A DNA stretch of 64,000 nt, taken from contig VHBO01000005.1 in the NCBI GenBank assembly GCA_016871895.1, positions 1 to 64,000 on the forward strand, read 5' to 3'. The stretch is from Gemmatimonadota bacterium (lineage in GTDB: Bacteria > Gemmatimonadota > Gemmatimonadetes > Gemmatimonadales > Gemmatimonadaceae). A program made the position numbers and the translations under genes. The notes below the pieces were generated by a model. The model was not told the DNA's origin. It made no database searches and saw only the letters and a list, made by a program, of their open reading frames with translations. Each line of letters opens with the position of its first letter. Positions within the stretch are counted from its first letter, which is position 1. Of the stretch, positions 1 through 64,000 are shown piece by piece.

Positions 1-71
1 CGAGCCTCGGACCAGATCACATACCAGGGGTCGTCGGGCGTGCCGGTGGGCGGGTGGGCGGGTGCGTTCAC
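1..71 (-). CDS. Possible 5' end of an unidentified protein, running off the left edge
   Basis: On the minus strand a frame is open from an in-frame TGA near 107 to the window edge. A GTG at 71 could start it, giving an N-terminus that includes the stretch TPDDPWYVIWSEA. No ribosome binding site is evident before that GTG. It would lie about 110 bases downstream of kynureninase on the same strand, so it could be a third gene of the tryptophan-catabolism unit. Only about 23 codons are visible and I do not recognise the family. Confidence 0.3.
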   Translation of the reverse strand, partial: MNAPAHPPTGTPDDPWYVIWSEA

Positions 72-181
72 GCGGTGAAAATACCGCGGGAAAGTCCGTA
101 CTCCAAGTCAGGGTTGTTGCGGATGGACGGGGCGGTCGGCGGGGGTCCAGCCGCGGGTCGGCCTGCGGGTCGGCCTGCGCT

Positions 182-1456
182 CTACGTCACCGCCTGCCGC
201 ACCTGGAACCGCGGCGCCTGCCACACCCCCGTCCGCAGCACCTCCTCGATCGACGCCACCGCGCGGTCCACATCCGTGAACCGTAGGTAGAGCGGCGTGA
301 TCCCGAACCGCATCACCCCGGGCCCATCGGGCTGCACGCGGTAATCCCCGATCACCCCGCGCGCGATCAACGCCTGCATCACGGCGTACGCCGACGGGTG
401 TGCGACGCTCACGTGGCTCCCGCGCGGCTGGCCGATCGGCGGGCCGATGACCTCAGCCCCATACGTCCCACAGGTCGCGGCGACACGCGCCATCAACCGC
501 TCGCGTAGCGCTCGCGATTTGGCCGCCACCTGCGTGAGATCGGCCTCGAGCATCAGGTCCACCCCGACCTCGAGCGCCGCCAGCGACAAGATCGGCGGCG
601 TGCCACACTGCAGCCGCGCGATCCCCGGCGCGGGCGCGTACGCATCCTCGAACGCGAAGGGACGCGCGTGCCCGATCCATCCCCCCATCGGGGTCTCGAG
701 CGTCTCCTGATGCCGCTCGGCGACGAACACCATCGCCGGCGCGCCAGGCCCGCCGTTGAGGAACTTGTAGCCGCACCCGACGGCGTAGTCGGCACGCGCG
801 GCGTTCAGATCGATCGGCATCGCGCCGAGCGAATGACTGAGGTCCCAACACACACGCGCGCCCACGGCGTGTGCGGCCGCCGTGACCGCCACCATATCGT
901 ACAGCTCGGCGGTGCGGTAATGGACGTGCGTGAGCAGGACGAGCGCGGTGTCGGCGTCGCAGCGCGCCGCGATCTGCTCGCGCGGCACGAGCACGAGCCG
1001 GTGCCCCTTCCCCAGCGTGCGGATCGCTGACTCGATGAGATAGAGATCGGTGGGGAAGTTCCCGGGCTCGGAGAGGATCGTCTTCCGCTCGGGCTGCGCG
1101 GCGAGCGCGGCGTGGATGACCTTGTGGAGGTTCACCGAGGTGGAGTCGGCGACGACGACCTCGTGCGGCGCGGCCCCGACGAGCCGCGCGAGCTTGGCGC
1201 CCACACGCAACGGCGCCTCGATCCATCCGGCGGTGTTCCAGCTGCGGATGAGCCCTTCGCCCCACTCCTCACGCACGACGCTGGCGATCCGATCAGCGGC
1301 GCCCTTCGGCAGCGGGCCGAGGGAGTTGCCATCGAGATAGATGATGTCATCGGAGAGGTCGAAGCGCTCGCGGAAGGGCGCAAGCGGGTCGGCGGCGTCG
1401 AGGGCGGCGGCGTCCGCAGTGATGGGATCGAGTGGAGCGGGCATCGAGTGGGTCAT
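182..1456 (-). CDS. kynU: Kynureninase
   Basis: This is a PLP-dependent aminotransferase-fold enzyme that cleaves L-kynurenine to anthranilate and L-alanine. The protein has 424 residues, a normal length for the family. Visible landmarks are the N-terminal IIYLDGNSLGPLP, the STSVNLHK segment, WDLSHS around residue 204, and GCGYKFLNGGPG, whose lysine (about residue 231) is the expected Schiff-base lysine. The ATG at 1456 was chosen because family homology begins just after it and because longer versions would run into the upstream dioxygenase gene, whose stop lies 31 nt away. It follows the IDO gene on the same strand and is almost certainly cotranscribed, giving the first and third steps of tryptophan breakdown. 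The product anthranilate could enter the trp operon further along. Confidence 0.95.
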   Translation of the reverse strand: MTHSMPAPLDPITADAAALDAADPLAPFRERFDLSDDIIYLDGNSLGPLPKGAADRIASVVREEWGEGLIRSWNTAGWIEAPLRVGAKLARLVGAAPHEVVVADSTSVNLHKVIHAALAAQPERKTILSEPGNFPTDLYLIESAIRTLGKGHRLVLVPREQIAARCDADTALVLLTHVHYRTAELYDMVAVTAAAHAVGARVCWDLSHSLGAMPIDLNAARADYAVGCGYKFLNGGPGAPAMVFVAERHQETLETPMGGWIGHARPFAFEDAYAPAPGIARLQCGTPPILSLAALEVGVDLMLEADLTQVAAKSRALRERLMARVAATCGTYGAEVIGPPIGQPRGSHVSVAHPSAYAVMQALIARGVIGDYRVQPDGPGVMRFGITPLYLRFTDVDRAVASIEEVLRTGVWQAPRFQVRQAVT

Positions 1457-1487
1457 CGGGGGGTCGTCGGGGTGCGCATTGGGGCGA

Positions 1488-2603
1488 TCATCGGACGAGA
1501 CGCGCCTGTTCGGTATCGCCCTGCGCGCCGCGCAGGAAATCCTCGAGCGCGGTGCCGCCGGTGCCGGTGGCATCCCGCGTGCCGGCGGGGGCAACGATGT
1601 AGTCGTGCGCGAGGCAGAGATGTGCGGCACGGAAGCGCGCGACGGCGTCGATCGCTGCATCGTAGGCGGCCCGGAGCGCGGGGCTCCCGGCTGCGGCGCG
1701 CGCGCGCACGCGTGACGTGCGCTCGACTTCCGTGACGAAAGCGCGATGCGGGGGCGGCATATAGTCGCGCACCATCCGCAGGTACGCGCCCGCCGGGGCA
1801 TCGGGGTGATGCACGCCGAGCACCGCATCGAAGGACTGGATGAGCGCGCTCTGCCCGGCACTGCCGCCGAGGTAGCGGCGCGGCGCATCATCGACGCCGT
1901 CGTAGATCACTCCTGGTGCGGGCCATCCGGTCACATAGGGGCGGACGCGATGGTAGTACGTGTGCGGATCGCACCACCGGCGCACCGCCTCGAGCGCGGC
2001 GTGCACATCCGGGAGGCCGGCGGTGAAGGCCTCGAGCTGCGCGCGCAGCGCGTCGTCGCTCCCATCCACCGACGCGGCGGCAGCGTCCCAAACAATGGCG
2101 AGCAGCGGCGCGCCGGCGAGCTCGACCCCCATCGACGCGATGAAGAACCAGTCTTCATCGACGCCGCCGAGGAAGCGGACGAGGGTGCGGGCGTTGTCGA
2201 CACCGAGGGGGCGCTGCGGATCGACGAGGGTCCAGTTGTGGAGCGTCATCGTCGCGTAGTGCGCGATCGGCGGACGCCCGAGCTGCGTGGCGAGGGTGCA
2301 GAGCGGAACGGCGACGACGGCGGGGAGGTGGAGATCGGGCGCGGCACCGCCCCAGACGTAGGCGTTCGCGTAGTGCGTCAGCAGCAAGAGGGCGCGCTCA
2401 CGCTCGGCGGGCGTATCGAGCGTCGCGAGGTCGAGGGGCGGAAGCGCGTGCAGCGCGTCACGAATGGTATGAGCGCGCAGGTGCGCGCTCAGGTTCGGGA
2501 CGAGGGCGTCCCAGGGGGCCGCGCCGGGCGGGAGTGCGTCGGGAATCGGCTCGGAGGGGACGAAGCCGGTGACGGGATCGATGCCGAAACGCGCGAGGGA
2601 CAT
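1488..2603 (-). CDS. Indoleamine 2,3-dioxygenase family protein
   Basis: This is a heme dioxygenase that opens the indole ring of tryptophan to give N-formylkynurenine. The 371-residue protein carries the IDO-type signature and not that of the bacterial tetrameric TDO. It has RPYVTGWPAPGVIYDGV around 221-237, then RYLGGSAGQSALIQSFD, the YMPPPHRAF segment near 281, FRAAH with the expected proximal heme histidine at about 328, and a C-terminal GTGGT loop near 347-351. All of these align with vertebrate IDO landmarks. It is the first gene of a two-gene unit with kynU. A TAGGAT hexamer ends 6 nt before the ATG and there is no ribosome binding site, so the transcript may be leaderless. It is divergent from the fumarase gene. 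Confidence 0.9.
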   Translation of the reverse strand: MSLARFGIDPVTGFVPSEPIPDALPPGAAPWDALVPNLSAHLRAHTIRDALHALPPLDLATLDTPAERERALLLLTHYANAYVWGGAAPDLHLPAVVAVPLCTLATQLGRPPIAHYATMTLHNWTLVDPQRPLGVDNARTLVRFLGGVDEDWFFIASMGVELAGAPLLAIVWDAAAASVDGSDDALRAQLEAFTAGLPDVHAALEAVRRWCDPHTYYHRVRPYVTGWPAPGVIYDGVDDAPRRYLGGSAGQSALIQSFDAVLGVHHPDAPAGAYLRMVRDYMPPPHRAFVTEVERTSRVRARAAAGSPALRAAYDAAIDAVARFRAAHLCLAHDYIVAPAGTRDATGTGGTALEDFLRGAQGDTEQARLVR

Positions 2604-2609
2604 AGGCGC

Positions 2610-2615
2610 ATCCTA
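2610..2615 (-). promoter_or_regulatory. Putative -10 element of a leaderless promoter for the IDO-kynU unit
   Basis: Read on the minus strand the hexamer is TAGGAT, matching TANNNT. It is separated from the ATG at 2603 by 6 nt, which would put the transcription start at or next to the start codon. No Shine-Dalgarno sequence is present. No convincing -35 box was found. The same spacing recurs at fumarase, yggX and the dsbD-like gene. Confidence 0.4.
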
Positions 2616-2667
2616 GCGAGGGCCCGGCGACCGATGTCATTCGGGGACTGTTCGGGGCGGTGGCGTG

Positions 2668-2673
2668 TATCTT
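2668..2673 (+). promoter_or_regulatory. Putative -10 element of a leaderless promoter for fumarase
   Basis: The hexamer TATCTT is followed by 6 nt and then the ATG at 2680. The stretch between holds no Shine-Dalgarno sequence. It sits in the 76-bp divergent gap shared with the IDO gene. A -35 element is not obvious. Confidence 0.4.
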
Positions 2674-2679
2674 TTTCGT

Positions 2680-4200
2680 ATGCCCACGACCATCCGGCAG
2701 GACGATTTCATCCAGTCGATCGCGGACGCGCTGCAACACATCTCGTACTACCATCCGCTCGACTACATCCACGCGCTCGGCGCGGCGTACGAGCGGGAAG
2801 AGAGCCCCGCCGCGAAGGACGCGATCGCGCAGATCCTGACGAACTCACGGATGTGCGCCGAGGGGCAGCGGCCCATCTGTCAGGACACCGGGAGCGTGGT
2901 GGTGTTCTTGAAGGTGGGGATGGCCGTGCGCTGGGAGACCACGCGCTCGATCCAGGAGATGGTGGACGAGGGGGTGCGGCGCGCGTATCTGCTGCCGGAG
3001 AACATCCTGCGCGCGTCGATCGTCGCGGATGCGGCGTTCACGCGGCGGAACACGCGCGACAACACGCCGGCGGTAGTGCACGTGGAGCTCGTACCGGGTG
3101 AGACGGTGGAGGTGAAGCTCGCGGCGAAGGGGGGCGGCTCGGAGAACAAGGCTAAGTTCGCGATGCTCAACCCGAGCGATTCGATCGTCGACTGGGTGTT
3201 GAAGACCGTCCCGCTGATGGGCGCGGGGTGGTGTCCGCCGGGGATGCTCGGCATCGGGATCGGCGGGAGCGCGGAGAAGGCGATGTTGCTCGCGAAGGAG
3301 TCGTTGATGGAGCACATCGATATGGCGCAGCTCAAGGCGCGCGGACCGCAGAGCAGGATCGAGGAGTTGCGGATCGAGTTGCACGACAAGATCAACGCGC
3401 TCGGGATCGGCGCGCAGGGGCTCGGTGGGCTCTCGACGGTGCTCGACGTGAAGATCTGGGATTTTCCGACGCACGCGGCGTCGAAGCCGATCGCGATGAT
3501 CCCCAACTGTGCGGCGACGCGCCACGCGCACTTCACACTCGACGGGAGCGGGGTGGCGCAGCTCCCGATCCCGCGGCTCGAGGATTGGCCCGCGGTGACG
3601 TGGCGCCCCGACGCGAACGCGACGCGGGTGAACCTCGACACGTTGACGCGCGCGGAGGTGGAATCGTGGACGGCCGGCGACCGGCTGCTGTTGAGTGGCC
3701 GGATGCTCACCGGGCGCGACGCGGCACACAAGCGGATCGCGGATTGCTTCGCGAAGGGGGAGCCGTTGCCCGAGGGCGTCGACTTCACGAACCGTGTGAT
3801 CTATTACGTGGGTCCGGTCGATCCCGTGCGCGATGAGGCGGTGGGGCCCGCGGGCCCGACGACGGCGACGCGGATGGACAAGTTCACCGAGATGATGCTC
3901 GACAAGACCGGGCTCATCGCGATGGTCGGGAAGGCAGAGCGGGGGCCGACGGGGCTCGAGGCGATCCGGAAGCATCGCGCCGCGTATCTGATGGCGGTGG
4001 GGGGCGCGGCGTATCTCGTCTCGAAGGCGATCCGGAAGTCGCGCGTGGTGGCGTTCGCCGATCTCGGGATGGAGGCGATCTACGAGTTCGAGGTGGAGGA
4101 GATGCCGGTGACGGTGGCGGTGGACGCGTCGGGCCGGAACGTGCACGAGGAGGGGCCGAAGGAGTGGCAGCAGCGGATCCGCGCGCTGCCGGTGCTGTGA
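2680..4200 (+). CDS. fumA: Fumarate hydratase, class I (4Fe-4S)
   Basis: This cytoplasmic TCA-cycle enzyme interconverts fumarate and L-malate. The 506-residue protein covers both the alpha and beta domains of the fused class I fumarases. The three expected cluster cysteines lie in GQRPICQDTGS (about residue 67), in AGWCPPGMLGIGIGGSAEKA (about 186) and in MIPNCAATRHAHF (about 278). The C-terminal part has GRMLTGRDAAHKRI and the FADLGMEAIYEFEVE segment. An ATG five codons upstream (2665) exists. I prefer 2680 because TATCTT would then be a leaderless -10 and family homology begins there. It is divergent from the kynurenine pair. A small secreted-protein gene starts 2 nt after its stop, so the two are probably cotranscribed. 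Confidence 0.93.
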   Translation: MPTTIRQDDFIQSIADALQHISYYHPLDYIHALGAAYEREESPAAKDAIAQILTNSRMCAEGQRPICQDTGSVVVFLKVGMAVRWETTRSIQEMVDEGVRRAYLLPENILRASIVADAAFTRRNTRDNTPAVVHVELVPGETVEVKLAAKGGGSENKAKFAMLNPSDSIVDWVLKTVPLMGAGWCPPGMLGIGIGGSAEKAMLLAKESLMEHIDMAQLKARGPQSRIEELRIELHDKINALGIGAQGLGGLSTVLDVKIWDFPTHAASKPIAMIPNCAATRHAHFTLDGSGVAQLPIPRLEDWPAVTWRPDANATRVNLDTLTRAEVESWTAGDRLLLSGRMLTGRDAAHKRIADCFAKGEPLPEGVDFTNRVIYYVGPVDPVRDEAVGPAGPTTATRMDKFTEMMLDKTGLIAMVGKAERGPTGLEAIRKHRAAYLMAVGGAAYLVSKAIRKSRVVAFADLGMEAIYEFEVEEMPVTVAVDASGRNVHEEGPKEWQQRIRALPVL

Positions 4201-4202
4201 GG

Positions 4203-4694
4203 ATGTCGATGATGCGCCTCGCCCGCCTCGCGAGCGTCTTCGTCGCGTTCTCGCTGCTCCCCCGCACCGCCGCCGCGCAGGGCGTCAGCGGTCCCTCGAC
4301 CGACTCCGCGCGGATCCACGCCGTCGTGGTGCAGCTCTTCGACGCGATGCGCGCACGGGACACGGCGGTGATCCGATCGCTCTTCGTGCCGAACGCGTCG
4401 ATGCAATCGCTTCGGGATACGGCGGTCGTGTTCGACCGGGTGGATGGATGGGTGACGTCGATCGCGCGCGCGCCGCAGGGGGTGCTCCTCGACGAGCGGA
4501 TCGGCGCGCCGACGATCCAGATCGACGGGCCGTTGGCGACGGTCTGGGTGGAGTACTGGTTCTTCGTGGGGCCGCGCTTCTCGCACTGCGGGGTGGACGC
4601 CTTCCAGCTGCTGCAGGGGGCGGGGCGATGGCGGATCTTCTCGATTGTGGACACGCGTAGGACCGCGGGGTGCGGGGAACCTCCGGGGCGTTAG
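4203..4694 (+). CDS. Secreted NTF2/SnoaL-like protein
   Basis: The 163-residue protein begins with a clear signal peptide (MRLARL, a hydrophobic run, then TAAAQ as cut site). The mature part resembles the SnoaL/NTF2-like fold of small alpha+beta barrels: an N-terminal helix containing VVQLFDAMRARDTAVIRSLFVPNA, then strands with VWVEYWFFVG and a final strand with GRWRIFSIVDTRR. Many such proteins in this fold have no assigned activity, and no catalytic residues can be named here. Three in-frame ATGs lie at 4203, 4209 and 4212, and I used the first. It starts 2 nt after the fumarase stop. Confidence 0.8.
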   Translation: MSMMRLARLASVFVAFSLLPRTAAAQGVSGPSTDSARIHAVVVQLFDAMRARDTAVIRSLFVPNASMQSLRDTAVVFDRVDGWVTSIARAPQGVLLDERIGAPTIQIDGPLATVWVEYWFFVGPRFSHCGVDAFQLLQGAGRWRIFSIVDTRRTAGCGEPPGR

Positions 4695-4809
4695 TGGGGT
4701 AGGCGCGTCAGCGTTTCCCTGTTGGCGTTGCGGAAAATCCCGACCACTTTGATTCCGTTAGCTTTCGGTGGTGCGCAGCTGGCCATCGACGTCGCACAAG
4801 GACCCCCGG

Positions 4810-5019
4810 ATGCGGAAGCCACGGCCCAACTCATACAACCCGGCCCAAGCGCTGTACCTGGTCGCGAACGACCGGCAAGGCGCGCCTTTGAGTTGTCCGT
4901 CGTGCACGGGGGCAATCGACCGGTCGCCGCCGAAGATGCCGCCGGCGCCACGGACGCACGTGACGTTGACGTGCACGAAATGCGGACGGGTGGCGAGGTA
5001 TATCGCTGGACTACAGTGA
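4810..5019 (+). CDS. Small zinc-ribbon protein
   Basis: The 69-residue protein has two Cys pairs, CPSC in the middle and CTKC near the C-terminus, spaced like a zinc ribbon that binds one zinc ion. The start ATG at 4810 has an AAGG-type ribosome binding site about 9 nt upstream. The N-terminus is basic and contains NPAQALYLV. No signal peptide or membrane segment is present. It could be a nucleic-acid- or protein-binding module, but I do not recognise a named family. The 115 bases before it hold no gene. Confidence 0.65.
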   Translation: MRKPRPNSYNPAQALYLVANDRQGAPLSCPSCTGAIDRSPPKMPPAPRTHVTLTCTKCGRVARYIAGLQ

Positions 5020-5029
5020 GACAGGTGAG

Positions 5030-5046
5030 AGGGGTCAGGGGTCAGG
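5030..5046 (+). repeat. Short tandem AGGGGTC repeat
   Basis: AGGGGTC occurs twice in tandem and is followed by AGG, just upstream of the VanX-like gene. A related tract with three AGGG(G/C)TC-type units is at 38451-38481, upstream of the amidohydrolase. The purine-rich copy may double as a ribosome binding region here. Confidence 0.4.
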
Positions 5047-5053
5047 TGGCTCC

Positions 5054-5767
5054 GTGAGGCTCCTCCCTCTCCGCTCGACCCTCTCGCTCCTCCTGCTGCT
5101 CGGCGCCGGGAGTCTCGGCGCGCAGGCCACTCCCTTCCGCATCACGCCGCGCCGGCCGATCGCCGAGTTCCGTGCCGAGGCGTTGGCGGCGACGCCGCCG
5201 GTGGAGACGGGGAAAGCAGCGCACGATCTCGTCGATCTCACGGCGGTCGATGCGCGGATCCGGCTCGACATCCGCTACGCGACGGCGGACAACTTTATGG
5301 GTGTGGCGATGTATGAGCGCGCGACGGCGCGGCTCCAGCGGCCGGCAGCGGAGGCGTTGGGGCGGGTGCAACGCGCGCTCGCGGCGGAGGGGCTGGGGCT
5401 CCTCGTGTTCGATGCGTACCGGCCCTGGTACGTGACGAAGATGTTCTGGGAGGCGACGCCCGACTCGCAGCGGGTCTTCGTCGCGGACCCGAGCCGTGGC
5501 TCACGGCACAACCGCGGCGCCGCGGTGGACCTGACGCTCTACGACCTCCGGACGGGGGCGCCGCTCCCGATGCCGAGCGGGTACGACGAGTTCACGGAGC
5601 GAGCGTACCCGGACTTCGCAGGGGGCACCGAGGTCGAGCGGGCGAACCGGGCGCGGCTGCGGCGGGCGATGGAGGCCGAGGGGTTCACAGTGTACGAGGC
5701 GGAGTGGTGGCACTTCGACTTCCGAGGTTGGGCGGGTTGGGCGATCGGCAATAGCCCGGGTGTGTAG
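5054..5767 (+). CDS. D-alanyl-D-alanine dipeptidase (VanX/DdpX-like, M15D)
   Basis: This is an exported zinc dipeptidase expected to hydrolyse D-Ala-D-Ala, for cell-wall turnover or D-Ala recovery. The 237-residue protein starts with a signal peptide ending at LGAQ. The zinc and catalytic residues are in place: H152 and D159 in SRHNRGAAVDL, and E217 and H220 in EAEWWHFDF. These have the same 7- and 3-residue spacings as VanX H116/D123 and E181/H184. AYRPWY around 121 carries the conserved arginine. The start is GTG, with an AGGTGG a few bases upstream. Nothing nearby resembles vanHA or a VanRS system, so a resistance role is not indicated. Confidence 0.88.
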   Translation: MRLLPLRSTLSLLLLLGAGSLGAQATPFRITPRRPIAEFRAEALAATPPVETGKAAHDLVDLTAVDARIRLDIRYATADNFMGVAMYERATARLQRPAAEALGRVQRALAAEGLGLLVFDAYRPWYVTKMFWEATPDSQRVFVADPSRGSRHNRGAAVDLTLYDLRTGAPLPMPSGYDEFTERAYPDFAGGTEVERANRARLRRAMEAEGFTVYEAEWWHFDFRGWAGWAIGNSPGV

Positions 5768-5775
5768 TCGCTGGA

Positions 5776-5814
5776 GGCTGAATGCTTGAAGCTTTCAGCT
5801 TTCAGCATCGAGCC
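5776..5814 (+). terminator. Imperfect inverted repeat after the dipeptidase gene
   Basis: Outer arms GGCT/AGCC enclose a longer imperfect pairing of ATGCTTGAAGC (5782-5792) with GCTTTCAGCAT (5798-5808), with two mismatches. TTTCAGC is also repeated in tandem. It lies 9 nt after the stop codon and no U-tract follows. It may be a terminator or simply an intergenic repeat. Confidence 0.4.
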
Positions 5815-5832
5815 TTCCTCCCTTTCCCCGAG

Positions 5833-5838
5833 TAGATT
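5833..5838 (+). promoter_or_regulatory. Putative -10 element of a leaderless promoter for yggX
   Basis: TAGATT is followed by 6 nt (CCCCCT) and then the ATG at 5845. No ribosome binding site is present between them. The spacing is identical to that at fumarase and IDO. Confidence 0.4.
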
Positions 5839-5844
5839 CCCCCT

Positions 5845-6123
5845 ATGCCCGACATCACCTGCCTCCGCTGCGGCCAATCCAAGGCCGGCTTCGAGAAGTC
5901 TCCCTTCCCCGGCGCGATCGGCGCGCGGATCCTCGAGGGGACCTGCCCTGACTGCTGGGCGCAGTGGCTGAAGCAGCAGACGATGCTGATCAACCACTAC
6001 GGCCTGAACGTGATGGACCCGCAGGCGCGCCAGTTCCTCACCAAGAACATGGACGCCTTCCTCTTCCGTGCGGGCCAGCTCGACGAGGTGGATACGTCGA
6101 AGCAGGGGACGATCGCCCACTGA
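5845..6123 (+). CDS. yggX: YggX-like Fe(II)-trafficking / oxidative damage protection protein
   Basis: The 92-residue protein matches the YggX family over its whole length. It has a PFPGAIGARILE segment like PGELGKRIY of the E. coli protein, then WAQWLKQQTMLINHYGLN (E. coli WAQWQHKQTMLIN) and NMDAFLF. YggX is linked to iron handling and protection of Fe-S clusters. This version has two CxxC pairs, CLRC at residues 6-9 and CPDC at about 34-37, where the E. coli protein has a single N-terminal Cys, so it may bind a metal such as zinc or iron directly. Its stop overlaps the start of the regulator gene that follows. Confidence 0.85.
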   Translation: MPDITCLRCGQSKAGFEKSPFPGAIGARILEGTCPDCWAQWLKQQTMLINHYGLNVMDPQARQFLTKNMDAFLFRAGQLDEVDTSKQGTIAH

Positions 6124-6689
6124 CGGCGATCGACCTCGTCTGTCTGACGCGCCTCGACGGCGCGCTGGCCGTCCTCGTGCGCACCGGGGGGACGTGCCCC
6201 TGGGTCGCCCTCCCGAAGGGGAAGACGCTCGACGCGACCGCGGCCCGCCTCGCGAAGCAGACGCTCGGTCGCGCCCCGGCGTGGCTCGCCCAAGTGGGCG
6301 CGCTCGGCGACGGGTCGGCGCATCCGTCCCGCGCGGCGGTGACGGTGACGTATGTGGCGGTGGTGCGCGAGGGGATCGACGCGCCGACGGGGGCGCGCTG
6401 GGTGGCGATCGACGCGGTGCGCGGGCTGCCCGCGCGCCAGCGGACGGCGATGACGACCGCGGTGCGCGCGCTGCGCGACCGGATGGAACGCGACGGAATC
6501 GCGTTCCACCTGCTGCCAGAGCGCTTCACCCTCGCAGCGCTGCAGGCGACGTACGAACTCCTGCTGGAGAAGCGGCTCCACAAGGCGAGCTTCCGGCGCA
6601 CACTCGCGGCGGCAGGGTTGGTGGAGGCGACCGACGCGTGGCGGAGTGAGGGGCGAGGCAGACCGGCGCAGGAGTTCAGGCGCATATGA
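6120..6689 (+). CDS. NrtR-like regulator: degenerate Nudix domain plus winged helix
   Basis: The C-terminal third has the hallmark of the NrtR winged helix: FTLAALQATYELLLEKRLHKASFRR, then LVEAT and GRGRPAQEFRR. The N-terminal 110 residues align in position with a Nudix domain (WVALPKGKTL, RWVAIDAVRGLP), but the catalytic REUxEE box is not recognisable. This is normal for regulators that only sense an ADP-ribose-type ligand. The known family controls NAD metabolism, but the target here is unknown. No ATG, GTG or TTG gives a sensible start. The best candidate is CTG at 6120, overlapping the yggX stop as CTGA, with AGGGGA about 10 nt upstream. Its own stop overlaps the next gene as ATGA. Confidence 0.75.
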   Translation: MTAIDLVCLTRLDGALAVLVRTGGTCPWVALPKGKTLDATAARLAKQTLGRAPAWLAQVGALGDGSAHPSRAAVTVTYVAVVREGIDAPTGARWVAIDAVRGLPARQRTAMTTAVRALRDRMERDGIAFHLLPERFTLAALQATYELLLEKRLHKASFRRTLAAAGLVEATDAWRSEGRGRPAQEFRRI

Positions 6690-7864
6690 CGAGCCGATAC
6701 GCGCGGCATCTGGTGCTGCCGCAGGTGGGGCCCGAGGGGCAGGCCGCGCTCGGGCGCGCGCGGGTCCTGATCGTCGGCGTGGGGGGGCTCGGATCCCCCG
6801 CCGCGCTGTATCTCGCCGCCGCAGGTGTGGGGACGTTGGGACTCGTCGACCACGACACCGTCGCGCTGCACAACCTCCAGCGGCAGGTGCTCTTCGACAC
6901 GGCGAGTATCGACGCGCCGAAGACGGCGGCCGCGCGCGCCCGACTCGAGGCGCTGAACCCCGAGGTGCGGATTGACACCTGGCAGACGGCGCTCACCCGC
7001 GCGAACGCGCGCGGGATCGTCGCCGACTACGACGTGGTCCTCGACTGCACCGACGCCTTCGCGACGCGCTACCTCCTGAACGACGCCTGCGTCCTCGAGC
7101 GGAAGCCGCTCGTGCAGGCGAGCGTGCACCGCTTCGAGGGACGGCTCAGCGTGTACGCGACGACCGACGGCCCCTGCTACCGCTGCGTCCACCCGGAACC
7201 ACCGGCACCGGGGAGCGTCGCCGACTGCGCCAGCGGCGGCGTGCTCGGCGTGCTTCCGGGCACGCTCGGCGCGCTGCAGGCGACGGAAGCGATCAAGCTG
7301 CTCCTCCGCATCGGCGACCCGCTCATCGGGCGCCTGTTGCTCGTGGACGCGCTTGGCGCGCGGATGCACGAGGTCGCGATCGCGCGGGATGCGGGGTGCG
7401 TCTGGTGCGCGACGAGGGCGCGGACGGAGCTGCTCGACGATTACGAGGCGTTCTGTGGGGTGCCGACGACGGGGGAGCCGCGCGTGACGGGCGAGCCGCG
7501 CGACACGACGCGCGACGCGACCGACGGCGGCTCAGCTGCGGAGACGCCGCGGGCGATCGACCCGGAAGCGCTCTCGGTACGCCTCGCCAAGGGAGACCCG
7601 CTCGTCGTCCTCGACGTGCGCGAAGGATGGGAGGTCGAGATCGCCGCCCTCGAGGGGAGCACGCACATCCCGATGGCGGAGGTACCGCGCCGCCACAGCG
7701 AGCTCCCGCGCGACCGCGACATCGTGGTGCTCTGCCATCACGGAATGCGGAGCGCGATGGTGGCGGAGTACCTGCGGAGCGCGGGGTTCGGCCGGGTGAT
7801 CAATCTGACCGGCGGTATCGATCGGTGGAGTGTGGTGGTGGATCGGAGTGTGAGTCGGTACTGA
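6686..7864 (+). CDS. moeZ: MoeB/MoeZ-type adenylyltransferase with rhodanese domain
   Basis: The protein activates the C-terminal glycine of a ubiquitin-like sulfur carrier (MoaD, ThiS or CysO type) by adenylation, and may then load sulfur through its rhodanese domain. Of 392 residues, the first 250 or so form the ThiF/E1 domain: GVGGLGSP nucleotide loop around residue 32, NLQRQ, DCTDAF, and two zinc-binding pairs, CYRC (near 169) and CVWC (near 238). The C-terminal rhodanese has its active cysteine at residue 350 in CHHGMRSA. The family acts in molybdopterin, thiamine or cysteine biosynthesis. The context (yggX and an NrtR-like regulator) does not decide which. The start overlaps the upstream stop as ATGA. 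Confidence 0.9.
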   Translation: MTSRYARHLVLPQVGPEGQAALGRARVLIVGVGGLGSPAALYLAAAGVGTLGLVDHDTVALHNLQRQVLFDTASIDAPKTAAARARLEALNPEVRIDTWQTALTRANARGIVADYDVVLDCTDAFATRYLLNDACVLERKPLVQASVHRFEGRLSVYATTDGPCYRCVHPEPPAPGSVADCASGGVLGVLPGTLGALQATEAIKLLLRIGDPLIGRLLLVDALGARMHEVAIARDAGCVWCATRARTELLDDYEAFCGVPTTGEPRVTGEPRDTTRDATDGGSAAETPRAIDPEALSVRLAKGDPLVVLDVREGWEVEIAALEGSTHIPMAEVPRRHSELPRDRDIVVLCHHGMRSAMVAEYLRSAGFGRVINLTGGIDRWSVVVDRSVSRY

Positions 7865-7868
7865 GGCG

Positions 7869-9983
7869 TCAGCGCCCCCGCACCGCCGCTTCGGCGGCCC
7901 GCAGCGCTCCCGTCGCCGCATCGAACCGCCCCACCAGATCCGCCAGCTCCGCCCCGAACGACGCCGCATCGCCGTAGCGGATGGCCTCGTTCACCGACGG
8001 GAAGACCATCGTGCTGTAGCCGTTGTCGACGTCGGCCACATAGATGAGGTTGCGATACCAGGGGCGCGTGCGGAGCCCCTGCGGCCGCGTCATCGCACGC
8101 TCCACCTGCAGCAGCGCCTGGTTGGTGGCGCGCTGGCGCGCGGCGGGGAGGTTGGCGGCGAGGGCGGCGTCGCGCGCGGTGTTGAAGGCCTGCGCGGCAG
8201 CCTCCATCCGGTCGATCGCCGCGGCGAGCGGCGCGCTCGAGCCGGCCCAGCCGCGGGCGCGGAGGTTGGCGTCGATCGGCGGGAGGTAGCGGCGCATCGT
8301 GCGCGCGAACTCGACATAGTCGTACGGGAGGATGTCGGCGTTCGCGATGCGCATCATCATCGCGGTCCCGATGCGGGCGGCGGCGGTGTGATATCGATAC
8401 CCGGGATCACCGAACCGCTCCATGAACGTGTAGGAGTCGTAGTTCGAGTGATAGATCCCGTTCCCACCACCGAAGCCCCAGTCGGCGTGCGGGATGCCAA
8501 GGTGGTTGTAGAAGCCGGCGAAGTCGGAGCCACCGCCGGGATCGCCCATCGCGGGCTCCTCGCCCGCGCGGACGCCGGCGCGCGTGCGCCAGACATCGTA
8601 GACGCTCCCCGCCCCGCTCGGGTCAGGGATGGTGCGCGCGACCTCCCGGAGCATCCCGCGGAGCGTGGGTGAACCGCCGCCCCCGAAGCTCGGGCCGCTC
8701 GCGCTGACGTCCTGATTGAAATAGGCGACGCCGCCGCGCATCAGCCGGAGCGAATCATCCTCCACATACTCGGTGGACCCGACGAGCCCCCACTCCTCCG
8801 CATCCCACGTCGCGAACATCAGCGTGCGACGGGGGCGCCAGCCGGTCTTCATCTGCTCCGCGACCGCCCGCGCGGCCTCGACGATGCTCGTGGTGCCGGA
8901 GACGTTGTCGACGGCGCCCGGGCTCCACGCATCGCGGTGGCCACCGATGACGACGATCTCGTCGGGGAACTCGGTGCCGCGCACGATGCCGAAGGTGTTC
9001 CAGATAGACTTGTACGCCGCGGTCGCGGAATCACTGAACACCTGTACCCGCGCCTGCACGGGGCCCGGCCCGACGTGGTAGCGGAAGGCGAGGCCGCCCT
9101 GCCAGCCGCGCGGGACATCGGTGCCGCGCACGTCTTTCAGCAGCTCGATCGCGTTGCCGTACGAGAGCGGGAGCACCGGGATGCGCGGCACGGGCATCGA
9201 GTCGAGCGGGATGCGCGGCGCATTCGCGCGCGAGGGATAGCCGGGGGTGCTCGGATCGCCGGCGCCGTTCATCACACTCCCGCGCTGCACGCCGCGATCG
9301 TTGCGGAACGGTCCCTCCGGATAGACATCGCCCTGCACATAGCCGTCGTCAGCGGGATCGCTGTACATCAGCAGCGCAACGGCGCCGTGCCGCTCGGCCT
9401 CGCGCGCCTTGATGCCGCGGAAGCTCCGGCCGTAGCGCGCGATCGCGACCTTTCCCTTCACCGAGACACCGAGGGAGTCGAGGACGGCGTAATCCTCGAT
9501 GAGTCCGTAGTTGACGAAGACGACCTCGCCGGTGACGTCACCGGTGCCGGAGTAGCCGTTGACGGTGGGATACTCGGGGTGCGCGAGGGTGGTGGGATCC
9601 TCGGGGATCTCCCCTTCGCGGAGTTCGAGACGCTTGGGATCCGGCGAGACGCGCCAGACGCCGTACTCGACGGTGTGCGGGAGCCAGACCTTGTACTCGC
9701 GCACCTCGGTCTCGAGGCCGGCGGCCTTCATCGCGTCGATCACGAGGTCGCGTGTGCGCGCCTGCGCGGCGGTGCCGGCGATATGCGGGCGGTCGGCGAG
9801 CGCGCGCGCCGTGACGCCGACGCGCGCGGTGTCGGGGCGGCGGATCGCGGCCTGCTCAGCGCTCCGCTGCGCGGCGGCGCGGGCGGGCGTGTAGCCGGTG
9901 AGGGTCTGCGCGCCGAGGGCCGGAGCGAGGAGGAGCACGAGCGCGGTGGCGCGCGCGATGGGACGACGGACGAAGAGGGTCAT
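7869..9983 (-). CDS. Secreted M28 zinc peptidase (glutamate carboxypeptidase II-like)
   Basis: The architecture is that of the PSMA/transferrin-receptor-like M28B peptidases: signal peptide (cut near LGAQ), a PA domain in the first 300 residues, the M28 catalytic core, and a C-terminal TfR-like dimerisation helix bundle. Zinc ligands are visible in GGHRDAWSPGAVDNVSGT (His and Asp), WDAEEWGLVGS (Glu-Glu pair), YFNQDVSASG (Asp) and IYHSNYDSYTF (His). The protein has 704 residues from the ATG at 9983. Upstream in-frame codons lack any homology. It probably removes acidic or other C-terminal residues from peptides outside the cytoplasm. It is convergent with moeZ (4-nt gap). Confidence 0.9.
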   Translation of the reverse strand: MTLFVRRPIARATALVLLLAPALGAQTLTGYTPARAAAQRSAEQAAIRRPDTARVGVTARALADRPHIAGTAAQARTRDLVIDAMKAAGLETEVREYKVWLPHTVEYGVWRVSPDPKRLELREGEIPEDPTTLAHPEYPTVNGYSGTGDVTGEVVFVNYGLIEDYAVLDSLGVSVKGKVAIARYGRSFRGIKAREAERHGAVALLMYSDPADDGYVQGDVYPEGPFRNDRGVQRGSVMNGAGDPSTPGYPSRANAPRIPLDSMPVPRIPVLPLSYGNAIELLKDVRGTDVPRGWQGGLAFRYHVGPGPVQARVQVFSDSATAAYKSIWNTFGIVRGTEFPDEIVVIGGHRDAWSPGAVDNVSGTTSIVEAARAVAEQMKTGWRPRRTLMFATWDAEEWGLVGSTEYVEDDSLRLMRGGVAYFNQDVSASGPSFGGGGSPTLRGMLREVARTIPDPSGAGSVYDVWRTRAGVRAGEEPAMGDPGGGSDFAGFYNHLGIPHADWGFGGGNGIYHSNYDSYTFMERFGDPGYRYHTAAARIGTAMMMRIANADILPYDYVEFARTMRRYLPPIDANLRARGWAGSSAPLAAAIDRMEAAAQAFNTARDAALAANLPAARQRATNQALLQVERAMTRPQGLRTRPWYRNLIYVADVDNGYSTMVFPSVNEAIRYGDAASFGAELADLVGRFDAATGALRAAEAAVRGR

Positions 9984-10020
9984 GGGGTCACGGTGAGGGA
10001 GTGGTGCTGGGATCGTAAGG

Positions 10021-10935
10021 TCAGGGCGCGGTGAAGCCGTGGGCGATGCGTCCGGGCGCACCGTCGAAGTCCTGTGTGGTCTTGTAGCGTTCGCACCGGC
10101 CGTCGCCGGCGGTCGCACGCGCCTTCTGGCGCATCGCATCCATCTCGCCGGCGTGGAAGAGGGTGAAGTCGGTGGCGGCCTTGAGGGTCTTCTTGAGGAT
10201 TGGGCTCGAATCACAGCCAACGAGCACGCTCGTCACGGGAAGGGACCAGGCGTACCGGAAGGCGTCATCGACCTTCACGACCTTGCCGGCGGGGATGGTG
10301 CCACCAGCGAGGGGCTTGGTGCCGATGACCGCGCCGCCGCGGCGGATCACTTCAGGGAGCACCTGTTTCTCGAAGGAGCGGAACGACGCATCGAAGGGAT
10401 TGAGCGGCATCAGGACGGCGTCCCAGGCGAAGCCGCGCTGGAGGAGCTTGAGCGCGATGTGCGGGGACTTCTCGCCGTGGAAGGCGATCCAGCGGACGCG
10501 GCGCTGCTCGCGCGCCTCCTGCGCGGCGTCGAGTCCGCCGTGCTCGTAGATCCAATCCGGGTCGTTGTCGTAGATGACCTCATAGAAGGACCACATCTCG
10601 ACGCGATCGGTGCGGAGATGTCCGAGCGTCGCATCGAACTGCGCCATCGCGGTCTTGTAGTCGCGGAGATGGGCGCAGCACTGCCAGATAAGCTGCACGC
10701 GGTCGCGGTAGCCGTCGCGGAGGGCGAGGCCGATCCAGCGTTCGGTGCGGCCGTCGCCGTACTCCGGCGCGACCTCGAGGACGTTGACACCCGCGTCGAT
10801 CGCCTCGCGCACGAGGCGGATCGCGCCCTGTTGGCCCGCCGCTGCGAGGCGGCGCGTGCCGAGGCCGAGGATGGTCATCGCGCCACCCGTGCGACCGAGG
10901 GTGCGCTGTTCGAGAGGTGTGGGCGCCTTCGCCAT
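10021..10935 (-). CDS. Aldo/keto reductase family protein
   Basis: The 304-residue (beta/alpha)8 protein starts with LEQRTLGRTGGAMTILGLGTRRLA and has DAGVNVLEVAPEYGDGRTERWIG, which corresponds to the family motif with the Asp-Tyr catalytic pair. The following lysine and histidine positions are less clear (LIWQCCAH), so activity is uncertain. The substrate cannot be read from sequence. The ATG at 10935 was chosen because it gives the standard N-terminus. It starts 11 nt after the phosphatase stop on the same strand and is probably cotranscribed with it. There is no signal peptide, unlike its neighbours. Confidence 0.82.
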   Translation of the reverse strand: MAKAPTPLEQRTLGRTGGAMTILGLGTRRLAAAGQQGAIRLVREAIDAGVNVLEVAPEYGDGRTERWIGLALRDGYRDRVQLIWQCCAHLRDYKTAMAQFDATLGHLRTDRVEMWSFYEVIYDNDPDWIYEHGGLDAAQEAREQRRVRWIAFHGEKSPHIALKLLQRGFAWDAVLMPLNPFDASFRSFEKQVLPEVIRRGGAVIGTKPLAGGTIPAGKVVKVDDAFRYAWSLPVTSVLVGCDSSPILKKTLKAATDFTLFHAGEMDAMRQKARATAGDGRCERYKTTQDFDGAPGRIAHGFTAP

Positions 10936-10946
10936 CGGAGGAGGGG

Positions 10947-12515
10947 TCAGGGATGCAGGGTGAGGGGGACGCCGTCGAGGCGTTCGAGGGGACGGATGCC
11001 AAGCCGCTGCGCGATCGTCGGGGCCATATCGACGACGCGCGCCTCGCCGGCGCGTCGTCCCGCGGCGATGCCGCTGCCCCAGAAGAGGACGGGGACGCGC
11101 GCATCGGCCTCGTTCGGGGAGCCGTGCGTCGCGTAGGTGGTCGTCTTCCAGTACGCGAAGGGTTCGAGCGAGACGACGGCGCGGATGGGGCCGTCGGGGG
11201 CGAACTGATGGAGCCACCGGCGCGCGAGGACGTTCGTGGTGGTATCGGCGCGCGCGAGGTCGGTGATGAGATCGGCAGCGGCGACGCCATTCATCGTCCG
11301 CAACTCGGCCACCCAGAGCCGCGCGATGGCATCGGGATCGACGTTGGCGCGGCGGAACGCCTCGGCGTCGACGACGCGGAAGCCATCATCGCTGTCGACG
11401 GCGTTGGAATCGACGCCGGCGCGCCGGAGCGCCGCACGCACCACGCGCCACGCGGGGGCGGGATCGACGCGCTGCGCGTCGTGGTTCGGATACCACGCCG
11501 AACGGAGTTCGGGGATCGGCTGCACGCCGTGATCGGCGGTGAGGGCGATGAGGACGCGATCGCGACCGCGCAGCGCGAGGAGGGAATCGAGGAACTGTCC
11601 GAGGTAGCGGTCGAGGCGCAGGATCTGGTCGTGGATCTCCTTGGAGTCGGGGCCATAGCGATGCCCGACGGCGTCCGTGGTGGAGAGGGAGATGGCGAGG
11701 AGATCGGTGCGGTTGGCGTCGGCGCCGAGCTGCAGGGCGCGTGTGCCTTCGAGGGCGAAGGCGAGGGTGAGGGAGTCCATCCAGGGCCAGTCGCGGATGT
11801 CGCGGCCGGCGCGAGCGGTGTCGTTCGTGAGGCGATGCGGGAAGGTGTACTCGCCGTCGGCCTCGAAGCTGACGCTATCGGGTTCGGCGTAGCGATCGGC
11901 CGGGAGGAGCGGCATCCACTCCTGTCCCGCGTAGCGCTGCGGGATGTTGCGGGCGTTGAAGCGCGCGACCCAGGTGGGGAGGGTGTCGCGGTAGTAGCGC
12001 GAGGTGGTGAAGCGTCCGTTGGAGGCGAACCAATAGACGTGGGTCTTCACCGTGCCGACGGGGAGGATCGCGCCGCGGTCCTTGCGGGAGACGGAGAGGG
12101 AGCGGGTGGCGGGGTTCGCCGCGAGCATCCAATCGAGGAGGACGGTGCCGCGGAACCGGAAGGGCGAGGCGCCGCTGTCGTCGGAATCGATGAGGGGGGC
12201 TTCGCGGGTATTGACCCCCTGGGAGTTGCTGGCGATGCCGGTGTGCACGGGGAATCGGCCTGACATCGTGGCCGCATGTCCCGGTGCTGTCTCTGTGATG
12301 GCGTGATCGTGTACCCCATAGAGCCACGTGGCGCCTTCGTCCCTGAGGCGCTTGAGCCCGCCGGTGAGGTTCCCGCCGTAGCGGGCGAGGTAGTCGCTGC
12401 CGAGTTGGTCGACGGTGAGGAAGACCACGAGGGACGGCTTGCGGGCCTCGTGTCCGTGGAGGAGGGCGGCGGAGCCGGCGAGGAGGAGGGCGGTTCGAGC
12501 GAGGCGGCGCATCAT
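10947..12515 (-). CDS. Secreted PafA-like alkaline phosphatase
   Basis: This is an alkaline-phosphatase-superfamily enzyme expected to hydrolyse phosphate monoesters outside the cytoplasm. The 522-residue protein has a short N-terminal signal segment. Active-site residues match PafA in order and spacing: metal-binding TVDQLGSDY, nucleophile T76 in TETAPGHAA, N97 in ASNSQ (21 residues on, as T79/N100 in PafA), and K145/R147 in SRKDRGAI (as K162/R164). The metal ligands follow in TTDAVGHRYGP and TADHGVQ. Two adjacent ATGs (12515, 12512) could start it. It is divergent from the first Asp-box protein and leads a two-gene unit with the aldo/keto reductase. Confidence 0.9.
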   Translation of the reverse strand: MMRRLARTALLLAGSAALLHGHEARKPSLVVFLTVDQLGSDYLARYGGNLTGGLKRLRDEGATWLYGVHDHAITETAPGHAATMSGRFPVHTGIASNSQGVNTREAPLIDSDDSGASPFRFRGTVLLDWMLAANPATRSLSVSRKDRGAILPVGTVKTHVYWFASNGRFTTSRYYRDTLPTWVARFNARNIPQRYAGQEWMPLLPADRYAEPDSVSFEADGEYTFPHRLTNDTARAGRDIRDWPWMDSLTLAFALEGTRALQLGADANRTDLLAISLSTTDAVGHRYGPDSKEIHDQILRLDRYLGQFLDSLLALRGRDRVLIALTADHGVQPIPELRSAWYPNHDAQRVDPAPAWRVVRAALRRAGVDSNAVDSDDGFRVVDAEAFRRANVDPDAIARLWVAELRTMNGVAAADLITDLARADTTTNVLARRWLHQFAPDGPIRAVVSLEPFAYWKTTTYATHGSPNEADARVPVLFWGSGIAAGRRAGEARVVDMAPTIAQRLGIRPLERLDGVPLTLHP

Positions 12516-12589
12516 CGTGGGGTTCGAGATTCGGCGATATGTTGGAGCACGATTCCGATTCCCACCACCCCCCAGCGCCAGGTTCGTTC

Positions 12590-15500
12590 ATGCGACGTCT
12601 CCTCCCCGCCCTCCTCCTGCTCGCGCCGGCGCTCGCGTCGGCGCAGCCCCGCGGCACCGCCGCGGCCCCCCGCCCCGACTCCACCTACCGCGAGGTCGCC
12701 GGGCTCAGCTGGCGGAACATCGGCCCCTCGCGCGGCGGGCGCGCCAACGCAGTCGCGGGGATCCCGAGCAAGCCGCTGACGTACTTCGCCGGCTACACCG
12801 GCGGCGGCCTCTGGCGCACCGACGACGCCGGTATCTCCTGGAAGAACATCTCCGACGGGCAGCTGAAGACGAGCTCGATCGGTGCGATCGCCGTCGCCCC
12901 CTCTGACGCGAACGTGCTCTATGTAGGCACCGGTGAGCACGCGATCCGCGGGCAGTCGTCGACGTACGGCGACGGGGTCTACAAGTCGACCGATCAGGGG
13001 CGCACCTGGATGAACGTCGGCCTCACCGCCACGCGACAGATCTCGGCGGTGCGCATCCACCCGTCGAACCCCGACGTGGTCTATGTGGCCGCGCAGGGGG
13101 ACCGCTGGAAGGGGACGGCGGAGCGCGGGATCTACCGCACCACCGACGGCGGCGCGACGTGGACATTGGTGCTCGCAGGGACGAACGCGGCGAGCGGCGC
13201 GAGCGACCTCTCGATGGACCCGAGCAACCCACGGATCCTCTACGCCGCCTTCTGGGACCATCAGCGGACGCCGTGGTATGTGCGCAGCGGGGGCGCGGGG
13301 AGCGGGATCTGGAAGTCGCTCGACGGCGGCAGTACGTGGACGCGGCTCACGCAGGGGCTTCCCGCCCTGATGGGGAAGATCGGCGTAGCGGTCTCACCGG
13401 CGAACCCGGACCGCCTGTATGCGATCGTCGAGGCGGAGCCGAACGGCGGACTGTATCGCTCCGATGATGCGGGGAAGAGTTGGCGGAAGATGTCGGGGGA
13501 CCGGCTGATCCAGACGCGGTCGTGGTACTACATGAACGTGACGGCCGACCCGCAGAACGCCGACGTGGTGTGGGTAATGAACGCGCCGATGATGCGCTCG
13601 ATCGACGGCGGCGCGACCTTCACAACGGTGCGCGCGACGCACGGCGACAACCATCAGCTCTGGATCAACCCGACCAACCCGAGCTATCTGATCAACGCGA
13701 ACGACGGCGGAGCGGCGATCTCGCTCGACGGCGGCGCGAGCTGGAGCTCACAGGACAACCAGCCGACGGCGCAGTTCTACCACGTGACCGTCGATGATGA
13801 CTTCCCGTACAAACTGTACAGCGGGCAGCAGGACAACTCGTCGGTGGTGATCCGCAGCCGCGGCGTGGCGGGGAGTGTCTCCGTGCGCGATTGGTGGGAT
13901 GGCGCCGGCTGCGAGAGCGCGAACATCGGCGTGAGCGCGCGGGACCCGCGCTTCATCTACGGCGGCTGCTACCAGGGGATCATCGACGAGCTCGACCAGC
14001 GCACCTGGACGTCGCGCGCGATCATGCCGTGGCCCGAGATGAACCTGACCGAGCGTACCGACTCGACGCGCTACCGCTTCAACTGGACGGCACCGATCCT
14101 CGTTTCACAGCACGATGCGAACGTGATCTATCACGGTGGGAACGTCCTCTTCCGCACGACCGACCGCGGGACCACCTGGGCGCCGCTCGCCGGCGCGAAG
14201 GACCTCACGCGTGACGATCCGGCGCGGCAGGGATGGGGGGGCGGGCCGATCACCAACGAAGGGGCCGGCGGCGAGGTGTACGGCACGATCGTCGTGATCC
14301 ACGAGTCGATGCACGACGCGCGGACGCTCTACGTGGGGACCGATGACGGGCTCGTGCAGCTCACGCGGGACGGGGGCGCGACGTGGACGAACGTGACGCC
14401 GTCCGACGCGGGCGATGGGCTCGTCAACGAGATCGAGGTCTCGCCGTTCGATCCGGCGACGGTGTGGATCGCCTTCCGGCGCGACCGCGTGGGGGATCCG
14501 ACGCCGCTCCTGTACAAGTCGACCGACTACGGGAAGACGTGGACGCTCCGCGTGACGGGGCTGCGCGCCGGCGAGCCGGTGCGCGTGGTGCGCGAGGACC
14601 CGACGCGGCGCGGGCTGCTCTACGCGGGCACGGAGACGGGGGCGTGGTTCTCCGTCGACGACGGTGCGCGCTGGCAGCCCCTCGGTGGGATGCCGGTGAC
14701 GCCGGTGACCGACCTCGAGGTGCGGCACGGGGATCTCATCGCCTCGACCGAGGGGCGGTCGTTCTGGATCCTCGATGACCTCTCGCCGCTCCGGCAGATG
14801 ACGCCGGAGATCGCGAAGGCGCCGGCGCATCTCTTCACCCCGCGCGCCACGACGCTCGCCGACTTCGGCGGCGGGTGGGGGGGCGGTGGCGCGGGGAGCG
14901 TGGGGCGGAACCCAGCGTCCGGCGCGACGGTGCACTATCGCCTCGCGAGCGCGCCCGATTCGGCGACGACGGTGTCGCTCGCCTTCCTCGACGCGCGCGG
15001 CACGGTGCTGCGCACCTACTCGACCAAGGGGACGGGACCGGCGCGCCTCACCGCGAAGGCGGGGCTCAACACCTTCACCTGGGACCTGCGGCGTGACGCG
15101 CCGACCTCGCTCCAGGGGGTCGTGCTCTTCGGTGCGCCCTCCGGCGGCGGCGCGAAGGTGGTGCCGGGTCGCTACACGGTGCGGCTCACGGTCGGTGCGG
15201 TGACGCAGTCGCAGGCGTTCGACGTCACCGCCGACCCGCGGCTCGAGCCGATCCCGGCGGCGATCGTGGCCGAGCGGGACAGCCTCGCGAACGCGCTGGT
15301 GGCGCGGATCACGGAGATCAACGACGCCGTGCTCCGGGTGCGCGACGTGAAGACGCAGGTGACGGGGATCGTCTCGCGGACGCGCGACATTCCGATGGCT
15401 GATTCCATCGGGCTCGCGGGGCGACGTCTGACGGCGAAAGCCGACACGCTCGACCCGGCGATGACGACGAAGGCCGGCAACGGGCAGGACATCATCAACT

Positions 15501-15736
15501 ACGCGAACGGGATCAACGGGCAGTTCGGCTTCCTCCTCGGCCAGCTCGAGGGGCATCCCGGCGTGACGCAGCCGGTGCGGGAGCGGCTCGTGGAGCTCGA
15601 GCGGGAGTGGGCGACGCTCAAGGCGCGCGTCACGACGTTCGAGACGACGGAGGTGGAGGCGTTCAACCAGCTGCTCGAGCGCGCCGGGGTGCCGGGGCTG
15701 ATCAGCAAGACGCCGCGGCCGAAGGTCGTGATGTGA
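12590..15736 (+). CDS. Large secreted Asp-box (BNR/VPS10-like) propeller protein, copy 1
   Basis: The 1048-residue protein has a signal peptide ending near ASAQ. At least ten Asp-box repeats of the S/T-x-D-x-G-x-T-W type follow, for example RTDDAGISW, KSTDQGRTW, RTTDGGATW, KSLDGGSTW, RSDDAGKSW and LTRDGGATW. These point to one or two beta-propellers, as in sortilin/VPS10 and in xyloglucan-type hydrolases. After about residue 780 comes a beta-sandwich and a helical tail. Databases often call such proteins glycosyl hydrolases, but I see no catalytic pair that proves it. A paralogue of the same layout lies at 48913-52158. The ATG at 12590 gives the signal peptide directly. The next gene is behind a strong hairpin. 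Confidence 0.88.
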   Translation: MRRLLPALLLLAPALASAQPRGTAAAPRPDSTYREVAGLSWRNIGPSRGGRANAVAGIPSKPLTYFAGYTGGGLWRTDDAGISWKNISDGQLKTSSIGAIAVAPSDANVLYVGTGEHAIRGQSSTYGDGVYKSTDQGRTWMNVGLTATRQISAVRIHPSNPDVVYVAAQGDRWKGTAERGIYRTTDGGATWTLVLAGTNAASGASDLSMDPSNPRILYAAFWDHQRTPWYVRSGGAGSGIWKSLDGGSTWTRLTQGLPALMGKIGVAVSPANPDRLYAIVEAEPNGGLYRSDDAGKSWRKMSGDRLIQTRSWYYMNVTADPQNADVVWVMNAPMMRSIDGGATFTTVRATHGDNHQLWINPTNPSYLINANDGGAAISLDGGASWSSQDNQPTAQFYHVTVDDDFPYKLYSGQQDNSSVVIRSRGVAGSVSVRDWWDGAGCESANIGVSARDPRFIYGGCYQGIIDELDQRTWTSRAIMPWPEMNLTERTDSTRYRFNWTAPILVSQHDANVIYHGGNVLFRTTDRGTTWAPLAGAKDLTRDDPARQGWGGGPITNEGAGGEVYGTIVVIHESMHDARTLYVGTDDGLVQLTRDGGATWTNVTPSDAGDGLVNEIEVSPFDPATVWIAFRRDRVGDPTPLLYKSTDYGKTWTLRVTGLRAGEPVRVVREDPTRRGLLYAGTETGAWFSVDDGARWQPLGGMPVTPVTDLEVRHGDLIASTEGRSFWILDDLSPLRQMTPEIAKAPAHLFTPRATTLADFGGGWGGGGAGSVGRNPASGATVHYRLASAPDSATTVSLAFLDARGTVLRTYSTKGTGPARLTAKAGLNTFTWDLRRDAPTSLQGVVLFGAPSGGGAKVVPGRYTVRLTVGAVTQSQAFDVTADPRLEPIPAAIVAERDSLANALVARITEINDAVLRVRDVKTQVTGIVSRTRDIPMADSIGLAGRRLTAKADTLDPAMTTKAGNGQDIINYANGINGQFGFLLGQLEGHPGVTQPVRERLVELEREWATLKARVTTFETTEVEAFNQLLERAGVPGLISKTPRPKVVM

Positions 15737-15796
15737 GAGCGTGGCCGGGCGCTGGCGCGGCGTGTACCGGCGTCTGCGCCGGATGACCGTGGGCCT

Positions 15797-15831
15797 CGAC
15801 CGGCCCCGGGCTTGTGGCCCGGGGCCGGTCG
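15797..15831 (+). terminator. Perfect 14-bp hairpin after the Asp-box gene
   Basis: CGACCGGCCCCGGG (15797-15810) and its exact reverse complement (15818-15831) enclose the 7-nt loop CTTGTGG. The stem is very GC-rich and begins 60 nt after the stop codon at 15736. It is not followed by a U-tract. It most likely ends transcription of the upstream gene and so insulates the trp leader, whose putative promoter overlaps it. Confidence 0.6.
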
Positions 15832-15840
15832 CACTATCCT
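15812..15840 (+). promoter_or_regulatory. Candidate promoter of the trp operon
   Basis: TTGTGG (15812-15817) and TATCCT (15835-15840) are 17 nt apart, the standard -35/-10 spacing. The -10 fits the TANNNT pattern seen at other genes here. The -35 lies in the loop of the preceding hairpin. Predicted transcription start is near 15847, only a few bases before the leader ORF. Confidence 0.35.
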
Positions 15841-15850
15841 ACCCCCTCCA

Positions 15851-15925
15851 ATGACGAACCGTCTGTCGATTTCCTGCTGGCGTCCCTGGCGCGACTCCTC
15901 TCGTAGCCGGGCTCTCCGCGTCTAG
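15851..15925 (+). CDS. trpL: Putative trp leader peptide with two Trp codons
   Basis: A 24-codon ORF begins at ATG 15851 and ends with TAG at 15923. It contains Cys-Trp-Arg-Pro-Trp, with Trp codons at 15878 and 15887. Trp is rare in proteins, so two within four codons, placed just before a terminator hairpin and a trp operon, is the signature of a ribosome-mediated attenuator. No purine-rich ribosome binding site precedes the ATG. If the candidate promoter is right, the transcript would be nearly leaderless. The ORF end lies 26 nt before the hairpin arm. Confidence 0.55.
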   Translation: MTNRLSISCWRPWRDSSRSRALRV

Positions 15926-15990
15926 GTCATCGACGACCGTCGCACCGCACCACAGCCCACTGCGTTCACCGCCGTGGGCTGTTTCGTTTG
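15886..15990 (+). promoter_or_regulatory. Putative trp attenuator (alternative RNA structures and terminator)
   Basis: The terminator stem pairs ACAGCCCAC (15952-15960) with GTGGGCTGT (15974-15982). It is extended after a 1x1 mismatch by GCG/CGC, leaving a 5-nt loop, and is followed by TTCGTTT. GGGCT (15909-15913) could pair with AGCCC (15954-15958) as an antiterminator. CCTGGC (15885-15890), which spans the second Trp codon, could pair with GCCGGG (15906-15911) and block the antiterminator. These three mutually exclusive helices are the layout expected of a 1:2, 2:3, 3:4 attenuator. The antiterminator is only 5 bp, so the model is suggestive and not proven. Confidence 0.55.
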
Positions 15991-16035
15991 CTGGCGCCTC
16001 TCCCACGGCGGGTTCCCTCTCCTCGGAGCCCCACG

Positions 16036-17058
16036 ATGCCCGCCGTCCTGACCGCCCCCACCACCACCGCGCTCGAGCGTCCGCTCGACGCCGACGAATC
16101 CGAAGCGCTCTTCGAGTCCATCGTGGCCGGCACGGTGCCCGGCCCGATGCTCGCCGCCGTACTCGCCGCACTCAAGGTGCGCGGGGAGACGCCAGCGGAG
16201 ATCGCCGGAGCGGCCGCCGCCCTCCGCGCCGCCGCCGCCCCCTTCCCGCGGCCCGACTACCTCTTCACCGATACCTGCGGCACCGGCGGCGACGGGGCCC
16301 GCAGCATCAACATCTCCACCGCCGCCGCGATCGTCGCCGCCGAACTTGGCATCCCCGTTGCCAAGCACGGCAACCGCGCGGTCTCCTCGCGTTCCGGCTC
16401 CGCCGACGTGCTCGAGGCGCTCGGCGTGCGACTCAGCGCCACCCCCGAGCAGGCGCGTCGCTGCTTGGATGCGGTCGGGATCTGCTTCCTCTTCGCGCCG
16501 GAACATCATCCGGGGATGCGGCACGCCGCGCCGGTCCGCCGCGCCCTCGGGACGCGCACGATCTTCAACCTGCTCGGCCCGCTCGTGAACCCGGCCCGCC
16601 CGACGCACCAGCTCGTCGGCGTCTATGACCCCGCGCTCTGCGCGCCACTCGCCGAAACGCTCGGTCGGCTCGGGAGCACCGTGGCGCTCGTCGTCCACGG
16701 CGACGGACTCGATGAGATCGCGCTGCACGGCCCGACGCAGGCCGCGCTGCTGCGCGACGGGCGGGTCGAGAGGCTTGAGATCACGCCGGAGGCGCTGGGC
16801 CTCGCGCGGTATCCGCTCGACGCGCTCGCCGGCGGCGATGCGACGACCAATTCCGCGCTGCTGCGCGCCGTGCTCGAGGGGAACGGCGCGCCGGCGCATC
16901 GCGACGCGATCGCCGCGAACGTCGGTGCGCTCGCGTTCATCACGGATCGCGCCTGGACGCTCCGCGAGGGGGTGACGCTCGCGCTCGACGTGCTCGCGAG
17001 CGGGCGCGCGGCGGACCGGCTCGCGCGGTGGGCCGCGTGCTCGTCGCAGGCATGCTGA
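16036..17058 (+). CDS. trpD: Anthranilate phosphoribosyltransferase
   Basis: This enzyme transfers phosphoribose from PRPP to anthranilate, the second step of tryptophan synthesis. The 340-residue protein has the full family signature: DTCGTGGDGARSINIST (PRPP site) near residue 80, KHGNRAVSSRSGSADVLEALG, FLFAPEHHPGMRHAAPVRRALGTRTIFNLLGPL, and GDGLDEI. ATG 16036 has GGAG 7 nt upstream. Earlier in-frame codons have no homology. It is the first structural gene of trpD-CF-B-A and follows the putative attenuator. trpE and trpG are not in this window, so anthranilate must come from elsewhere in the genome or from the kynureninase at 182-1456. Confidence 0.96.
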   Translation: MPAVLTAPTTTALERPLDADESEALFESIVAGTVPGPMLAAVLAALKVRGETPAEIAGAAAALRAAAAPFPRPDYLFTDTCGTGGDGARSINISTAAAIVAAELGIPVAKHGNRAVSSRSGSADVLEALGVRLSATPEQARRCLDAVGICFLFAPEHHPGMRHAAPVRRALGTRTIFNLLGPLVNPARPTHQLVGVYDPALCAPLAETLGRLGSTVALVVHGDGLDEIALHGPTQAALLRDGRVERLEITPEALGLARYPLDALAGGDATTNSALLRAVLEGNGAPAHRDAIAANVGALAFITDRAWTLREGVTLALDVLASGRAADRLARWAACSSQAC

Positions 17059-18455
17059 ACGAGATCGTCGCGCGCACGCGCGCGGACCTGCGCGAGCGGC
17101 AGGCGCTCCGGCCGCTCGACGCGGTGCGGACCGCTTGCCAGCCGTCGGACCGCGACTTCACCGCCGCGCTCCGTCGTCCCGGGCCGGGGTTCATCCTCGA
17201 GCACAAGCGGGCCTCGCCCTCCGCAGGCGTGCTCCGCACGGGGCACGCGCCCGCGACGATCGCGCGGGCGTATGCGCCTTTCGCAGCCGCCATCTCCGTG
17301 CTCTGCGACACGCCCTTCTTCGGCGGGAGTCTCGACGACCTACGGGCCGTGCGCGCCGCCGTCGACGTGCCGGTGCTCTGCAAGGACTTCGTGGTCGAGC
17401 CGTACCAGGTGTACGAGGCGCGCGCGGCAGGGGCGGACGCCATCCTGCTGATATGCTCGGTCCTCGATGACGAGGCCTATGCCGCCTGCGCCGCCGCCGC
17501 GCGCGAGGCCGGGATCGCCACGCTCACCGAAGTCCACACCGAGGCGGAGCTCGCGCGTGCCATCACACTCGGCGCGCCGGTCATCGGCATCAACAACCGC
17601 GACCTGCGCACGCTTGCCGTGGACCTCGACACCACGCGGCGGCTCGCGCCCCTCGTGCCACCAGACCGCGTGCGTGTCTGCGAGTCGGGGATCCGCACGC
17701 ACGCCGATGTGCGCGACCTCGCGCCGCTGGTCGATGCGTTCCTCGTGGGCTCCGCACTGATGGCGGAGCCCGATGTGCCGCTCGCCGTGCGTCGGCTGCG
17801 GTTCGGGCTGACGAAGATCTGCGGGCTCACGCGCGCCGAGGACGCCGCCGCCGCGTTTGCCGCGGGCGCCACACACGGCGGGCTGATCTTCGCCGACGCC
17901 TCGCCGCGTCGCGTGACGCTTGCGAAGGCGGCCACGATTCGTGCGGCTGCGCCGTTGCACTGGGTCGGGGTCTTTGTCGATGCGCCGGTGCACACGGTGG
18001 TCGAGGCGGCGCGTGAGCTCGCGCTCAGCGCCGTGCAGTTGAGCGGAGACGAGTCGCCCGAGCAGGTGCGCGCCGTGCGCGCGGCGCTGCCATCGACGGT
18101 CGAGGTCTGGAAGGTCGTGCGCGTGCGGGACGCCATCCCGACGCTCCCCATCGCCGGCGCGGACCGTGTGCTGCTCGACACCTTCGTGGCTGGCCGACAC
18201 GGCGGTACCGGCGTGCGCTTCGACTGGCAGCTGCTCGCCGACCACCCCGAGCGTCACCGCTTCATCCTCGCTGGCGGACTCTCCCCCGAGAACATCCGCG
18301 AGGCCGCCGCGCTCGGCGTCGGTGGGCTCGACGTCAACTCGGGCGTGGAGGTCGCGCCCGGACAGAAGGACCCTGTTCGCATCGCCCAGCTCTTCCACGC
18401 GCTCGCCACCCCCGACCATCCGCATGTGACCATCCGTTTGAGTGCTTCCGAATGA
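17052..18455 (+). CDS. trpCF: Fused indole-3-glycerol-phosphate synthase / phosphoribosylanthranilate isomerase
   Basis: The 467-residue bifunctional protein joins two (beta/alpha)8 barrels for consecutive tryptophan steps. Residues 1-255 are Trp[12 protein letters not shown] (catalytic Lys), [34 protein letters not shown] and CESGIRT. Residues 260-467 are Trp[13 protein letters not shown] (catalytic Cys), [29 protein letters not shown] and the phosphate-binding [10 protein letters not shown] with GLDVNSGVE. The order C-then-F is the same as in enterobacterial TrpC. The start ATG overlaps the trpD stop by 7 nt, and the end overlaps trpB as ATGA, implying translational coupling. Confidence 0.95.
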
Positions 18456-19681
18456 TCCGCTCCGCCTACTACGGCCGCTTCGGCGGCAGCTTCGTTCCCG
18501 AGATTCTCGTCCCCGCGCTCGAATCGCTCGAGGCCGCGTTCTTGGACGCGCAGGCCGATCCCACCTTCGTCGCAGAGCTCGAGACGCTGCTTCGCACCTA
18601 TGCGGGACGTGAGACGCCGCTCTACCAGTGCCGGCAGCTCGGCCGCGAGACCGACTCGCGGATCTGGTTCAAGCGCGAGGACCTGCTCCACGGCGGCGCG
18701 CACAAGACCAATCAGGCGCTCGGCCAGGGGCTGCTCGCACAGCGGCTCGGGAAGACGCGGCTCATCGCGGAGACCGGCGCCGGGCAGCACGGGGTGGCCA
18801 CCGCGCTCACCGGGGCGGTGCTCGGCATCCCCACGCGCATTTATATGGGTGCGGCGGATATCGAGCGACAGCAGCCGAACGTGCAGCGGATGCGGTTGAT
18901 GGGCGCCGAGGTCGTGCCGGTGACGCAGGGGGGCGCGACGCTCAAGGCCGCGATCAACGAGGCGCTCCGCGACTGGTCCGCGTCGTACGCGACCACGCAT
19001 TACCTGCTCGGTACGGTGGCAGGCCCGCATCCCTTCCCGCTCATCGTGCGCGAGTTCCAGCGCGTGATCGGCCGCGAGGCGCGGGCGCAGTTCCTTGAGG
19101 CGACCGGTCGGTTGCCGGATGCCGTCGTGGCGAGTGTCGGTGGCGGCTCGAACGCGATCGGCATCTTCACCGATTTCATTGCGGATGCGGCGGTGCGGCT
19201 GATCGGCGTGGAGCCCGCGGGTGAGGGACTCCACACCGCGCGGCACGGTGCCACGCTGCAGCGAGGCCGGCCCGGCGTGCTGCACGGCTGCTACACGCAG
19301 ATCCTGCAGGACGACGAGGGTCAGGTGCAGGAGTCGCACTCGATCTCCGCCGGTTTGGATTATCCCGGCGTGGGACCGGAGCACGCGCAGCTGCAGGAGA
19401 CGGGCCGCGCGCAGTATGTGGGATGCACCGACGCGGAGGCGATGGCGGCGTTCTCACTCGTCGCACGGAGCGAGGGGATCATCCCCGCGGTCGAGTCGGC
19501 ACACGCGGTGGCGGGCGCACTCAAGCTCGCACGCACGTCGGACCGACCGCTCGACATCCTCGTGAATCTCTCTGGCCGCGGGGATAAGGATCTCGCGACG
19601 GTGCTGCGGTATCAGGCGGAGGAGGCGGCGCGCGGCGCGGCAAACGTTGTTGCGGCGGCTGGAGGCATCGATGCCCGCTGA
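18452..19681 (+). CDS. trpB: Tryptophan synthase beta chain
   Basis: This PLP enzyme joins indole and L-serine to give tryptophan, in an alpha2-beta2 complex with TrpA. The 409-residue protein starts at the conserved [14 protein letters not shown]. It has [13 protein letters not shown] with the PLP lysine at residue 85, the [12 protein letters not shown] segment, the phosphate loop GGGSNAIG, and [13 protein letters not shown] with the expected metal and substrate contacts. This is the canonical TrpB1 type, which partners TrpA, not the long TrpB2 type. It overlaps trpCF by ATGA and trpA by 11 nt. Confidence 0.97.
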
Positions 19682-20528
19682 GCGCTACGCCGCGATGTTC
19701 GCGCGGCTTGCCGAGCGTGATGAGCTGGCCTTCGTGCCGTTCTTCGTGCTGGGAGATCCGTCGATGGAGGAGAACCTCGCGCTCATCTCGGCGGCCGTCG
19801 AGGCCGGGGCCGATGGCTTGGAGCTCGGGCTCCCGTTCTCGGATCCCATCGCCGATGGGCCCGCGGTGCAGTCCGCCGTGACACGCGCGCTCGAAGCCGG
19901 GACGCGCATCTCCGCCTGCTGGCCTTTGCTGCGCGCCGTGCGTAACGCGCATCCCACGGTGCCGATCGGGTTACTGGTGTACGCGAACCTCATCGTGCAC
20001 GCGGGGGTCGAGGCGTTCGTAACGCAGTGCGCGGCCGCGGGCGTCGATTCGGTCGTGATCCCCGATGCGCCGTCGCTCGAGCAGGCGTGGTTCGCGGAGG
20101 CGTTCGCGAAGGGCGGTGTGGCGCTGGCGCGGATCCTTCCGCCGGGCGCCGACGCGGCGCGCGTACAGGAGGTGGCGCGGTCGAGCGCGGGATACGTGTA
20201 CGTCACGTCGCGCGGGGGCGTGACCGGCGCGGACGACACGTTGCAGGCCGACTCGACGGCGGTGATTTCCGCGCTTCAAAAGGAGGGCGCCGCACCGGCG
20301 CTGCTCGGGTTTGGCATCGCGCAGCCGACGCACGTGCACGCCGCGCGCGCGATGGGCGTCGCGGGGGCGATCTCCGGCTCGGCCGTGGTGCAGCGAATCG
20401 GGGCGCACGGCACACCGGCGGCGCGGCGAGCGGCGGTGGTTGCATTCGTGCGAGAGATGAAGGGGGCGACGGGCCCTCACCCCACCGCGAACCATCCCAT
20501 CGCGCCCCGCTCCGCCAACCGCGCCTGA
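19671..20528 (+). CDS. trpA: Tryptophan synthase alpha chain
   Basis: This subunit cleaves indole-3-glycerol phosphate to indole, which is channelled to TrpB. The catalytic pair is E51 in [18 protein letters not shown] and D62 in the same segment, with the E. coli 11-residue spacing (E49/D60). [11 protein letters not shown] and [11 protein letters not shown] provide the phosphate site. ATG 19671 has a GGAGG about 6 nt upstream and lies inside trpB. The family normally ends near [10 protein letters not shown]. The last 17 or so codons are an extra tail that lies antisense to the 3' end of the convergent multicopper oxidase gene, and no terminator fits between the two. Confidence 0.95.
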
Positions 20529-21451
20529 TGCGGGTGGAACATATAGCGGCCCGGCGCGTCAAAAGTGCACTCGAGGATCGCGCGTTCGCCGAGGGTGAGC
20601 GGGACGACGTCGGTGTGCTCGTCAGGCGTGGCGCGCGTCCCTGAGCGGAAGACGTCGAAGGTGCGCGCGTGGAGATGGAAGGTCGCCACGGGTTCATCGA
20701 CGACGAAGTTCGCCACGTAGAGCCGCACCGGGGTCGCGCGCGCGAGCTTGATCGGGTGGCGCGCGTGGAACCCGGCGACGCCGTTCCAGCCAAAGGCATC
20801 GGAGCGTCCGTCGCCGTCGGTGTCGAACCCGCCGAGGAGGAGGACCCGCTCCTGGGCAGGTGGGCGCCACGCGGCGGGATCGACGATCAGGAGGCCGTAG
20901 AGGCCGCGCCCGAGATGCTGGGCGCCCGGAGTGAGATCACAGTGGTACGGATAGATCCCCGCGGGGCGTGGCTGCAGGACGTAGGTGCGCTCCCCGGCCG
21001 GGGGAATCGGTTCCCATCCATCGCTCTCGGGAGCGTGCGCGCCGTGCGTGTGGAGGTTGTGCGGATGTCCGGTGAGGTTCCGCACGCGCAGGGTGAGCAT
21101 CTCACCTTCGGTGACGCGGAGCGTCGGGCCGGGGATGGTGCCCTCGAAGGTCCAGGCGTCGAGGGTCGCGCCCTGCGCGACGGCGACGGGGCGCTGCGTG
21201 ATCGTGAGATCGCGCGTGACGGGGCCACGCACGGGAGGTGGCGGGATCGTCGCGGCATCGAGGGCGGCGGGCCCGAGCGACGTCGGCGGCTCGACGCCGT
21301 GGCCATAGGGGCCGTGCGCGAGTGGGTCGGCGCCGCGTGGGCCGGCATTGGCGGCACGGAAGGCATCGCGGGTACCGCGCGCGGCTGCGGCGAGCGCGAG
21401 CGCGCCGGCGGCACCCGCTGCGCCGAAGATGAGCTCGCGCCGCGTGGGCAC
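20477..21451 (-). CDS. Two-domain multicopper oxidase (NirK/small-laccase-like), Tat-type signal
   Basis: The N-terminus MPTRRELIFGAAGAAGALAL has the twin-arginine and hydrophobic pattern of an exported folded protein. Domain 1 holds NirK-like copper ligands in order: H131 and H136 in HPHNLHTHG, then H170-C171 in YPYHCDL, then H179. The axial Met of NirK is replaced by Leu (L184 in HLGRGLYG). Domain 2 has FHLHARTF and a final [17 protein letters not shown]. Ferroxidase, laccase-like or nitrite reductase activity cannot be separated by eye. The GTG start at 21451 lies 4 nt after the stop of the NosD/cupredoxin gene, so the two form one unit. Its 3' end overlaps trpA by 52 nt, tail to tail. Confidence 0.85.
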   Translation of the reverse strand: MPTRRELIFGAAGAAGALALAAAARGTRDAFRAANAGPRGADPLAHGPYGHGVEPPTSLGPAALDAATIPPPPVRGPVTRDLTITQRPVAVAQGATLDAWTFEGTIPGPTLRVTEGEMLTLRVRNLTGHPHNLHTHGAHAPESDGWEPIPPAGERTYVLQPRPAGIYPYHCDLTPGAQHLGRGLYGLLIVDPAAWRPPAQERVLLLGGFDTDGDGRSDAFGWNGVAGFHARHPIKLARATPVRLYVANFVVDEPVATFHLHARTFDVFRSGTRATPDEHTDVVPLTLGERAILECTFDAPGRYMFHPHQARLAERGAMGWFAVG

Positions 21452-21455
21452 GGCG

Positions 21456-23396
21456 CTACATCGCGCTGAAGCGGACGGCCACCGCGACCGCGAGGCCGAC
21501 CCAAGCGACGACCGCGGCGGCGGCGAGACGCCAGACGCGCCGCGCGGTGCGTCCCGCCTGGACATCCCCGCTGCCGCCCGTGGCGCGCCGGAGGCGGAGG
21601 TGCCAAGCGACGAGGAGGATCAGGACCGCCCCGAGCCGCGCGAGCGAGAGTGGCATCCACGCCTGCCCCGTCGCCATCCATCGGTCGAGCGCCGGCCGTG
21701 CGCCGGTGTGGGTGGACACGTCCCCCCGATAGGCCGCGACGACGGAGTCGGTGATCGCGGGGAGCGGCGCGAGATCGAGGTCGTCGGCGACTCCGGCGAA
21801 GACGTTCACCGCGGGGACCGCCGGCGTTCCGAGGGGATCGGGCATCGTCGGCTGCGGGGGAGGGACGGGCTGCGTGCGCCACTCGGGATAGGTGGGCGCA
21901 CGAAGTCGCCACATCCGCAGCGCGAGGGCGAGCGCGGGGACGAGATCGTTCTCGTCGCCACGGCGCTTCACGACGGAATCGCCGAGGAGTTCGCAGGCGA
22001 GGAAGCGGGGCGCGGTCGTCATCGGGCCCGTCGCGGGACCGACGCAGTTCTCGGTGCTCGTGGGGCCACCGACGGAGACGTCGGCGCGACCCGAGCCAAT
22101 GATCCGGTTGTCGAGGACGCGGTTGCCGACGGCGGGCCACCAGTGCGCGTCGATGAGCGGCGCGACCATCACGCCGTGGCCCGCGTGGTCGAGGATCACG
22201 TTCCCCTCGACGACGTTCTCGCGCCCGCCGCCGATGACCACACCATTCCCCCACGCGAGGGGCGAGAGGCCGGTGCCGGGCGCGGTGCGGCTGTTGTTCG
22301 CGTAGATGAGGTTGCCGCGGATGGTGGTGTGATGCTGCGGCGGGTAGAGCTCGGTGTCGAGTGAATTGGGGACGAGGCCGCCGCGATTGAAGCGCCAGAC
22401 GCTGCTCAGGATGTGGAGGTCGCCGCTCGAGTTGGTGCCCGAGTATCCGAGGGCGTTGTGCTCCGAGATCACGCGGCGGATCACGGCGCGGCAAGGATCG
22501 CACTGGCCGATGTAGAACCCGGCATCGGGGGAGCCGCTTGCGTAGCTGTCCTCGAGAAGACCGTCCTTCGAGTCGAAGGCGTAGATCCCGTAGTCGCCGT
22601 TGTTGTAGGTGGTGAGGTAGCGACCGCGGTAGCCGGTGACGCCGGTCCAGAAGACGCCGTTGAAGGTGTGGTGGCGCGCGGTGAGGTTCTCGATTGCGAC
22701 GCCGTCGGCGAGGACGTTGACGCCGTTCGGGCGGACGAACTCGCCGTCGATGATGACGGCGTTCCGGTCGGTGCCGCGGATCACGAGGGAGGGCGTCGTG
22801 ACCTGCACCTCCTCGCGGTAGACGCCGGTGTCGACGAGGACGAGGTCGCCGGGGACCGCGGCATCGACCGCGGCCTGGATCGTGGCGTGCTGCTGCGGGA
22901 CGCGACGGACGGTGCCGGTGGCGGCATCGACCGCGGCGAGCTTCCCCTTCGTCCCGCCGTCGTAGGCGGCGTCGCCGACGACGACGGCGCCGGCCATCCC
23001 CTGCCCTTCCTTGGTGCCGTGATACGCGCAGTAATAGGCGTAGACGCCGGGCCCCGCGAAGGTGAGTGCCTGCGTCTCCCCCGAGGCCACGGCACCGGTG
23101 TCGACACCAGCGGTGCCATCGGCCCGCGTGACCGCGGTGCCCCACCGCGCCGGATCGACGGGAACGATGTTGTGCGGGTTGCGGCCGGCATTGGTGAAGA
23201 TGACGCCGGCGCCGTCGGGGATACGGACGACCGGGGCGTTGAAGGCGTTGTCGTGCATCTTCACCTGCGTCGCACCCTGCGCGTCCGGGTCGCAGGCGAC
23301 GAGGCCGAGGAGCGCGGCGAGCGGGACGAGGCGGCGGAGCGCGCGATGTCCGGCGAGACGATCGGGCACGAGAGACGGGCGGTGGGAGGTGCGCAT
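21456..23396 (-). CDS. Lipoprotein with cupredoxin and NosD-like beta-helix domains plus C-terminal membrane segments
   Basis: The 646-residue protein is built from four parts. First comes a signal with lipobox LGLVAC (about residue 34). Second is a plastocyanin-like cupredoxin with a type 1 copper site: the His in RNPHNIVP, and the Cys, His and Met in YYCAYHGTKEGQGM. Third is a right-handed parallel beta-helix of the NosD/CASH kind, starting with TIQAAVDAAVPGDLVLVDTGVYREEV and running through repeated GNxI/NxI turns to about residue 510. Last are two hydrophobic segments near the C-terminus (ARLGAVLILLVAWHL and AAAAVVAWVGLAVAVAV). It is the first gene of a pair with the multicopper oxidase and likely supplies or exchanges copper or electrons at the membrane. 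No nosZ gene is nearby. Confidence 0.85.
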   Translation of the reverse strand: MRTSHRPSLVPDRLAGHRALRRLVPLAALLGLVACDPDAQGATQVKMHDNAFNAPVVRIPDGAGVIFTNAGRNPHNIVPVDPARWGTAVTRADGTAGVDTGAVASGETQALTFAGPGVYAYYCAYHGTKEGQGMAGAVVVGDAAYDGGTKGKLAAVDAATGTVRRVPQQHATIQAAVDAAVPGDLVLVDTGVYREEVQVTTPSLVIRGTDRNAVIIDGEFVRPNGVNVLADGVAIENLTARHHTFNGVFWTGVTGYRGRYLTTYNNGDYGIYAFDSKDGLLEDSYASGSPDAGFYIGQCDPCRAVIRRVISEHNALGYSGTNSSGDLHILSSVWRFNRGGLVPNSLDTELYPPQHHTTIRGNLIYANNSRTAPGTGLSPLAWGNGVVIGGGRENVVEGNVILDHAGHGVMVAPLIDAHWWPAVGNRVLDNRIIGSGRADVSVGGPTSTENCVGPATGPMTTAPRFLACELLGDSVVKRRGDENDLVPALALALRMWRLRAPTYPEWRTQPVPPPQPTMPDPLGTPAVPAVNVFAGVADDLDLAPLPAITDSVVAAYRGDVSTHTGARPALDRWMATGQAWMPLSLARLGAVLILLVAWHLRLRRATGGSGDVQAGRTARRVWRLAAAAVVAWVGLAVAVAVRFSAM

Positions 23397-23423
23397 CCGC
23401 GGGAATCTCGCGATGATTCCGAG

Positions 23424-24233
23424 ATGTCGCCAATGCATCCGGCCTCTTCGACGCGCACCGAGCGGGCGCGCCGCGCACACCCGGCACGCCGCACCCCGCG
23501 CGCGCTGCTCCACCTCCTCGGTCTCCTCGGTCTCGTCAGTCTCGGCGCGCCCGCCGTTGACGCGCAGGGGAGCTGGCCCACGACGCATCAGGGGGCGACG
23601 TGGCTCGTCATCTCCGCCGAGTCGCCGATCCGCGAGGGGATGTCGCTCTGGTTCGACGGTAATTGGCGCCGGATGGGGCTCGGCGACGAACCGCAGCAGG
23701 TGCTGCTCCGGCCCGGGATCCTCGTGACGTTGGCGCCGGGGCTGCGCGCTGGGGCGGGGTACGCGTATGTGGCGACTGCGCCGTATGGTGAGCTGCCGAC
23801 GGCGACCCCGCTGCGGGAGCATCGCCTCTGGCAGCAACTCGTCCTCTCGCACGCGGTGGGGCCGGTCGCGGTGACGCATCGCTACCGCTGGGAGCAGCGC
23901 TGGCTCGCGAACGTCGTGGACGGCGCGACGGGAGCGTTCGGGTATCAGCAGCGGGCACGGTATATGGTGCGCGCGCAGACCCCCCTCGTCCGACGCGCGA
24001 CCGGCGCGCCGATCCTCGGCTATCTCCAGGAGGAGCTGCTGATGCCGGTCGGGCATGGTGGCGCCTCGGGTCGACTGACACAGAACCGCGCGATGGCTGG
24101 CGTGGGGATCCCACTCCGGGAGGGACAGCGGCTCGACGTCGGCTATATGCAGCTCTGGAACGCGCTCCCCGCGCGCCCGGCGAACGAGGTGAACCACACG
24201 TTGACCATCAACTGGGTCCTGACGGGGCGCTGA
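23424..24233 (+). CDS. DUF2490-type outer-membrane-like protein
   Basis: The 269-residue protein has a signal region ending near VDAQG. The mature part alternates short strands typical of a small beta-barrel: WLVISAESPIREGMSLWFDGNWR, LLRPGILVTLAPGLRAGAGYAYV, REHRLWQQL, HRYRWEQRWL, RARYMVRAQTP, and NEVNHTLTINWVLTGR at the C-terminus. The RLWQQ and RYRWEQR segments fit DUF2490. Function is unknown. Two in-frame ATGs (23424 and 23433) are possible. It is divergent from the cupredoxin gene, with only 27 bp between start codons. The methyltransferase gene starts 2 nt after its stop. Confidence 0.75.
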   Translation: MSPMHPASSTRTERARRAHPARRTPRALLHLLGLLGLVSLGAPAVDAQGSWPTTHQGATWLVISAESPIREGMSLWFDGNWRRMGLGDEPQQVLLRPGILVTLAPGLRAGAGYAYVATAPYGELPTATPLREHRLWQQLVLSHAVGPVAVTHRYRWEQRWLANVVDGATGAFGYQQRARYMVRAQTPLVRRATGAPILGYLQEELLMPVGHGGASGRLTQNRAMAGVGIPLREGQRLDVGYMQLWNALPARPANEVNHTLTINWVLTGR

Positions 24234-24234
24234 G

Positions 24235-25080
24235 GTGCACCAGCCGCCGCGTCCCGTGGTCGACCCCGCGCTGCTGAACGCCACGGCGGCGACGTGCTGG
24301 ACGAACCTCGGGTGGTGGGAGACTGACGTCCAAGACTACGCCATCGCCGCGCGCGCGCTCGCGACCCGTGTCGGCGAGGCGGCGCCGCTCCGCGCGGGAG
24401 ATGTGGTGGTCGACGTGGCGTGCGGGTACGGCGATTCGCTCGCGCACTGGGTGACGGCGTTCGGCGTGGCGCGTGTGGTCGGCGTGGAGCCCGATCCGGC
24501 GGTGAGCGCGGCGGTCCGGGCCCGGATCGCCGCGTGGGGCCTCGCCGACCGCATCACGGTCGTCACGGCCACCGCGGAGACATTCGACCTCGCCGCGCAC
24601 GTCCCCGACGCGACGGCGATCGTCTGCGTCGACGCCGCGTATCACTTCCAGAGCCGCGGTGCGTGGCTCGCGCGGATCGCGGAGAGCGCCTCGTCGGGGA
24701 CGCGGATCGGATTCAGTGATCTCGCGGTCAGGGACGCGGCGGTGTCACCGCCGGCGACGATGCCTCCGCGGACCGACGCCGCGTCGGCGGCGCCCCGTGC
24801 GCTGCGGTGGGGTGCCGCGCGGGCCGGCATCCCTGCGGCGAATCTCTGGGCGCTCGACGACATCCCCGACGCGATGACCGCCGCCGGGTACGCGGCGGTG
24901 ACGGTGATGGAATGCGGCGGGCCGATCCTCGACGGGTTCCGTGCTCACGCCCAGCGCGCGCACGGCAGGTGGTGGCGTCAGCCTGCGCGGGGCGGCTGGC
25001 GGGCGCTCGCGACGGCGTGGCTCCTCGGCCGCGTGCGGCCGACGCTGACGATGGTGTGCGTCGGCGCGCAGGTGCGCTGA
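24235..25080 (+). CDS. SAM-dependent methyltransferase
   Basis: The 281-residue class I methyltransferase has motif I in VVDVACGYGDSLAHW around residue 64, the acidic end of strand 2 in VVGVEPDP, TATAETFDL, and the strand-4 motif IVCVDAAYHF. The methyl acceptor cannot be read. The region around LARIAESASSGTRIGFSD resembles small-molecule methyltransferases of the tocopherol or sterol type. It uses a GTG start immediately after the DUF2490 gene, so the two are likely cotranscribed. No signal peptide is present, so it is cytoplasmic. Confidence 0.8.
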   Translation: MHQPPRPVVDPALLNATAATCWTNLGWWETDVQDYAIAARALATRVGEAAPLRAGDVVVDVACGYGDSLAHWVTAFGVARVVGVEPDPAVSAAVRARIAAWGLADRITVVTATAETFDLAAHVPDATAIVCVDAAYHFQSRGAWLARIAESASSGTRIGFSDLAVRDAAVSPPATMPPRTDAASAAPRALRWGAARAGIPAANLWALDDIPDAMTAAGYAAVTVMECGGPILDGFRAHAQRAHGRWWRQPARGGWRALATAWLLGRVRPTLTMVCVGAQVR

Positions 25081-25113
25081 CCGGGCGGTCAGCGCACGGG
25101 TGGCGTACCGAGC

Positions 25114-25141
25114 GCGAACGGACCGCGCACGGACCGTTCGC
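25114..25141. terminator. Bidirectional hairpin between convergent genes
   Basis: GCGAACGG (25114-25121) and CCGTTCGC (25134-25141) form an 8-bp stem, with two further inner pairs after a mismatch. It lies between the convergent methyltransferase and M20 genes and touches the stop codon of the latter. No U-tract is present on either side. Confidence 0.45.
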
Positions 25142-26574
25142 TAGCGGATCACCGGCACCGGGTACGCCGGACGGAGCGCGGTGAGGTAATCGCCGAAGAG
25201 CCCCTTCGTCGCCGCGAACTCCTCGCGCACCTTCGTGCGGAACCCCGCGTCGGTGGCGAAGTCGTGCAGGAGCGCGGCCATCGCCATCGCGTCGATCCGG
25301 AAGCCGGTGTGCCCGATCTCGTTCAGCGCGTCAGCTTCCATCTCGTACGTGTGGAAGCCGCCGCTCGAGGTGTATGCGCTGAATCCGACGCCGGGGATGT
25401 CGCGTGAGACGGAGCCCGTCTCCTCCCAGCCCTGCGGCTTCTGCGGCTCCTCCTTCACGCGCGTGGCGCCGTACTTCCGCACGTACGCGAACGCGACCTC
25501 GTTGAGCGCACCGACCGAGATGCCGTCCCGCATGCTCCCGTACGGCTCGATGCTCACCCGCGTCCCCGTGGCGAGCGCGGCCGCGCGCGCGGCGTCGTCC
25601 ACCATCTGCCGCACCTGCGCGAGGTAGACCTCGTCAGGATACCGGATGTAGAAGTCGGCGACGGCGCGGTCGGGGACGACGTTCGGGGCCTTTCCGCCCT
25701 CGCTGATGATCCCCTGGATGCGGGCCTCGGGGCGGATGTTCTTGCGGATCCCGTCGACGTTCGTGAAGAAGCGCACCACCGCGGTGAGCGCGTCCCGCCC
25801 CTCCCAGGGCATCATCTGATGCGCGGGGGCGCCGGTGAAGACGTACTTCACGCCGTCGATGTTGAGGCAACAGGAGCCGAAGCCGGGCGCGGGACGCTGC
25901 GTGTCGGTGCTCGAGTGCGAGCGCACGGCGATGTCGAGGCCGGTGAAGACCCCGCGCTCGTGCATCACCGTCTTCGACGGCGGCGGCATCATCTCCTCGG
26001 CGGGCGTCCCGATGACGGTCACCGTGCCCGGGGTGTTCGTGCGCGTGAGGAACTCGGCGACGGCGACGGCGGCGGCGAGCCCGATCGGCCCCTGCGCGCT
26101 GTGCTGGTCGCCGTGATAATCGCGCACCGTCCCGCGGAGCGCGTCATACTCGACGATGACGCCAAGATTCGGGCCCGGCGTGCCCTTGCGATAGGTGGCC
26201 GTGAAGGCGGTGGGGAGGTCGGCCACGCCGACAGTGACGTCGAAGTCGTGCGCGCGCAGCCAGGCCACGAGCACGTCGACCGAACGCCGCTCCTGGAAGC
26301 CGATCTCCGGGTGCCGGGTGATGTCGTCGGCCATCGCCTGCAGCTCCGACGCCCAGAGCTGTCGTGCGCGCTCGACCACGGCGTCGCGCGTGGCGCTGCG
26401 GGCGGTGGTCAGGCGACGGGCGAGGCCGGCAGCGTCGATGGTGGTGCGAAGCTCACCGAGGCGACGGACCACATCGGCCGCGGCGGCGCGCTGCGTGGGG
26501 GTCTCCTGCGCCGCGAGCATCGGGGCGAGGACGAGGAGCGCGAGGGCGACGAGGCCGGGTCGGTAGAGAGGCAT
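25141..26574 (-). CDS. Secreted M20-family amidohydrolase
   Basis: The 477-residue protein starts with a signal peptide (LVLAPMLAAQE). It belongs to the M20D-type metal-dependent hydrolases, close to AbgB-like amidases. It shows LQAMADDITRHPEIGFQERRSVDVL, EYDALRG, the metal-binding GDQHSAQGP (where His is expected), GTPAEEMMPPP with the Glu-Glu pair, HSSTDTQRP, the dimerisation domain starting at KYVFTGAPAHQM, and the last ligand His in SGGFHTYEMEA. The likely activity is hydrolysis of an N-acyl or peptide-like bond outside the cytoplasm. The substrate is unknown. It stands alone on the minus strand. Confidence 0.85.
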   Translation of the reverse strand: MPLYRPGLVALALLVLAPMLAAQETPTQRAAAADVVRRLGELRTTIDAAGLARRLTTARSATRDAVVERARQLWASELQAMADDITRHPEIGFQERRSVDVLVAWLRAHDFDVTVGVADLPTAFTATYRKGTPGPNLGVIVEYDALRGTVRDYHGDQHSAQGPIGLAAAVAVAEFLTRTNTPGTVTVIGTPAEEMMPPPSKTVMHERGVFTGLDIAVRSHSSTDTQRPAPGFGSCCLNIDGVKYVFTGAPAHQMMPWEGRDALTAVVRFFTNVDGIRKNIRPEARIQGIISEGGKAPNVVPDRAVADFYIRYPDEVYLAQVRQMVDDAARAAALATGTRVSIEPYGSMRDGISVGALNEVAFAYVRKYGATRVKEEPQKPQGWEETGSVSRDIPGVGFSAYTSSGGFHTYEMEADALNEIGHTGFRIDAMAMAALLHDFATDAGFRTKVREEFAATKGLFGDYLTALRPAYPVPVIR

Positions 26575-26700
26575 CAGGGTTCCGTGGGGGGCGCGGTGGG
26601 CGGCCGGATGGAGCGGATTAGCTCAGCGAGCGTGCGCTCCAGGATCATACCACATCATACGAGCCGCGGGGTGATCACGGCCAACGGCCGACGCGTCGTG

Positions 26701-27594
26701 TCAGTAGCGGCCGAGGTCGCGGGCGGAGACGACGGGCCGGCGATACCCCGCCGCGCGCAGTTCGGCGAGGAGTCCCTCGTCGTCGGTGCCCCAGTAGAGC
26801 TGATGATAGAGGACGAGCGCACGGGGGGCGGCCCGGGTGGCCACGGCGGCGAGTTCGGTCGTCGAGGTGTGGGCCCGCGCGTGGTACGCCTGCCATTCAG
26901 GGGGGCGCGTGCGGAAGCGATCGGCCGAGTAGACCTCGTGGACGAGGAGGTCGCAGCCACTGCAGGCGGCGACGACCGCCTCACTCGCGCGGGTGTCGCC
27001 GGAGATGACGATGGCACGGTCGGGTGCGTCGAACCGATAGCCGAGGGCCACCTCCCAATCGCCGTGGGGGACCGCGAAGGCGGTGACGGTGAGGTTCCCG
27101 TCGGCGCGCACCTGGCCCGGCGCGATCTCGTGCACGCGCACCTGATAGCCGACGTCGTTCGCGGGCTCGAGGCCGTCGACGCGGTTCCGGATGTCCGCGG
27201 CATACGCGGCGAGGAGGTGGTCGACCATCGCCTGCGTCCCCGGCGGGCCATAGACCTCGAGCGGCACGTCACGCTCGAGGGTCCAGGCGGAGAGGATCAG
27301 ATCGGGGAGCCCGACGGTGTGATCGGAGTGGAGGTGCGTGAGGAAGAGGACCCGGAGGTTCCGCGGGAGGAGGGCCGTGTCCCCGTGCACCTGCGCCGCG
27401 GCGGCGGCGCGGCGCACGACGCCCGGTCCCGCATCGACGAGATACGAGCGGCCATCGCGCACGACCGCGACGGCGGGGCCGCTGCGGTCAGGGTCGGCGT
27501 TCGGGGTGCCGGTGCCGAGCATCACGACGGCGGTCTGCTGGGCGGGGAGCGCGGCGGCGAGGATGACGAGCGCGAAGAGGAGGGGAAATCGCAT
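26701..27594 (-). CDS. Secreted metallo-beta-lactamase-fold hydrolase (RNase Z/arylsulfatase-like)
   Basis: The 297-residue protein has a signal peptide (LAAALPAQQ). The core MBL motif is THLHSDH near residue 87, preceded by VVMLGTGTPNADPDRSGPAVAV, the N-terminal strand of the RNase Z/ElaC-like subgroup. Other metal ligands follow in VPHGDWEVALGY, ISGDTR and YHARAHTSTTELA. Because it is exported it cannot be a tRNA-processing RNase Z. Secreted members act on phosphodiesters or sulfate esters. Its start is 5 nt after the upstream stop, so it is the last gene of a three-gene unit with the two envelope proteins. Confidence 0.85.
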   Translation of the reverse strand: MRFPLLFALVILAAALPAQQTAVVMLGTGTPNADPDRSGPAVAVVRDGRSYLVDAGPGVVRRAAAAAQVHGDTALLPRNLRVLFLTHLHSDHTVGLPDLILSAWTLERDVPLEVYGPPGTQAMVDHLLAAYAADIRNRVDGLEPANDVGYQVRVHEIAPGQVRADGNLTVTAFAVPHGDWEVALGYRFDAPDRAIVISGDTRASEAVVAACSGCDLLVHEVYSADRFRTRPPEWQAYHARAHTSTTELAAVATRAAPRALVLYHQLYWGTDDEGLLAELRAAGYRRPVVSARDLGRY

Positions 27595-27599
27595 CGGCC

Positions 27600-28994
27600 T
27601 CAGGACCAGATGAGCACGGCCCCGCAGGGGCTCGCGCTGACGGTGGTGAACTCCACGGGGACGCGGGACGCCGACGCGTACACCTCAACCGTCCGGGCGT
27701 TGAGCAGCATCCCGCGAAGCTCCCACCCCGAGAGCGTGGAGAACCGGATGCCATCGACCCAGACATCGGCACGGCAGCGCTCACCGGAGAACCCACGCAT
27801 CATCGGCACCGGATCGTCCTGCACGATCAATGGTCCGGAGGCGGCACGTCCTGACGAGAGGGTGACCCCCGGGATCCGCGCCCAGCCGATCGAGGAGAAG
27901 GCGAGCGCCCGCACCTCGTCGCCTGCGATGACGTACCCGTTGCCCGCGCGCACGCGGCGCTGGATCCCTGAGAGGCGGGCATCGGGCGCCTGCCCGACGA
28001 CCGCGACGGCCGGGAGGAGCGTGACGAAGCGGTCGAGGGTGATCGTGAGCGGCGTCGCCGCATCGGGGGCGATGTCGACCACCACCTCCTGCGGCTGCCG
28101 GCCGAGGGCCCGGACCGCGACGGTCTGCGTCCCTGACGGAAGGTCGGCGATCATCGCGCGGCCGGTACCATCAGTGGTGTCCGCGTGATCGGTCCCGCGG
28201 AGTCCGACGATCGCACGACTGACCGAGGTCCCCGACGGGTCACGCACGACGACGAGCAGCCGCCCTCGGCCGGCAGGGCGCGGCGCCTCGGTCGAATCGA
28301 CCGGCAGCGACGCGGCGGACGGATCGGTGAGGCTCACGCGAAGATCGCGGCGGGCGACGCCGACGGAATCGAAGGCGAGGGCGACCGGTCCGGTCGTCTG
28401 CCCAGCCGCGGTCGCCACCATCGTGAGCGCGATGTCCGTCGGTACGCCGCAGAGCTGGTACCGGCCGTCGGCCGCGGTGGTGTCGGTCGCGACGAACATC
28501 GTCTCGCGCGCCCGTGCTCCACCGAGCGCGAGTTCGAACCAGCGCACCTCGACCACGGCGCGCGCGAGTGGTGCATCCCCCGCCGCCGCACGGACGGTGC
28601 CGGTCAGGACCAGCGTCGACGGCTCCGGCGGTCTGCGACAGAGGAGCAGGCTCGCGCCGCGGATGGACGGCGTCGCGAGATGGACCAGCGGCGACCGACC
28701 GGCGGCGAGCTCCACGCGCTGGCCAGGCGCCGCGAGATCGAGTGAATCAAAGCTCGGGTGGAAGAAACCGACGACGTGCGATCCGAGCGGGAGGTCCGGG
28801 ATGGTGAAGCGCCCGCGGCGATCGGTGAGCGCGGTGCGATCGGTGCCGTGGACGACGACCGTGGCGCCCGCCAGCGGACGATGCGTGAGCAACGAATCGT
28901 GCACCACGCCCCGCAGCGTCGCCTGCGCCGGCAGCACGGCCACCGGCGCGAGCAAGATGAGGGATGCGGTGCGGATCCAGCGAGGGGAAGGCAA
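27600..28994 (-). CDS. Secreted protein with carboxypeptidase-regulatory-like repeats and a TonB-plug-like end
   Basis: The 464-residue protein has three CarboxypepD_reg-like beta-sandwich units: LRGVVHDSLLTHRPLAGATVVVHG, LTGTVRAAAGDAPLARAVVEVRW and LLVVVRDPSGTSVSRAIVGLRG. These are followed by a segment resembling a truncated TonB-receptor plug (GAVLIWS at the very end, preceded by TVEVYASASRVPVEF). No beta-barrel follows. TTG at 28994 has GGAG 7 nt upstream and gives a clean signal peptide (WIRTASLILLAPVAVLPAQ). An alternative TTG at 29033 also has a GGAG and would add 13 residues. It lies between the barrel-like gene and the MBL hydrolase on one strand. Function is unknown. Confidence 0.75.
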   Translation of the reverse strand: MPSPRWIRTASLILLAPVAVLPAQATLRGVVHDSLLTHRPLAGATVVVHGTDRTALTDRRGRFTIPDLPLGSHVVGFFHPSFDSLDLAAPGQRVELAAGRSPLVHLATPSIRGASLLLCRRPPEPSTLVLTGTVRAAAGDAPLARAVVEVRWFELALGGARARETMFVATDTTAADGRYQLCGVPTDIALTMVATAAGQTTGPVALAFDSVGVARRDLRVSLTDPSAASLPVDSTEAPRPAGRGRLLVVVRDPSGTSVSRAIVGLRGTDHADTTDGTGRAMIADLPSGTQTVAVRALGRQPQEVVVDIAPDAATPLTITLDRFVTLLPAVAVVGQAPDARLSGIQRRVRAGNGYVIAGDEVRALAFSSIGWARIPGVTLSSGRAASGPLIVQDDPVPMMRGFSGERCRADVWVDGIRFSTLSGWELRGMLLNARTVEVYASASRVPVEFTTVSASPCGAVLIWS

Positions 28995-29061
28995 CGGGAG
29001 GCTCCGAGAGGACGTCGATCCACCGACGGCCAATCGTAGCGCTCCCGTGCCGGGGACGCGA

Positions 29062-29922
29062 CTAGCGCCCCCACCCTCCCGCCGGCACCCCGTGCCGCCA
29101 GCGCACCGTCACGCGCCAATCGGGGGCGGTCTCGCTCGTCCCGCGGTCCACCGCGAGGGTGAGACTCTCCTCCCGCGCGACGGCGACGCCGAGCCCCGCC
29201 CCCACGCTGTAGCGGGGATCGACCTGCGGGATCACCGCCGTCGCCGCCTCCCACCGCAGCATCGCGGAGAAAAGTCCCATCTCGCCGAAGCTGCGCCCCA
29301 TCGTGAAGCGCCCAGTGATGAGATCGTCGAGGGCGAGGTCGGGGAGATCACCCACCCACCAATACCCGAAGTCGGCGACCGCGAAGGAGCGGTTCCCCAT
29401 CGCCGACCAGTGCCCCGCGAGCCCCACATCCGTGGCGCCGGTGCCGACACCGGTCTCGACACCGGCCGCGGGCACCTTCACCGCGCCGACCACCCCGATG
29501 CGCACGCTGCCGTCATCGGTGAGCGCGAGGTCGGTCCCCACGGTGAAGGTCGGGTCGGCGAGGGTGGTGCGATACGCCTCGGGAGCGAGCGCGATGTCCG
29601 CTTCACCGACCCGGTCGCGCAGCTGCGACGCGTCGGGTCCACCCACCGGAATCGGCATCCCCGCCACCCACGCCACCGCCGTCGCGTCCTGCCGAACGAG
29701 CGGCACCTCGAGCCCGAGACGCCACCGGGTGGCGGCCAACGTGAGACCGCCGACGAGCGCGTAGCTCGTCACGCCGCGCGTGAAGAGGTAATCGCCGCTC
29801 GCGACCGTGGCGGTGACGGCCCCCTCGAGGCGCTGGGCCGCGACCGGCGCGGTCGTGGCGAGGCTCAGGACGACGACGGCGCCGACGGACCACGAGACCT
29901 TGGAGAGCGGAGCAAAGCGCAT
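29062..29922 (-). CDS. Putative outer-membrane beta-barrel protein
   Basis: The 286-residue protein starts with a signal peptide (VLSLATTAPVAAQ). It then alternates glycine- and aromatic-rich strands: YALVGGLTLAATRWRLGLEVPLV, PTFTVGTDLALT, GVVGAVKVPA, TDVGLAGHWSA, FAVADFGYWWVG, YSVGAGLGVAVA, ESLTLAVDRG, RVTVRWRHG. This is the profile of transporter-like or DUF3187-like barrels of bacterial outer membranes. The ATG at 29922 was preferred to one 13 codons upstream because the signal peptide follows directly. It is probably the first gene of a unit with the two downstream minus-strand genes. Confidence 0.7.
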   Translation of the reverse strand: MRFAPLSKVSWSVGAVVVLSLATTAPVAAQRLEGAVTATVASGDYLFTRGVTSYALVGGLTLAATRWRLGLEVPLVRQDATAVAWVAGMPIPVGGPDASQLRDRVGEADIALAPEAYRTTLADPTFTVGTDLALTDDGSVRIGVVGAVKVPAAGVETGVGTGATDVGLAGHWSAMGNRSFAVADFGYWWVGDLPDLALDDLITGRFTMGRSFGEMGLFSAMLRWEAATAVIPQVDPRYSVGAGLGVAVAREESLTLAVDRGTSETAPDWRVTVRWRHGVPAGGWGR

Positions 29923-30088
29923 GGCGGGACGATGTCGCGCCACGGTGGCCCACACAGTCATCCGGCGCCCGCCCTCGGCTCAGGGGCCTTCCGTCAGGGA
30001 GTCCCCCGACGGCGGCGGTCCCTATCTTTCGCGGATCGGGTCCCGCCGTGCGGCCGGCGACCCTCCACCATCTGGCTACCCGACGCCT

Positions 30089-30652
30089 ATGCCCCGCCCC
30101 TTCGTCGCCCTGCTTCCCTTCGTGCTCGCCTCGACGCTCCACGCGCAGACGCACGAGCACGGGAGCACGATGCATCACGAGCCGCCGACGGCGACTGCCG
30201 CCCCGGCGACCGCGACCGAGACGGGACAATCCGCCTTCGCCGCGATCGCGGAGATCGTGCGGCTCCTCGAGGCCGACCGCACGACGGACTGGTCGAAGGT
30301 GAACCTCGAGGCGCTGCGACAGCATCTCATCGATATGGAGCAGGTGACGCTCCGTAGCACCGTGCGCGCTTCGACGATCACGGGCGGGGCGGTCTTCACC
30401 GTCAGCGGGGTGGGACGCACACGCGAGGCGATTCGTCGGATGGCGCGCGAGCACGGGCATATGGTCACCGGCGTCACCTGGACGACCGCCGACACCCCGG
30501 AGGGTGTGCGCGTCACCGTGCGCGCCACGAACGCCGACGATGCCGCCGCTGTCGCACGGATCCGCGGCCTCGGCTTCATCGGGCTGCTCACCGTGGGTGA
30601 GCACCACACGCGCCACCACCTGATGGTGGCGCGTGGCGGGATGATGCACTGA
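30089..30652 (+). CDS. Secreted protein with His-rich ends, function unknown
   Basis: The 187-residue protein has a signal peptide ending at LHAQ. The mature N-terminus is HEHGSTMHHE and the C-terminus is GEHHTRHHLM followed by GGMMH, so both ends could bind a transition metal. The middle is an amphipathic helical region (EIVRLLEADRTTDWSKVNLEALRQHLIDMEQ) and then a small alpha/beta part (GGAVFTVSGVGRTREAIRRMAREHGHMV). I do not recognise a named family. A TATCTT hexamer at 30023 may be its -10, giving an untranslated leader. The mqnB start follows 4 nt after its stop, which suggests cotranscription with menaquinone genes. Confidence 0.75.
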   Translation: MPRPFVALLPFVLASTLHAQTHEHGSTMHHEPPTATAAPATATETGQSAFAAIAEIVRLLEADRTTDWSKVNLEALRQHLIDMEQVTLRSTVRASTITGGAVFTVSGVGRTREAIRRMAREHGHMVTGVTWTTADTPEGVRVTVRATNADDAAAVARIRGLGFIGLLTVGEHHTRHHLMVARGGMMH

Positions 30653-30656
30653 GTCG

Positions 30657-31256
30657 ATGACCGGAATGGTCGACGTCCTCGTCGTCGCCGCCACCGCGCG
30701 CGAGCTCGCCCCCGCCGATGGGTGGCGGACGCTCTGCTGCGGCGTGGGGCCCGTGGAGGCGGCGGCAGCCACCGCGGCCGCGATCGCGACCGTGCGCCCT
30801 GCGCTCGTGCTGCACGTCGGGATCGCGGGGGCGCGCCGTGCGAGCGGGCTCGTCCCGCCGGCCCTCGTGATCGGGATCGCGGCCCACTACACCGACCTCG
30901 CGATCCCCGCAGCGTGGGCGCCGAGCGTGCTCACACCTGATGCCGCGCTGCTCACGGCCGCGCAGCGCGCGTGCCCCGACGCGGTGCGCCGGGCGATCGG
31001 CACGAGCGCGCGGGTCGGCGGCACCCTCGGCGGTACCGTCGGTGATGCGACGGCGGACGTCGAGGTGGAGGCGATGGAAGGATTCGCCGTGCTCCGCGCG
31101 GCCGCGCTCGCCGGGGTGCCCGCCCTCGAGGTGCGTGCCATCTCCAATGCCATCGAGGAGACGGATCGCGCGCGCTGGGCCTTCGACGCCGCCTTCGCCG
31201 CCATCACCGAAGCCACGCCACCGCTCGTCGCGGAGCTCCGTCGATGCGTGAGCTGA
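30657..31256 (+). CDS. mqnB: Futalosine hydrolase
   Basis: This nucleosidase-fold enzyme (MTA/SAH nucleosidase superfamily) removes the base from futalosine to give dehypoxanthinyl futalosine, in the alternative menaquinone pathway. The 199-residue protein has VLVVAATARELAP at the N-terminus, CGVGPVEAAAATAAAI, LVLHVGIAGARR, and the purine-site acidic motif in VEVEAMEGFAVLRAA, followed by LEVRAISN. The identification is strengthened by overlap (13 nt) with mqnD. The other pathway genes (mqnA, mqnC) are not in this window. Confidence 0.88.
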   Translation: MTGMVDVLVVAATARELAPADGWRTLCCGVGPVEAAAATAAAIATVRPALVLHVGIAGARRASGLVPPALVIGIAAHYTDLAIPAAWAPSVLTPDAALLTAAQRACPDAVRRAIGTSARVGGTLGGTVGDATADVEVEAMEGFAVLRAAALAGVPALEVRAISNAIEETDRARWAFDAAFAAITEATPPLVAELRRCVS

Positions 31257-32026
31257 CGTTCGGCTACTCCCCCTGCCCGAACGACACCTTCGCGTTCCAC
31301 GGGCTCGCACACGGGCTCGTCGACGCGCCGTTCCGGGTGCGGCCGGTACTGCTCGACATCGAGGAGCTCAACCGACGGGCGCACACGGGGGAGTTCGATC
31401 TCACGAAACTGAGCGTGGGCGCCTTCGCGGGGGTCGGGGACCGCTACCGGATGCTGCGGAGCGGGGCCGCGCTCGGGCACGGCGTCGGTCCGCTCGTGGT
31501 CGCACGCTCGGCGATGTCGCTCGCGGAGGCGGCGCGCGGTCCGATCGCCATCCCGGGGCGCGAGACGACGGCCTTCCGGCTCCTCGGGCTCGCCGCTCCA
31601 GCACTCGGCGCAATCGTCGAGATGCGGTACGACCGGATCCTTCGTGCCGTCGCCGACGGCGAGGTCGCGGCGGGACTGATCATCCACGAGAGCCGATTCA
31701 CCTACGCCGAGCACGGGCTCACGCAGGTGATCGACCTCGGCGATTGGTGGGAGCGCGACACCAGGCTCCCGGTGCCCCTCGCGGGGATCTGCGCCCGAAA
31801 CGATCTGGATGCGGCGACCGTGGCGGCGGCGGAGTCCGCCATCCGCGCGTCGGTGCAGTATGCGTTCGAACACCCGGAAGCGAGCCGCGCCTATGTGCGC
31901 GCGCACGCGCAGGAGATGAGCGACGCCGTCTGCGACCAGCACATCGCGCTCTACGTGAACCAGCACAGTCTGGACGTGGGCGAGGCGGGGCAGCGGGCGA
32001 TCGCGCGGTTGGTGGGGGCACCATGA
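31244..32026 (+). CDS. mqnD: 1,4-dihydroxy-6-naphthoate synthase
   Basis: This enzyme converts cyclic dehypoxanthinyl futalosine to 1,4-dihydroxy-6-naphthoate in the futalosine route to menaquinone. The 260-residue protein has the periplasmic-binding-protein-like fold of the MqnA/MqnD family and its N-terminal signature FGYSPCPNDTFAFHGL. It also has the ELNRRAHTGEFDLTKLSVGAF segment and LIIHESRFTYAEHGL, which contains the active-site histidine of the family. It overlaps mqnB upstream and the cytochrome-like lipoprotein gene downstream (ATGA). It has no signal peptide and acts in the cytoplasm. Confidence 0.92.
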   Translation: MRELTFGYSPCPNDTFAFHGLAHGLVDAPFRVRPVLLDIEELNRRAHTGEFDLTKLSVGAFAGVGDRYRMLRSGAALGHGVGPLVVARSAMSLAEAARGPIAIPGRETTAFRLLGLAAPALGAIVEMRYDRILRAVADGEVAAGLIIHESRFTYAEHGLTQVIDLGDWWERDTRLPVPLAGICARNDLDAATVAAAESAIRASVQYAFEHPEASRAYVRAHAQEMSDAVCDQHIALYVNQHSLDVGEAGQRAIARLVGAP

Positions 32027-32463
32027 GACGTCACTGGGAACGTACGGCGATGGCCGCGCTGGGATCACTCGGGTTCCTGCTGACCGCCTGCACCGAAGCC
32101 GCCGCACCCGTGGAGCCACCGGACATCCCGTGGGTCCGGGGTCTCCGGGACACACCGTCGTTCGCGACGGATGTGCAGGAGATCTTCGATCGTCGAGGGT
32201 GCTCGCTGAGTGGATGCCACGGCGCCGCATCGACGATGCCACTCACTCCGGGCCTCGCATATGATGCGCTGGTCCGTGTCCCTGCCCGAGCCGAAGCGGC
32301 AATCCTCGTGATGCCCTTTGATGCGACCCAGAGCTACCTGATGCGCCGCATCGACGGTACACAGAACATCGGTTCTCGGATGCCACTGGGCGGTGCCCCA
32401 CTCGACTCGATCGACGCGGCGAATCTCCGTCGCTGGATCACACAAGGCGCCCGCCGGAACTGA
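32023..32463 (+). CDS. Lipoprotein with a single CX4CH heme-like motif
   Basis: The 146-residue protein has a lipoprotein signal with lipobox LLTAC (Cys23). The mature domain contains ATDVQEIFDRRGCSLSGCHG, with C60, C65 and H66 arranged as CX4CH. Bacterial c-type cytochrome-like proteins with this surrounding sequence (FxxxGC...CHG) are known, and a covalent heme is plausible. A distal Met could come from SRMPLGG near the C-terminus. The start overlaps the mqnD stop as ATGA, so an envelope redox protein is coupled to menaquinone synthesis genes. It ends 12 nt before the convergent G8-domain gene. Confidence 0.75.
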   Translation: MRRHWERTAMAALGSLGFLLTACTEAAAPVEPPDIPWVRGLRDTPSFATDVQEIFDRRGCSLSGCHGAASTMPLTPGLAYDALVRVPARAEAAILVMPFDATQSYLMRRIDGTQNIGSRMPLGGAPLDSIDAANLRRWITQGARRN

Positions 32464-32475
32464 CGGCCGTCACGC

Positions 32476-34896
32476 TCACGGAGCGAAGAGGATCCCGACC
32501 GTCCCCTGCACGAACTGGGCGACATTCATCACCATCACCTTGACGTAGATGCGTCCCAGCACGGGATCGTACGCGTAGGTCGTCCCGTTCCCCGCCGCCA
32601 CATCCGCCGCCGTGGCGACCCTGAACAGCATCGCCGTCCCACTCGCGACGGTGGTCGGTGGCATCGCGGCAGCGATCGACAGGAAGACCCATTCCCCGGA
32701 TCGTCCCTCCGCCAAACGGATCGAGAGACCGGTTGGCCGCTGTCCCAAGGACAGGTCGTACTGACTACCCGGCATCGCGGAGACCACGATCCGACTTGTG
32801 GACGTACCATCGCCGACGAAGCGTTCGGTCGCCTCGCCATCACGCACGGCGTCGACCGGCGCGATCGCGGTGACCGCACCGGCACCCTCGATGATCATCT
32901 TGAGGTACGGGCCTGGACAGATACGCGCGTTCCACGCCGATTGCAGCGTGCACGCCGACGTCGTGAGAAACGGCGTGTTGGCCGTCACCCACCGGCCGGG
33001 CAGACCGGTGACCGACCCGGTCGCATCCTGGAAGACCGCTGACTTGTCCCCGTCTTTGACCGGATCCGGTGACTCGATGTACAGCGGGGTGGATTCGATG
33101 AAGACGAGATCTCGCGATGCGCTCGCCGTGCTGAGGGAGAAGGCATTGTGCCGGTTGAAGCCCAGGGCACTCCACGGGATCTGGCCTCGGCCGTTGAAGC
33201 CGACGAACGTCACATCCCGAGCACCGACGGGGCCATCGTAGTATTCGAAGCCGCGGTACAGATCTCGTGCGCCAATGGTATTCGCTGTCGCGCCGACGAG
33301 GAGTGAACCGGTGAGATAACTCTCGACACTCGCGAACGTCGCTCCGATATGGTTGTCCGCGAGAACCGCATTCTCCAGATAGTGTTGGTTTCCACGCAGC
33401 CAGACGCCGCGATTGCCGTTCTTGTACGCGAGGAAGCCGGTGAATCTGGCAGGAACAAGGGGGGACCCGGCCTGCCCCGGAACGAGCGATGGATTGTACA
33501 TCGTGGCCGTGGTGGTCCCATTGGCCTGTGGCGCATCATCGACGTGGAGTCCGGTCTGATGGTTCGAATGGGCCACGTTACTGCTGAACTCCAGGAGCGG
33601 CGTCCGATTCGGGCGGTCCGGCTGTCCGATCGACGGACCGAGGGGGGCGTCGGGCAGCGCATACCAAAAGCCGAATCCTTCGGAGCCGGCGGCGACGTTG
33701 CCCACCAGACTGTTGTTCGGATTCGTCACCCAGAACGTTGCCGGTCGCTCGTCGGTCGGCAGGAGTCGATCGGCCGACGCGGGGCGCCGCGAGAGGACGC
33801 CAAGGTTGCCGAAGAGACGGTTCCCCGTCTCGGCGCCCTCTTCGAGGAAGTAGCCGTGGCCTAGATGGTCGTAGCAGACATTGCCATCGACCCAGAGATC
33901 TCGCGTGCCGTGCACCGTGACGCAGCGATTGTGGCTCCGCCAGATCACGCTGTTTCGGATGTACTGCCCGGACGCCGAGCCGGCGAGATGCCAATGGATG
34001 GGATAATGACCCAGTCGACCACGCTGCCCCATATTCACGAGCTCGACGCCGGCCACCATCGCGGTTGCGCCGGCGAGGATCATAATGTGACCACCCTGTC
34101 CGTCCGACGAGGTCGGGACCCCGTCGACCAGCGTCCCCGCCCCTTGAATCGTGATGTTCCGAGAGAGCAATCCCACTTCAGCGCGTTCGTCGACGATCCG
34201 TCCTGCGATCTCTTGCACCTGGCCAAAGTGCGGAAATCGCAGGGGCTGATCGAGGGTGACGATGCGCCCCTCGACCGCCGTGATACGACGGTCTTCCGCT
34301 TGGAGCGGATCGAAGCCCGACGGCGCGATGACGATTCGGTCCCCAACCCGCCAATCGATGTCCTGACTCACCGTGATCGTGGTGGCGCCAGCAGCGACCG
34401 TGGTCGCCAGGCGCGTCCATGACCGGCGCGTCGGGCCTTGAAGCAGCAAGCGACCTTGAGGGAGAACACCGATGACTCGCGTGCCCATACCGGTGATCGC
34501 CTCCGTGTTGCTTGAACCGGTCAGCGTGATACGGGCTCGGCGGGTATACGGCTGCGCCTCAGTCCCGATGCGCAACGCCCCCGCGACGCGAATCCATCCG
34601 ACGACGAGGTCAAAGTCACGGGTGGTATCCGCTTCCATCTCGCCTTGGATGTCGAGGCCTGCCAACGATGGGGGGGACACATCGAGGCGCATCCGCGTTC
34701 CAGCGGGGATGACCACGAGGTCGCCTGCCACGGGGACGCGGTCGCCGGGCCACGAGGCCGGATCCGACCACACGCGCACGAGGACCGGTGCCACAGGAGT
34801 GGGCAACGTGTCCACCGCCACTGGCGCAGTGGTTCGCTCAGGCGCCGCGCAGCCGACGATGCCCCATCCGATCAGGGCGAGCGTCACCTGCCGCAT
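32476..34896 (-). CDS. Lipoprotein with a G8 domain and right-handed beta-helix (CEMIP/TMEM2-like architecture)
   Basis: From ATG 34896 the 806-residue protein begins MRQVTLALIGWGIVGC, a short lipoprotein signal. A G8 domain follows: VWSDPASWPGDRVPVAGDLVVIPAG, then SLAGLDIQGEMEADTTRDFDL and GALRIGTEAQPYTRRARITLTG. Residues of about 200-620 form a parallel beta-helix with HYPIHWHLAG, closely like YPIHFH in animal CEMIP, TMEM2 and PKHD1L1. The C-terminal 150 residues are a separate beta domain. The animal relatives bind or break hyaluronan. Substrate here is unknown. Base composition is lower in GC than in flanking genes (57% in 33361-33420). ATGs at 34932 and 34941 are alternatives and no start has a strong ribosome binding site. 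Confidence 0.82.
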   Translation of the reverse strand: MRQVTLALIGWGIVGCAAPERTTAPVAVDTLPTPVAPVLVRVWSDPASWPGDRVPVAGDLVVIPAGTRMRLDVSPPSLAGLDIQGEMEADTTRDFDLVVGWIRVAGALRIGTEAQPYTRRARITLTGSSNTEAITGMGTRVIGVLPQGRLLLQGPTRRSWTRLATTVAAGATTITVSQDIDWRVGDRIVIAPSGFDPLQAEDRRITAVEGRIVTLDQPLRFPHFGQVQEIAGRIVDERAEVGLLSRNITIQGAGTLVDGVPTSSDGQGGHIMILAGATAMVAGVELVNMGQRGRLGHYPIHWHLAGSASGQYIRNSVIWRSHNRCVTVHGTRDLWVDGNVCYDHLGHGYFLEEGAETGNRLFGNLGVLSRRPASADRLLPTDERPATFWVTNPNNSLVGNVAAGSEGFGFWYALPDAPLGPSIGQPDRPNRTPLLEFSSNVAHSNHQTGLHVDDAPQANGTTTATMYNPSLVPGQAGSPLVPARFTGFLAYKNGNRGVWLRGNQHYLENAVLADNHIGATFASVESYLTGSLLVGATANTIGARDLYRGFEYYDGPVGARDVTFVGFNGRGQIPWSALGFNRHNAFSLSTASASRDLVFIESTPLYIESPDPVKDGDKSAVFQDATGSVTGLPGRWVTANTPFLTTSACTLQSAWNARICPGPYLKMIIEGAGAVTAIAPVDAVRDGEATERFVGDGTSTSRIVVSAMPGSQYDLSLGQRPTGLSIRLAEGRSGEWVFLSIAAAMPPTTVASGTAMLFRVATAADVAAGNGTTYAYDPVLGRIYVKVMVMNVAQFVQGTVGILFAP

Positions 34897-34997
34897 GCAC
34901 CGCACCGAGCAACTCCATGAATGACGACGCATCCGGTCCATTGGGATTCCGTTAGCAGAGGAGTGACGATACCGAGGCCCGCACCAACGCGAGCGCG

Positions 34998-36674
34998 TCA
35001 GCGCGTAAGCGGCTTGAACTTGATCCGGTGCGGCTGGTCCGCGTCCGCGCCCTTCCGCTTCCGCAGGTCCTCGATGTACGCCTGATAGTTCCCCTCGAAC
35101 CAGACGACCTCCGAGTTCCCCTCGAACGCGAGGATATGCGTCGCCACACGGTCGAGGAACCAGCGATCGTGGGAGATCACGACGGCGCAGCCCGAGTAGT
35201 CGAGCAGGGCCACTTCCAGCGCGCGCAGGGTGTCGACGTCGAGGTCGTTCGTCGGCTCGTCGAGAAGGAGCAGGTTGCCGCCGCTCATCAGCGTCTTGGC
35301 GAGGTGGAGCCGGTTGCGCTCACCGCCGGAGAGGATGCCGACCTTCTTCTGCTGGTCGGTGCCCTTGAAGTTGAAGCTCGAGAGATAGGCGCGGCTGTTG
35401 AGCTCCTTCTTGCCGACGGTCACGAGCTCATTGCCGCCGGAGATCTCCTCCCAGACGGTCTTGTTCCCGTCGAGGGTGCGCGTCTGGTCCGCGTAGGCCA
35501 GCTGCACCGTCTCGCCGACGGTCAGCGAACCGCCGTCGGGCTTCTCCGCGCCGGAGATCATCCGGAAGAGCGTGGTCTTGCCCGCGCCGTTCGGCCCGAT
35601 GATGCCGACGATGCCACCGCGCGGGAGCGAGAAGTCGAGCTTGTCGATCAATAGGCGGTCGCCGAAGCCCTTCGTGAGCCCCTTCGCGATGACGACGTCG
35701 TTCCCGAGCCGCGGGGCGGGCGGGATGATGATCTCGTTCTGCGCGACCCGCTCCTGCTGCGCCTCGCTCGCCAGCTCCTCGTACGCCTGCAGGCGCGCCT
35801 TGCTCTTGGCCTGCCGCGCGCGCGGCGCCATCCGCACCCATTCGAGCTCGCGCTCGAGCGAGCGCTGGCGCGCCGAGGCGACCTTCTCCTCCTGCGCAAG
35901 CCGGGTCTTCTTCTGGTCGAGCCAGCCGGAGTAGTTCCCCTCGTACGGCACACCGCGCCCGCGGTCGAGCTCGAGGATCCACTTGGCGACGTTGTCAAGG
36001 AAGTAGCGATCGTGCGTGATGGCCACCACGGTCCCCGGGAAGGTCTCGAGGAACTTCTCGAGCCACGCAACCGACTCGGCGTCGAGATGGTTCGTCGGCT
36101 CATCGAGGAGGAGCATGTCCGGCTCCTCGAGGAGGAGGCGGCAGAGCGCCACGCGCCGCTTCTCGCCGCCGGAGAGGGTCGTGACGCCCGCGTCGCCCGG
36201 CGGGAGCCGGAGCGCGTCCATCGCGACCTCGATCTTGTTGTCGAGGTTCCAGAGGTCGAGCGCGTCGATACGCTCCTGCACCTTTCCCTGTTCCTCGATG
36301 AGCGCGTTCATCTCGTCATCGCTCATCGGCTCGGCGAACTTCGCCGAGATCTGTTCGAACTTCACGAGGAGGTCACGCTGCGCCTTGACGCCGAGCTCGA
36401 CATTGCCACGCACATCGAGCGACTCGTCGAGCTGGGGCTCCTGCGGCAGATAGCCGATCTTGGTTCCCTTATGCGCCCAGGCCTCGCCCTGAAAGTCCTG
36501 GTCGACGCCCGCCATGATCTTCAGGAGCGACGACTTACCGGCGCCGTTGGGGCCGAGGACGCCGATCTTGGCCCCGGGGTAGAAGGAAAGCCAGATGTCG
36601 TCGAGGACGATGCGGGAAGGGGGGATGACCTTCTTCAGCCCCTTCATGACGTAGATAAATTGCGGTCCGGCCAC
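34998..36674 (-). CDS. ettA: Energy-dependent translational throttle protein EttA (ABC-F)
   Basis: This is a cytoplasmic ABC-F ATPase that binds the ribosomal E site and gates entry into the elongation cycle according to ATP/ADP. The 558-residue protein starts [23 protein letters not shown], as EttA does. Two ATPase cassettes follow, each with Walker A ([18 protein letters not shown]), signature ([16 protein letters not shown]) and Walker B ([24 protein letters not shown]). The linker contains the arm and the basic segment REWVRMAP-like ([20 protein letters not shown]). The start is GTG. There is no signal or membrane segment. It stands alone between the G8 gene and an amidohydrolase. Confidence 0.96.
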
Positions 36675-36797
36675 GGTCGATGCCCCGAAAAGGTCAGAGC
36701 GGGATCGGCACCTCGCCGACCCCGCCCTCCAATCTAACGATTGACCCTCGCTCGCCGGGGCCGGTCCATCAACCCGGGCGGGCCGCGGCGCGCCTCC

Positions 36798-38435
36798 CTA
36801 CGGCCGCGCCGGCAGGAACGGCGCCGTGATCACGTTGGACGGCGACACCCCCTGCTTCGACTGCCGCACCATCCGCTCGACCTCGCGCATCAGGTTGGCG
36901 TTCTCCATCACCACGCCGTCCTTGATGGTGTGCACGATGCCGCGCGTCCGGTACATCCGGCCCTGCGCGTCCACCGTGAGATCGCCGAAGCTGTACATGA
37001 ACTTCAGGTTGTTCGCCGGATTGCCGTCCACCAGCACGAGATCGGCGAGATAGCCCGGGCGCACGAGCCCGAGCTTTGCCTCCCCCAGCACCTCGGCGCT
37101 CGTCTTGGTCGCGGCGCGCAGCACCTCGAGGCTGTGCATCCCCGTCTCACGCAGGAGCTGCAGCTCACGGACGCTGCTGAACCCCGGCGTCGCCCAGATG
37201 TAATTGTCATCGGTGCCATAGGCGACGCGCCCGCCACGACGGTTATGCTCAAAGATCAGCTTCCCCCAGAGCTCGTACGCCGAGGCCCAGTACGCCTCGT
37301 CATCCGAGGTCCAGTCATAATGGAACGCACCGTGGAACGCCGGGTTCGGGTAGTTCCAGTTGAGCAGCGCCTGGTGCGTGTACTTCTCGTGCCACGGAAG
37401 GCTGGTGGCGCGGATCACGTCGCGGTTGGCCTCGTACACCACCCGCGTGGGGAGCATCGTCGCGCCGCACTTCACGAGCGAGTCGGCGATCTGGTTCAGC
37501 AGCCGGTCGCGGTTGGTCTCGGTCCACACCCGCCCCGCGGCGCGGAAGCGGTGGTTCTCGTTCCCGAACTCGTACGTCCGCTCGAAGTTCTGCGTCGTGC
37601 GGTCGAGCGCCGACTCGGCGTACCCGTAGTGATGCTCGATCATCGTCACGCCGAGGCAGGCGACATCGGCGGCGTCAGCCACAGCGACGGTCGACGGCGG
37701 GATATGGAACGAGGTGATCATCCCGTTCACACGCGCGGCGTCGGCGATCGCCTTGATGATCGCGCGGCTCCAGCCGTTGCTGTCCATCGAGATGACGCGG
37801 ATCCCGTTGGCCGCCATCTGGCGCGCCACCTCGGGCGCCTTGGCGGGATCATCGAGCTCGAGCCGCGAGAAACGCGTCGTCGCCCCCCACCCGACGAGCG
37901 GGAACATCCGCGGCGCAAGGATCTCATTCCGCGACGAGAGGCGCGCCTGCGTGAGCGCCGAGTCGACGCCACGGTCGGCGGCGTTGACCATCGTCGTCGT
38001 GCCGTGCGCGAGCTTCAGATAGTAGACGTAATCCAGCTCCATCGGCTGGGTTCGGATATGCGTGTGCAGGTCAATCATCCCCGGCATCACGGTCATCCCG
38101 GTGGCGTCGATCACGCGGTCGCCGGTCGGGCGCGACCCGGCGCCGCGCCGCTCGGCCGCGACGGGATCGAAGGGGATCATCTCGGCGATGGTGTTCCCGA
38201 CGATCACGATGTCGTAGGGACCGGCGGTCGGGCCGCCGTGGCCGGGGACGACCATCGCGTTCCGGATCACGAGCCGCTTGTACGGGCCGGCGGCGAGGTC
38301 GCCGTACTGCCGGGTGACGATCGCCGTGGCGGTGTCCGAACGGGCTGACGCACCCGCCGCTGGGGCGCGCTGGGCGAGGAGGGGGGCGGCGAGCAGGAGC
38401 GCCGCGAGGGGAACGAAGCGGGGGCGGAGGGGCAT
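36798..38435 (-). CDS. Secreted amidohydrolase-superfamily protein
   Basis: The 545-residue protein has a signal peptide (LAALLLAAPLLAQ). The metal-dependent amidohydrolase core shows VMPGMIDLHTHIRT (HxH), IIKAIADAARVNGMITSFHI, CLGVTMIEHHYG, and the Asp in GGRVAYGTDDNYIWATPG, then the C-terminal strand GLVRPGYLADLVLVDGNPANNL. The layout is like imidazolonepropionase-type and prolidase-type secreted members that are common in this kind of bacterium. The substrate is unknown. The gap to the dsbD-like gene (38436-38608) holds AGGGGTC-type repeats next to its start and a putative promoter for the divergent gene. Confidence 0.87.
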   Translation of the reverse strand: MPLRPRFVPLAALLLAAPLLAQRAPAAGASARSDTATAIVTRQYGDLAAGPYKRLVIRNAMVVPGHGGPTAGPYDIVIVGNTIAEMIPFDPVAAERRGAGSRPTGDRVIDATGMTVMPGMIDLHTHIRTQPMELDYVYYLKLAHGTTTMVNAADRGVDSALTQARLSSRNEILAPRMFPLVGWGATTRFSRLELDDPAKAPEVARQMAANGIRVISMDSNGWSRAIIKAIADAARVNGMITSFHIPPSTVAVADAADVACLGVTMIEHHYGYAESALDRTTQNFERTYEFGNENHRFRAAGRVWTETNRDRLLNQIADSLVKCGATMLPTRVVYEANRDVIRATSLPWHEKYTHQALLNWNYPNPAFHGAFHYDWTSDDEAYWASAYELWGKLIFEHNRRGGRVAYGTDDNYIWATPGFSSVRELQLLRETGMHSLEVLRAATKTSAEVLGEAKLGLVRPGYLADLVLVDGNPANNLKFMYSFGDLTVDAQGRMYRTRGIVHTIKDGVVMENANLMREVERMVRQSKQGVSPSNVITAPFLPARP

Positions 38436-38450
38436 TCCTCTTCCAGGGAT

Positions 38451-38481
38451 GAGGGGTCAGGGCTCAGGGGTCAGGGGTAGG
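38451..38481. repeat. AGGG(G/C)TC-type tandem repeat tract
   Basis: GAGGGGTCAGGGCTCAGGGG is followed by another TCAGGGG unit, giving three imperfect copies. It lies just upstream of the amidohydrolase start on the opposite reading. It is similar to 5030-5046. No other role is visible. Confidence 0.4.
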
Positions 38482-38596
38482 GACCAAGGATCAGGCCTGA
38501 CCGCCGCGCGGGAATGTGCGGAACACCACCGGTCGCGGCTAGCACCCAGCGGCGTCCCTCGACCACCACCACTCCCTCTCATCTCCGCCCTCCGCC

Positions 38597-38602
38597 CATC
38601 TT
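38597..38602 (+). promoter_or_regulatory. Putative -10 element of a leaderless promoter for the dsbD-like gene
   Basis: CATCTT is followed by 6 nt and the ATG at 38609. The preceding 25 bases are pyrimidine-rich and hold no ribosome binding site. The spacing equals that at fumarase, yggX and IDO. Confidence 0.35.
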
Positions 38603-38608
38603 TCCCCT

Positions 38609-39316
38609 ATGGACCTCGCCCAGCGCCTCTCCGAAAGCCCGCTCTCGGCGCTGCCGTTCCTCTATCTGGCCGGCGTCCTGACCTCGCTGACACCCTGCAT
38701 CTACCCGATGATCCCGATCACCGCGGCGATCGTCGGCGGGGCCACCGCGGACGGCACGCGACCCCCGATGGGACGGACGCTCCTCCTCACACTCAGCTAC
38801 GTGATCGGGCTTGCGACGGTCTACGCCCTCCTCGGCGTCGTCGCAGGGCTCACGGGGACGATGTTCGGCACGGTGAGCACGAACCCGTGGCTCTACTTCG
38901 CGATGGCGAACCTGCTGCTCCTCTCCGCGCTCGCGATGCTCGACGTGATCCCGATCCGTCTGCCGGCGGCGATCGCGGGACGTGCCGCCACCGCCGGCAT
39001 GGGTGGCCGCATCGGCGGCGCCCTCGTGATGGGCGCGATGTCGGGGCTCGTCGCCGCGCCGTGCGGGGCCCCCGTGATGGCGGCCGTCCTCACCTGGGTG
39101 ACGCGCACGGGAAGCGGCCTCCTCGGCTTCGTCTACCTCCTCGCCTTCTCGTTCGGGATGTGCACGCTCCTCGTGCTCGTCGGGCTCTCGAGCGGCGCGG
39201 TCGCGCGCCTGCCGCGCGCCGGCGCGTGGATGCTCTGGGTGAAGCGGTTCTTCGCGCTCGCGATGCTCGGGGTCGCCGAGTACTACCTGATCGAGATGGG
39301 CAAACTCCTCTTCTAG
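38609..39316 (+). CDS. DsbD/CcdA-type transmembrane electron transporter
   Basis: This inner-membrane protein passes reducing equivalents from cytoplasmic thioredoxin to the periplasm. The 235-residue protein has about six membrane helices and the two conserved cysteine contexts of DsbD's central domain: LTPCIYPMIPITAAI near residue 30 and APCGAPVMAAVL near 152. It lacks the N-terminal and C-terminal periplasmic domains of full DsbD, and the next gene encodes a separate TlpA-like thioredoxin that can serve as the partner. Together they probably supply electrons for cytochrome c maturation or thiol repair. Confidence 0.88.
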   Translation: MDLAQRLSESPLSALPFLYLAGVLTSLTPCIYPMIPITAAIVGGATADGTRPPMGRTLLLTLSYVIGLATVYALLGVVAGLTGTMFGTVSTNPWLYFAMANLLLLSALAMLDVIPIRLPAAIAGRAATAGMGGRIGGALVMGAMSGLVAAPCGAPVMAAVLTWVTRTGSGLLGFVYLLAFSFGMCTLLVLVGLSSGAVARLPRAGAWMLWVKRFFALAMLGVAEYYLIEMGKLLF

Positions 39317-39329
39317 TCGACTCCGATTT

Positions 39330-39866
39330 ATGCGCGCTCTCGCCGTCATCCCTGCCGCCCACCGCCGCATCCAGCGCGCCATCGCCTTCGCGGTCGTGAC
39401 GGCCGGCCTCCTCCTCCTGCCACGCACCGCACAGGCGCAACTCGGCATCGAGGTCGGTGCCGCCGCGCCCGATGTCGCGCTGGAGACGCTCGACGGACGT
39501 CCCGCGCGACTCGGTACCGCGATCGCCGGCAAGCCTGCCGTCATCGAGTTCTGGGCGACCTGGTGCGGCAACTGCCGCGAGCTCGAACCGCGGATGCAGG
39601 CCGCACAACGGAAGTACGCCGCCCGCGTCGCCTTCGTCGGCGTGGCGGTCAGCGTGAACCAGTCGCCGGAGCGCGTGCGCCGCTACGTGGGCGAACACCT
39701 CACCGGCTTCACGCACTTCTATGACCGACTCGGTGACGCCGTGGGCGACTACGACGTCCCCGCGACGAGCTACGTCGTCGTCACCGACCGTACCGGCAAG
39801 GTCGTTTACACCGGACTCGGCGGCGAGCAGGATATCGAGGCCGCAATCCAGAAGGCGCTGCGGTGA
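39330..39866 (+). CDS. Periplasmic TlpA-like thioredoxin
   Basis: The 178-residue protein has a signal peptide (VVTAGLLLLPRTAQAQ) and a thioredoxin fold with active site WCGNC in FWATWCGNCRELEP. The cis-Pro loop is in DYDVPATSYVVVTDRTGKVVY. It starts 13 nt after the dsbD-like gene and is almost certainly its redox partner. The following hydrolase gene overlaps its stop as GTGA. Confidence 0.9.
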   Translation: MRALAVIPAAHRRIQRAIAFAVVTAGLLLLPRTAQAQLGIEVGAAAPDVALETLDGRPARLGTAIAGKPAVIEFWATWCGNCRELEPRMQAAQRKYAARVAFVGVAVSVNQSPERVRRYVGEHLTGFTHFYDRLGDAVGDYDVPATSYVVVTDRTGKVVYTGLGGEQDIEAAIQKALR

Positions 39867-40828
39867 ACGGGATCGGCAAGACTCGTGCGACCTCGGGTGC
39901 GGAGCCAGCGACGAGTGTGGCCACCGCCGTCCGCCGCCGCCGCTGGCTGATCGCGCTCCCACTCGTCATCGCGATCGGCGGCTATGTCGGCGCCGCGCTC
40001 TATATGCGGGCGAATGAGACCTCGTTCGTCTTCCACCCCGATCAGTATGGTGGCCGCACGATGGTCGCACCGGCCGCGGACCTCCCGGTCGAGGCGGTGC
40101 GGATCCCGACCCCCGACTCGCTGTCGCTCTCCGCGTGGGTGATCCCGCCGCCGAGCGCCGCCGAGCAGGAGATGCCGACGGAAGATGCCCCCCTCTGGGT
40201 CCTCTTCCTCCACGGGAATGCGGCGAACATCTCCGTCCCGCTCCGGCAGGCGTGGATCCGGCCGATGCGCGCGCTCGGCGTCGGACTCGTCCTCGTCGAC
40301 TATCGCGGCTACGGCGCGAGCGATGACGGGACGCTCACCGAAGCGGGGCTCTATCGCGACGCGCGCGCGACCTTCGACTGGCTCACGACGGTGCGCGGCA
40401 TCGACCCGTCGCACATCGTGATCTTCGGTCACTCGCTCGGCTCGGGCGTCGCCACGCATCTCGCCGCGCGTGTCGGCGCGGCGGGACTTGTCCTCGAAGG
40501 CGCCTTCACCTCGATCCCGGACGTCGGCGCGGGCCGCTATCCCTGGCTCCCCATCCGCTGGCTCGCGCGCGAACGCTTCGCGAGTCTCGACCGCGCCGAC
40601 AGCATCGCAATGCCGAAGCTCTTGCTGCACGCGGAGGACGACGGCGCGATCCCCTTCGCGATGGGGCAGCAGCTTTTCGCGGCGTTCGGGGCGCCGAAGA
40701 GCTTCGCGACGCTGACGGGCGGGCACGACCGCGCCTTCGCCGCTGACTCCGCGACCTACTTCGGGACGCTCCGCGGCTGGCTCGCGACGCTCCGCGTCAT
40801 CGACCGGGAGTCGCCGCCGCCGGGGTGA
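39863..40828 (+). CDS. Membrane-anchored alpha/beta hydrolase
   Basis: The 321-residue protein has an N-terminal membrane anchor (LIALPLVIAIGGYVGAALYM), then an alpha/beta-hydrolase fold: LFLHGNAANIS (oxyanion region), VLVDYRGYGAS, nucleophile elbow GHSLGSG, Asp in LLLHAEDDGAIP and catalytic His in TGGHDRAF. It resembles the YqiK/ABHD13-like group of serine hydrolases. The substrate is unknown. It uses a GTG start overlapping the thioredoxin stop. Its 3' end overlaps the convergent hydrolase gene by 32 nt. Confidence 0.82.
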   Translation: MNGIGKTRATSGAEPATSVATAVRRRRWLIALPLVIAIGGYVGAALYMRANETSFVFHPDQYGGRTMVAPAADLPVEAVRIPTPDSLSLSAWVIPPPSAAEQEMPTEDAPLWVLFLHGNAANISVPLRQAWIRPMRALGVGLVLVDYRGYGASDDGTLTEAGLYRDARATFDWLTTVRGIDPSHIVIFGHSLGSGVATHLAARVGAAGLVLEGAFTSIPDVGAGRYPWLPIRWLARERFASLDRADSIAMPKLLLHAEDDGAIPFAMGQQLFAAFGAPKSFATLTGGHDRAFAADSATYFGTLRGWLATLRVIDRESPPPG

Positions 40829-41774
40829 GCAGGCGCCGCACCTCGGTCAGGATCACCGGCCACGCGGCGCTCCGCGGCGAGAGGAGCTCGTGGTGCCCCG
40901 CCCCATCGATCACGACCAGGCTGAACGGACTCCCCGCCGCCGTCGCGACGGCCCGGTGCGCCTCGCGCGCCGCCATCGGCATCACCCGGTCCTCCGTTCC
41001 GACGATCTGCACGTGCGGTACGCGCAATGGAAAGAGCTGGCGCGGCGCGCCCGCCGCGTACCGCTCGGGCACCTGCTCCGGCGACCCGCCCATCAGGCCA
41101 TCGACGACATCGCCGCAGGAGAAGCGCGAATAGGTGCGGAACTCGGCGAGGTCCGCGATGCCGGCGAGCGCGACGGCGCCGGTGAGCGGGAGCGGATCGC
41201 GACGGGCGATCGGACTCCCCGACGGCACACGATCCGCGGCCGCAAGCCACATCGCGAGGTGTCCGCCGGCGGAGTGTCCGATGGCGACGACGCGCGAGAG
41301 ATCGAGCGGATAGGTGCGGGCCATCGCCCGCAGCTGGTCCGTGGCGCGCGCGACATCGAGGAAAGTGTTCGGCCACCCGCCGCCCGGACTGTCCGCGCGT
41401 CGGTACTCGATGTTCCAGGTGGCGATCCCCGCGTCGCGTAGCGCGTCGCTGAACGCGGTGCTGTTGCGCAGCGTCGCGAACCGTGAGACCCAGCACCCAC
41501 CGTGGATCACGATCGCGACGGGGAATGGCCCGGGGCCGTCGGGGAGGCGAAGATCGCCGAATTGCAGCGAGTCGGTGCCGTAGACGAGTCGCGCGGTGGC
41601 GGGCTTCGCCGGAAGCGTGTCGTTGTCGGAGGCGCGCAGGAGGCGCACCTGCGCGGCGAGCGTATGCGACCAGAGGCTCGCGATCACGAGCAGCGCGAGA
41701 CGCGAGAATCGGCGTGACGTGAACCGGGGCCGAGTCGCGATCTGTTGGGACATCACCCGACGGACGAACATCAC
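40797..41774 (-). CDS. Secreted alpha/beta hydrolase with an HGGxW motif
   Basis: The 325-residue protein has a long n-region and a signal segment (LALLVIASLWSHTLAAQ). Its catalytic landmarks are HGGCW (oxyanion hole), the elbow GHSAGGH, Asp in VGTEDRVMP and His in GAGHHELL. The HGGxW and GHSAGGH pair is shared by hormone-sensitive-lipase-type esterases and by the animal-type kynurenine formamidases, so either is possible. It may start at GTG 41774 (GTGA overlap with the upstream stop) or ATG 41771. It is the last gene of an overlapping three-gene unit with the 2H and PAP2 proteins. Confidence 0.8.
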   Translation of the reverse strand: MMFVRRVMSQQIATRPRFTSRRFSRLALLVIASLWSHTLAAQVRLLRASDNDTLPAKPATARLVYGTDSLQFGDLRLPDGPGPFPVAIVIHGGCWVSRFATLRNSTAFSDALRDAGIATWNIEYRRADSPGGGWPNTFLDVARATDQLRAMARTYPLDLSRVVAIGHSAGGHLAMWLAAADRVPSGSPIARRDPLPLTGAVALAGIADLAEFRTYSRFSCGDVVDGLMGGSPEQVPERYAAGAPRQLFPLRVPHVQIVGTEDRVMPMAAREAHRAVATAAGSPFSLVVIDGAGHHELLSPRSAAWPVILTEVRRLLTPAAATPGR

Positions 41775-42313
41775 ACGACCTCCGGTGTGCCACCGAGCGG
41801 CGCGTCGAAGAGATGGCGCGCCGGTTGGGGTTCACGCGTCAGATACACGCGCAGCCGCCGCACGGTGAACGGGTCGGGCTCGCGCACCGACAGCGCTGCC
41901 TTCAATCGCTCCGAGGTGAGCGTGGGGTACATCGTGAGCGTGCAGTGCGGCGTGAACGGGTATCGCGCCGGGGTGCACGCGAGTCCGCTCGTGGCCAATC
42001 GTTCGTGCAACGTGCGGAGCGGGCCGTGTGGATCGAGCGGGAGCGAGACGATCTCCCGCTGCACGAACCGCTCGGGCGCACCGAAGCGTAGCGTGATCGG
42101 CGCGGTGCTCGCGGCGATCGGCAGTATGGCCGTCCGCAGGGCATCGACCGGCGTATCCGCGCGGATGGGCCCGACGCCCGACGACCCGATGAGCGTGATG
42201 TGCGGCGGCAGATGACGCGCCATCTTCGGATCGAACGCGAGCTGGAGCGCGTGGATCCGCTCGGCCAGCGCCCCCTCGAGCTCGATGACGACGAAGATGC
42301 CCGCTACGGCCAC
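41771..42313 (-). CDS. 2H-family phosphoesterase (2'-5' RNA ligase-like)
   Basis: The 180-residue protein has the two HxTx motifs that define the family, HITL in LPPHITLIGS and HCTL in FTPHCTLTMY, in the usual internally duplicated layout. Members act on 2',3'-cyclic phosphates or 2'-5' linkages of RNA or nucleotides. The likely start is GTG at 42313, overlapping the PAP2 stop by 10 nt, because homology (FVVIELEGALAERIHAL) begins directly after it and no ATG is available. It overlaps the next gene too. Confidence 0.8.
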   Translation of the reverse strand: MAVAGIFVVIELEGALAERIHALQLAFDPKMARHLPPHITLIGSSGVGPIRADTPVDALRTAILPIAASTAPITLRFGAPERFVQREIVSLPLDPHGPLRTLHERLATSGLACTPARYPFTPHCTLTMYPTLTSERLKAALSVREPDPFTVRRLRVYLTREPQPARHLFDAPLGGTPEVV

Positions 42314-43092
42314 GTGACCGTGGCGCCGAGGACCGTCTGCCCGGTGGGCGTCGACCGGAGGAGCGGCGCGACGTCGCCGCCGAGGAAGAGGCGATCGATC
42401 GCGTGGCCGGGACGCTTCGCGTGCCAACGCGACGCGGCCTGGCCGGTGACGATGCCGACCGCGGCACCCGCGATCACGTCGGTGAGCCAATGCGCGTCGC
42501 TGTACATCCGTGCGAAGGCGGTCACACTCGCCAGCCCGTAGGTCGTGAGCCCCACCGCCCGCGCGCGCTCCGGTGCGAGCCGACGCGTCTCGGCCGTCAC
42601 CGCGGCGGCGAAGGCGAACGCAGCAGTCGTATGTCCAGATGGGAAGGCCTGATAGTCGTTCCCGTCACGCGCACCGCGCATCCATTGCACGTCGCCGGCG
42701 TCGGTGGGACTGATCCGCGGGCGGGCCCGACCGACGATTCCTTTGATGGTCCCGGTGATGACCCCGGAGACCCCGATGGCTTCGAAGGCGCGGAAGCCGA
42801 TCGTCGCCATCCGCGGGTCGTGGGCCAGCCGACCGCCGATCCAGAGCCCGGTGCTCAGCACGATCACCCCCGGCGCCCCCCAGGTGTTGCCGGCATCGCT
42901 GAGCGCGCCGAGGGTGGCGTTCGCCTGCCAGGCGTCGCTTCGGACCACCTCACGGACACGGATGTCGAGGGGCTGGGCCACAGCCGTCTCCCCGATCGCG
43001 ACGAACGCGAGGCCCGCCATGAGGGCGCGGGTGGCGTGGGGAATCTGGCGGCTCCGGCGGCGGGCGCCGCCCCATACACGGAGGCGTGTCAT
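42304..43092 (-). CDS. PAP2-family phosphatase (lipid phosphatase-like)
   Basis: The 262-residue membrane or periplasmic protein has the three acid-phosphatase motifs: TIKGIVGRARPR, PSGHTTAAFAFA, and ARMYSDAHWLTDVIAG. These are the K-x6-RP, PSGH and SR-x5-H-x3-D motifs, with Ala for the Ser in the last. An N-terminal signal or anchor (ALMAGLAFVAIGETAVAQ) is present. Likely substrates are undecaprenyl or phosphatidate phosphates. The ATG at 43092 lies 19 bp from the divergent GNAT start. It begins an overlapping unit PAP2-2H-alpha/beta hydrolase. Confidence 0.85.
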   Translation of the reverse strand: MTRLRVWGGARRRSRQIPHATRALMAGLAFVAIGETAVAQPLDIRVREVVRSDAWQANATLGALSDAGNTWGAPGVIVLSTGLWIGGRLAHDPRMATIGFRAFEAIGVSGVITGTIKGIVGRARPRISPTDAGDVQWMRGARDGNDYQAFPSGHTTAAFAFAAAVTAETRRLAPERARAVGLTTYGLASVTAFARMYSDAHWLTDVIAGAAVGIVTGQAASRWHAKRPGHAIDRLFLGGDVAPLLRSTPTGQTVLGATVTWP

Positions 43093-43098
43093 CGGCCG

Positions 43099-43105
43099 TA
43101 GTTTA
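43099..43105. promoter_or_regulatory. Candidate shared bidirectional -10 in a 19-bp divergent gap
   Basis: The only AT-rich element between the PAP2 start (43092, minus) and the GNAT start (43112, plus) is TAGTTTA. Read forwards, TAGTTT ends 7 nt before the GTG. Read backwards, TAAACT ends 7 nt before the ATG. Both transcripts would then be leaderless. No ribosome binding site exists on either side. Confidence 0.35.
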
Positions 43106-43111
43106 ACCCTC

Positions 43112-43885
43112 GTGCAGATCCGTGACCTGACCTCCCACGCCGACCGCGCCGCCTGCGTCGAACTGCAGGAGCTCACCTGGGGCCGCGGGTTCACCGAGAA
43201 GATTCCCGCCGCGATGCTCCTCGTCGCCCTCAAGACGGGGGGCGTGGTCGCCGGCGCCTTCGATGACGCCGGGATGCTGCAGGGGTTCGTCTTCGGGGTC
43301 ACCGGGGTGAAGGACGAGACCTTGATCCACTGGTCCGATATGCTCGCCGTGCGGCCCGAGCAACAGGGCCGGCACCTCGGTGAGGCGCTCAAAGCCTACC
43401 AGCGCGCGCGCTGCGCCGAGCTCGGGGTCGCGACCATCTATTGGACATACGATCCGCTCGTCGCGAAGAACGCGCACCTCAACCTGAACCGGATGGGGGC
43501 GCGCGCCGACGAGTACGTGCCGGCGATGTATGGCGACGCGACCAACTCGCCGCTGCAGGGCGATATGCCCACCGATCGGTTCGTCGTCGCGTGGGCAGTG
43601 GATCCCGCACACGCCGCCGCGCCCTGCGACGCGCTCCCGGCATCGCTCCCGCTCGCGGTGACCGCGGACGCGAGCGAAGGGCCGCTCGTGGAGGCGCCGA
43701 TGGTGGGGGTCCGCATCCCGCGTGACATCTCGGCGCTCGCCGCGACCGACCTCGCCGCGGCGCGGGCATGGCGCTTCGCCACGCGGCGCGCCTTCACGCA
43801 CTACTTGGCGCACGGCTACACCGTCCGTGGATTCGTCCGTGATGCGGACGGCGGGACCTATCTGCTCTCGCGCCGGGAGGCGTGA
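43112..43885 (+). CDS. GNAT-type acyltransferase, putative amino acid N-succinyltransferase
   Basis: The 257-residue protein has a GNAT fold with the acyl-CoA loop in LAVRPEQQGRHLGEALKAYQRARC, followed by YWTYDPLVAKNAHLNLNRMGA, a signature of a distinct GNAT subgroup. The C-terminal part (residues of about 190-257) is longer than in simple GNATs. It overlaps the MenC-like racemase gene, which in turn overlaps an M20 hydrolase. In Geobacillus the same trio is reported to convert D- to L-amino acids through N-succinyl intermediates, with the GNAT adding succinyl from succinyl-CoA. The GTG start at 43112 is the only one that fits homology. Confidence 0.78.
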   Translation: MQIRDLTSHADRAACVELQELTWGRGFTEKIPAAMLLVALKTGGVVAGAFDDAGMLQGFVFGVTGVKDETLIHWSDMLAVRPEQQGRHLGEALKAYQRARCAELGVATIYWTYDPLVAKNAHLNLNRMGARADEYVPAMYGDATNSPLQGDMPTDRFVVAWAVDPAHAAAPCDALPASLPLAVTADASEGPLVEAPMVGVRIPRDISALAATDLAAARAWRFATRRAFTHYLAHGYTVRGFVRDADGGTYLLSRREA

Positions 43886-45006
43886 TGCGACTCGACCGAC
43901 TCGTCCTGCGGGAGATCCGTCTCCCCCTCAAGGAACCCTTCCGCATCTCCTCCGGGGAGATGCGCGACCGTCGGATCCTCCTCTGCGAGCTCACCAACGC
44001 CGACGGCGCATCCGTCTGGAGCGAGTGCGTCGTGGATGATCTCCCGAACTACTCCCCGGAGACGCTCGACACCGCGTGGCCCACGATCGTGCGCGTCCTG
44101 GCGCCACGCCTCCTCGGGCAGCCCATCGCCGCGCCGGGTGATGTCTTCGCGCGCTTGGATGAGGATGTCCGCGGCCACCAGATGGCGAAGGCCGCGCTCG
44201 AGATGGGGATGTGGGGGCTCGCCGCGACGCAGGCGGGGCTCCCGCTCGCGCGGCTCATCGGCGGTACGCGCGAGCGGATCGCCACGGGGATCTCGCTCGG
44301 GATCCAACCGACGGTCGAGCGCCTCATCGAGAAGGCCCGCGAGTCGGTCGCGGCAGGCTACCAGAAGGTCAAGATCAAGATCGCGCCCGGGAAGGATGTC
44401 GCGTGGGTGCGTGCCGTCCGCGAGGCGGTCGGGCCCGACGCGCATCTGATGGCGGATGCCAACAACGCCTACACCCTCGCCGACGCCGACCATCTCGCAG
44501 CCCTCGACGACCTCAATCTGATGATGATCGAACAGCCACTCGCGCACGACGACCTCGTGCGCCACGCGACGCTCCAGCGTCGGCTCCGCACCCCGCTCTG
44601 CCTCGACGAGTCGATCATCTCGCTCGACCGCGCACAGGATATGGTCACGCTGCAGGCGGGCCGGATCATCAACATCAAGCCGGGCCGCGTCGGGGGCTTC
44701 GGGCCTTCACTCGCGATCCACGACTTCTGCCAGGCGGAAAGGCTCCCCGTTTGGTGCGGCGGGATGCTCGAGAGCGGGATCGGCCGTGCGTACAATGTCG
44801 CGCTCGCCTCGCTCCCGAACTTCACGCTCCCGGGCGATCTCTCGCCCAGCGCCCGGTATTGGGCGCAGGATGTGGTGACGCCGGAATGGACGATGGATGC
44901 GCACGGGATGGTGCGGGTCCCGCTCGACCGCCCGGGAATCGGCGTCGAGGTGGACCGCGCGCGCATCGAGGCGTTGACCGTGCGCACCGAAGAGCTGCGC
45001 GCGTGA
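43885..45006 (+). CDS. menC: Enolase-superfamily N-succinylamino acid racemase / o-succinylbenzoate synthase
   Basis: The 373-residue protein has all five catalytic and metal residues of the OSBS/NSAR group, each offset by two from the Amycolatopsis enzyme: K163 and K165 in KVKIKIAPG, D191 in MADANNAY, E216 in IEQPL, D241 in LDESI and K265 in NIKPGRVGG. OSBS belongs to the classical menaquinone route, but this genome carries mqnB and mqnD of the futalosine route in the same window. With GNAT and M20 partners, racemisation of N-succinyl amino acids is the better reading. Start is ATG 43885 (TGATG overlap); GTG 43882 is an alternative. Confidence 0.88.
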   Translation: MRLDRLVLREIRLPLKEPFRISSGEMRDRRILLCELTNADGASVWSECVVDDLPNYSPETLDTAWPTIVRVLAPRLLGQPIAAPGDVFARLDEDVRGHQMAKAALEMGMWGLAATQAGLPLARLIGGTRERIATGISLGIQPTVERLIEKARESVAAGYQKVKIKIAPGKDVAWVRAVREAVGPDAHLMADANNAYTLADADHLAALDDLNLMMIEQPLAHDDLVRHATLQRRLRTPLCLDESIISLDRAQDMVTLQAGRIINIKPGRVGGFGPSLAIHDFCQAERLPVWCGGMLESGIGRAYNVALASLPNFTLPGDLSPSARYWAQDVVTPEWTMDAHGMVRVPLDRPGIGVEVDRARIEALTVRTEELRA

Positions 45007-46250
45007 GCGAGGGAGCCGCTGCCGATACGGTGACGGGACGCGCGACCGCGGTGTCAGGCGCCCTCGCTCAGTTCACAGCGGAGGAGCGCGCACAGGTACT
45101 CGCACTTCGGCGCGCGCTGCACGTCGCGCCCGAACTCTCGTGGCAGGAGCACGGCACGCAGCGCACCCTCCGCGCCGCGCTCGAGGCCGCAGGGATCACG
45201 GCGATCCGCGAGGTCGCGGGGACGGGGCTCGTCGCCACCATTCCCGGCACCGATCCCACCGCGCCGATCATCGCGCTCCGCGGTGACATCGACGCGCTCC
45301 CCATCGCCGAGGAGACGGGACTCCCCTTCGCCTCAACGCACCCCGGGGTGATGCACGCCTGCGGCCACGATCTGCACGCCGCGTGGACCGTCGCCGCGGG
45401 GATCCTTCTCGCGAAGGCGCCGGCGCCGGGGACGGTCCACCTCGTGTTGCAGCCGGCGGAGGAGGTCGGCGAAGGGGCGGCGCGCATGCTCGCCAGCGGC
45501 GCCCTCGATGGCGTCCGCGCGATCTTCGGCGGGCACGTCGACTGGCGGTTTCCCGTCGGCGAGGTCGTCGCGACGGACGGCGCGATCGCGGCGAGCACCG
45601 ACACCTTCGAAGTCGTCTTCCACGGCCGCGGTGGGCACGGGGCCCGTCCACAGGATGCGCGCGATCCGATCGTCGCGCTCGCGGCCTTCGTGATGGAGGT
45701 GCAGACCCTCGTCTCGCGCCGTCTCGATCCCGGACTCCCCGGCGTGGTCTCCGTGACAATCGCCGAGGCCGGGAGCGCAGCGAATGTGATCCCGGAGCGT
45801 GCGCGTGTGGCCGGCACCATCCGCGCGACGACGCCCGCCGCACGCACCCTCCTCTGCGACGGCGTGCGGGCGGTGGCCGAGTCGGTCGCCGCGCTCCACG
45901 GGGTGCGGGCGGAGTGCACGCTAAGCGAGGGGACCCCACCGCTCCTCAATGCGCCGGTGGCCGCCGCCTGCGCACGCGCCGCGGTGCGCGAGGTGATGGG
46001 GGAGTCCGCGCTGACCGCTCTGCCGACCGCGAATATGGGAGGCGAGGACTTCGCCTTCTACACGGAACGGATGCCGGGGTGCTTCCTCCGCATCGGCACC
46101 CTCGGCGAGGGCCGGAGCGCGGCGGGCGTGCACACGCCTCGCTTCGATCCCGACGAGACCGCACTCTTCATCGGTGGGGCGGTGCTCGCTGCCTGTGCGC
46201 GCGTCGCGAGCGCACCGGGATCAGTGTTCACGACCGGCACGGTACGTTGA
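45003..46250 (+). CDS. M20D amidohydrolase, putative N-succinyl-L-amino acid hydrolase
   Basis: The 415-residue cytoplasmic enzyme has the M20D landmarks: LRRALHVAPELSWQEHGT, LRGDIDALPIAEETGLPFAS, metal-binding HACGHDLHAA (Cys-x-His), QPAEEVGEGA (Glu-Glu), HGRGGHGARPQDARDP in the lid domain, and NMGGEDFAFYTERMPGCFLRIG with the last metal ligand near the C-terminus. It has no signal peptide, unlike the other M20 protein at 25141. GTG 45003 overlaps the racemase stop as GTGA, and homology begins about 25 residues later. In the proposed route it removes succinate specifically from the L-isomer, making the conversion irreversible. Confidence 0.85.
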   Translation: MSEGAAADTVTGRATAVSGALAQFTAEERAQVLALRRALHVAPELSWQEHGTQRTLRAALEAAGITAIREVAGTGLVATIPGTDPTAPIIALRGDIDALPIAEETGLPFASTHPGVMHACGHDLHAAWTVAAGILLAKAPAPGTVHLVLQPAEEVGEGAARMLASGALDGVRAIFGGHVDWRFPVGEVVATDGAIAASTDTFEVVFHGRGGHGARPQDARDPIVALAAFVMEVQTLVSRRLDPGLPGVVSVTIAEAGSAANVIPERARVAGTIRATTPAARTLLCDGVRAVAESVAALHGVRAECTLSEGTPPLLNAPVAAACARAAVREVMGESALTALPTANMGGEDFAFYTERMPGCFLRIGTLGEGRSAAGVHTPRFDPDETALFIGGAVLAACARVASAPGSVFTTGTVR

Positions 46251-46258
46251 CCGACGAG

Positions 46259-47335
46259 ATGAACGCGTCCGCGCCGACGCACGGCGTGCTCCGCCCGATC
46301 GACCCCGCGCATCCGGATGAGGCACTGCTGCAGGAGGCCGCGGCGCTCCTCCGCGGTGGCGGGCTCGTCGCCTTTCCCACGGAGACCGTCTACGGGCTCG
46401 GCGCGCACGCGCTCGATGCCGCGGCGGTCCGGCGCATCTTCTCCGCGAAAGGACGTCCCGCCTTCAATCCGCTGATCGTGCACGTTCCCGACGTCGCGAC
46501 GGCGAAGACGTTGGTGACGGCGTGGCCCGAGGTCGCCGATCGGCTCGCGGCACGGTGGTGGCCCGGGCCGCTGACGTTGGTGCTCCCCAAGCGTGCGATG
46601 GTGCCAGACGAAGTGACCGCGGGACGCGCGAGCGTGGCGATCCGGATCCCCGCACATCCCGTCGCGCGCGCGCTGTTGGCCGCGGTCGGGCTTCCGATCG
46701 CCGCGCCGAGCGCGAACCGCTTCACCGAACTCTCCCCCGTGACGGGGGCGCAGGTGGCGCGATCGCTCGGGGATCGGGTCGCGATGATTCTCGACGGAGG
46801 GCGGACGCCGGTCGGGATCGAGAGCACCGTGGTGGACTGCACGACGACACCGCCGACGCTGCTGCGGCCCGGGACCATCACGCGCGCCGAGCTCGAGGTG
46901 GTGGTGGGCCCGTTGCAGGATCCCGCGCCGGTGACGGATGCCGAGGCGCCACGCGCCGCACCCGGGATGATCGCGCGGCATTATGCGCCGCGGGCGATGG
47001 TGCGGTTACTCGACGCCGATGCGCTGGCACGCGCGGTGGCCACCGAGCGACAGCGCGGCACCGAGGCACCCGCGACCCGCGAAGCGGAACCTGTCTCGGC
47101 TGGAGCGAATCGTCCCGCGGCGATCACTTGGAGCGAGGCCGGCCGCGCCGCGGCGGCGGACCTCCACGTGCATCTCCATCTCGACGCGTCGCCGCTCGCG
47201 TATGCGGCGGAGCTCTACGCCGCCTTGCACGCGGTGGACGACGCGGGCTGCGGGACCGTGCTGGTCGAGCAGGTGCCGATGGATCCAGCGTGGGACGGGA
47301 TTCGCGACCGCCTCGCGCGCGCCGCGCACCCCTGA
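46259..47335 (+). CDS. tsaC: L-threonylcarbamoyladenylate synthase (Sua5 type)
   Basis: This enzyme makes threonylcarbamoyl-AMP from threonine, bicarbonate and ATP, the first step of the universal t6A modification at tRNA position 37. The 358-residue protein has the YrdC domain in the first 210 residues: [55 protein letters not shown] and [16 protein letters not shown]-terminal Sua5 domain follows after the [12 protein letters not shown] linker, so it is the longer Sua5 form and not the short TsaC. It starts 8 nt after the M20 stop, which may place it in the same transcript without a functional link. Confidence 0.93.
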
Positions 47336-47399
47336 CGGCAGCATCCGGAGGCACGGGCCGCCCCCTTGCCCCGGCGCACGGCCCCGGCGATATCACGGC

Positions 47400-48314
47400 A
47401 TGTTGCCAATCGACCTCCGCGGGAAGCGCGCCCTCGTCGCCGGCGTCGCCGACGACAACGGCTTCGGCTGGGCCATCGCCAAGTGCCTCATCGAGGCGGG
47501 CGCGACGGTCTGCGTCGCTACCTGGCCGCCGGCGCTCAACATCTTCCTGAACCTTCTCGAGCGCGGGAAGCTCGACGCCTCGCGCACCCTCGGCGACGGC
47601 TCGCTGCTCAGCTTCGAGAAGATCTACCCGCTCGACGCCGTGTACGACCGGCTCGAGGACGCGCCAGCCGACGTGCGCGAGAGCAAGCGCTACAAGGACG
47701 TGGGCGACTTCTCGATCGCCGGGCTCGCCGTACGCGCGCGCGAGGACTTCGGCGAGGGGTCGATCGACATCCTCGTCCATTCCCTTGCAAATGGCCCCGA
47801 GGTGAAGAAGCCGCTCCTCGAGACGAGCCGCGCCGGCTACCTCGCGGCCGTCGGCGCGAGCGCCTACTCTCTCGTGGCGATGCTGCGCGAGTTCGGGCCG
47901 CTGATGCGCGCGGGCGGGAGCGTCGCCTCGCTCACCTACCTCGCGAGCGAGCGCGCGATCCCGGGCTACGGCGGCGGGATGTCATCGGCCAAGGCCGCAC
48001 TCGAGAGCGACACGCGCGTCCTCGCCTATGAGGCGGGCCGGAAGTACGGCATCCGCGTGAACACCATCTCCGCTGGCCCGTATGCGTCGCGCGCGGCAAG
48101 TGCCATCGGCATCATCGACGATATGGTGAAGTACTGCGAGGGGAACGCCCCGCTCAAGGAACGGCTCGAGGCGATCGAGGTCGGCACGGCGACGGCCTTC
48201 CTCTGCTCCCCGCTCGCCTCGGCGGTCACCGGAGTCACACTGTACGTGGACAAGGGGATCCACGCGATGGGGATGGCGGTGGACCCGAGCACAGTGCCGC
48301 CGATCGCGGGGTGA
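47400..48314 (+). CDS. fabI: Enoyl-ACP reductase, plant/chlamydial-type FabI
   Basis: This NADH-dependent reductase performs the last step of each fatty acid elongation cycle. The 304-residue protein is about 40 residues longer than E. coli FabI. It carries the insertion seen in plant plastid and chlamydial enzymes: [64 protein letters not shown] and [21 protein letters not shown]. The catalytic lysine is in [20 protein letters not shown], and [15 protein letters not shown] covers the substrate loop. ATG 47400 is preceded by GATATCAC and no clear ribosome binding site. Confidence 0.95.
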
Positions 48315-48340
48315 CCGTGGTGCGGTGATACGATCGACAT

Positions 48341-48377
48341 CGAGGCCATCCGCTCCGTCGTGGAGCGGATGGCCTCG
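48341..48377. terminator. Perfect 16-bp bidirectional hairpin between fabI and a GNAT gene
   Basis: CGAGGCCATCCGCTCC (48341-48356) and its exact reverse complement (48362-48377) flank the loop GTCGT. It lies between the convergent genes and can terminate both. Neither side has a U-tract. The same U-less design is seen at 15797-15831. Confidence 0.7.
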
Positions 48378-48382
48378 AGCGT

Positions 48383-48877
48383 TCACACCGCGCGCTCGTA
48401 CATCTGCACCGCGTACGCCCCGTCCTCAGACTCCCGCACGCCCATCGGCCGATACCCGAGTCGCTCGTGGAAGCGCTGGGAGCCGGGGTTCGGCGGCCGG
48501 AGATTCACCTCGAGCGTGACGCAGGGCCAACGACCGGCGACGGTCGCGTGCAGGTCGAAGTAGAGCGCGGTCCCCACCCCGCGGTTCCGTGCGCACTCCG
48601 CCACCACCACACGATCCAGATAGAGGAAGTCCGGGAGTCGCGCCGTGAACCAGGCGTAGTTGAGGCTCCAGTAGTCGAGCCCCGCCGGCACGCAGAGGAT
48701 GAACCCCGCAATCCCCTCGGCGTCCACCGCCACTCGATAGTACGTCGCGTGCGCCACGAGCCACGCCCACTCCGTCGCCGTGAGCGCGTTCACGTTCGGC
48801 GTCGCGGCGTTGTTCATCGCGAGCACGGTGGCCGAGTCGGCTGGCGTCGCGTCGCGCACGAGAAGGGGGGCGCTCAT
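48383..48877 (-). CDS. GNAT-family N-acetyltransferase
   Basis: The 164-residue protein has an acetyl-CoA binding motif in LDRVVVAECARNRGVGTALYFDLHA and the closing helix PNPGSQRFHERLGYRPMG. The N-terminal part (MNNAATPNVNALTATEWAWL) is typical of a subgroup of small GNATs. The acceptor is unknown. ATG 48877 follows a G-rich stretch. A GTG at 48916 would overlap the upstream stop as GTGA and is an alternative, adding 13 residues. It lies directly downstream of the second Asp-box gene on the same strand. Confidence 0.82.
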   Translation of the reverse strand: MSAPLLVRDATPADSATVLAMNNAATPNVNALTATEWAWLVAHATYYRVAVDAEGIAGFILCVPAGLDYWSLNYAWFTARLPDFLYLDRVVVAECARNRGVGTALYFDLHATVAGRWPCVTLEVNLRPPNPGSQRFHERLGYRPMGVRESEDGAYAVQMYERAV

Positions 48878-48912
48878 CGCGCCCCCCGACCCGGCCGGGA
48901 CTCCGGCATCCG

Positions 48913-52158
<3,246 letters not shown>

Positions 52159-52202
52159 GAAACAAATCTCCTGAAGGGGGAAGGACGAACGACCGATTGA
52201 TT

Positions 52203-53078
52203 CTACGGCATCTCGGGCAGGGACGCTGAACCGCGCTCGGCGCCACGCGACTCCACCTTCACCGCGAGGAGCTGGCGATCGGCGCGGTTGATGGTCTGGG
52301 CGACGGTCTCCGCTCCTTCCCTCGCGGCCCAGCCGAGCGAGAAGGGAACCGGTGCGGTGCGGAGCGCGACGTCGCGGAGACGCATCGCGACCCGCTCGGT
52401 CTGCTCGCGCGTGGCGCCGCGCAGCAGCACGATGAACTCGTCGCCCCCCACGCGGAACACCGGCTCCTCGGCGCGGACCTGCCGCATCAGGAAGCGGCTC
52501 ATCCGGATGAGCACGTTGTCCCCCATCTGATGGCCGTGCCGCTCGTTGTACTGCTTGAAGCGATCGACGTCGACATAGATGCAGCCCCACGTCGTCTCCG
52601 CCGCCTCGCACGCCTCACCGAGCGCGGCGAGATGCCGCCGGTTGAAGCAGCCGGTGAGAGGGTCCCGCAGGCTGTCGGCGCGGAGCAGCTCCTCCTGCGC
52701 CTTGCGCGCGGTGATGTCGACCATCGTGCCGAGATACCGGACCTCCCCGTCGGCCCCAACCAGGCGATGGCAGCTCTCGAGCACGGTCAGGAGGCCACCG
52801 TCCGGACGGACGAGATGGAGCTCCCAGTTGCTCACCGCGCCGTCGCGGTCCACCGCCTCACGTTCAGCGTGGAAGACCTCGGGGTCGACAATCATCTCGT
52901 GCACGCCATACGTGCATAGGTCGTCGAGACGACGGACACCGAGCAACCGGAGGAAGGCGGGATTCGCGTCGAGGATATCACCGCGCGGCGAGGCCACATA
53001 GACGGCGACCCGCAAGAGCGCGACGGCCCGGCGCAGCAGCTCAGGGTCGTCGAGATGAGAGCGGAGCGGATCGGTCAT
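52203..53078 (-). CDS. PAS-GGDEF diguanylate cyclase
   Basis: The 291-residue cytoplasmic protein has an N-terminal PAS domain (LLRVAVYVASPRGDILDANPAFLRLLG, then the PAC-like YLGTMVDITARKAQEELLR) and a GGDEF domain that begins DPLTGCFNRRHLAALG and has the active-site loop FRVGGDEFIVLL. It should make cyclic di-GMP from GTP. It has no membrane segments, so its signal is probably intracellular. ATG 53078 overlaps a short upstream ORF stop as ATGA. The strongly expressed-looking Asp-box gene follows 44 nt downstream. Confidence 0.9.
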   Translation of the reverse strand: MTDPLRSHLDDPELLRRAVALLRVAVYVASPRGDILDANPAFLRLLGVRRLDDLCTYGVHEMIVDPEVFHAEREAVDRDGAVSNWELHLVRPDGGLLTVLESCHRLVGADGEVRYLGTMVDITARKAQEELLRADSLRDPLTGCFNRRHLAALGEACEAAETTWGCIYVDVDRFKQYNERHGHQMGDNVLIRMSRFLMRQVRAEEPVFRVGGDEFIVLLRGATREQTERVAMRLRDVALRTAPVPFSLGWAAREGAETVAQTINRADRQLLAVKVESRGAERGSASLPEMP

Positions 53079-53218
53079 CGGGTCGCGGCCAGGCCGGCCA
53101 TCACGAGGAGATCGAGCGCGGCGTCGGCCGCGACGTGACGGAGGCCGGCGGTCCGCCAGATCGCGACACCGGCGCCGGCGAGGTCCGAAGGGGAGAGAGG
53201 GGAGGGCCCGGAGGTCAT
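53075..53218 (-). CDS. Possible 47-residue protein overlapping the diguanylate cyclase start
   Basis: An ATG at 53218 opens a 47-codon frame ending in the ATGA overlap with the cyclase start. The product contains SPSDLAGAGVAIWRTAGLRHVAAD and a hydrophobic end (ALDLLVMAGLAA). No homologue is recognised. The ATGA overlap and same strand argue for a real coupled small gene. The lack of a ribosome binding site and the 11-bp gap to the divergent GMC gene argue against it. Confidence 0.3.
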   Translation of the reverse strand: MTSGPSPLSPSDLAGAGVAIWRTAGLRHVAADAALDLLVMAGLAATR

Positions 53219-53229
53219 CACTACGAAGT

Positions 53230-55332
53230 ATGCCCCCCGTGGTGGACGCCGTCGACGGGGACGGCTTTCTTTCCCGTGTGCCTTCGACGCCCGTGGCCGC
53301 CCTGACCGACGCACAGCGCCGGACCCTCGCCGCCGCCGCGCGTCGCATCGTCCCACACGCCTTCGAGGACGCCGCACGCGGCGCACGGCTCGTCGAGGCG
53401 CTCGTCGCCCGGATCGCCACCCTCGCGCCGCGGCAGCGCGGCGAGGTCGCCCTCGCCCTCACCATCCTCGGCGCGCGGGCGAGCGCCCTCACGGTCGGCC
53501 TCCTCCCGCGCCCCTTCGTCGACCAGCGCGACGCCGACCAGGACCACCATCTCACGCGCTGGCTCGGTTCCTCCGTCGCGGCGTTCCGGAGTATCGCGCA
53601 GGCGGTCCGGCGCCTCGTGATCCTCACCGAGTACCTCACCCCCGAGGCACAGGGCGAGATCGGGTACCGCGGGCCGTACCACCTCCGCCAGCCGGCGGTG
53701 GGATGGGAGGGCGCGCTCGACGGCCACCCCACTGACGCCGAACCGGTGCGCCGCGCCGCCGACCCCGCGAGCGCGCATCATCCCCCGCCCTTCCGTACCA
53801 CCATCGCCCCGCTCGCGCTCGACGGCAGCGTCCTCCGCGCCGACGCGATCGTGATCGGCACGGGAGCCGGAGGCGCGGTGATGGCGGCGCGGCTCGCCGA
53901 GGCGGGACTCGATGTGCTCATCCTCGAGGCCGGAGCGCTCCGTGACGGCCGCGACTTCGCCGAACACGACGCGGACGCGCTCCGCGACCTCTACGCGGAG
54001 GGCGCGCAGCGCACCACCGACGACGTCGGTCTCTCGATCGTCCAGGGGGTCGGCGTCGGGGGCGGGACGAACATCAACTGGATGGTGATGCTCCGCACCC
54101 CGGACTGGGTGCTCGAGGAGTGGCGCACCGACCACGGCACCGAGGGGATGGGGGCCGCGGAACTGGCGCCCTACTTCGACCGGATCGAGTCCGAGGTGCA
54201 CGCGCGCGTCGTCCCCGACGACGCGCACTCCCCGGCGAACCGCGTCATCCTCGACGGGGCGGCGGCGCTCGGCTGGTCGGCGCGCGCCGTCGCGATTAAC
54301 GCCAAGGACTGCGTGCGCACCGGCTTCTGCGGCGCCGGGTGTCGCACCGGCGCCAAGCAGGGCGGGCTGCAGACCTTCCTCCCGCGGGCACACGCCGCGG
54401 GCGCACGGCTCCTCCCGCACGCGCGCGTCGCGCGGATCGAGCTCACGGAACGCGGCGGCCGCTTCCCGACCAAGCGCGTCCACTTCACCGAGACCACCAC
54501 GGGCCGCGCCGGCACCGCCATCGCCCCGATCGTGATCGTGGCCGGGGGCGCGATCGAGACGCCGGCGCTGCTGCAGCGCTCACGGATGGGCGGCGGCGGC
54601 ACGGGACGCTTCCTGCGCCTGCACCCGACCACCGGGATCTTCGGAGTGTACGACCGCGAGATCTACGGCGCGGGCGGGATCCCGATGACCACGATGTGCG
54701 ACGAGTTCCATCGCCTCGACGCGCACGGCTACGGTGTCTGGATCGAGTCGCCGCCGCTGCATCCCGGCATCGGCGCGCCGGCCGCGCCCGGCTTCGGGGC
54801 CGCCCATCGCGAGATGATGCTCGGCTTCAACCAGCTCGCCGCGCTCGTGATCCTCGCGCGCGATGGCGCGCGGCGCGGGCAGTCGGACGGTGATGTGCGC
54901 GTGCGTCGCGACGGCTCGCTCTCCATCCGCTATGCGCTCAGCGACGCCGACGCGCGACACCTCGAGACGGGGATGGTCGGGGCGGCGCGGCTCCACTTCG
55001 CCGCCGGCGCCCGCGAGGTCCACTCCGGGCAATCGCCGTCGATCACGCTCCGGCACGCGGGCGAGGTCGACCGACTGCGTGGCCGACCGATGGGCGCCAA
55101 CCAGCTGGCGCTCTTCTCCGCCCACGTGAACGGCACCGCCCGCCTCGGCGCCGACCGCCGCACCAGCGGCGTCGATCCGCACGGAGAGGTCTGGGACGCC
55201 CCCGGCGTCTTCGTCGCGGACGGCTCCCTCCTCCCGACCGCGCCCGGCGTCAACCCGCAGGAAACGATCATGGCGGTGGTGACGCTCATCGCAGAGCGGT
55301 TGCTCGCCCGCCGAAGCGCCACCACGGCCTGA
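53230..55332 (+). CDS. GMC oxidoreductase with an N-terminal Gluconate_2-dh3-like domain
   Basis: The 700-residue flavoprotein has a helical N-terminal domain (residues 20-150, LTDAQRRTLAAAARRIVPHAFEDAA) like gluconate dehydrogenase subunit 3. A GMC core follows: FAD loop VIGTGAGGAVMAARLAEAG near residue 217, GVGVGGGTNINWM, and C-terminal HVNGTARLGADRR with GVFVADGSLLPTAPGVNPQETIMA. CVRTGFCGAGCRTGAKQG is the cysteine-rich segment typical of long-chain alcohol oxidase-like GMC proteins. The likely reaction is oxidation of an alcohol group with FAD. The substrate is not known. No signal peptide is evident. Start choice is uncertain (GTG codons at 53242 and 53278 are possible). Confidence 0.83.
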   Translation: MPPVVDAVDGDGFLSRVPSTPVAALTDAQRRTLAAAARRIVPHAFEDAARGARLVEALVARIATLAPRQRGEVALALTILGARASALTVGLLPRPFVDQRDADQDHHLTRWLGSSVAAFRSIAQAVRRLVILTEYLTPEAQGEIGYRGPYHLRQPAVGWEGALDGHPTDAEPVRRAADPASAHHPPPFRTTIAPLALDGSVLRADAIVIGTGAGGAVMAARLAEAGLDVLILEAGALRDGRDFAEHDADALRDLYAEGAQRTTDDVGLSIVQGVGVGGGTNINWMVMLRTPDWVLEEWRTDHGTEGMGAAELAPYFDRIESEVHARVVPDDAHSPANRVILDGAAALGWSARAVAINAKDCVRTGFCGAGCRTGAKQGGLQTFLPRAHAAGARLLPHARVARIELTERGGRFPTKRVHFTETTTGRAGTAIAPIVIVAGGAIETPALLQRSRMGGGGTGRFLRLHPTTGIFGVYDREIYGAGGIPMTTMCDEFHRLDAHGYGVWIESPPLHPGIGAPAAPGFGAAHREMMLGFNQLAALVILARDGARRGQSDGDVRVRRDGSLSIRYALSDADARHLETGMVGAARLHFAAGAREVHSGQSPSITLRHAGEVDRLRGRPMGANQLALFSAHVNGTARLGADRRTSGVDPHGEVWDAPGVFVADGSLLPTAPGVNPQETIMAVVTLIAERLLARRSATTA

Positions 55333-55382
55333 CCGCCGCACCCGCCCCTCTCCCGCGCGCCTTCTCCATCGCTTCCCGCCTT

Positions 55383-57380
55383 ATGCCTTCAGCCTCCAGC
55401 GTCACGCTCGCGATCAACACCGTCCGCACCCTCTCGATGGATGCGGTGCAGCAGGCGGAGTCCGGCCATCCCGGCACGCCGATGGCGCTCGCGCCGCTCG
55501 CGTACGCCCTCTACACGCGGCACGTGAAGCACAACCCGGCCGACCCGCACTGGCCCGACCGCGACCGCGTCGTCCTCTCCGCCGGCCACGCGTCGATGCT
55601 CCTCTACTCGACGCTCTTCCTCAGCGGCTACGACCTCACCCTCGACGACCTCAAGGCGTTCCGGCAGTGGGGCTCCAAGACGCCGGGGCATCCCGAGGTC
55701 GGGCACACCGCCGGCGTCGAGACCACCACGGGGCCGCTCGGGCAAGGGATCGGCAACGCGGTCGGGATGGCGGTCGCGGAAGCGCAGCTCGCCGCGACCT
55801 TCAACCGCGACGGGCACACGCCGATCGACCACTACACCTGGTTCATCGCCGGCGACGGCTGCCTGATGGAGGGGATCTCGCACGAGGCCGCCTCCTACGC
55901 GGGCCACCAGCGCCTCAGCAAGCTCATCGGCTTCTGGGACGACAACGACATCACCATCGACGGCCGCGTCTCCCTCGCCTCTCGTGACGACGTCGCCGCG
56001 CGCTTTGCCGCCTACGGGTGGCAGGTGCTCCATCTCGCCGATGTGAACGATCAGGACGCGATCGACCGCGTGATCGCCGAGGCCAAGGCCGACACCACGC
56101 GTCCGACGCTCATCTGCACCAAGACGATTATCGGCTATGGCTCCCCCAACCGCGCCGACACGGCGAAGGCCCACGGCGAGCCCCTCGGGAAGGACGAGAT
56201 CCTTCTCACCAAGCAGGCGTACGGCTGGCCGAGCACCGAGCCCTTTCACGTGCCGGAGGAGGCGCTCGCGCATTGGCGCGAGACGAAGGCGCGAGGCGTC
56301 GCGCTGCAGAAGGCGTGGATGGACCGCTTCATGGCCTTCACCAAGGCGCAGCCCGTCGCGGCCAAGGAACTCGGCCGTCGCTGGCACGGCGACCTCCCCA
56401 CCGGGTGGGAGAAGACGCTGCCGAAGTTCGACGCGACGAGCGGGAACGTCGCGAGCCGCGCGGCGAGCGGCACGGTGCTCAACGCGGTCGCCCCGGCGCT
56501 CCCCGAACTGCTCGGGGGCTCCGCCGACCTCACCGGCTCCAACCTCACCGACGTGAAGGGTGGGTCGATCTTCTCGGCCGAGGACCGCACCGGGCGGAAC
56601 TTCCGCTACGGCATCCGCGAGCACGGGATGGGCGCGATCATGAACGGGATGGCGTTGCACGGCGGCGTGATCCCGTACGGCGGCACCTTCCTCGTCTTCG
56701 CCGACTATATGCGCCCGGCGATCCGGCTCGCCGCCCTGATGAAACAGCGCGTGATCTACGTCTTCACGCACGACTCCATCGGCCTCGGCGAGGACGGCCC
56801 GACGCACCAGCCGATCGAGCATCTGACCTCGCTGCGCTGCATCCCGAACCTCCTCGTCCTCCGCCCCGCGGACGCGAACGAGGTGGCCGAGGCGTGGCGC
56901 ATCGCGCTGATGCACCGCGACGGCCCGAGCGCGATCATCCTCACCCGGCAGAAGCTCGCCTGCATCGACCGCACGACGCACGCACCGGCGATCGACGCCA
57001 CCAAGGGCGCCTACGTGCTCAAGGATGCTCCGGCGGGCACGACGCCGGCGGCGGTGATCCTCGCGAGCGGCTCGGAAGTCGAGATCGCGCTGCAGGCACA
57101 GACCGAACTCGCCGCGGGCGGCATCGCCACGCGCGTCGTCTCGATGTGCTCGATGGAGCTCTTCGCGGCACAGGACGCAGCATACCAGACATCGGTGCTC
57201 CCCACCGGGGTCCGGCGCGTGGCGATCGAGGCCGCGCACCCGATGAGCTGGCACCGCTGGGTCGGCGAGACCGGGACGATCATCGGGATCTCGACCTTCG
57301 GCGCGAGCGCGCCGGCCCCGACGCTTTATCGGGAGTACGGCATCACGGCGGAGGCGGTCGTGCGGGCGGTTCGGGGGTGA
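55383..57380 (+). CDS. tkt: Transketolase
   Basis: This thiamine-diphosphate enzyme moves two-carbon ketol units in the pentose phosphate pathway. The 665-residue protein has a full-length layout: LSMDAVQQAESGHPGTPMALAP, SAGHASMLLYSTLFLSGYDL, the ThDP/Mg motif AGDGCLMEGISHEAASYAGH with DDNDITIDG, then the pyrimidine domain with RNFRYGIREHGMGAIMNGMALHGG, FTHDSIGLGEDGPTHQPIEHLTSLR and the C-terminal domain. It is monocistronic or heads a unit with the ATP-grasp gene 25 nt downstream. Confidence 0.96.
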   Translation: MPSASSVTLAINTVRTLSMDAVQQAESGHPGTPMALAPLAYALYTRHVKHNPADPHWPDRDRVVLSAGHASMLLYSTLFLSGYDLTLDDLKAFRQWGSKTPGHPEVGHTAGVETTTGPLGQGIGNAVGMAVAEAQLAATFNRDGHTPIDHYTWFIAGDGCLMEGISHEAASYAGHQRLSKLIGFWDDNDITIDGRVSLASRDDVAARFAAYGWQVLHLADVNDQDAIDRVIAEAKADTTRPTLICTKTIIGYGSPNRADTAKAHGEPLGKDEILLTKQAYGWPSTEPFHVPEEALAHWRETKARGVALQKAWMDRFMAFTKAQPVAAKELGRRWHGDLPTGWEKTLPKFDATSGNVASRAASGTVLNAVAPALPELLGGSADLTGSNLTDVKGGSIFSAEDRTGRNFRYGIREHGMGAIMNGMALHGGVIPYGGTFLVFADYMRPAIRLAALMKQRVIYVFTHDSIGLGEDGPTHQPIEHLTSLRCIPNLLVLRPADANEVAEAWRIALMHRDGPSAIILTRQKLACIDRTTHAPAIDATKGAYVLKDAPAGTTPAAVILASGSEVEIALQAQTELAAGGIATRVVSMCSMELFAAQDAAYQTSVLPTGVRRVAIEAAHPMSWHRWVGETGTIIGISTFGASAPAPTLYREYGITAEAVVRAVRG

Positions 57381-57405
57381 GGTACCCCGCGCGCCGGAGA
57401 CGTCG

Positions 57406-58419
57406 ATGAAACGCCTCCGCGTCCTGCTCCTCACGCACCCCGACCTCGTCCCTCCCGACGGCGCCGTCGCACGGGACTCGCGTGCCGGCTTCGAGATCAA
57501 GACCGAAGCCGACGTGCGCGACGGCCTGCGCGCCCTCGGCCACGAGGTGCGCGTCCTCGGGGTGCAATGGGACCTTGGACCGATCCGCGAAGCCGTCGAG
57601 AGCTTCGCCCCCGACATCGTCTTCAATCTCCTCGAGGAGTTTCACGGGGAGACGATGTACGACCACAACGTCGTCAGCCTCCTCGAGCTGCTACAGGTGC
57701 CGTACACCGGCTGCAATCCGCGCGGCCTCGTGCTCGCGCGCGGGAAGGCGCTCGCGAAGAAGCTCCTCACCTATCATCGCCTGCGGGTGCCGGAGTTCGC
57801 CGTCGTCCCGCGCGGCCGGCGCGCGCGGCGGCCGCGTGATCTCACCTTCCCGCTCATCGTGAAATCGCTCACCGCCGACGCCTCGATCGGGATCTCGAAG
57901 GCGTCCATCGTGGCGGGTGACGATGAGTTGGCGGCGCGGGTGCGATTCATCCACGAGCGGGTCCGCACCGACGCCATCGTGGAGCGTTTCGTGGATGGCC
58001 GGGAGCTCTACGTGAGCCTCCTCGGCGACGACCGGCTCCGCACCTTCGCGCCGTGGGAGCTCACCGCGCGCCCCACGACGCCCGGCGAGCCGCTGATCGC
58101 GACAGAGCGCCTCAAGCACGACCCCGCGTACCAGTCCCGGCACGCGGTGGCGATCCGCCCTGCGACCGACCTGCCAGCGGAGGTCACCGACCGACTCCTC
58201 CGCGACGCCAAGCGCATCTATCGCATCCTCGAGCTGAGCGGCTATGCCCGGCTCGACTTCCGGCTCGACGCCGAGGGGCGCGCCTGGTTCCTCGAGGCGA
58301 ACCCCAATCCCGACATCGCCCGCGGTGAGGAGTTCGCCGAATCCGCCGCGCACGCCGGGATCCCGTATCCCGAGCTGCTGCAACGCCTGCTCGCGCTCGG
58401 GCTCCGGCGACATCGCTGA
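57406..58419 (+). CDS. D-Ala-D-Ala-ligase-like ATP-grasp protein
   Basis: The 337-residue protein has the ATP-grasp fold of the Ddl family: VFNLLEEFHGETMYDHNVVSLLELLQVPYTGC, KALAKKLLTYHRLRVPEF, the glycine-poor ATP loop VKSLTADASIGISKAS, VERFVDGRELYVSLLG, and the Mg-binding RLDFRLDAEGRAWFLEANPNPDIA. These fit a carboxylate-amine ligase, but several Ddl-specific residues differ and the loop at 140-150 is Arg-rich (RGRRARRPRD). It may therefore ligate something other than D-alanine. A VanX-like dipeptidase exists elsewhere in the window (5054), but no link is shown. Confidence 0.8.
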   Translation: MKRLRVLLLTHPDLVPPDGAVARDSRAGFEIKTEADVRDGLRALGHEVRVLGVQWDLGPIREAVESFAPDIVFNLLEEFHGETMYDHNVVSLLELLQVPYTGCNPRGLVLARGKALAKKLLTYHRLRVPEFAVVPRGRRARRPRDLTFPLIVKSLTADASIGISKASIVAGDDELAARVRFIHERVRTDAIVERFVDGRELYVSLLGDDRLRTFAPWELTARPTTPGEPLIATERLKHDPAYQSRHAVAIRPATDLPAEVTDRLLRDAKRIYRILELSGYARLDFRLDAEGRAWFLEANPNPDIARGEEFAESAAHAGIPYPELLQRLLALGLRRHR

Positions 58420-58536
58420 CTCGGACCGCTGCGCGCGGGTCGGCCCGCCGATCCGCCGGCGGCATCGCCCAGCCACTTAGCTTTCACGAGCGGCCAGCGT
58501 CCCGCGACCGCCGCGCGTAACCCTTCCGTGACCCAT

Positions 58537-59820
58537 ATGCCCCGCCTCCTGCGCCGCGCCGTCCTGGCCGCGGTCCTGCTCCTCCTGTCCCCGTCCCTCC
58601 GCACGAGCGAGGCCCAGGGCGTCGTCGACACCCGGGTCCGCGTCTTCCTCGACTGCCAGACCTTCGGCTGCGACCGGAACTTCTTCATCACCGAGCTTCC
58701 GTTCGTCCTCTGGACGCAGGACCGCCTCGACGCCGACGCGCATCTCCTCGTGACACGGCTCGGCACCGCCTCCGGCGGCGGCGAATACACTGTCACGCTG
58801 TACGGGCATCGGCGCTTCGAGGGCCGCGCAGACACGCTCGTAACCACACTCCCCCCGAACACCACCGACGACGTGCGACGACGCGAGCTCGCCCGGCTCT
58901 TCAAGCTTGGGCTCATCTCGTACGTCACACGACTCCCGGGGCAAGAACGCTTCGCGGTCACCTACACCGCGCCCGCGAACGCGCCGGCGGCACCGAAGAT
59001 GACCGAGGTGCAGGACCCGTGGAACCTCTGGGTCTACCGCACACGCCTCAACGGCGGCGGCGGCGCGGAGAGCCGGGCGAGCAATTACGAAGTCACCGGC
59101 AATATCACCGCCTCGCGCATCACCGAGGACTGGAAGGTCATCTTCTACTTCCAGAACGAGTACCGGTACAACCGCTTTAAGGTCACGGATACCACGTCGC
59201 GGGAGTATATCCGCCGCAACGGCGACGCGATCGCCCGGGTGGTCCGGAGCATCACCGACCACTGGTCGATCGGAAGTGGACTCGGCGGCGGCTACTCGGA
59301 GTTCCGCAACATCGATCTGTATCAGCTCGCCGACATCTCCGCGGAGTACAACCTCTTCCCGTGGGCCGAGGCGACGAGTCGCCAGCTCGTCCTCGCCACA
59401 GGGCTCGGTCTCCGGCGCTACGAGTATATCGAAGCGACGATTTACGGCGAGACGGCGGAGACACGACCGCTTGCCCGGGTGATGCTCGCCGGCGAATCGC
59501 GGCAGCCGTGGGGCTCCATCGACGCCGCCCTCCGGTACAACCGCTTCCTGATGGCGGACAACCGCTTCAGCCTCGCCTTCAACGGCCGCACCAACATCCG
59601 CCTCTCCCGCGGACTCTCCCTTGAGCTGCGCGGCGAGGCGGCAAAGGTGAACGACCAGCTCTATCTTCCAAGGGGCGGTGCCTCTGAGGACGAGGTCCTC
59701 ACCCGGCAGCGTGCGCTCGCGACGGCCTTCCGCCTGACCGGGAGCGTCGGCCTGAACTTCACCTTCGGGTCGATCTACAACACCATCGTCAACCCGCGCC
59801 TCGAGGACTTCTGGTTCTAG
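58537..59820 (+). CDS. Secreted beta-barrel-like protein of unknown function
   Basis: The 427-residue protein has a signal peptide (AVLAAVLLLLSPSLRTSEAQG). Residues 30-160 form a beta-rich domain starting VFLDCQTFGCDRNFFITELPFVLWTQDR, with a Cys pair that could form a disulfide. From about residue 190 the sequence alternates amphipathic strands (WKVIFYFQNEYRYNRFKV, WSIGSGLGGGYSEFRNI, LVLATGLGLRRYEYIEA, NRFSLAFNGRTNIRLSRGLSLELRGEA) and ends in WF, as in outer-membrane barrels. ATG 58537 was preferred to GTG 58528. The family name is not known to me. Confidence 0.72.
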   Translation: MPRLLRRAVLAAVLLLLSPSLRTSEAQGVVDTRVRVFLDCQTFGCDRNFFITELPFVLWTQDRLDADAHLLVTRLGTASGGGEYTVTLYGHRRFEGRADTLVTTLPPNTTDDVRRRELARLFKLGLISYVTRLPGQERFAVTYTAPANAPAAPKMTEVQDPWNLWVYRTRLNGGGGAESRASNYEVTGNITASRITEDWKVIFYFQNEYRYNRFKVTDTTSREYIRRNGDAIARVVRSITDHWSIGSGLGGGYSEFRNIDLYQLADISAEYNLFPWAEATSRQLVLATGLGLRRYEYIEATIYGETAETRPLARVMLAGESRQPWGSIDAALRYNRFLMADNRFSLAFNGRTNIRLSRGLSLELRGEAAKVNDQLYLPRGGASEDEVLTRQRALATAFRLTGSVGLNFTFGSIYNTIVNPRLEDFWF

Positions 59821-59845
59821 CGCGGGCCTCGGGAACCCCACCGCT

Positions 59846-60286
59846 ATGCGGCTCCGGCAGGCTACCGCCCTCATCGCGCTCGTCAACGCGCTCGTCGCGA
59901 CCTATCTGCATCTCTGGAAGCTCGGCCTCGCCGGCGAGCTAAGCTGCGGCGGAGCCGGCGGGTGCGCGGTGGTGCAGTTCAGCAGCTGGAGCTGGTTCCT
60001 CGGCATCGATGTCGCTCTGATCGGCGCAGTCGGCTACACGCTCATCCTCGCGGTCGCGCTCTGGGGGCTGCACGAGACCCGCGTCGACGCCCGCGGACCT
60101 GCCCTCGCGCTCGCCGCGCTCGTCTACCCGGCGATCCTCTTCACCGTCCGACTCAAGTACGCAGAGTGGATCGTGCTGCGCACCTTCTGCCCTTGGTGCG
60201 CCATCTCCGCCGTCTCGATCACCGTACTCGGTGTCCTCGTCGCGCTCGAGCTCCGGCGGACATCGAGTCGTCAGCTATTTTTCTAG
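59846..60286 (+). CDS. Vitamin K epoxide reductase (VKOR) family protein
   Basis: This integral membrane thiol oxidoreductase passes electrons from periplasmic disulfide-forming proteins to quinone. The 146-residue protein has about four membrane helices, the loop cysteines C34 and C40 (CGGAGGC) and the active-site pair C115-C118 in FCPWCAI. It lacks the fused thioredoxin domain seen in many bacterial VKORs, so a separate Trx/DsbA partner is needed and is not adjacent. Menaquinone made through MqnB and MqnD would be the natural acceptor. The GC-poor TonB-like gene follows after 59 nt. Confidence 0.9.
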   Translation: MRLRQATALIALVNALVATYLHLWKLGLAGELSCGGAGGCAVVQFSSWSWFLGIDVALIGAVGYTLILAVALWGLHETRVDARGPALALAALVYPAILFTVRLKYAEWIVLRTFCPWCAISAVSITVLGVLVALELRRTSSRQLFF

Positions 60287-60345
60287 CCGAAAGAGTGCGT
60301 TACCGCGAATGGCCCGTGTCAACTCGTCGCTTTTGAGGTGTGGAT

Positions 60346-61341
60346 ATGCCGCTCAGGAAGGGTCAGATTGGCTTCGTGATACTTCTGTTTGTCTCGCTTC
60401 TTTTTGCTGATCGACGCGTGCGACAGAGGTTGAGTGCCTTCCTTTCCCCCTCAACTGCTTTGTCGGTTGTTGAGGCGCACCGGATAGCTGATGCAACGGC
60501 GAGAGCAGCGGATTCTGCATTTCTAAATGTTCCCGTTATGGTCGAGAATCCTTGGATTGGTCAGTTTATCTCAGATTCCAACTGGAGCGATATCGACGGT
60601 AGGACCCATCGGCGTCATGTAGTGTTGCAAGCCGGCACAACCAAAGGCAATTCTCTCGTTGTCTCTTTACAGGGGCTTGTCGATGAAACACCTTCGTATA
60701 ACGTCGAGTGCGGCGCCAATGGATTTGTACCGGGCACTATGGAAAGAGCAATCGGGGCAGAGTGCAGTGTCGTCATCACCGGCGAAGATGGTCAATTGCA
60801 GCGACAGTCCGCCGTGTTCTACGCTGCTTATGTGCCCAGTGCAGACGTGTGGCGGATTTCTACCGCTGAGGGCGATATCACAGTCCAAAGAACCACGGCG
60901 CCGGTCGATATTCCGGACGTAAACCCGGTGGGTGGCTCAACCGCGAAGGTCACCAATGAGGCAGACGTCCCCGGCCGCGATGTCGCTGGCGGCGTGAACT
61001 CTGGCGTGGTAGGGAGCGGCGGCGCCCCGAACGCGGACCAGGCCTACTTCGACTTCCAGGTCGAGAAGCCGGTCGCGCCAATCCCGGGGTCGGGGGCGCC
61101 ACGGTACCCCGACATCCTCCGCTCGGCCGGCGTCGAGGGCGAGGTCCTCGCCCAGTTTGTCGTGGACACCAGCGGGCGCGTCGACATCAGCTCGTACAAG
61201 GTGATCCGCACGTCGCACGAGCTGTTCGCGGCGTCGCTCTGGGCGGCCCTGCCCGCGATGCGGTTCATGCCCGCCGAGGTCGGCGGGCGGAAGGTGAAGC
61301 AGTTGGTGCAGCAGCCGTTCGTGTTCGCCCTCCAGCGGTAA
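60346..61341 (+). CDS. TonB-domain protein with a chimeric, AT-richer N-terminal half
   Basis: The 331-residue protein starts with a membrane anchor (GQIGFVILLFVSLLFAD). A 200-residue unrecognised domain has Cys pairs (VECGANGFVPG and IGAECSVVIT). A C-terminal TonB domain runs from about residue 235: FDFQVEKPVAPIPGSGAPRYP, ILRSAGVEGEVLAQFVVDTSGRVD, FMPAEVGGRKVKQLVQQPFVF. The TonB half is 70% GC (61021-61080) and the first half about 48% (60361-60420), with a sharp change near 60990. ATG 60346 has GAGGTG upstream; GTG 60340 is possible. The C-terminal half could contact a TonB-dependent receptor. Confidence 0.75.
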   Translation: MPLRKGQIGFVILLFVSLLFADRRVRQRLSAFLSPSTALSVVEAHRIADATARAADSAFLNVPVMVENPWIGQFISDSNWSDIDGRTHRRHVVLQAGTTKGNSLVVSLQGLVDETPSYNVECGANGFVPGTMERAIGAECSVVITGEDGQLQRQSAVFYAAYVPSADVWRISTAEGDITVQRTTAPVDIPDVNPVGGSTAKVTNEADVPGRDVAGGVNSGVVGSGGAPNADQAYFDFQVEKPVAPIPGSGAPRYPDILRSAGVEGEVLAQFVVDTSGRVDISSYKVIRTSHELFAASLWAALPAMRFMPAEVGGRKVKQLVQQPFVFALQR

Positions 61342-61374
61342 TTCTCGCCCGATTGGAGACTTTGAATACCGCCC

Positions 61375-61407
61375 TTGCCGTCAACGCTTTGCCGAGTTTT
61401 ATCTAAT
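61375..61407 (+). promoter_or_regulatory. Weak candidate promoter upstream of the SPFH gene
   Basis: The 124-bp gap 61342-61465 is AT-richer than its surroundings. TCTAAT (61402-61407) matches a -10 at five of six positions, and TTGCCG (61375-61380) is a possible -35 but at a 21-nt spacing, which is too long for a strong promoter. TGTAAT (61416-61421) is an alternative -10. No single choice is convincing. Confidence 0.25.
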
Positions 61408-61465
61408 TGTGAAGCTGTAATTATCAACGGCAGCGGCACCCTCATTTCTGGGGAGAGTACCACAT

Positions 61466-62659
61466 ATGGCGCTCATTGACGTTGTCCAGTGGAATCCCGG
61501 AGCCAAGCCCATCTACGCTTGGCGCTTCCCTGAGACGAACCTCAGCACCTACACCCAGCTGATTGTTGCCGAATCGCAGGAGGCGGTGCTCTTCAGCAAG
61601 GGGCGCATCGTCGGCCGCTTCGGCCCCGGCAAGCACACGCTAAACACCGAGAACCTGCCGCTCCTTCGCAGTCTCTTCGGCATCCCCTTCGGTGGCCGCA
61701 ACCCCTTCACCGCCGAGGTCTGGTACGTCAATCGCGTCATGCCCCTCGATCTCGAGTGGGCGACGGACAATATGCGGTACCACGACCCGGATTATCAGAC
61801 GATGGTCCCGCTCATGGCCGAGGGACGGTACGGCCTCAAGGTGGAGGATGCGGAGCGCTTTCTGGTGAAGCTGGTGGGCACGGCCACCGAGTACACGGAA
61901 GCGATGCTCACAGACCACTTCCGCGGCGCGCTCGTCTCCAGGACCAAGAGTCTCCTTCTGCAGGCGATGCAGTCGGAGCGGATCGGCGTCAAGACCATCG
62001 GCGCGTACCTCGAGCGATTCTCCACTGCGCTCACGCATGGGATGGCACCGTTCTGGGAGGACTACGGCCTCCGGCTCGTCGCGCTCTACGTAACGCAGGT
62101 GGACATCGATGCGCGCACGCCCGACGGCAAGCACATCCTCGAGGCGATGGCGCGACAGAGCGCGCAGACCATCGGCGGCTACACCTGGCAGCAGGGGCAG
62201 GCTTTCGAGGTGGCGCGCGAGGCGCTCACCAGGCCGGGCGACAGCGGCATCCTCGGCGCGCTCATGATCACCGGCGGACTCGGGGGCAACCTCGGACCCG
62301 GCCTGCTGCAGCCGCCCACCCCGCCGGGCGGGCAGACGGCGCCTCCGGGCGCGGGGATGCCGCCGGCCGGCATGGCGGCCGGCGGCGGTGCGCCGGTGCG
62401 TGAGGTCTTCTGCTCCAACTGCTCGCGGAAGTACGCCAATAGCTCGCGCTTCTGCCCGCACTGCGGCGACGTCTACTCCCCCTGCCCCACCTGCCAGGCG
62501 GACAACCGCGAGGGTGCGAGCCGCTGCGTGAGCTGCGGCACGAACCTCCGCGCATCCGCCGCAATGCCGGCCGCGTCGGATGCGTGCAAGCGATGCAACA
62601 CCCCCATGAAGCCGGGGGTCGCCTTCTGTCCCAACTGCGGCCAACGCGCGGGGTCCTGA
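61466..62659 (+). CDS. SPFH-domain protein with C-terminal zinc ribbons (YdjI-like)
   Basis: The 397-residue protein opens with the SPFH (stomatin/flotillin-like) domain of the virion-core/YdjI family: VVQWNPGAKPIYAWRFPETNLSTYTQLIVAESQEAVLF and GRIVGRFGPGKHTLNTENLPLL. Helices follow (MLTDHFRGALVSRTKSLLLQAMQ) and then a flexible Pro/Gly linker (about 275-305). At least three CxxC-rich ribbon units end the protein: CSNCSRKYANSSRFCPHCG, CPTC/CVSCG, and CKRC/CPNCG. The ATG at 61466 has GGGAGAG about 9 nt upstream. In Bacillus the related YdjI recruits PspA to membranes. It starts a tight three-gene unit. Confidence 0.87.
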   Translation: MALIDVVQWNPGAKPIYAWRFPETNLSTYTQLIVAESQEAVLFSKGRIVGRFGPGKHTLNTENLPLLRSLFGIPFGGRNPFTAEVWYVNRVMPLDLEWATDNMRYHDPDYQTMVPLMAEGRYGLKVEDAERFLVKLVGTATEYTEAMLTDHFRGALVSRTKSLLLQAMQSERIGVKTIGAYLERFSTALTHGMAPFWEDYGLRLVALYVTQVDIDARTPDGKHILEAMARQSAQTIGGYTWQQGQAFEVAREALTRPGDSGILGALMITGGLGGNLGPGLLQPPTPPGGQTAPPGAGMPPAGMAAGGGAPVREVFCSNCSRKYANSSRFCPHCGDVYSPCPTCQADNREGASRCVSCGTNLRASAAMPAASDACKRCNTPMKPGVAFCPNCGQRAGS

Positions 62660-63276
62660 TGCAACTCACGCCGTCCGACTGGCTCACGGTGGCCGTACTC
62701 CTCACCGTGCTGGTGGTCAACGCGAACATCTTCGGCCTCATCGGGCGCCCCACCGGCGCGATCGCCCGCCGCATCGGCTCGCTCGGCATCTCCATCGTGG
62801 TCGACGCGCTCTACACCACGATCGCGCTCGGCGGCCTAGTCGCGGCCTGGCGCTTGGGCTGGCCGTTCCAGTGGTCCCTTGCGGTCCAGCTCGTCGCGCT
62901 CGGACTCCTTGCCCTCTCCGCGCAGGTGGGACGGCGGGTCGATGCGCACGCGGCGGTGGTGCAGGGCGACGAGGCCCCGCACCTGCAGCGGATGGACGCG
63001 CTCCACGGCTGGCTCGAGCAGCAGGCGCCGGCGGTCCGGCTGCGGCTCGCCGACCAGCCGGCGATGGAGGCGCGGTGGGAGCGCGCGGTGGAGGACATCC
63101 GATACCTGCGGCCCGTGGTGGCGCCGGGGGCGCCTGCCCTCGAGACCGCGCTCCGCGCCTCCGTCGAGCAGTTCATCGCCCTGCCCACCGCCGAGGCGAT
63201 GCAGCGCGTCGAGGACGCCATCCGGGAGCGCGAGGCGCTCCGTCACACCGGTGATCACGCGGAGTTCCTGCCATGA
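62659..63276 (+). CDS. Membrane protein of unknown function, second gene of the SPFH unit
   Basis: The 205-residue protein has an N-terminal membrane helix (WLTVAVLLTVLVVNANIFGLI) and two further hydrophobic segments (ISIVVDALYTTIALGGLVAAW and WSLAVQLVALGLLALSAQV). A soluble C-terminal half (residues 95-205) follows with helical, charged sequence (EAPHLQRMDALHGWLEQQAP, ALRASVEQFIALPTAEAMQRVEDAIREREAL). No named family is recognised. The start overlaps the SPFH stop by one base (TGATG), and its stop overlaps the next gene as ATGA, so all three are coupled. Confidence 0.75.
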   Translation: MQLTPSDWLTVAVLLTVLVVNANIFGLIGRPTGAIARRIGSLGISIVVDALYTTIALGGLVAAWRLGWPFQWSLAVQLVALGLLALSAQVGRRVDAHAAVVQGDEAPHLQRMDALHGWLEQQAPAVRLRLADQPAMEARWERAVEDIRYLRPVVAPGAPALETALRASVEQFIALPTAEAMQRVEDAIREREALRHTGDHAEFLP

Positions 63277-64000
63277 GCCCCAAGGTCCTGCCCGATTCGC
63301 TCGACATCCACGACGATCAGGCACGGGTCCTCGTCGATCACCTCGCCGACGCCGCCCGACGGATCGTCGCCGAGGAGGAACGCCTCGAGCAGGAGATGCG
63401 GGTGCGCGAGGAGCAGGCCACGCAGGCCGAGCGCACGCAGACGGAGAAGGAGCAGCAGGCGAAGGTCGGGTTCATCGCCGGCGTCCTGCTGGTCGTGGTC
63501 GCCTTCTTCTCGGTCCCCGCCATCGGCGCGCTGGGCGTGGGCGCGGCCATCTGGGCCTGGAACGCGCGGCAGGCGGCGCAGGCGGCGGCGGAGGTCGCCA
63601 GGACCAACTGGCGCTACAGGAAGGTCTTCAAGCAGGAGCACACGGACCTGCGGCGTGACTACAAGGTCCGACGCCTCGGCGTGGCGTGGGTCCCCGTCGC
63701 CTCGCAGGTCCCGCTCGAGGGCGGGCACTTCATCGTGGACCACTCGGGGAGCACCGCCGAGCGCCAGTTCAGCCTCAACAGCGTGAAGGACCCGTCGATG
63801 TTCGTCTCGAGCATCTCCGCGCTGGAGGGGATGGTGGGGGCGCTGCCGATCGTCGAGGGCTCGCAGGCGGTGGAGGACGTGGACACCTCCGACCTCTCGC
63901 GCTCCATCCAGAACGTGCCGCTCTACGACTACCTGGGCACGATGGACCGCAGCATGCGCGACGCGACCTACCTGCTGAACGACCTGCGCACGGAGACGGT
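63273..64000 (+). CDS. Coiled-coil membrane protein, partial at the right edge
   Basis: At least 242 codons are present and the frame stays open to the end of the window. The N-terminus is a charged coiled coil rich in Glu, Gln and Arg (AARRIVAEEERLEQEMRVREEQ). One hydrophobic segment comes next (VGFIAGVLLVVVAFFSVPAIGALGVGAAIWAW). A cytoplasmic or external domain follows, with RRLGVAWVPVASQVPLEGGHFIVDHSG and SLNSVKDPSMFVSSISALEGM. It overlaps the preceding gene as ATGA and belongs to the SPFH unit. The family is not recognised. Confidence 0.75.
   Translation, partial: MSPKVLPDSLDIHDDQARVLVDHLADAARRIVAEEERLEQEMRVREEQATQAERTQTEKEQQAKVGFIAGVLLVVVAFFSVPAIGALGVGAAIWAWNARQAAQAAAEVARTNWRYRKVFKQEHTDLRRDYKVRRLGVAWVPVASQVPLEGGHFIVDHSGSTAERQFSLNSVKDPSMFVSSISALEGMVGALPIVEGSQAVEDVDTSDLSRSIQNVPLYDYLGTMDRSMRDATYLLNDLRTET

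Follow-up and report, generated by a model that had tools for sequence, protein, structure and literature searches.

A predicted ribosome-mediated tryptophan attenuator with a leaderless-type leader peptide in front of trpDCFBA in Gemmatimonadota

The window analyzed in this study is a 64,000-nucleotide stretch of a Gemmatimonadota genome (hereafter G000), in which a 300-base gap separates the gene of a Vps10/BNR-repeat protein (12539-15736) from trpD, the first structural gene of a trpDCFBA operon. An initial annotation had proposed that this gap holds a transcription attenuator with a Trp-containing leader peptide, which raises the question of whether a ribosome translating a few codons governs the operon behind it. 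Our analyses of the sequence, its folding and its counterparts in related genomes indicated that the site is very probably a ribosome-mediated transcription attenuator of trpDCFBA that senses the charging of tRNA-Trp.

Direct reading of the gap confirmed the leader ORF of the initial annotation, with its 24 codons (MTNRLSISCWRPWRDSSRSRALRV) and two non-adjacent Trp codons at 15878 and 15887 (Table 1). No Shine-Dalgarno was found in the sequence upstream of this ORF, whereas the trpD ATG is preceded by GGAG (16025-16028). By sequence reading, the leader ATG is 10 nucleotides past the end of the TATCCT box of a predicted promoter. The closest public relative, the near-identical 'Gemmatimonadota bacterium LOR9m-Oct20' (JARIFA010000007, hereafter G008), has TTGTGG-17-TATCGT as its leader promoter, and nine relatives with the leader linked to aroF have TTGAC, about 17 bp, a -10-like box and an ATG that follows this box by 6-9 nucleotides. 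In every one of these leaders the promoter prediction leaves at most a few bases between the transcription start and the ATG, so that translation of the leader peptide probably takes place on a leaderless mRNA, here and in the relatives alike.

Table 1. Features of the attenuator site, the operon behind it and the kynurenine-pathway genes in the window.
Feature	Coordinates	Strand	Details
Predicted leader promoter	15812-15840	+	-35 TTGTGG 15812-15817, 17-bp spacer, -10 TATCCT 15835-15840; consensus match only
trp leader peptide ORF	15851-15925	+	24 codons; ATG 15851, TAG 15923-15925
1:2 (anti-antiterminator) hairpin	15885-15911	+	15885-15894 with 15901-15904 and 15906-15911, 10 bp; RNA fold
2:3 antiterminator	15902-15964	+	15902-15906/15960-15964 and 15909-15913/15954-15958, 10 bp; folded without strands 1 and 4
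3:4 intrinsic terminator	15952-15989	+	9-bp stem 15952-15960/15974-15982; inner 3 bp 15962-15964/15970-15972
trpD (anthranilate phosphoribosyltransferase)	16036-17058	+	First structural gene; PF00591 E 1e-95, PF02885
trpCF fusion	17061-18455	+	PF00218+PF00697
trpB	18452-19681	+	PF00291
trpA	19671-20528	+	PF00290
Indoleamine 2,3-dioxygenase	1488-2603	-	
Kynureninase	182-1891	-	

A perfect inverted repeat of 16 bp with a 3-base loop (15797-15831) overlaps the -35 box of the leader promoter. This repeat was identical in G008 at 35 of 35 positions, whereas its upstream flank there was only 69% identical. The repeat may serve either to end transcription of the upstream gene or as an operator. It falls within the range given in the initial annotation; as it lies upstream of the predicted transcription start, it would be outside the attenuator RNA.

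The intrinsic terminator read from the sequence was as first annotated, with a stem of 9 bp plus 3 bp and a T-rich tail just before trpD. Its tail is TTTCGTTT (15982-15989), a T-tract broken by CG. The two competing helices had been recognized in part. The 5 bp drawn for the antiterminator (15909-15913/15954-15958) were present but gave only half of its length, as a second 5-bp part extends it, and the helix drawn as 6 bp (15885-15890/15906-15911) was likewise present but too short, extending to 10 bp in the 1:2 hairpin, which carries the second Trp codon in its 5' arm. The antiterminator shares strand 2 with the 1:2 hairpin and strand 3 with the terminator, and is mutually exclusive with both. 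Folding with the ribosome footprint removed produced the antiterminator in all ten of the leaders folded.

Based on this arrangement, we infer the following sequence of events. Transcription would begin at or just before the leader ATG, and a ribosome would load on the leaderless 5' end. When charged tRNA-Trp is scarce, the ribosome would stall at 15878 or 15887 and mask strand 1 (15885-15894); strand 2 (15902-15913) would then pair with strand 3 (15954-15964), no terminator would form and the operon would be transcribed. With the A site at 15887, the footprint of the ribosome is expected to end right before strand 2, at about 15901, and a ribosome at the stop codon (15923) is expected to cover the second half of that strand. 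When Trp is plentiful, the ribosome would pass through strand 2 to this stop and block 2:3 pairing, so that strand 3 would pair with strand 4 and transcription would stop near 15985-15990. Absence of translation should also leave the terminator free, by way of the 1:2 hairpin. The control may be weak, because there are two non-adjacent Trp codons, compared with three to five in most of the aroF-linked relatives, and a CG breaks the T-tract.

The initial annotation had proposed an alignment of the region upstream of trpD in related genomes, with conservation as the point at issue, and this comparison found both the leader ORF and the helices to be conserved. The leader ORF of G008 was identical at 66 of 75 bases with no indels, with the reading frame, the Trp codons and their flanking codons unchanged, and its terminator was identical at 40 of 41 bases, whereas the spacer next to it was only 76% identical. 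In three further genomes (G038, G055 and G056), homologous leaders (MTSVAFRHLWWRWRGFSRGRPWCA, MQHLVTLNLWWWPWRNSAVGRASV and MIGRNVSTQWWWPWRDFAVGQSVRLSR) were identified in front of aroF. The gene order in these genomes was aroF-trpE-trpG-trpD onward, and wherever the reading covered the operon it was aroF-trpEGDCFBA. A covariance model of these five sequences (R1) was run blind over 395 genomes of the phylum and identified five further strong sites (E 1.5e-13 to 5.5e-9), each with a Trp-rich leaderless-type ORF (MTRRTVNNLWWWPWRDSAVRPRVRVSR, MTQPIALNLWWWPWRISAVGTTDV, MRISCRTEQSWWPWRGVSRGGPVCA, MSYPIRPTLWYWSWRDIRGGPGCV and MKPVPGIPCWWSWPGTRRGRAWSA) and a terminator before aroF; in one of the genomes (G296) just the first residues of aroF are present on the stretch read. 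A second covariance model added an eleventh leader, in G253. In total, 11 genomes of three families combine a Trp-rich leader ORF with a terminator and with hairpins that exclude each other, always before trp-pathway genes and with compensatory changes in the helices, and nine of these genomes, from two families other than that of G000 and G008, carry the leader directly ahead of aroF. That the leader is common to these relatives supports the attenuator being real. The aroF-linked form had not been noticed in the initial annotation, nor had the leaderless promoter, the longer antiterminator or the apparent loss of trpE and trpG described below.

The distribution of the leader was patchy, with 10 of 287 genomes of the order having it at E 1e-5, and it appears to go with one type of TrpD. 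This type was nearer to the TrpD found in some Gammaproteobacteria and Myxococcota than to the one that most congeners carry. In same-genus genomes whose TrpD is of the other type (about 46% identity), no such leader was found in the flanks read of trpD or trpE, one of the scans covering both strands. A DNA similarity search within the family had G008 as its sole match beyond chance. Weak model matches below about 32 bits (L158-L163, L166-L169 and L173) were mostly inside coding sequence or otherwise had no Trp leader, and two weak matches elsewhere in G000 (L215 and L216) were not leaders.

The cleanest test of the site was a search with a covariance model (R3) built on eight relatives and on neither G000 nor G008. 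This model matched 15875-15990 as the sole significant match in the 64-kb window (E 3.1e-10), with the next real candidate at E of about 0.05, and matched the same site over the whole genome at E 1.1e-8. Pairing was counted in a 10-sequence alignment fitted to the structure, which favours pairing; with that bias, 91.6% of cells in the 1:2 hairpin and terminator were paired, compared with 34-50% when the columns were slid, and there were 11 double-change cells compared with 3.5 in shuffles. Taken singly over the ten genomes, the 1:2 helix was 90% paired, with changes on both sides, and the terminator helix was 92.5% paired. The antiterminator columns were 88.9% paired (31-58% slid), with a modest covariation of their own of two double-change cells. 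One antiterminator column pair (31/110) is A-U in G000 and G008 and G-C in most of the others, and the changed base costs one terminator pair.

These data also bear on other explanations of the site. Many intergenic regions hold an intrinsic terminator, and the presence of two Trp codons is by itself weak evidence, so the hairpin could be an ordinary terminator of upstream read-through with a coincidental Trp-containing ORF. We consider this very improbable, as conservation extends beyond the terminator to the Trp run, the 1:2 hairpin and the antiterminator, the whole set invariably precedes trp-pathway genes, and most of the relatives have three or more Trp codons. In addition, a scan for a leaderless promoter, a Trp-pair ORF and a terminator, using criteria picked after the site was known, identified one site in the real window and none in 200 dinucleotide shuffles. 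It is extremely improbable that the leader acts mainly in trans, through a short transcript or a peptide as regulator, with attenuation secondary. Such a role would resemble that of rnTrpL/peTrpL of Sinorhizobium meliloti, where rnTrpL likewise starts with the trpL ATG and acts in trans (PMC7298713). The residues beyond the Trp run are partly conserved in the Gemmatimonadota leaders; however, the conserved residues overlap strands 1 and 2, so that pairing explains their conservation.

The remaining explanation is that another sensor (a T-box, TRAP, or a Trp-binding repressor at the 15797-15831 repeat) exerts the main control and that the ORF is a relic. The perfection of the repeat, its complete identity in G008 and its overlap with the -35 box would suit a repressor; nevertheless, the repeat is missing from the promoters of the aroF-linked relatives, whereas the attenuator is common to them, and there was no T-box or other Rfam match. 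We give this explanation almost no credence. Curated Rfam families, searched at gathering and relaxed thresholds, had no credible match at the site, a result of little weight because Rfam also misses the Trp-rich WWWH leader of a gammaproteobacterium (L062). Dual control by an attenuator and a repressor, as in E. coli, is possible.

The operon behind the putative attenuator is unusual in its content. There was no match to Anth_synt_I_N or Chorismate_bind in G000 (96% complete) or G008 (81% complete), so that trpE and pabB seem to be missing from both. In G000, trpE and trpG seem to be absent, with the leader directly before trpDCFBA, and its aroF, of another lineage, is on a different contig. 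We infer that aroF-trpE-trpG was lost from behind the leader; the alternative is a transfer of the leader. The attenuator was thus apparently kept while the operon shrank from aroF-trpEGDCFBA to trpDCFBA. An organism apparently without trpE counts against the attenuator reading, in that the physiological need for such control seems questionable. Adjacent kynureninase and indoleamine 2,3-dioxygenase genes were observed in the window 13 kb from trpDCFBA. Kynurenine-derived anthranilate could feed trpDCFBA as a salvage route, and, if so, we speculate that the attenuator would prevent a futile loop.

The proposed mechanism is itself known. Like the proteobacterial trp attenuators (E. coli trpL type), the Gemmatimonadota site has a leader peptide with Trp codons, mutually exclusive 1:2, 2:3 and 3:4 hairpins and an intrinsic terminator before trp genes, and our own scan recovered leaders of the WWWH type with terminators in gammaproteobacteria with a related TrpD. 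There is, however, little sequence match past the Trp run and the terminator: the motif is W-W-W-P-W-R rather than WWW-H, strand 2 is inside the ORF, the promoter is of the leaderless type, and the leader is before aroF or trpD rather than trpE. In S. meliloti, the ATG of trpL forms the 5' end of the rnTrpL transcript (PMC7298713), similar to the 5' end predicted here from promoter geometry alone, but the S. meliloti leader is of alphaproteobacterial sequence and precedes trpE(G). In Corynebacterium and Streptomyces, classical attenuators precede trp operons, with GC-rich terminators and Trp pairs or triples comparable to those described here (PMC1262725); they differ in phylum, leader sequence and operon order. 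A Corynebacterium locus (L086) with MKTLKNLWWWRA was a weak R3 match.

According to a 2010 survey, leader-peptide systems had until then been demonstrated in Proteobacteria and Actinobacteria only, and the survey itself added Firmicutes (PMC2965389). The initial annotation had regarded such attenuation as undescribed in this kind of organism, and we likewise found no report of peptide-leader attenuation in Gemmatimonadota in the mainly freely accessible literature that was searched. What appears novel is therefore the phylum; its distinctive aspects are the truncated operon and the leaderless layout of the case described here. A covariation-supported case in Gemmatimonadota extends peptide-leader attenuation to another phylum, and offers a tractable system for attenuation from a leaderless mRNA.

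The use of attenuation in the phylum may be wider. One weak match of the trp-leader model (L165) proved to be a leader of thrS. Thr-rich leader ORFs of 25 codons each (MNASSTTDTTTRTGRTTGRGAARFG and MHARSTATTTTTTGRIVGPGAACVD), followed by GC-rich terminators, were observed directly before thrS in G346 (L165/L178) and G257 (L196), and in G217 (L199) a leaderless ORF with fewer Thr codons has a terminator at the same place upstream of thrS. These leaders make the threonyl-tRNA synthetase gene a candidate for control by Thr attenuators in Gemmatimonadota, which suggests a wider use of attenuation. It is conceivable, though somewhat short of an even chance, that leaderless leader peptides are a general means of attenuation of amino-acid and aminoacyl-tRNA synthetase genes in Gemmatimonadota (aroF-trp, trpDCFBA and thrS), with ribosomes loading at the 5' end without a Shine-Dalgarno, and that the switch of G000 and G008 outlived the first genes of its pathway and now controls an anthranilate-salvage operon.

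Several further loci resembled the leaders. In Myxococcales FL481 (L061:2580-2690), an aroF-like gene is preceded by a terminator (AGGCCCACCTCCCGGTGGGCTTTTT) and by an open frame that encodes WRW; this locus was excluded from the leader set as an obvious start codon was absent. Two MAGs labelled Gammaproteobacteria (L104:83-210 and L081:2660-2800) had Trp-containing leaders (MNGIHPDRTWRWPGRKLRDDSV and MNRVFTNQAWYWPRSISAG, respectively) with leaderless-type promoters and terminators, each preceding a gene whose product starts MFFVFKA or MFLVLRA, and L104 had a second leader, with WWWQ, further along.
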